From Deltaproteobacteria bacterium (GTDB taxonomy: Bacteria > DRYD01), in assembly GCA_028276365.1 (NCBI GenBank), contig JAPYWL010000035.1, forward strand, positions 1 to 13,605: a DNA stretch of 13,605 bases, written 5' to 3'. Within the stretch, counting starts at the first letter, position 1; each line of letters begins with the position of its first letter. Shown one piece after another: positions 1 to 13,605 of the stretch. A program made the position numbers and the translations under genes. The notes under the pieces were generated by a model, which saw only the letters and a program-made list of their open reading frames with translations, was not told the origin of the DNA and did no database searches.

Positions 1-577
1 GTTTTGTAGATTTTTCTTCTTGATTTTTTATTTTTATATATACATTATTTTTAGCTACTAATTTTTTTATATTAAAATATAATTCTACGGTATCTGATTT
101 TATAAAAGTAGTTGGATTATATAAAGTAGGCTTACCACTACCTATACCAAATTCCTTATCTTCATAGTATCTAAATAAATCACATTTAACCTTAGTATCT
201 TCATAAAAAATTTCTACATTACCTATTAATTCAAATACTTTATTTTTACTATCATAAACTAATTTATCACTTCTATGATAGATATATTTTTGGGTATTTT
301 CATTATTTTTATTTTTTTTATTATTTTTATTATTTGTGTTATTTATGTTATTTTCATTTTGTTTTTCTAATTTTTTTTCATTTTGAGTTTTTTTATCATA
401 TAAATTTTCTTTTAAATTTTGTATATTATTTTCTAAGCTGTAAATTGGATTTAATTTTGTAATAATTAAGAAAAACAAAAATAAAGTAATTAAGAATAAA
501 TGAAAAATAATAAATTTGATTAAGATTTTTTTATTTGATTTATTTTTAGGTAGTTTTAATTTTTTATATAATTTCAT
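1..577 (-). CDS. OstA/LptA-like envelope protein, N-terminal part (cut by window edge)
   Basis: A reading frame of 192 codons runs from an ATG at 577 off the left edge, so the C-terminus is missing. Residues about 17-44 form one long hydrophobic segment (signal anchor or signal peptide). A low-complexity Asn/Lys/Glu linker follows at about residues 50-98. The segment after it, with LVYDSKNKVFELIGNVEIFY, then a polar strand ending GIGSGKPTLYNP and a FIKSDTVELYF strand, shows the repeating beta pattern of the OstA/LptA N-terminal fold (l.GnV.i.y.d..., G.g.P, i.ad.l.y). That family bridges the periplasm in lipopolysaccharide transport or builds related outer-membrane parts, so it suggests a diderm cell. 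LptC has a similar fold behind one membrane helix and is an alternative. The gene starts 23 bp after the kinase-like gene and probably shares its transcript. No clear ribosome site is visible. Family assignment is by pattern; the exact role is inferred. Confidence 0.68.
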   Translation of the reverse strand, partial: MKLYKKLKLPKNKSNKKILIKFIIFHLFLITLFLFFLIITKLNPIYSLENNIQNLKENLYDKKTQNEKKLEKQNENNINNTNNKNNKKNKNNENTQKYIYHRSDKLVYDSKNKVFELIGNVEIFYEDTKVKCDLFRYYEDKEFGIGSGKPTLYNPTTFIKSDTVELYFNIKKLVAKNNVYIKIKNQEEKSTK

Positions 578-580
578 AGT

Positions 581-618
581 TTATAATGGTAATTTTATTT
601 TTATACTGGTAATTTTAT
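581..618. repeat. imperfect 18-bp direct repeat, 20-bp period
   Basis: The 18 bases at 581-598 and at 601-618 differ at one position (ttataatggtaattttat against ttatactggtaattttat). The right copy covers the stop and last codons of the kinase-like gene. The left copy fills the 23-bp gap before the OstA-like start. It looks like a local tandem duplication of the 3' end of the upstream gene. No function is evident. Confidence 0.6.
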
Positions 619-1770
619 GGTGAAAGTAGTTCCTTTATTGGGGGTAGAATTTATTTCTAAATTACAGTCATGTTCTTTAAGAATATTTTTAGCTACGTAA
701 AGCCCTAACCCTAATCCTGATTTACTGGAAAAAGTTTTAAAAGGTTCACCAATATTACTTGTATCCTCTATTCCTATCCCATTATCACTTATAATTATAT
801 TTATATAATTCTCGTTAGATTCATAAACAACCTTGAAATCAATATAATTTTCTTCTTTATCTAAATCTTGAAATTTTAAAGCATTATCTAAGATATTATT
901 TATAGCTAAAGTAAATTTATCAGTATCAATAGAAACAGATGGTAAATTGGGTTGAATAAAATATTTAAAAAGTACATTTTTAGAATTAACTGTATTAAAA
1001 TCAATTACTTTTGAATTAAAATTTTGGGCTATACTTAGAAAGTAATCATAAGTATTTATTCTTTGTCTATTTAAATTTAAAGTTTCTTTAAGTTTTAATA
1101 TATTTAATATTAATTTAATTCCTTCTTTTGCTTCTTTATCTATTATAGAAATTAAATTTTTAGATACCTCAGGGTCTTTGTAATAACCATCTAATAATAA
1201 TGTTTCTGTAAAAGCTTTGGTTGTTGTTAAAACTTTATTAATTATACTTGCTAAAATTTCTATTTTTTTGTTTAAAAAATCTATCTCTTTATTAAGTAAA
1301 ACAATGTTATTAATATTTTCAGTATCCATTGCTTTGGGAGAAATAAATATTGCTAAAAATAATTCTTTATTACTTAAAATTAATCTTATTAGTATTAGTT
1401 CAAAAATATTATTTTTATAAACTACATTTATAGATGTTAAGTTAGTTGTTTTTATTTCTAAAGCATTTAAGAGATTTAACAGGTTATATATGAATGGTTC
1501 TAAGAGATCTTTAGAAATATTTGCCAAAAAAGGAGACTTAGAAGGATTATTTAAAAAAAACTGTATTTTTTCTTTGTTTTCTTGGGATTGAATAATATCT
1601 AATAAAATTATTTCTTTTTTTTCATTATTTTCGTTATCTAAAAATATGTTCTTAAAGATTGAATTAAATAAAATTGTATTAGATTTCTTATCTAAAACTA
1701 CTGCTGGAAATTTTATTAATTCTATTAGATTGCTAATTATATCTACTATTTTTTTATGAACACTGGACAT
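601..1770 (-). CDS. sensor-histidine-kinase-like protein lacking the phospho-acceptor histidine
   Basis: This 389-residue protein is soluble, with no membrane segment visible. Residues about 15-145 are PAS-like (FPAVVLDKKSNTILFNS is the usual opening). The C-terminal ATPase domain is well kept: N box at 288-300 (INNILDNALKF), G1 DNGIGI at 329-334, F box EPFKTF at 342-347 and G2 GLGLGL at 352-357. The dimerisation helix that should carry the H box (S-H-E-L-R-T-P-L) is recognisable at about 172-230 from its flanks (AFTETLLLDG..KDPE..., IIDKEAKEG). At the H-box position, however, it reads ASIINKVLTTTKAF, with no His. The whole protein has only two His residues, H5 and H367, both far from this site. 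It lies 93 bp after a PhoB-type regulator gene, its natural partner. It may be a regulatory pseudokinase, or may act on its partner without autophosphorylation. The start is the first ATG of the frame and has no clear ribosome site. Confidence 0.8.
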   Translation of the reverse strand: MSSVHKKIVDIISNLIELIKFPAVVLDKKSNTILFNSIFKNIFLDNENNEKKEIILLDIIQSQENKEKIQFFLNNPSKSPFLANISKDLLEPFIYNLLNLLNALEIKTTNLTSINVVYKNNIFELILIRLILSNKELFLAIFISPKAMDTENINNIVLLNKEIDFLNKKIEILASIINKVLTTTKAFTETLLLDGYYKDPEVSKNLISIIDKEAKEGIKLILNILKLKETLNLNRQRINTYDYFLSIAQNFNSKVIDFNTVNSKNVLFKYFIQPNLPSVSIDTDKFTLAINNILDNALKFQDLDKEENYIDFKVVYESNENYINIIISDNGIGIEDTSNIGEPFKTFSSKSGLGLGLYVAKNILKEHDCNLEINSTPNKGTTFTIKLPV

Positions 1771-1863
1771 TTTTTTAGTTTTATATCAAATTAATCATAT
1801 TCAAACTAATTAGATTTATTATATTTATATAAATACTTAACATTTTTAATTTTAGCTGGATTT

Positions 1864-2565
1864 TTATTTTTCTGCTTGTTCGCTTTCAACTACGAATTTA
1901 TAACCCACTCCATGGACAGTCTTAATATATGTAGCATTTTTATCGTTATCTTCTATTTTTTGTCTTAATCTTCTTATATGTACATCAACTGTTCGAGTAT
2001 CCCCTAAATAATCATATCCCCATATTTGTTCTAATAAGTATTGTCTAGTGAATACCCTGCCAGGGTTTGTTATGAATAATTTTAATAAATCAAATTCCTT
2101 AGGTTTTAGTTCTAAGAGTACGTCATTTTTATAAATTTCCCTTTTATTGACATTAATTTTAAAAGGACCTACTTGGATCTGATTAGTATCAATATTAGAG
2201 GTTCTAATCCTTTTAAGTACTGCTTTTATTCTTGCTAATAATTCCCTAGGACTAAAAGGCTTAGTTATATAATCATCTGCTCCAAGCTCAAATCCTAAAA
2301 TTTTATCTATTTCTTCACCTTTTGCAGTTAGCATTATTATTGGTACTCTACTTTCTTTCCTTATAGTTTTACAAACTTCAAAGCCCCCCATATCAGGTAG
2401 CATAACATCTAATATTATTAAATCTGGTTTCTCTTTTCTATATAAATCTAAAGCATCTTTACCTTTATATGCCTCTATAACTCTATAATTCTCTTTTTTA
2501 AGATGAAACTTAATTAACTCTACTATATTTTTTTCATCATCTACTATTAAAATTTTTGCTTCCAT
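1864..2565 (-). CDS. PhoB/OmpR-family response regulator
   Basis: A full-length 233-residue two-domain regulator. The receiver spans residues 1-118, with acidic pair D9-D10, phospho-acceptor D53 in LILDVMLPD, T80 and K102 (YITKPF). The winged-helix DNA-binding domain spans about 130-227, with the family marks KPKEFDLL, QIWGYDY, RTVDVHIRRLRQKI and TVHGVGYKF. It should bind direct repeats upstream of target genes once phosphorylated. Targets are unknown; the OstA-like neighbour suggests an envelope regulon. The gene follows the exported helical protein by 32 bp and precedes the kinase-like gene. An AGGAGGTG ribosome site (2579-2586) is present but leaves 15 bases to the only in-frame ATG, longer than usual. 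An in-frame TGA at 2578-2580 rules out a further upstream ATG. Confidence 0.93.
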   Translation of the reverse strand: MEAKILIVDDEKNIVELIKFHLKKENYRVIEAYKGKDALDLYRKEKPDLIILDVMLPDMGGFEVCKTIRKESRVPIIMLTAKGEEIDKILGFELGADDYITKPFSPRELLARIKAVLKRIRTSNIDTNQIQVGPFKINVNKREIYKNDVLLELKPKEFDLLKLFITNPGRVFTRQYLLEQIWGYDYLGDTRTVDVHIRRLRQKIEDNDKNATYIKTVHGVGYKFVVESEQAEK

Positions 2566-2597
2566 TTTAAGTATTTTTCACCTCCTAATTAAAAAAA

Positions 2598-3311
2598 CTA
2601 CTTTTTAAATTTACTTTCAGCTTCCTTTAATATTTTTCTTACTTCCTCTTTTTTTATTAAATTATAATAATTTTTTAAATCTTGTAGAGTTTTTTTAGCC
2701 TTGTCATATTCATTTATTAATAAATAATAATCTATCGACTTTTTATAATATAAAGCAATTTGAACTAAGATATCTTCATTTAGCGTTTCTTGAATTTTCT
2801 CTTTTTTATATGTATCATTAACAAATGGAATATATTGAGTTTTATAGAATTCAAGTGAATATTTAGGATCTGTTGCATAAATTTTTTGTAATGTAGAAGC
2901 CATATTTAAATAATTACTAGCATATAAAGAATTTATTGTATCTATTTTTGATTTATCTTGAATTTTAGATAGAGAAATATTTAATTCATTTGAAAAAAAT
3001 AAAACATCCTTAGAAATATTATAAAACTTTTCTTTATTATTTAATTTATCTAAGTATATTATGTAAGCTAAAGTTAAATACGAAATTGAATTAACATAGT
3101 TTAAGGCACTGTATTTGAAATCTTTATTATAATAATAATTTTTAGCAATTTTGTAGTAATTATACCCTTTTTCTTCATAAATTTGAGCTTTATTTAATGA
3201 ATCATCTTCTATAGCATATGTAAAAAATTTAAATATTATATTCCAAAATATTAGTATATTTAAATAAATGATTCCTTTAATTAAATTTTTTCTCATTTTT
3301 TTATAGATCAT
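2598..3311 (-). CDS. exported helical (TPR-like) protein of unknown function
   Basis: A 237-residue protein with a basic N-terminus (KKMRKNLIKG) and a hydrophobic stretch at about 12-34 ending in FTYA, a plausible signal peptide cleaved near residue 33, or else a membrane anchor. The rest is predicted helical, Tyr/Lys/Asn rich, with alternating aromatic and small residues (KGYNYYKIAKNYYYNKDFKYSA, YYKKSIDYYLLINEYDKAKK) as in TPR-type solenoids, but I cannot define full repeats. It sits between a lone receiver gene and the PhoB-type regulator gene, so it may be an extracytoplasmic part of the same signalling system. That is inference from position only. The start is uncertain: ATG at 3311 or ATG at 3296 (MRKN), neither with a clear ribosome site. 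I do not recognise the family. Confidence 0.72.
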   Translation of the reverse strand: MIYKKMRKNLIKGIIYLNILIFWNIIFKFFTYAIEDDSLNKAQIYEEKGYNYYKIAKNYYYNKDFKYSALNYVNSISYLTLAYIIYLDKLNNKEKFYNISKDVLFFSNELNISLSKIQDKSKIDTINSLYASNYLNMASTLQKIYATDPKYSLEFYKTQYIPFVNDTYKKEKIQETLNEDILVQIALYYKKSIDYYLLINEYDKAKKTLQDLKNYYNLIKKEEVRKILKEAESKFKK

Positions 3312-3366
3312 TGTTTTTTAGTTTTAGCTTTTTATTTTTGTTTTTAGATTTTGGTTTTGTTTTTCT

Positions 3367-3762
3367 TTAGTTTTTGGAATTTAAAACTCTTTCAATAGCT
3401 TCAATAATTTCTTGAGGATCAAAAGGTTTTATTATATAGTCTTTAACCCCTAATAATGTAGATTGTTTAATAGTTTCATAAGTATCTGTAGCCGTTAGCA
3501 TTAAGATATCTATATTGTTATATAGGGGATTTTGTCTAATTTTCTTTATGAATTCTAATCCATCCATTTCTGGCATCCTATAATCACAGATCATAATTTT
3601 TATATCTTTCCAATTTTTATCTAATATTTCTAAAGCTTCTTTTACTGTATTAGCTTTTAATGATTCATAACCCTCTAATTCTAATATACTACTTACTAAA
3701 TTGGTTATATTAGGCTCATCATCTAATACCAATATTTTTATTTTTTTCTTTTCTTCTTTCAT
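3367..3762 (-). CDS. stand-alone CheY-like receiver protein
   Basis: At 131 residues this is one receiver domain with nothing attached. Key residues are D14-D15, phospho-acceptor D60 in ICDYRMPEMDG, T90 (LMLTAT) and K112 (YIIKPF), so it should be phosphorylatable. Single-domain receivers act in phosphorelays or by binding a target protein. Nothing here shows which kinase feeds it. An AGAGGTG ribosome site lies a proper distance upstream of the ATG at 3762. It is 43 bp downstream of trpS and 55 bp upstream of the helical exported protein. With the PhoB-type regulator this makes two receivers beside one histidine-less kinase, which suggests a kinase encoded elsewhere or a non-standard relay. 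Confidence 0.9.
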   Translation of the reverse strand: MKEEKKKIKILVLDDEPNITNLVSSILELEGYESLKANTVKEALEILDKNWKDIKIMICDYRMPEMDGLEFIKKIRQNPLYNNIDILMLTATDTYETIKQSTLLGVKDYIIKPFDPQEIIEAIERVLNSKN

Positions 3763-3805
3763 GTTAATTTTTTCACCTCTTAGAGTTTAATTTAATTATT
3801 TATTT

Positions 3806-4801
3806 TTATAATTTTTTTGTTAAATTACTTATTAAATTTACTTTATAGTAAACTTGGTTTAACGTATTAGAAACTACTTCTTGAGCTTTTTTGGAACCTT
3901 CTATTAAAATATCCATTATTTCATCTTTATTTTTCTCTATTTGTTTTCTCTTTTCTCTTATTGGAGCTATGTAATTATTTATAATATTACATAATTTTAA
4001 TTTACAATCTACGCACCCTAATGTCCCTTTTTTACAGTTTTCTTCAATTTCTTTTAATTCAGGATTTTCAAAAGCTTTGTGTAAAGAAAATACATTACAT
4101 ATTTCTGGTCTACCTGGCGAATTTTTATATATTTTATTAGGATCAGTTATATATTTCATTATCTTTTCTTTAATATTTTTTTCATCATCATCTATATATA
4201 TGGCATTATTATAACTTTTACTCATTTTTCTACCATCAAATCCTGGAATATATGGTGTATTTGTTAATAATTCTTTAGGTTCTGTGAAAGTAGGACCATA
4301 TAAATAATTAAATCTTCTAGCTATTTCCCTAGTTAATTCTAAATGAGGTAATTGATCTTCTCCTACAGGTACAATAGAAGCATTAAATGCTAATATATCT
4401 GCACTCATTAATACAGGATACCCAAAAAAACCATATGTAGCTATATCTTTACCTAATTCTTTTATTTGATCTTTAAAAGACGGTACTCTTTCTAACCAAC
4501 TAAGAGGTACTATCATTGATAATATTAAATGTAAAACAGCTACATCTTTTACCATTGATTGTAAGTATATAACAGCTTTATTAGGATCTATTCCAAAAGC
4601 TAGATAATCTATCATAACCTCTTTAATATGTTCTTGTAATTCTTGAGTTTTTTGGTAATTAGTGGTTAAAGCGTGCCAATCCACTATAATAAAATAACTC
4701 TTATATTTATCTTGATATTCTTTCCAGTTTTTTAAAGCACCAAATATATGACCTATGTGTAGTTTTCCTGTAGGTCTCATCCCACTTACTAATATTTCCA
4801 T
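3806..4801 (-). CDS. trpS: tryptophanyl-tRNA synthetase
   Basis: This 331-residue class I synthetase charges tRNA-Trp with tryptophan using ATP. The HIGH motif is at residues 15-18 (GKLHIGH) and KMSKS at 192-196. Other family blocks are present (SGMRPTGKLHIGH, PVGEDQLPHLELTREIARRFN). The length is usual for bacterial TrpRS. Near the C-terminal side are C235, C256, C263 and C266 (C-x20-C-x6-C-x2-C, in EIC...ENC...LGCVDC), with C271 after them. This resembles the cysteine set that holds a [4Fe-4S] cluster in Thermotoga maritima TrpRS; cluster binding here is inferred. A ribosome site AGAGGT stands 7-8 bases before the ATG. The gene follows rimO by 21 bp and probably shares its transcript. Confidence 0.95.
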   Translation of the reverse strand: MEILVSGMRPTGKLHIGHIFGALKNWKEYQDKYKSYFIIVDWHALTTNYQKTQELQEHIKEVMIDYLAFGIDPNKAVIYLQSMVKDVAVLHLILSMIVPLSWLERVPSFKDQIKELGKDIATYGFFGYPVLMSADILAFNASIVPVGEDQLPHLELTREIARRFNYLYGPTFTEPKELLTNTPYIPGFDGRKMSKSYNNAIYIDDDEKNIKEKIMKYITDPNKIYKNSPGRPEICNVFSLHKAFENPELKEIEENCKKGTLGCVDCKLKLCNIINNYIAPIREKRKQIEKNKDEIMDILIEGSKKAQEVVSNTLNQVYYKVNLISNLTKKL

Positions 4802-4822
4802 ACTCTTACCTCTTTGCTTTAT

Positions 4823-6172
4823 TTATTTTTTATTTGATACTAATTCTCCATAAAATTCGTAATCTTTATTATTATAATCTGTAATTTTTACATCATAAAA
4901 ATTACCTATTTTAATTTTTTTGTTATTTTTATTAATTTTTATTTTTATAATGCTATCAACTTCAGGTGCATCAAAATAAGCCCTACCTAAGAAGAAATCG
5001 TTATCTTTTGCTTCTATTAATACTCTATATTCTTTATTAATTTGTTTAATGGACCATTCTTTAAGGATTTCATTTTGAAGATTTACTACTTCATTATATC
5101 GCTTTTGTTTTATTTTATAATTAACTTGTGGTAAAGAATAAGATAGAGTACCATATTCTCTGTAGTATTTAAAGAAGCCTGCTCGCTCTATTTTTACTTT
5201 TTCTAAAAATGATAATAATTCTTGAAAATCTTCTTCCTCTTCATAAGGATGTCCTACTATAAACGTTGATCTTATTACTACGTTATCTATATTTTCCCTT
5301 ATTTTATTTAGTAGTTTTAAATAAAATTCTTTATGTCCTGGTCTTCTCATTGCTCTTAATACTTTTAAACTAACATGTTGTAAAGGGATATCTATATATT
5401 TAACAATTTTAGAATAGTTAGCTATTGTTTTTATAGCATCGGTATTTAAAGTAGTGGGATAAAGATAAAGCAACCTTATCCAAAAATCCCTATCTATTGT
5501 TGCTAATTTTTCTAATAATTCGTTTAATGCTAACTTTTTATATAAATCATACCCATAAAATGATGTATCTTGTGAAACTAATATTATTTCTTTTATTCCT
5601 AAATATACTAATTTTTTAACTTCTTTATATATATCCTCTATTTCTCTTGATTTGTATTTACCTCTTATTTTGGGGATAAAACAAAATGAACAAGTATGAT
5701 TACAACCTTCTGCTATCTTTACATATGAGTAATAACCAGTAGTTATAAATTTTGATAATTTATAAGAATAATCTATTGACTTAGTATATTCACTTAGATA
5801 TACTATTTTTTCTCCTTTTAGTATTTTATCTATATCATAGGAGATATTATTAAAGGTTCCTGTATCATAAAAAGCATTAACTTCTTTAAAAATTTTAACT
5901 AATTTTTCTCTTTGCCTAGTTACTAAGCATCCAGTTACTATTACTTTTGTTTTTAAATTGTTTTCTTTGATTGTATTTATAACATTATTTATAGTTTGAT
6001 TTGATTGATTAATAGCTGGTTTAATAAATCCACAAGTGTTTATAATAACTATATCTGATTCTTGAATGTTATTAGTATAATGATGGCCTTTATCAAGTAG
6101 TGAAGCTGATATTATTTCACTATCTACAGTGTTTTTAGAGCAACCTAAGGTTATTACAGTAAATTTAGCCAT
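4823..6172 (-). CDS. rimO: ribosomal protein S12 methylthiotransferase RimO
   Basis: A 449-residue radical-SAM enzyme that adds a methylthio group to an Asp of ribosomal protein S12. The N-terminal UPF0004 domain carries the cluster cysteines C11 (TLGCSKN), C47 (NTCGF) and C82 (TGCL). The radical-SAM CxxxCxxC is C157, C161, C164 (EGCNHTCSFC). A C-terminal TRAM-type domain covers about 380-445. RimO rather than MiaB is supported by LGCSKNTVDSE, IPKIRGKYKSRE and RLLYLYP. One departure is GHPYEEEEDF, where the family usually has GxPGET/GE. It is first in the leftward operon. The only good ribosome site, AGGAGG at 6199-6204, is 26 bases before the ATG. An in-frame TAA just upstream excludes a longer protein. 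Confidence 0.93.
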   Translation of the reverse strand: MAKFTVITLGCSKNTVDSEIISASLLDKGHHYTNNIQESDIVIINTCGFIKPAINQSNQTINNVINTIKENNLKTKVIVTGCLVTRQREKLVKIFKEVNAFYDTGTFNNISYDIDKILKGEKIVYLSEYTKSIDYSYKLSKFITTGYYSYVKIAEGCNHTCSFCFIPKIRGKYKSREIEDIYKEVKKLVYLGIKEIILVSQDTSFYGYDLYKKLALNELLEKLATIDRDFWIRLLYLYPTTLNTDAIKTIANYSKIVKYIDIPLQHVSLKVLRAMRRPGHKEFYLKLLNKIRENIDNVVIRSTFIVGHPYEEEEDFQELLSFLEKVKIERAGFFKYYREYGTLSYSLPQVNYKIKQKRYNEVVNLQNEILKEWSIKQINKEYRVLIEAKDNDFFLGRAYFDAPEVDSIIKIKINKNNKKIKIGNFYDVKITDYNNKDYEFYGELVSNKK

Positions 6173-6212
6173 AATTTAATTATTTTTTTATAACTTAACC
6201 TCCTTTATTACT

Positions 6213-6221
6213 ATTATACCA
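6213..6221 (-). promoter_or_regulatory. extended -10 promoter for the rimO-trpS-signalling operon
   Basis: On the minus strand the bases read TGGTATAAT, a perfect TGn plus TATAAT extended -10 box. No good -35 box stands 16-18 bases upstream, as is allowed for extended -10 promoters. The start of transcription would fall near 6206, placing the AGGAGG at 6199-6204 right at the 5' end of the messenger. Confidence 0.5.
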
Positions 6222-6308
6222 TTTATTAACAATTCCTTTTAATTATAATAATTAATAAGTATTTAAAAGGATAGATTAATGATAAAAGGAAAATAAATAA
6301 TAGGGGCT

Positions 6309-6381
6309 GGGCGAGTAGCTCAGTGGTTAGAGCGCCTGTTTCACAAGCAGGAGGTCATAGGTTCAATTCCTATCTCGCCCA
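6309..6381 (+). tRNA. tRNA-Val (anticodon CAC)
   Basis: A complete cloverleaf of 73 bases. The acceptor stem gggcgag (6309-6315) pairs fully with ctcgccc (6374-6380), with discriminator A at 6381. The D arm contains AGCTCAGTGGTTAGAGC. The anticodon stem cctgt/gcagg closes the loop ttcacaa, giving anticodon CAC, which reads the Val codon GTG. The variable loop is aggtc. The T arm is ataGG-TTCAATT-CCtat. No CCA is encoded. It stands alone between the divergent rimO operon and the acyl-CoA dehydrogenase gene. Confidence 0.95.
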
Positions 6382-6436
6382 TCCTTTTTTATATCCATCC
6401 CTTCTTTTTCCTGTTAAAGGTTTTTTTTATACTTTA

Positions 6437-6442
6437 TATAAT
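6437..6442 (+). promoter_or_regulatory. possible -10 box upstream of the acyl-CoA dehydrogenase gene
   Basis: A TATAAT sequence lies 60 bases before the start codon. At 17 bases upstream only a weak TTAAAG stands in the -35 place. In so AT-rich a genome TATAAT arises by chance easily, so this is a weak call. Confidence 0.3.
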
Positions 6443-6501
6443 ATTTATATTGTAAAAAAAGTAGAAAAGTTTGAATTACAGCAAATAAAGGAGTGAATTT
6501 A

Positions 6502-7695
6502 ATGGAGGTTAAAGTATTAACAAAAAGCGATATATTTAATCCTACGGAGGAACATAAGTTATTAAGACAAATGGTAAGGGAGTTTGTAATAAATGAAGTA
6601 GAACCTCAAGCTATGGAATATAATGAAAAAGAAAAATTTAATGTATCTTTATTTAGAAGATTAGGGGAGTTAGGCTTATTAGGATTAACTGTTAGAATAG
6701 AAGATGGGGGAGCAGGGATGGATACTGTTGCTTCTGTTATTGTTCATGAGGAATTAGCAGCTTCCGACCCTGGCTTTGCTTTAGCTTATTTAGCACATTC
6801 TATTCTATTTGTTAATAATTTCTATCAAAATGCATCTAATAATTTAAAAAATAAGTATTTAGCTAAGGTTATTAGTGGGGAATATATTGGTGGTATGTGT
6901 ATGACTGAGCCTGATGCAGGTACTGATGTTTTAGCTATGAAAACTAAAGCTATTAAAAAAGGAGATTACTATTATATAACTGGTAGAAAAACTTATATAA
7001 CTAACGGTGCTATTGATAATAATACCTTAGGTGATATATTCTTTGTATATGCTAAAACAGAGGATAATAAAATAAGTTCTTTCATAGTTGAAAAAGGCTT
7101 TAAGGGATTTTATTTAGGCCAAGTATTAAAACATAAATTAGGAATGAGATCATCTATAACTGCTGAATTGGTTTTTGATAACTGTGAGGTACCAGCTGAA
7201 AATTTAGTAGGTAATGAAGGAGATAGTTTAATACATATGATGAAAAATTTGGAGATAGAGAGATTAACATTAGCTGCTATTTCAGTAGGTATAGCTGGAA
7301 GAGCTTTAGAGATAATGATAAGATATTCTAATGAAAGGAAAGCTTTTAATAAATATATAAAAGACTTTGGCCAAATACAAAGATATATAGCGGATTCTTA
7401 TGCTAAGTATATGGCAGCTAAAACTTATTTATATACAACTGCTGCTAATATAGATTTAAATAAACCAGGACATAGAATAGATACAGACGCTGTTAAATTA
7501 TTTGCTTCTACTGTTGCTAAGGAAATAGCAGATAATGCTATTCAAGTTTTAGGAGGATATGGATATTTTGGAGAAGCAATAGTAGAAAGATTATGGAGAG
7601 ATTCTAAATTAATAGAAATAGGGGGAGGTACTATTGAAGCTCATCAAAAAAATATTACTAAAGACCTTACTAAATTCAATATCCCTATTAGATAA
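6502..7695 (+). CDS. acyl-CoA dehydrogenase, isovaleryl-CoA dehydrogenase type
   Basis: A 397-residue FAD flavoenzyme that oxidises an acyl-CoA to the 2-enoyl-CoA and passes electrons to ETF. Domains in order are an N-terminal helical part (about 10-130), a middle beta domain (about 131-240; MCMTEPDAGTDVLAMKT and GRKTYITNG are FAD-binding marks) and a C-terminal helical part (RYSNERKAFNK, QVLGGYGYFGE). The usual catalytic Glu of the IYEGT motif is absent: residues 372-377 read EIGGGT, as in isovaleryl-CoA dehydrogenase (EIGAGT). In that enzyme a Glu in helix G (DLERL) acts instead, and E253 in LEIERL matches it. A branched short-chain substrate, as in leucine breakdown, is therefore likely but inferred. 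The ATG at 6502 is chosen because AAAGGAG ends 8-9 bases before it. A GTG at 6493 in the same frame overlaps that ribosome site. No leucine-pathway partners are adjacent. Confidence 0.92.
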   Translation: MEVKVLTKSDIFNPTEEHKLLRQMVREFVINEVEPQAMEYNEKEKFNVSLFRRLGELGLLGLTVRIEDGGAGMDTVASVIVHEELAASDPGFALAYLAHSILFVNNFYQNASNNLKNKYLAKVISGEYIGGMCMTEPDAGTDVLAMKTKAIKKGDYYYITGRKTYITNGAIDNNTLGDIFFVYAKTEDNKISSFIVEKGFKGFYLGQVLKHKLGMRSSITAELVFDNCEVPAENLVGNEGDSLIHMMKNLEIERLTLAAISVGIAGRALEIMIRYSNERKAFNKYIKDFGQIQRYIADSYAKYMAAKTYLYTTAANIDLNKPGHRIDTDAVKLFASTVAKEIADNAIQVLGGYGYFGEAIVERLWRDSKLIEIGGGTIEAHQKNITKDLTKFNIPIR

Positions 7696-7717
7696 AAAAT
7701 TACTTGAATTTTTTATC
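7691..7717 (+). terminator. AT-rich hairpin terminator of the acyl-CoA dehydrogenase gene
   Basis: A perfect 11-bp inverted repeat (gataaaaaatt, loop acttg, aattttttatc) includes the stop codon and is followed by a T-rich run to about 7731. The stem is nearly all A-T, so it is weak in GC terms but perfect in pairing. Confidence 0.5.
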
Positions 7718-7791
7718 TTAATATATTTTTTACAAAAAATTAACTATTTTTTAATATTTTTTTATAAAAAAATAATAAGAGAAGAATTAAG

Positions 7792-8922
7792 ATGGGGGTA
7801 GATAGTATGCTTAGATTTGTATTTTTTATTATTACGTTTATTTTATTTTTTGTATTTTTAATGATGCTTACATTTTCTTTTACTATGGTAGGAGTTATCT
7901 ATAAGAAAGATGATAATTATTTCTATTCTAAATTGTATTCTAATTTACCAAAAGATAGCATTTTAGAAGTTTATAGATCATCTAATAAAGTAGGGAAAGT
8001 TAAAATAGTTAGTTTAACAGATAATGTAGCTTTGCTTACAGTTTTAGAGGGTAATATCCAAGTAGGTGACTTATTATACTATGATCTAAAAACAAATAAT
8101 GAAAATATTAATAATAATATTAATTCCAATAATTCTAATAAAGTTTCTAATAAAGTGCTTTATAATTCTAACTCTGAAAATTTACAGTATGAGAATTTAC
8201 CATATGATAAATTGAATGATGGATTAAAGTATTATTCACAAGTTTTAGCTAATAAAACAAGGGTTATAAAATTTGGCCCTAATTCTGATTCTCCTGCTAA
8301 AAGAATAATAGTAGATCCTTTCCAAATTTTTTCACTATATAATCAATATGAATCTTATAAAGCTATATCAAGTTATTCTAATATCTCACCTGTTACCTCA
8401 AGTATCTCTAATTTCTTTTTATTACAATTGATTTCTAATTTATGGAATACTTATCAAAATGTTAAGGGACCTACTTTAAATGAATCTAATACGCCTTCTT
8501 CTTATGTACAAATCGTTTATTTAGATGAGGATTTAGCTAAAGCAAGAACTATTTTACACGGTTATAAAGAAACTATTTATGATAAATCTTATTTATCTAA
8601 TTATTATAAAAATTTGGTATTATCAACTCAGCTAAACGATTTTGTTATCTTTGAAGTAACAATATTTAATGGGTTTAATCAGCCTATTAATTTATCTCCT
8701 TTTTCTTATAAAATGTATTTAATTGGTTCAAATGGATTGAGATATAAAGCTATAAAATATGATATAACTTTGGATACTAATTTAGCACCTGGTGGTACTG
8801 CTAATGGGTTTGTTTATTTTCCTAAATATGATATCCAAACAGGAGAAAATTTAACTTCTTCTAAAATAAAAATATCCTTAGAAGAAATAGGTCCTTTAAA
8901 ACAAGAAATGATATCTTTTTAA
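7792..8922 (+). CDS. membrane-anchored protein with SH3-like and DUF4352-like domains
   Basis: This 376-residue protein has one strong membrane helix at residues about 8-36, rich in Phe, so the rest is probably outside the cytoplasmic membrane. Residues about 55-99 (ILEVYRSSNKVGKVKIVSL...VLEGNIQVGDLLYYD) look like a small SH3-like beta barrel of the kind found at the C-terminus of FlgT-type and related proteins. An Asn/Ser-rich linker (about 100-130) and a middle region of unknown type follow. Residues about 283-345 (FVIFEVTIFNGFNQPINLSPFSYKMY, LAPGGTANGFVYF) fit the DUF4352 immunoglobulin-like fold seen in many exported lipoproteins. The start is uncertain: ATG 7792, or ATG 7807, which has GGGGG 8 bases before it. 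It lies 32 bp before the I9-like gene, probably in one transcript. Function is unknown. Confidence 0.75.
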   Translation: MGVDSMLRFVFFIITFILFFVFLMMLTFSFTMVGVIYKKDDNYFYSKLYSNLPKDSILEVYRSSNKVGKVKIVSLTDNVALLTVLEGNIQVGDLLYYDLKTNNENINNNINSNNSNKVSNKVLYNSNSENLQYENLPYDKLNDGLKYYSQVLANKTRVIKFGPNSDSPAKRIIVDPFQIFSLYNQYESYKAISSYSNISPVTSSISNFFLLQLISNLWNTYQNVKGPTLNESNTPSSYVQIVYLDEDLAKARTILHGYKETIYDKSYLSNYYKNLVLSTQLNDFVIFEVTIFNGFNQPINLSPFSYKMYLIGSNGLRYKAIKYDITLDTNLAPGGTANGFVYFPKYDIQTGENLTSSKIKISLEEIGPLKQEMISF

Positions 8923-8953
8923 GCTATTATTCATAAAAAAGGAGGTTATTTAA

Positions 8954-9214
8954 ATGGATAAAATTGATAAAAATTTAATGAATGAGATCCAAAATGGTAA
9001 TGAAAATACATTAAGAGTAATAGTCCAATTAAATGAAGAATTTAATGAAGAAGAGGACAAAAGAATAGTTAAGTCCTTAGGAGGAGAATTCCTATTTGAT
9101 TTACCCATAATTAATTCTTATGTAGCTAAATTATCAAAAGGTGCAATAAAAATGCTTGCTCTTAATAAACGTGTTAAACGAATTTTCTTAGATGAAAAAA
9201 TTAGTATTACCTAA
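8954..9214 (+). CDS. stand-alone inhibitor I9 / subtilisin-propeptide-like protein
   Basis: An 86-residue protein with a strong AGGAGG ribosome site directly upstream. The pattern from residue 20 (LRVIVQLNEEF... GGEFLFDLPIINSYVAKLSKGAIKMLALNKRVKRIFLDEKI) is that of the inhibitor_I9 fold: a first strand, a helix, a middle strand ending in a hydrophobic turn, ls...a...L...V..I..D. In proteases of the S8 family this domain precedes the catalytic part as a folding chaperone and inhibitor. Here no catalytic domain follows and no signal peptide is seen. It could therefore be a free cytoplasmic inhibitor of an S8 protease, or a relic. No S8 protease gene is in the window. Fold assignment is by pattern and moderately sure. 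Confidence 0.72.
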   Translation: MDKIDKNLMNEIQNGNENTLRVIVQLNEEFNEEEDKRIVKSLGGEFLFDLPIINSYVAKLSKGAIKMLALNKRVKRIFLDEKISIT

Positions 9215-9234
9215 TAAAAAAAAAGTTAAAATAT

Positions 9235-10344
9235 ATGGAAATAAATAATATTAAATCTAGTGATTATATTAATACCAATGATTTTATTATAAGTAATCCT
9301 AAAAATTATATAAAAAATAATCAAGTTTCTAATGAAATAAGTGATTTATTAGATGATAAAAAAGCTTTAGATAATAATAAAGACTTGGCTAACGATTTAT
9401 TAGTGGCTTTGAAAAATAAAAAAGATTTATTTGCTAACCCTAATGATCAAGTAATAACTAAAAATGAAATATTTAAAAAATATACTATCCAAGATTTGGA
9501 ATCTATAAGAAATAATGAAATAGCTAAAAAAGAGTTTTATAATCTATATAACTCTATTTTGTATAATAATTTTTATGATATTTATGATATTTTAAAAGAG
9601 GGAAATAGTGATTTTAAATATAGTATAAATGATGATAAAATAAGCAATTTAACTTATCGAAATGATTCTATTTCTTTTTATGCTAATATTAAATCCTTAG
9701 ATAGAATAATAGAAAAAATGAAAAGAAAAAATAAAACTAACTTATCTGAAATTACAGATATAGTAAGGGGTAGAATAGATTGTAGGGATATTAATCAAGC
9801 TTTAGAAATCTATAATAAAATAAAAAATTCCTTAAATTTAAAAAATAAAGAATTAATAGAAGAAGATAATATGATAATTAATCCAAGAACTGATTATATG
9901 GGTAGAATTCATTTATTAATAAAAGATAAAGAAACAGGTGGGATTTTTGAATTACAGATAGGAAGTAAAAACATAACTGATTTCATAGAAAAAAGTGTTG
10001 TAATTGATTATGGCACTAAAGAAAACCTTAATAACAATGGAACTATTACTTATATTCAAGATACTTTTAAATCTAATATACATGATTTATGTTATAAAGC
10101 TTTAAACAAAATATTAGATCCTAATTCTCTTTATTATAAAAAATATAACTCTATTATTCCTAAATTACAAGAACTTAAAAAAGAATATGTTGAAATTCAA
10201 AAAGAAATATTTGAAAATGAAAAAAACTCATCTTTTGAACAAAGAAAAAATGAAATAAATAAAAAAATAAATAACTATGTTCTTAAAGTTCAAGATACTT
10301 TTAGCTATGTTGATAAAAACGATATAGAATCTATTTTATCATAA
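9235..10344 (+). CDS. RelA/SpoT-like nucleotidyltransferase-fold protein, atypical
   Basis: A 369-residue protein of very low GC. Residues 1-140 are unrecognised, polar and Asn/Lys rich. Residues about 150-265 follow the (p)ppGpp synthetase layout. IKSLDRIIEKMKRK (152-165) matches the K-S-..ii.K.krK helix. SEITDIVRGRID (171-182) matches the D-i-.g.Ri strand, with D175 in the place of the metal-binding Asp. DYMGRIHLLI (220-229) stands for the GYxSxH block. GGIFELQIGSK (235-245) stands for the vEiQirT strand, with E239 as the second acidic residue. IDYGTKE may match the closing helix. The GYRS block is altered (YMGR, and no GY pair), so synthetase activity is doubtful. No hydrolase HD domain, TGS or ACT domain is present. 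The C-terminus (about 300-369) looks coiled-coil, rich in Lys and Glu. There is no ribosome site before the ATG. It may be a toxin- or effector-like member of the fold. Confidence 0.62.
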   Translation: MEINNIKSSDYINTNDFIISNPKNYIKNNQVSNEISDLLDDKKALDNNKDLANDLLVALKNKKDLFANPNDQVITKNEIFKKYTIQDLESIRNNEIAKKEFYNLYNSILYNNFYDIYDILKEGNSDFKYSINDDKISNLTYRNDSISFYANIKSLDRIIEKMKRKNKTNLSEITDIVRGRIDCRDINQALEIYNKIKNSLNLKNKELIEEDNMIINPRTDYMGRIHLLIKDKETGGIFELQIGSKNITDFIEKSVVIDYGTKENLNNNGTITYIQDTFKSNIHDLCYKALNKILDPNSLYYKKYNSIIPKLQELKKEYVEIQKEIFENEKNSSFEQRKNEINKKINNYVLKVQDTFSYVDKNDIESILS

Positions 10345-10371
10345 AAATTATTTTTATCTTAAAATATTTAG

Positions 10372-10394
10372 TTATTTCTCAATTAGAGAATTAA
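10372..10394. repeat. inverted repeat upstream of the 70-residue gene
   Basis: The arms ttatttctc and gagaattaa pair at 8 of 9 positions around the loop aatta. It sits between the RelA/SpoT-like stop and the ribosome site of the next gene, without a T run after it. It could be an operator or a 5'-leader hairpin; equally it may be chance in AT-rich DNA. Confidence 0.3.
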
Positions 10395-10425
10395 TAAAAG
10401 CAAGGATCTAAAGGGGGATTTTTTT

Positions 10426-10638
10426 ATGATGAAAATTAGAGTTACTGTTAAGGATAAAGATAATAATATAGTTTATTATGAAGATTTTTTTATTAAAGAT
10501 AGATCAGAAATTGCTAAAATATCTTCTATAGTTTCTGATAAAATTATAGAGTTAGAAAAAAGATATCCTTATCCTGATTATGAGGTTGAGCAAAACGTTA
10601 GCTTTGAAATCCCATCTAATCTTAATAAAAATGAATAA
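10426..10638 (+). CDS. small hypothetical protein
   Basis: A 70-residue acidic and basic protein (MMKIRVTVKDKDNNIVYYED...) with two predicted beta strands, then a helix (SEIAKISSIVSDKIIELEKRY), then a strand. A GGGGGA ribosome site lies 7-8 bases before the ATG. No family is recognised. It ends 6 bp before the first ATG of the decayed HD-GYP gene, so the two were probably translated together. A regulatory partner of that phosphodiesterase, or of the RelA/SpoT-like protein, is possible from position alone. Confidence 0.65.
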   Translation: MMKIRVTVKDKDNNIVYYEDFFIKDRSEIAKISSIVSDKIIELEKRYPYPDYEVEQNVSFEIPSNLNKNE

Positions 10639-10644
10639 ATAATT

Positions 10645-11624
10645 ATGAATTATAAAATAAATTATAATATAAATGAGGGTATAGATTTAATAGAGGTATT
10701 ATCTGCTTTAAGTCATGCATTAGATATAACAGAGGGTCAAAAAAGAGGACATTCTTTTAGAACTGCTTTTTTAGCTATTGAATTGGGTAAAAAACTTAAT
10801 TTAAATCAAAATGAGATTTTTGATTTATATTGTGCTAGTTTGTTAAAGGATTCTGGATGTTCTTCTAATGCATCTAGAGTTTATAAAACTTTTGATGCTG
10901 ATGATTTAACAAGTAAATATAATGTTAAATTTATTGATTGGTCTAATTTTTATGTTAATATAGGATTCTCTTATATATTCATATAACATCGTGAATACAT
11001 CCTTTGTTATAATATAGCAAATGCCATAAAGTTTTTAAGTGAGTATTGGGGTGGTAATGGTTTTCAAATATGTGCTTCTAATTTTGGTTTATCTGCTGCT
11101 TTTGATATTATTAACAAAAGAAAAGCTAAATGGTTTGATCCTTTTTTAGTTGATCTGTTTAACTCACTTAATTATAGATACTAAAACATCTTTTACTTAT
11201 AATCATTGAAAAAGGGTAGCAGATTATTGTGCTTTAATATTACAGATAAGTTAGGAATAAGCAATAAGATACTGGAAAAACCGGGGAAATTAGATGATTC
11301 TGAATTTGAAATGATTAAGCTTCATCCTAAAGATAGTTATGAAATTTTAAAAAACATAAAAGTTTTTGATTATTTAGCTATTGTAGCTGGTGCTCATCAT
11401 AAGATGTTGGATGGTAAAGGATATTATTAAGCATTGGCAGGAGATGAACTAAATGAGGATATGAGGATATTAGGATATTAGCAGTTGCTGATGTTTTTGA
11501 TGCTTTAAGAAGCGAAAGACCTTATAGACCTGCTCTTGAATTGGATAAAGTTTTTAATATTATGGAAAACGATAAAGGATTAGATCAAAATTTTGTCTCC
11601 ATCCTTAAATCAATATTCCTTTAA
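10645..11624 (+). pseudogene. decayed tandem HD / HD-GYP phosphodiesterase gene
   Basis: Joined by eye, the pieces recover a protein with an N-terminal HD-like domain and a C-terminal HD-GYP domain, a type that degrades cyclic dinucleotides. The order is: GQKRGHSFRTAFLAIELG and LLKDSGCSSNA (10735-10880); a TAA at 10984; in the same frame EYWGGNG and KAKWFDPFLVD (11040-11157); a one-base frame change near 11176; DTKTSFTYNH then a TGA at 11207 then KRVADYCALI; a return to the first frame with GISNKILEKPGKLDD and GAHHKMLDGKGYY, then a TAA at 11428; AGDELNEDMRI; an 8-bp duplication that breaks the frame; and AVADVFDALRSERPYRP to a stop at 11622-11624. The second HD catalytic pair is gone: ILQIS stands where ILHDIGKLGIS is expected. 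Internal stretches are also missing compared with intact relatives. Three or more stops plus frame changes make a working product very unlikely. Confidence 0.88.
11465..11480 (+). repeat. 8-bp tandem duplication inside the HD-GYP pseudogene
   Basis: The bases ggatatta occur twice back to back (11465-11472 and 11473-11480). Removing one copy restores the conserved reading EDMRILAVADVFDAL, so this duplication is one of the disabling changes. A further near-copy (gaggatat) lies just upstream, suggesting replication slippage. Confidence 0.85.
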
Positions 11625-11740
11625 ATTACAAAAATAAAAAATATGAAAATCTTTTAAAGGTTTTATTTAAAAAAATTGGAATAAATAAGTATAAATGATT
11701 TTAAGGTAATAAAAAAAATAGTAAATTCAGGAGGTAAAGA

Positions 11741-12823
11741 ATGAAAATAATATTAAAAATTAAGCACTTATTATCTATGTTATTTATCTTTCTTATGTTT
11801 TCTTTTATTTTTTTGAATGTATTATTAAGTAAGAATCAGGATTTTATATGGATAAATACTAAAATGAAAGGGTTAGATCAATTTTATATATATCCCTTTA
11901 TTAATTTTGTATCAAATGATTCTTCAGTAGTAAGTGGATACATAGTATATAAAAGTAACCTATATTTTGCTTTTATTAATGAAAATAGTCAAATAAAACA
12001 ATTGGAAAGTATAGGGGGATTAGAAAGTTGTATTTTAGATACTTCAGATAATGGGGTATATGTGGGTTGGGTAACTAATGAAGAAGGTTTATTTATTCCT
12101 ACTTACTGGACTAAGGAAGGTAAAATAAATATAATATCAAAAAATGAGGGAAAAGCTAATGTAATATCTCCCGATGGAAAATATATAGCTGGCTTTATTA
12201 AAAATTCAAATAATGATAATTCTTATAAAAATTTTATATATGATATAAATTCTAAGAAGCTAACTATATTAGATGACTTATTTTTTGCTAATTACAATAA
12301 TTTTATATTTACTGATGTAAATAGTTCATATAATATGGTTGGATATATGTATAATGAATCTTCTACTTTACCGTTTATGTATATAAATAAAAAATTGAGA
12401 ATACCCGAAGAGGCTATAAAAGAAGGAGAATTTAGAGGGATATCTGATAATAATGAAATAGTAGGATACATTGTTAATAAAGATAATCTTCAAAATGCAA
12501 TTATATATAAAAATTCTAAAATAAACTATATATTTAGTCAAGATATAGGATCAGGAGCTAACTTTATATCAAAAGATGGTAAAGTTATAGGTGGGTATTT
12601 TTTTGATAAAAATGATAACAATTATCAAAAACCTTTTCTGTATATTAATAATAAGATCATAGATTTGGAAAAAGAATATAAAAACTATCTAAAAGAAGGT
12701 TCTTATTTGATAGATTTATATAATGTATCTAGTAATAATATTTATGTTATCGGTGTAGGATATAATTCGGAAAAACAAATTCAACAACCATTTGTTGTCA
12801 ATATTTCCAATTTAATTAAATAA
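11741..12823 (+). CDS. exported HAF-type repeat protein
   Basis: A 360-residue protein with a basic start and a hydrophobic stretch at about 9-30, a signal peptide or anchor. The rest is a series of similar units spaced about 41-53 residues apart: LDTSDNGVYVGWV (99-111), VISPDGKYIAGF (141-152), VNSSYNMVGYMY (193-204), GISDNNEIVGYI (233-244), FISKDGKVIGGYF (275-287) and NVSSNNIYVIGVGY (328-341). Between them are units with PF.YINNK or FIYDINSK. The S-.-G-.-.-v-G pattern followed by 'af-y-.-g' is that of HAF-repeat proteins, probably a beta-propeller outside the cell. An AGGAGGT ribosome site is well placed. It follows the HD-GYP pseudogene by 116 bp. Ligand and role are unknown. Confidence 0.78.
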   Translation: MKIILKIKHLLSMLFIFLMFSFIFLNVLLSKNQDFIWINTKMKGLDQFYIYPFINFVSNDSSVVSGYIVYKSNLYFAFINENSQIKQLESIGGLESCILDTSDNGVYVGWVTNEEGLFIPTYWTKEGKINIISKNEGKANVISPDGKYIAGFIKNSNNDNSYKNFIYDINSKKLTILDDLFFANYNNFIFTDVNSSYNMVGYMYNESSTLPFMYINKKLRIPEEAIKEGEFRGISDNNEIVGYIVNKDNLQNAIIYKNSKINYIFSQDIGSGANFISKDGKVIGGYFFDKNDNNYQKPFLYINNKIIDLEKEYKNYLKEGSYLIDLYNVSSNNIYVIGVGYNSEKQIQQPFVVNISNLIK

Positions 12824-12858
12824 ATTAGTTGCATTTTTTTATAAAGAAGGAATAAAAA

Positions 12859-13041
12859 GTATCAAAAAATTACCAAAATATAGATTTCTCAAAAGATATA
12901 TTAAAAGAAAAAGACTATAAAAGAAGAGTAATTTTAGAATTAGAAAAAAACTATATTAACAATGAATTAGAATTTAAAAAAGAATTAGAAGAATTAGAAA
13001 ATTTAAAAAGAGGAAAAAAAGTGTATAAAAAACGTATATAA
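12859..13041 (+). pseudogene. start-less 60-codon reading frame, possible gene remnant
   Basis: The frame is open after a TAA at 12853 and ends with TAA at 13039. It reads as a charged helical peptide (DFSKDILKEKDYKRRVILELEK, then KKELEELENLKRGKK) but has no ATG, GTG or TTG at its beginning. It may be the C-terminal end of a lost gene. AT-rich DNA can also give this by chance. Confidence 0.3.
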
Positions 13042-13116
13042 AGTGAATAAAGAATATATATATAAAATTAAGTTTAATATAAAAGTAAAGATAACTAATA
13101 AAAATGAGGTGAAAAA

Positions 13117-13140
13117 ATGAGAAAAATGATGATATGGTGA
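13117..13140 (+). CDS. possible 7-codon leader peptide
   Basis: ATG with a well-spaced GAGGTG ribosome site (13106-13111), coding MRKMMIW and then TGA, 48 bases before a strong terminator. It may be a leader peptide or the broken start of a lost gene. Nothing else supports translation. Confidence 0.25.
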   Translation: MRKMMIW

Positions 13141-13188
13141 TATGGAAGTATAAGTAGGAAGTAGATTAAATAAAAGAAAGTGAAAGGT

Positions 13189-13228
13189 AAGGGGTAGTAT
13201 TTAAACTATCCCTTTTTATTTTTTATTA
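13189..13228 (+). terminator. Rho-independent terminator
   Basis: The stem aaggggtag / ctatccctt has 9 pairs, one of them G-U, around the loop tatttaaa, and is followed by a long T-rich tract. It is the strongest hairpin in the window. It closes whatever is transcribed from the HAF-type gene side, before the AAA-ATPase_like gene. Confidence 0.8.
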
Positions 13229-13278
13229 TTTTTTGTAAATATTAAAGTCTTTAGAAATAGGAAAGTAAAAATAAAAAA

Positions 13279-13284
13279 TATAAT
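13279..13284 (+). promoter_or_regulatory. possible -10 box for the AAA-ATPase_like gene
   Basis: A TATAAT lies after the terminator and 53 bases before the start codon. No -35 box stands at a proper distance. A promoter is expected here because the terminator isolates the next gene, but this exact site is a weak call. Confidence 0.3.
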
Positions 13285-13337
13285 ACTAAATTAAGAAACT
13301 TATTGCTAAATTTAAATAAAATAGAGGTGTAAAAGGG

Positions 13338-13605
13338 ATGAAAAAATTACCGATAGGAATAAGTGATTTCAAAAAACTAAGGGAAGAGAATTTTATATAT
13401 GTAGATAAAACTCAGTACATATATAAATTAATAACAGAGGGGGGAGGATACTACTTTTTAAGTCGTCCAAGACGTTTCGGAAAATCATTATTAATCTCTA
13501 CTATTAGATATCTCTTTGAAGGTCAAAAAGATTTATTTAAAGATCTATATATCTACAATAAATGGAATTGGGAGGAAGTCTATCCAGTCCTAAGGATAAG
13601 TTTTG
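13338..13605 (+). CDS. AAA-ATPase_like (PF09820-type) protein, N-terminal part
   Basis: The first 89 codons are present and the gene runs off the right edge. The opening LPIGISDFKKLREENFIYVDKT, the YFLSRPRRFGKSLLIST block (residues 39-55; a P-loop-like GKS at 48-50) and the DLFKDLYIYNKWNWEEYPV-like segment are hallmarks of the AAA-ATPase_like family (PF09820), which usually carries a PD-(D/E)XK nuclease-type domain at its C-terminus. These genes are often multi-copy and horizontally spread; the cellular role is poorly known. An AGAGGTG ribosome site is well spaced before the ATG. Codons such as CGT, CTC, GTC and CCG are more frequent than in the neighbours, which may hint at transfer. Confidence 0.9.
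   Translation, partial: MKKLPIGISDFKKLREENFIYVDKTQYIYKLITEGGGYYFLSRPRRFGKSLLISTIRYLFEGQKDLFKDLYIYNKWNWEEVYPVLRISF

Follow-up and report, generated by a model that had tools for sequence, protein, structure and literature searches.

To our knowledge, few pseudo-histidine-kinases have been described, and most were found singly in model bacteria. DivL binds the single-domain regulator DivK in a phospho-specific manner and controls a CckA-like histidine kinase (HK). DivL sets the output of CckA (PMC4211667), RetS sets that of GacS (PMC12189002), and RocA acts on CovS/CovR in Streptococcus (PMC7028121). The ChrS/HrrS heterodimers are a precedent for the pairing of HKs (PMC9491836). Split bifunctional kinases have been proposed for HisKA proteins that lack HATPase (PMC3591291), and FasB/FasC is a close heterodimer precedent (PMC12675982).

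The window, i.e., the whole 13,605-nucleotide stretch of DNA analysed here, belongs to a genome of 1.59 Mb (124 contigs, 87% complete). The phylum sample consists of seven genomes in two families, six in one family and a single genome, G006, in the other; all are drafts, 71–90% complete. The gene of interest, at 601–1770, has an open frame of 389 codons with an ATG start, and its product, a histidine-kinase homologue with a PAS-DHp-CA layout, is of the WalK/PhoR type. The features discussed below are collected in Table 1.

Table 1. Features of the pseudokinase gene and of the regulator genes beside it (coordinates are those of the window).
Feature	Coordinates	Strand	Remarks
Pseudo-histidine kinase, 389 aa	601..1770	(-)	N-terminal part PAS-like; DHp lacks His; ATP-binding motifs of the CA domain intact
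PAS-like sensor region, about residues 15–145, predicted cytoplasmic	1336..1728	(-)	approximate boundaries; alpha/beta PAS-like secondary structure in model
DHp helix 1, residues 149–193 in model	1192..1326	(-)	His absent in 7/7 orthologues
Expected H-box His position, residues S175–N178	1237..1248	(-)	S175 (MAFFT, structure offset) or N178 (HMMER)
KAFTET, residues 185–190, counterpart of HK853 regulator-docking segment KAYAET	1201..1218	(-)	present in all orthologues
DHp helix 2, residues 200–225	1096..1173	(-)	model
N-box NNILDNALKF, residues 291–300	871..900	(-)	sequence
G1 box DNGIGI, residues 329–334	769..786	(-)	sequence
G2 box SGLGLGL, residues 351–357, short ATP lid FKTFSSK ahead	700..720	(-)	sequence
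OmpR-family response regulator, WalR/PhoB-like	1864..2565	(-)	Response_reg and Trans_reg_C; phosphorylation residues present
Conserved helical protein, 237 aa, probably exported	2598..3311	(-)	without family match; always between two regulators in sampled loci
Single-domain response regulator, same gene cluster	3367..3762	(-)	

The first-pass annotation had described an intact ATPase domain joined to a helix without a phospho-acceptor His, and both parts of that description hold. The N-box, G1 and G2 are textbook, and HATPase_c passes its Pfam cut-off comfortably (68.8 bits versus 26.4). HisKA fails (13.5 bits versus 26.9), and its match begins only at residue 181, past the H-box. The segment ASIINKVLTTT (residues 174–184) carries no acceptor; the protein has two His residues in all, H5 and H367, neither of them in the DHp. 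The ATP lid is about 6 residues shorter than in most aligned HKs. NtrB-type HKs with comparably short lids are active, so that the short lid alone is no sign of decay. The region preceding the DHp gave zero Pfam matches in this protein, and PAS_8 matches the G006 orthologue weakly, under its cut-off; the model suggests that this region is a PAS-like domain.

A first fold model, built on 6 sequences, had low confidence in the DHp (pLDDT 33–52) and was left unused for it. The DHp-CA model made from 30 sequences (pLDDT 84, pTM 0.75) has two long DHp helixes and a CA sandwich, and it matches the structures of YycG/WalK, HK853 and DivL with Z of about 21, the DivL structure 4q20 being among the top fold matches. 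The model thus predicts a DHp-CA fold for the protein.

The residue that occupies the His site differs with the alignment and is therefore uncertain. MAFFT gives S175 as the equivalent, and so do the end-point offsets when the model is compared with HK853, DivL and WalK. The HMMER profile alignment to HK853 instead gives N178, an invariant residue, and places a 3-residue gap around the usual RTP. Neither reading gives His. Paired 3-residue deletions in both DHp helixes were considered and dropped, since helix 2 aligns with that of the G006 copy without a gap for most of its length.

In the MAFFT alignment the site holds S in this protein and N in its congener; the other genus has Q, and G006 has E. 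The Ser was rejected as a substitute phospho-acceptor because it is not conserved. Phosphorylation of another residue of the helix, which the first-pass annotation had named as an outcome that would undo its reading, is unlikely as a conserved mechanism if the substitute is sought at that same position. More broadly, the protein might be a GHKL-type Ser/Thr protein kinase or autophosphorylate elsewhere in the helix, given its intact GHKL motifs and the presence of S175 and T182–184 in helix 1 of this copy. We consider this very improbable: the His site offers no conserved acceptor, the conserved Thr/Ser positions are also found in ordinary HKs, and the nearest relatives are WalK/PnpS-type HKs, not SpoIIAB or PDK-type kinases.

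Exactly one strong orthologue is found in each of the six family genomes, with 74% identity to the present protein in the congener and 32–36% in the other genus. The orthologue in G006 (E = 4e-26) is a fragment at a contig end that reads VTEIFMEPLTTIKGFVETL, and the contig end leaves its G1 and G2 outside the sequenced part. The six complete copies do not vary in the N, G1 and G2 motifs, N292, D295, N296, D329, G331, G333, G352, G354 and G356 being among the invariant columns. In a tree, the seven orthologues form one clade (support 100/99), separate from other HKs. Helix 1 of the DHp is without His in 7/7.

Alignment with the nearest homologues had been proposed as a check on whether a clade shares the absence of His, and all seven phylum genomes, in both families, do share it. 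A normal H box in close homologues, which would have spoken for a recent change in this copy, was sought and not found; the missing His stands. Outside the phylum, 290 genomes yielded no orthologue of matching strength. The best matches there are ordinary HKs, and the closest sequences are PhoR/WalK-like HKs, all with an H-box of the SHELRTP type. The loss of His appears to predate the split of the two families and to have been fixed at the base of the phylum, because the G006 fragment falls within the 100/99 clade and carries Glu at the site. Sequencing error or a recent point loss was ruled out by the seven independent genomes. Nor is it a genome-wide or assembly effect, because four further HKs encoded in this genome carry normal H-boxes (SHELKTP, SHDIKTP, SHELKTP and SHDLRTP).

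The gene is under purifying selection. Its dN/dS against the congener is 0.169, within the range of 0.084–0.185 for the four normal-H-box HKs of the same genomes; the neighbouring regulator, compared between the two congeners, gives 0.038. Of its three domains, the DHp has changed least (77% identity between congeners). With an essential residue lost in 7/7 orthologues and dN/dS at this level, the protein qualifies as a pseudo-histidine-kinase. A decaying gene, or an artefact of annotation or assembly, is the least probable of the explanations weighed. It has in its favour that the gene evolves faster than its paralogues: the branches between the two genera are several times longer in the pseudokinase clade than for the C70- and C83-type HKs (named, as below, after their contigs in this genome), and such fast evolution could also reflect relaxed constraint. 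Against it are open frames in seven independent drafts, the invariant ATP-binding motifs and the conserved gene order. The first-pass argument against simple decay is thus upheld, both by the dN/dS of 0.17 and by motifs that are invariant in six complete copies.

The genes all lie on the minus strand, in the order rimO, trpS, the single-domain regulator, the helical protein, the OmpR-type regulator, the pseudokinase and a LptA/LptD-like gene, the LptD_N match of the last being weak. The order up to the pseudokinase is repeated in the congener and in G004, a genome of the other genus, and the shorter loci of other genomes agree; in G004 the gene next after the pseudokinase is polysaccharide pyruvyl transferase-like. 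The pseudokinase lies directly downstream of the OmpR-type regulator in 6/6 family genomes. The best NCBIfam match of that regulator is YycF/WalR, whose equivalog cut-off of 340 it misses with 273.5 bits; RpaB, MtrA and PhoB come next, so that the PhoB-type neighbour of the first-pass annotation is indeed of the OmpR/PhoB class. In every phylum genome, a regulator of this type is the sole OmpR-type regulator to match strongly. The tight operon partnership is not universal, because G006 has the two genes on separate contigs and its regulator is without an adjoining HK. The G006 regulator (L021, 1794–2495) is an orphan between galT and a TruD-like gene, the latter of archaeal appearance by eye; this may reflect transfer or contig mixing.

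Several other genes of the window deserve mention. The segment 10645–11624 contains the remains of an HD-domain (probably HD-GYP) gene in several frames split by stops; the first piece has a weak HD_5 match, and the last resembles, by eye, the end of an HD-GYP domain. The 369-residue protein of 9235–10344 has a RelA_SpoT domain (39.5 bits) and no further recognised domain. An 86-residue protein at 8954–9214 has, by eye, the look of a subtilisin-propeptide/I9-type inhibitor, with zero Pfam matches. Finally, the window ends within a predicted AAA-ATPase_like protein (PF09820), of which 13338–13604 encodes the first part.

The explanation we favour, with fair though far from full confidence, is that the protein is a lineage-fixed pseudo-histidine-kinase that acts in trans, through docking on a regulator and/or pairing with another HK. 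Its ancestor would have been a WalK/PhoR-type HK, the H-box of which was erased while the docking segment and the ATP-binding domain were retained. In work on HK853–RR468, the segment equivalent to KAFTET reportedly has a docking role. Among the orthologues this segment follows the pattern K-A/G-F-T/S/V-E-T, the version here being KAFTET and those elsewhere KGFTET or KGFVET. As a pseudokinase, the protein would not autophosphorylate on a DHp His, and because it could not, other HKs would have to supply the phosphate for the neighbouring regulator. The ATP-dependent shell of DHp and CA may act by docking on the regulator and/or by heterodimerizing with an HK of normal H-box, thereby gating the partner's phosphorylation or dephosphorylation of the regulator. 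The signal would enter via the cytoplasmic PAS-like domain, and perhaps also via the single-domain regulator of the same cluster. That is, the protein probably steers other kinases. The first-pass suggestion of a shell kept for regulation after the manner of DivL survives in part: loss of His in 7/7, the intact motifs and selection make regulation the best reading, whereas the Tyr of DivL is absent.

The protein is not expected to serve the regulator as a standard kinase or phosphatase, because the acceptor His, the acidic residue that follows it and the phosphatase Thr/Asn are all missing. The motif H-[ED]-x-x-[TN] is absent; its places read S, N, Q or E, then I or V, and K, R or E. Phosphatase activity of HisKA proteins is independent of the His itself. 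The docking segment and DHp shell, together with a gene that adjoins that of the regulator, would suit a dedicated phosphatase or a sequestering sink. Nevertheless, we regard this role as improbable, since the motif as a whole (His, E/D, two residues, T/N) is erased, with I/V and K/R following the site in the family and I and E in G006, and since G006 does not have the Asn of the family.

If the pseudokinase acts through other HKs, the candidates in this genome are four with normal H-boxes, on contigs C83, C70, C87 and C5, none of which adjoins a regulator gene. The docking segment of the orphan C83-type HK, KGFAET, resembles that of the pseudokinase; it is the only other HK of the genome with the same docking letters at those places, and the C70-, C87- and C5-type segments differ. 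A diverged response regulator of about 230 residues, with a C-terminal region, lies near the C70-type HK in the other genus (L106, 1168–1863), and its counterpart in G001 (L109) lies away from it.

The C5-type HK is a membrane sensor of 518–556 residues with damage opposite to that of the pseudokinase. In its five full-length copies SHDLRTP is invariant, DxGxG is absent and the lid is shortened; HisKA passes (31–49 bits) and HATPase_c fails (15–25 bits). In the pseudokinase orthologues, HATPase_c passes (69–73 bits) and HisKA fails. A sixth copy, in G003, is a fragment, in which G1 is likewise absent. The C5-type loci are L069/L112 (this genome, G000, contig C5, 20020–21672), L075, L077, L078, L067 and L155. 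The complementary states of the two proteins are found in the six family genomes, with the C5-type H-box seen in five, and are not found in G006, where HATPase_c of the C5-type orthologue (C140, E = 1.4e-39) still scores 69.8 bits. Judged from domain content, the pseudokinase and the C5-type HK would between them make up a single complete set of kinase parts.

These mirror-image states could be those of a natural split HK, in which the CA domain of the pseudokinase would phosphorylate the C5-type His in a heterodimer, phosphate then passing to the WalR/PhoB-like regulator. We think this possible but unlikely. It accords with the loss of G1 in all six C5-type copies, with the invariant SHDLRTP of the five full-length ones and with the HDxxT phosphatase motif that the C5-type keeps, and it has precedents in CheA3/CheA4 of Rhodobacter sphaeroides and in the split-bifunctional proposal (PMC3591291) and FasB/FasC (PMC12675982). 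However, the two genes are unlinked, their docking and hairpin sequences differ, and C140 of G006 keeps HATPase_c although the G006 pseudokinase is already without His. The two losses were therefore not simultaneous, and a tentative version of the same scenario would have them occur stepwise, His being lost before the family split and the partner's ATP box in one family only. If this were true, only a heterodimer of a soluble ATPase half and a membrane His half would drive the regulator.

An entire, though small, phylum appears to have fixed a pseudo-histidine-kinase, in our preferred reading one that acts in trans, next to its apparently sole OmpR-type regulator, and its genomes are reduced and contain very few regulators. 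A second HK with the mirror-image loss makes the pair a concrete candidate for the division of a two-component kinase between two proteins. There is also a caution for annotation, as the gene would be labelled 'sensor histidine kinase' despite lacking the standard chemistry.

Compared with described systems, the protein is closest to HKs of the WalK/PnpS/PhoR type, its best NCBIfam matches being WalK (104 bits) and PnpS (83 bits). Unlike these, it is not a membrane sensor, and the matches start past the erased H-box. Both kinase and regulator fall outside WalK/WalR, with scores far below the equivalog cut-offs (725 for WalK, 400 for PnpS and, for the regulator, 273.5 versus 340 for YycF).

As in the split kinases CheA3/CheA4 and FasB/FasC, one HK homologue here is without His and another is without the ATP-binding box, but the proteins belong to the HisKA family rather than to CheA, the genes are unlinked and the complex is putative. 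The C5-type HK, rather than the pseudokinase, is like ChpT and Spo0B in combining a DHp His with a CA domain that probably makes no use of ATP (PMC3433190), and, alternatively, it could act as a phosphotransferase of that kind. It differs from them in keeping a full membrane sensor architecture.

With DivL of Caulobacter and other Alphaproteobacteria, the pseudokinase shares a PAS and DHp-CA fold without an acceptor His, persistence across a lineage, and a setting that includes an OmpR-type and a single-domain regulator. In DivL the site is Tyr, or rarely Ala, and ATP binding is weak (PMC4211667), whereas the orthologues here have S, N, Q or E, none has Tyr, and the GHKL motifs look intact. 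The comparison seems a fair one as to function; the protein would not be classed as a DivL, and common descent is unsupported. RocA, too, is homologous to HKs yet has no kinase function, and it tunes an OmpR-type regulator by way of a second HK. It keeps a dispensable His and has a degenerate CA domain and membrane spans (PMC7028121), and the protein described here appears to be the reverse, and soluble.
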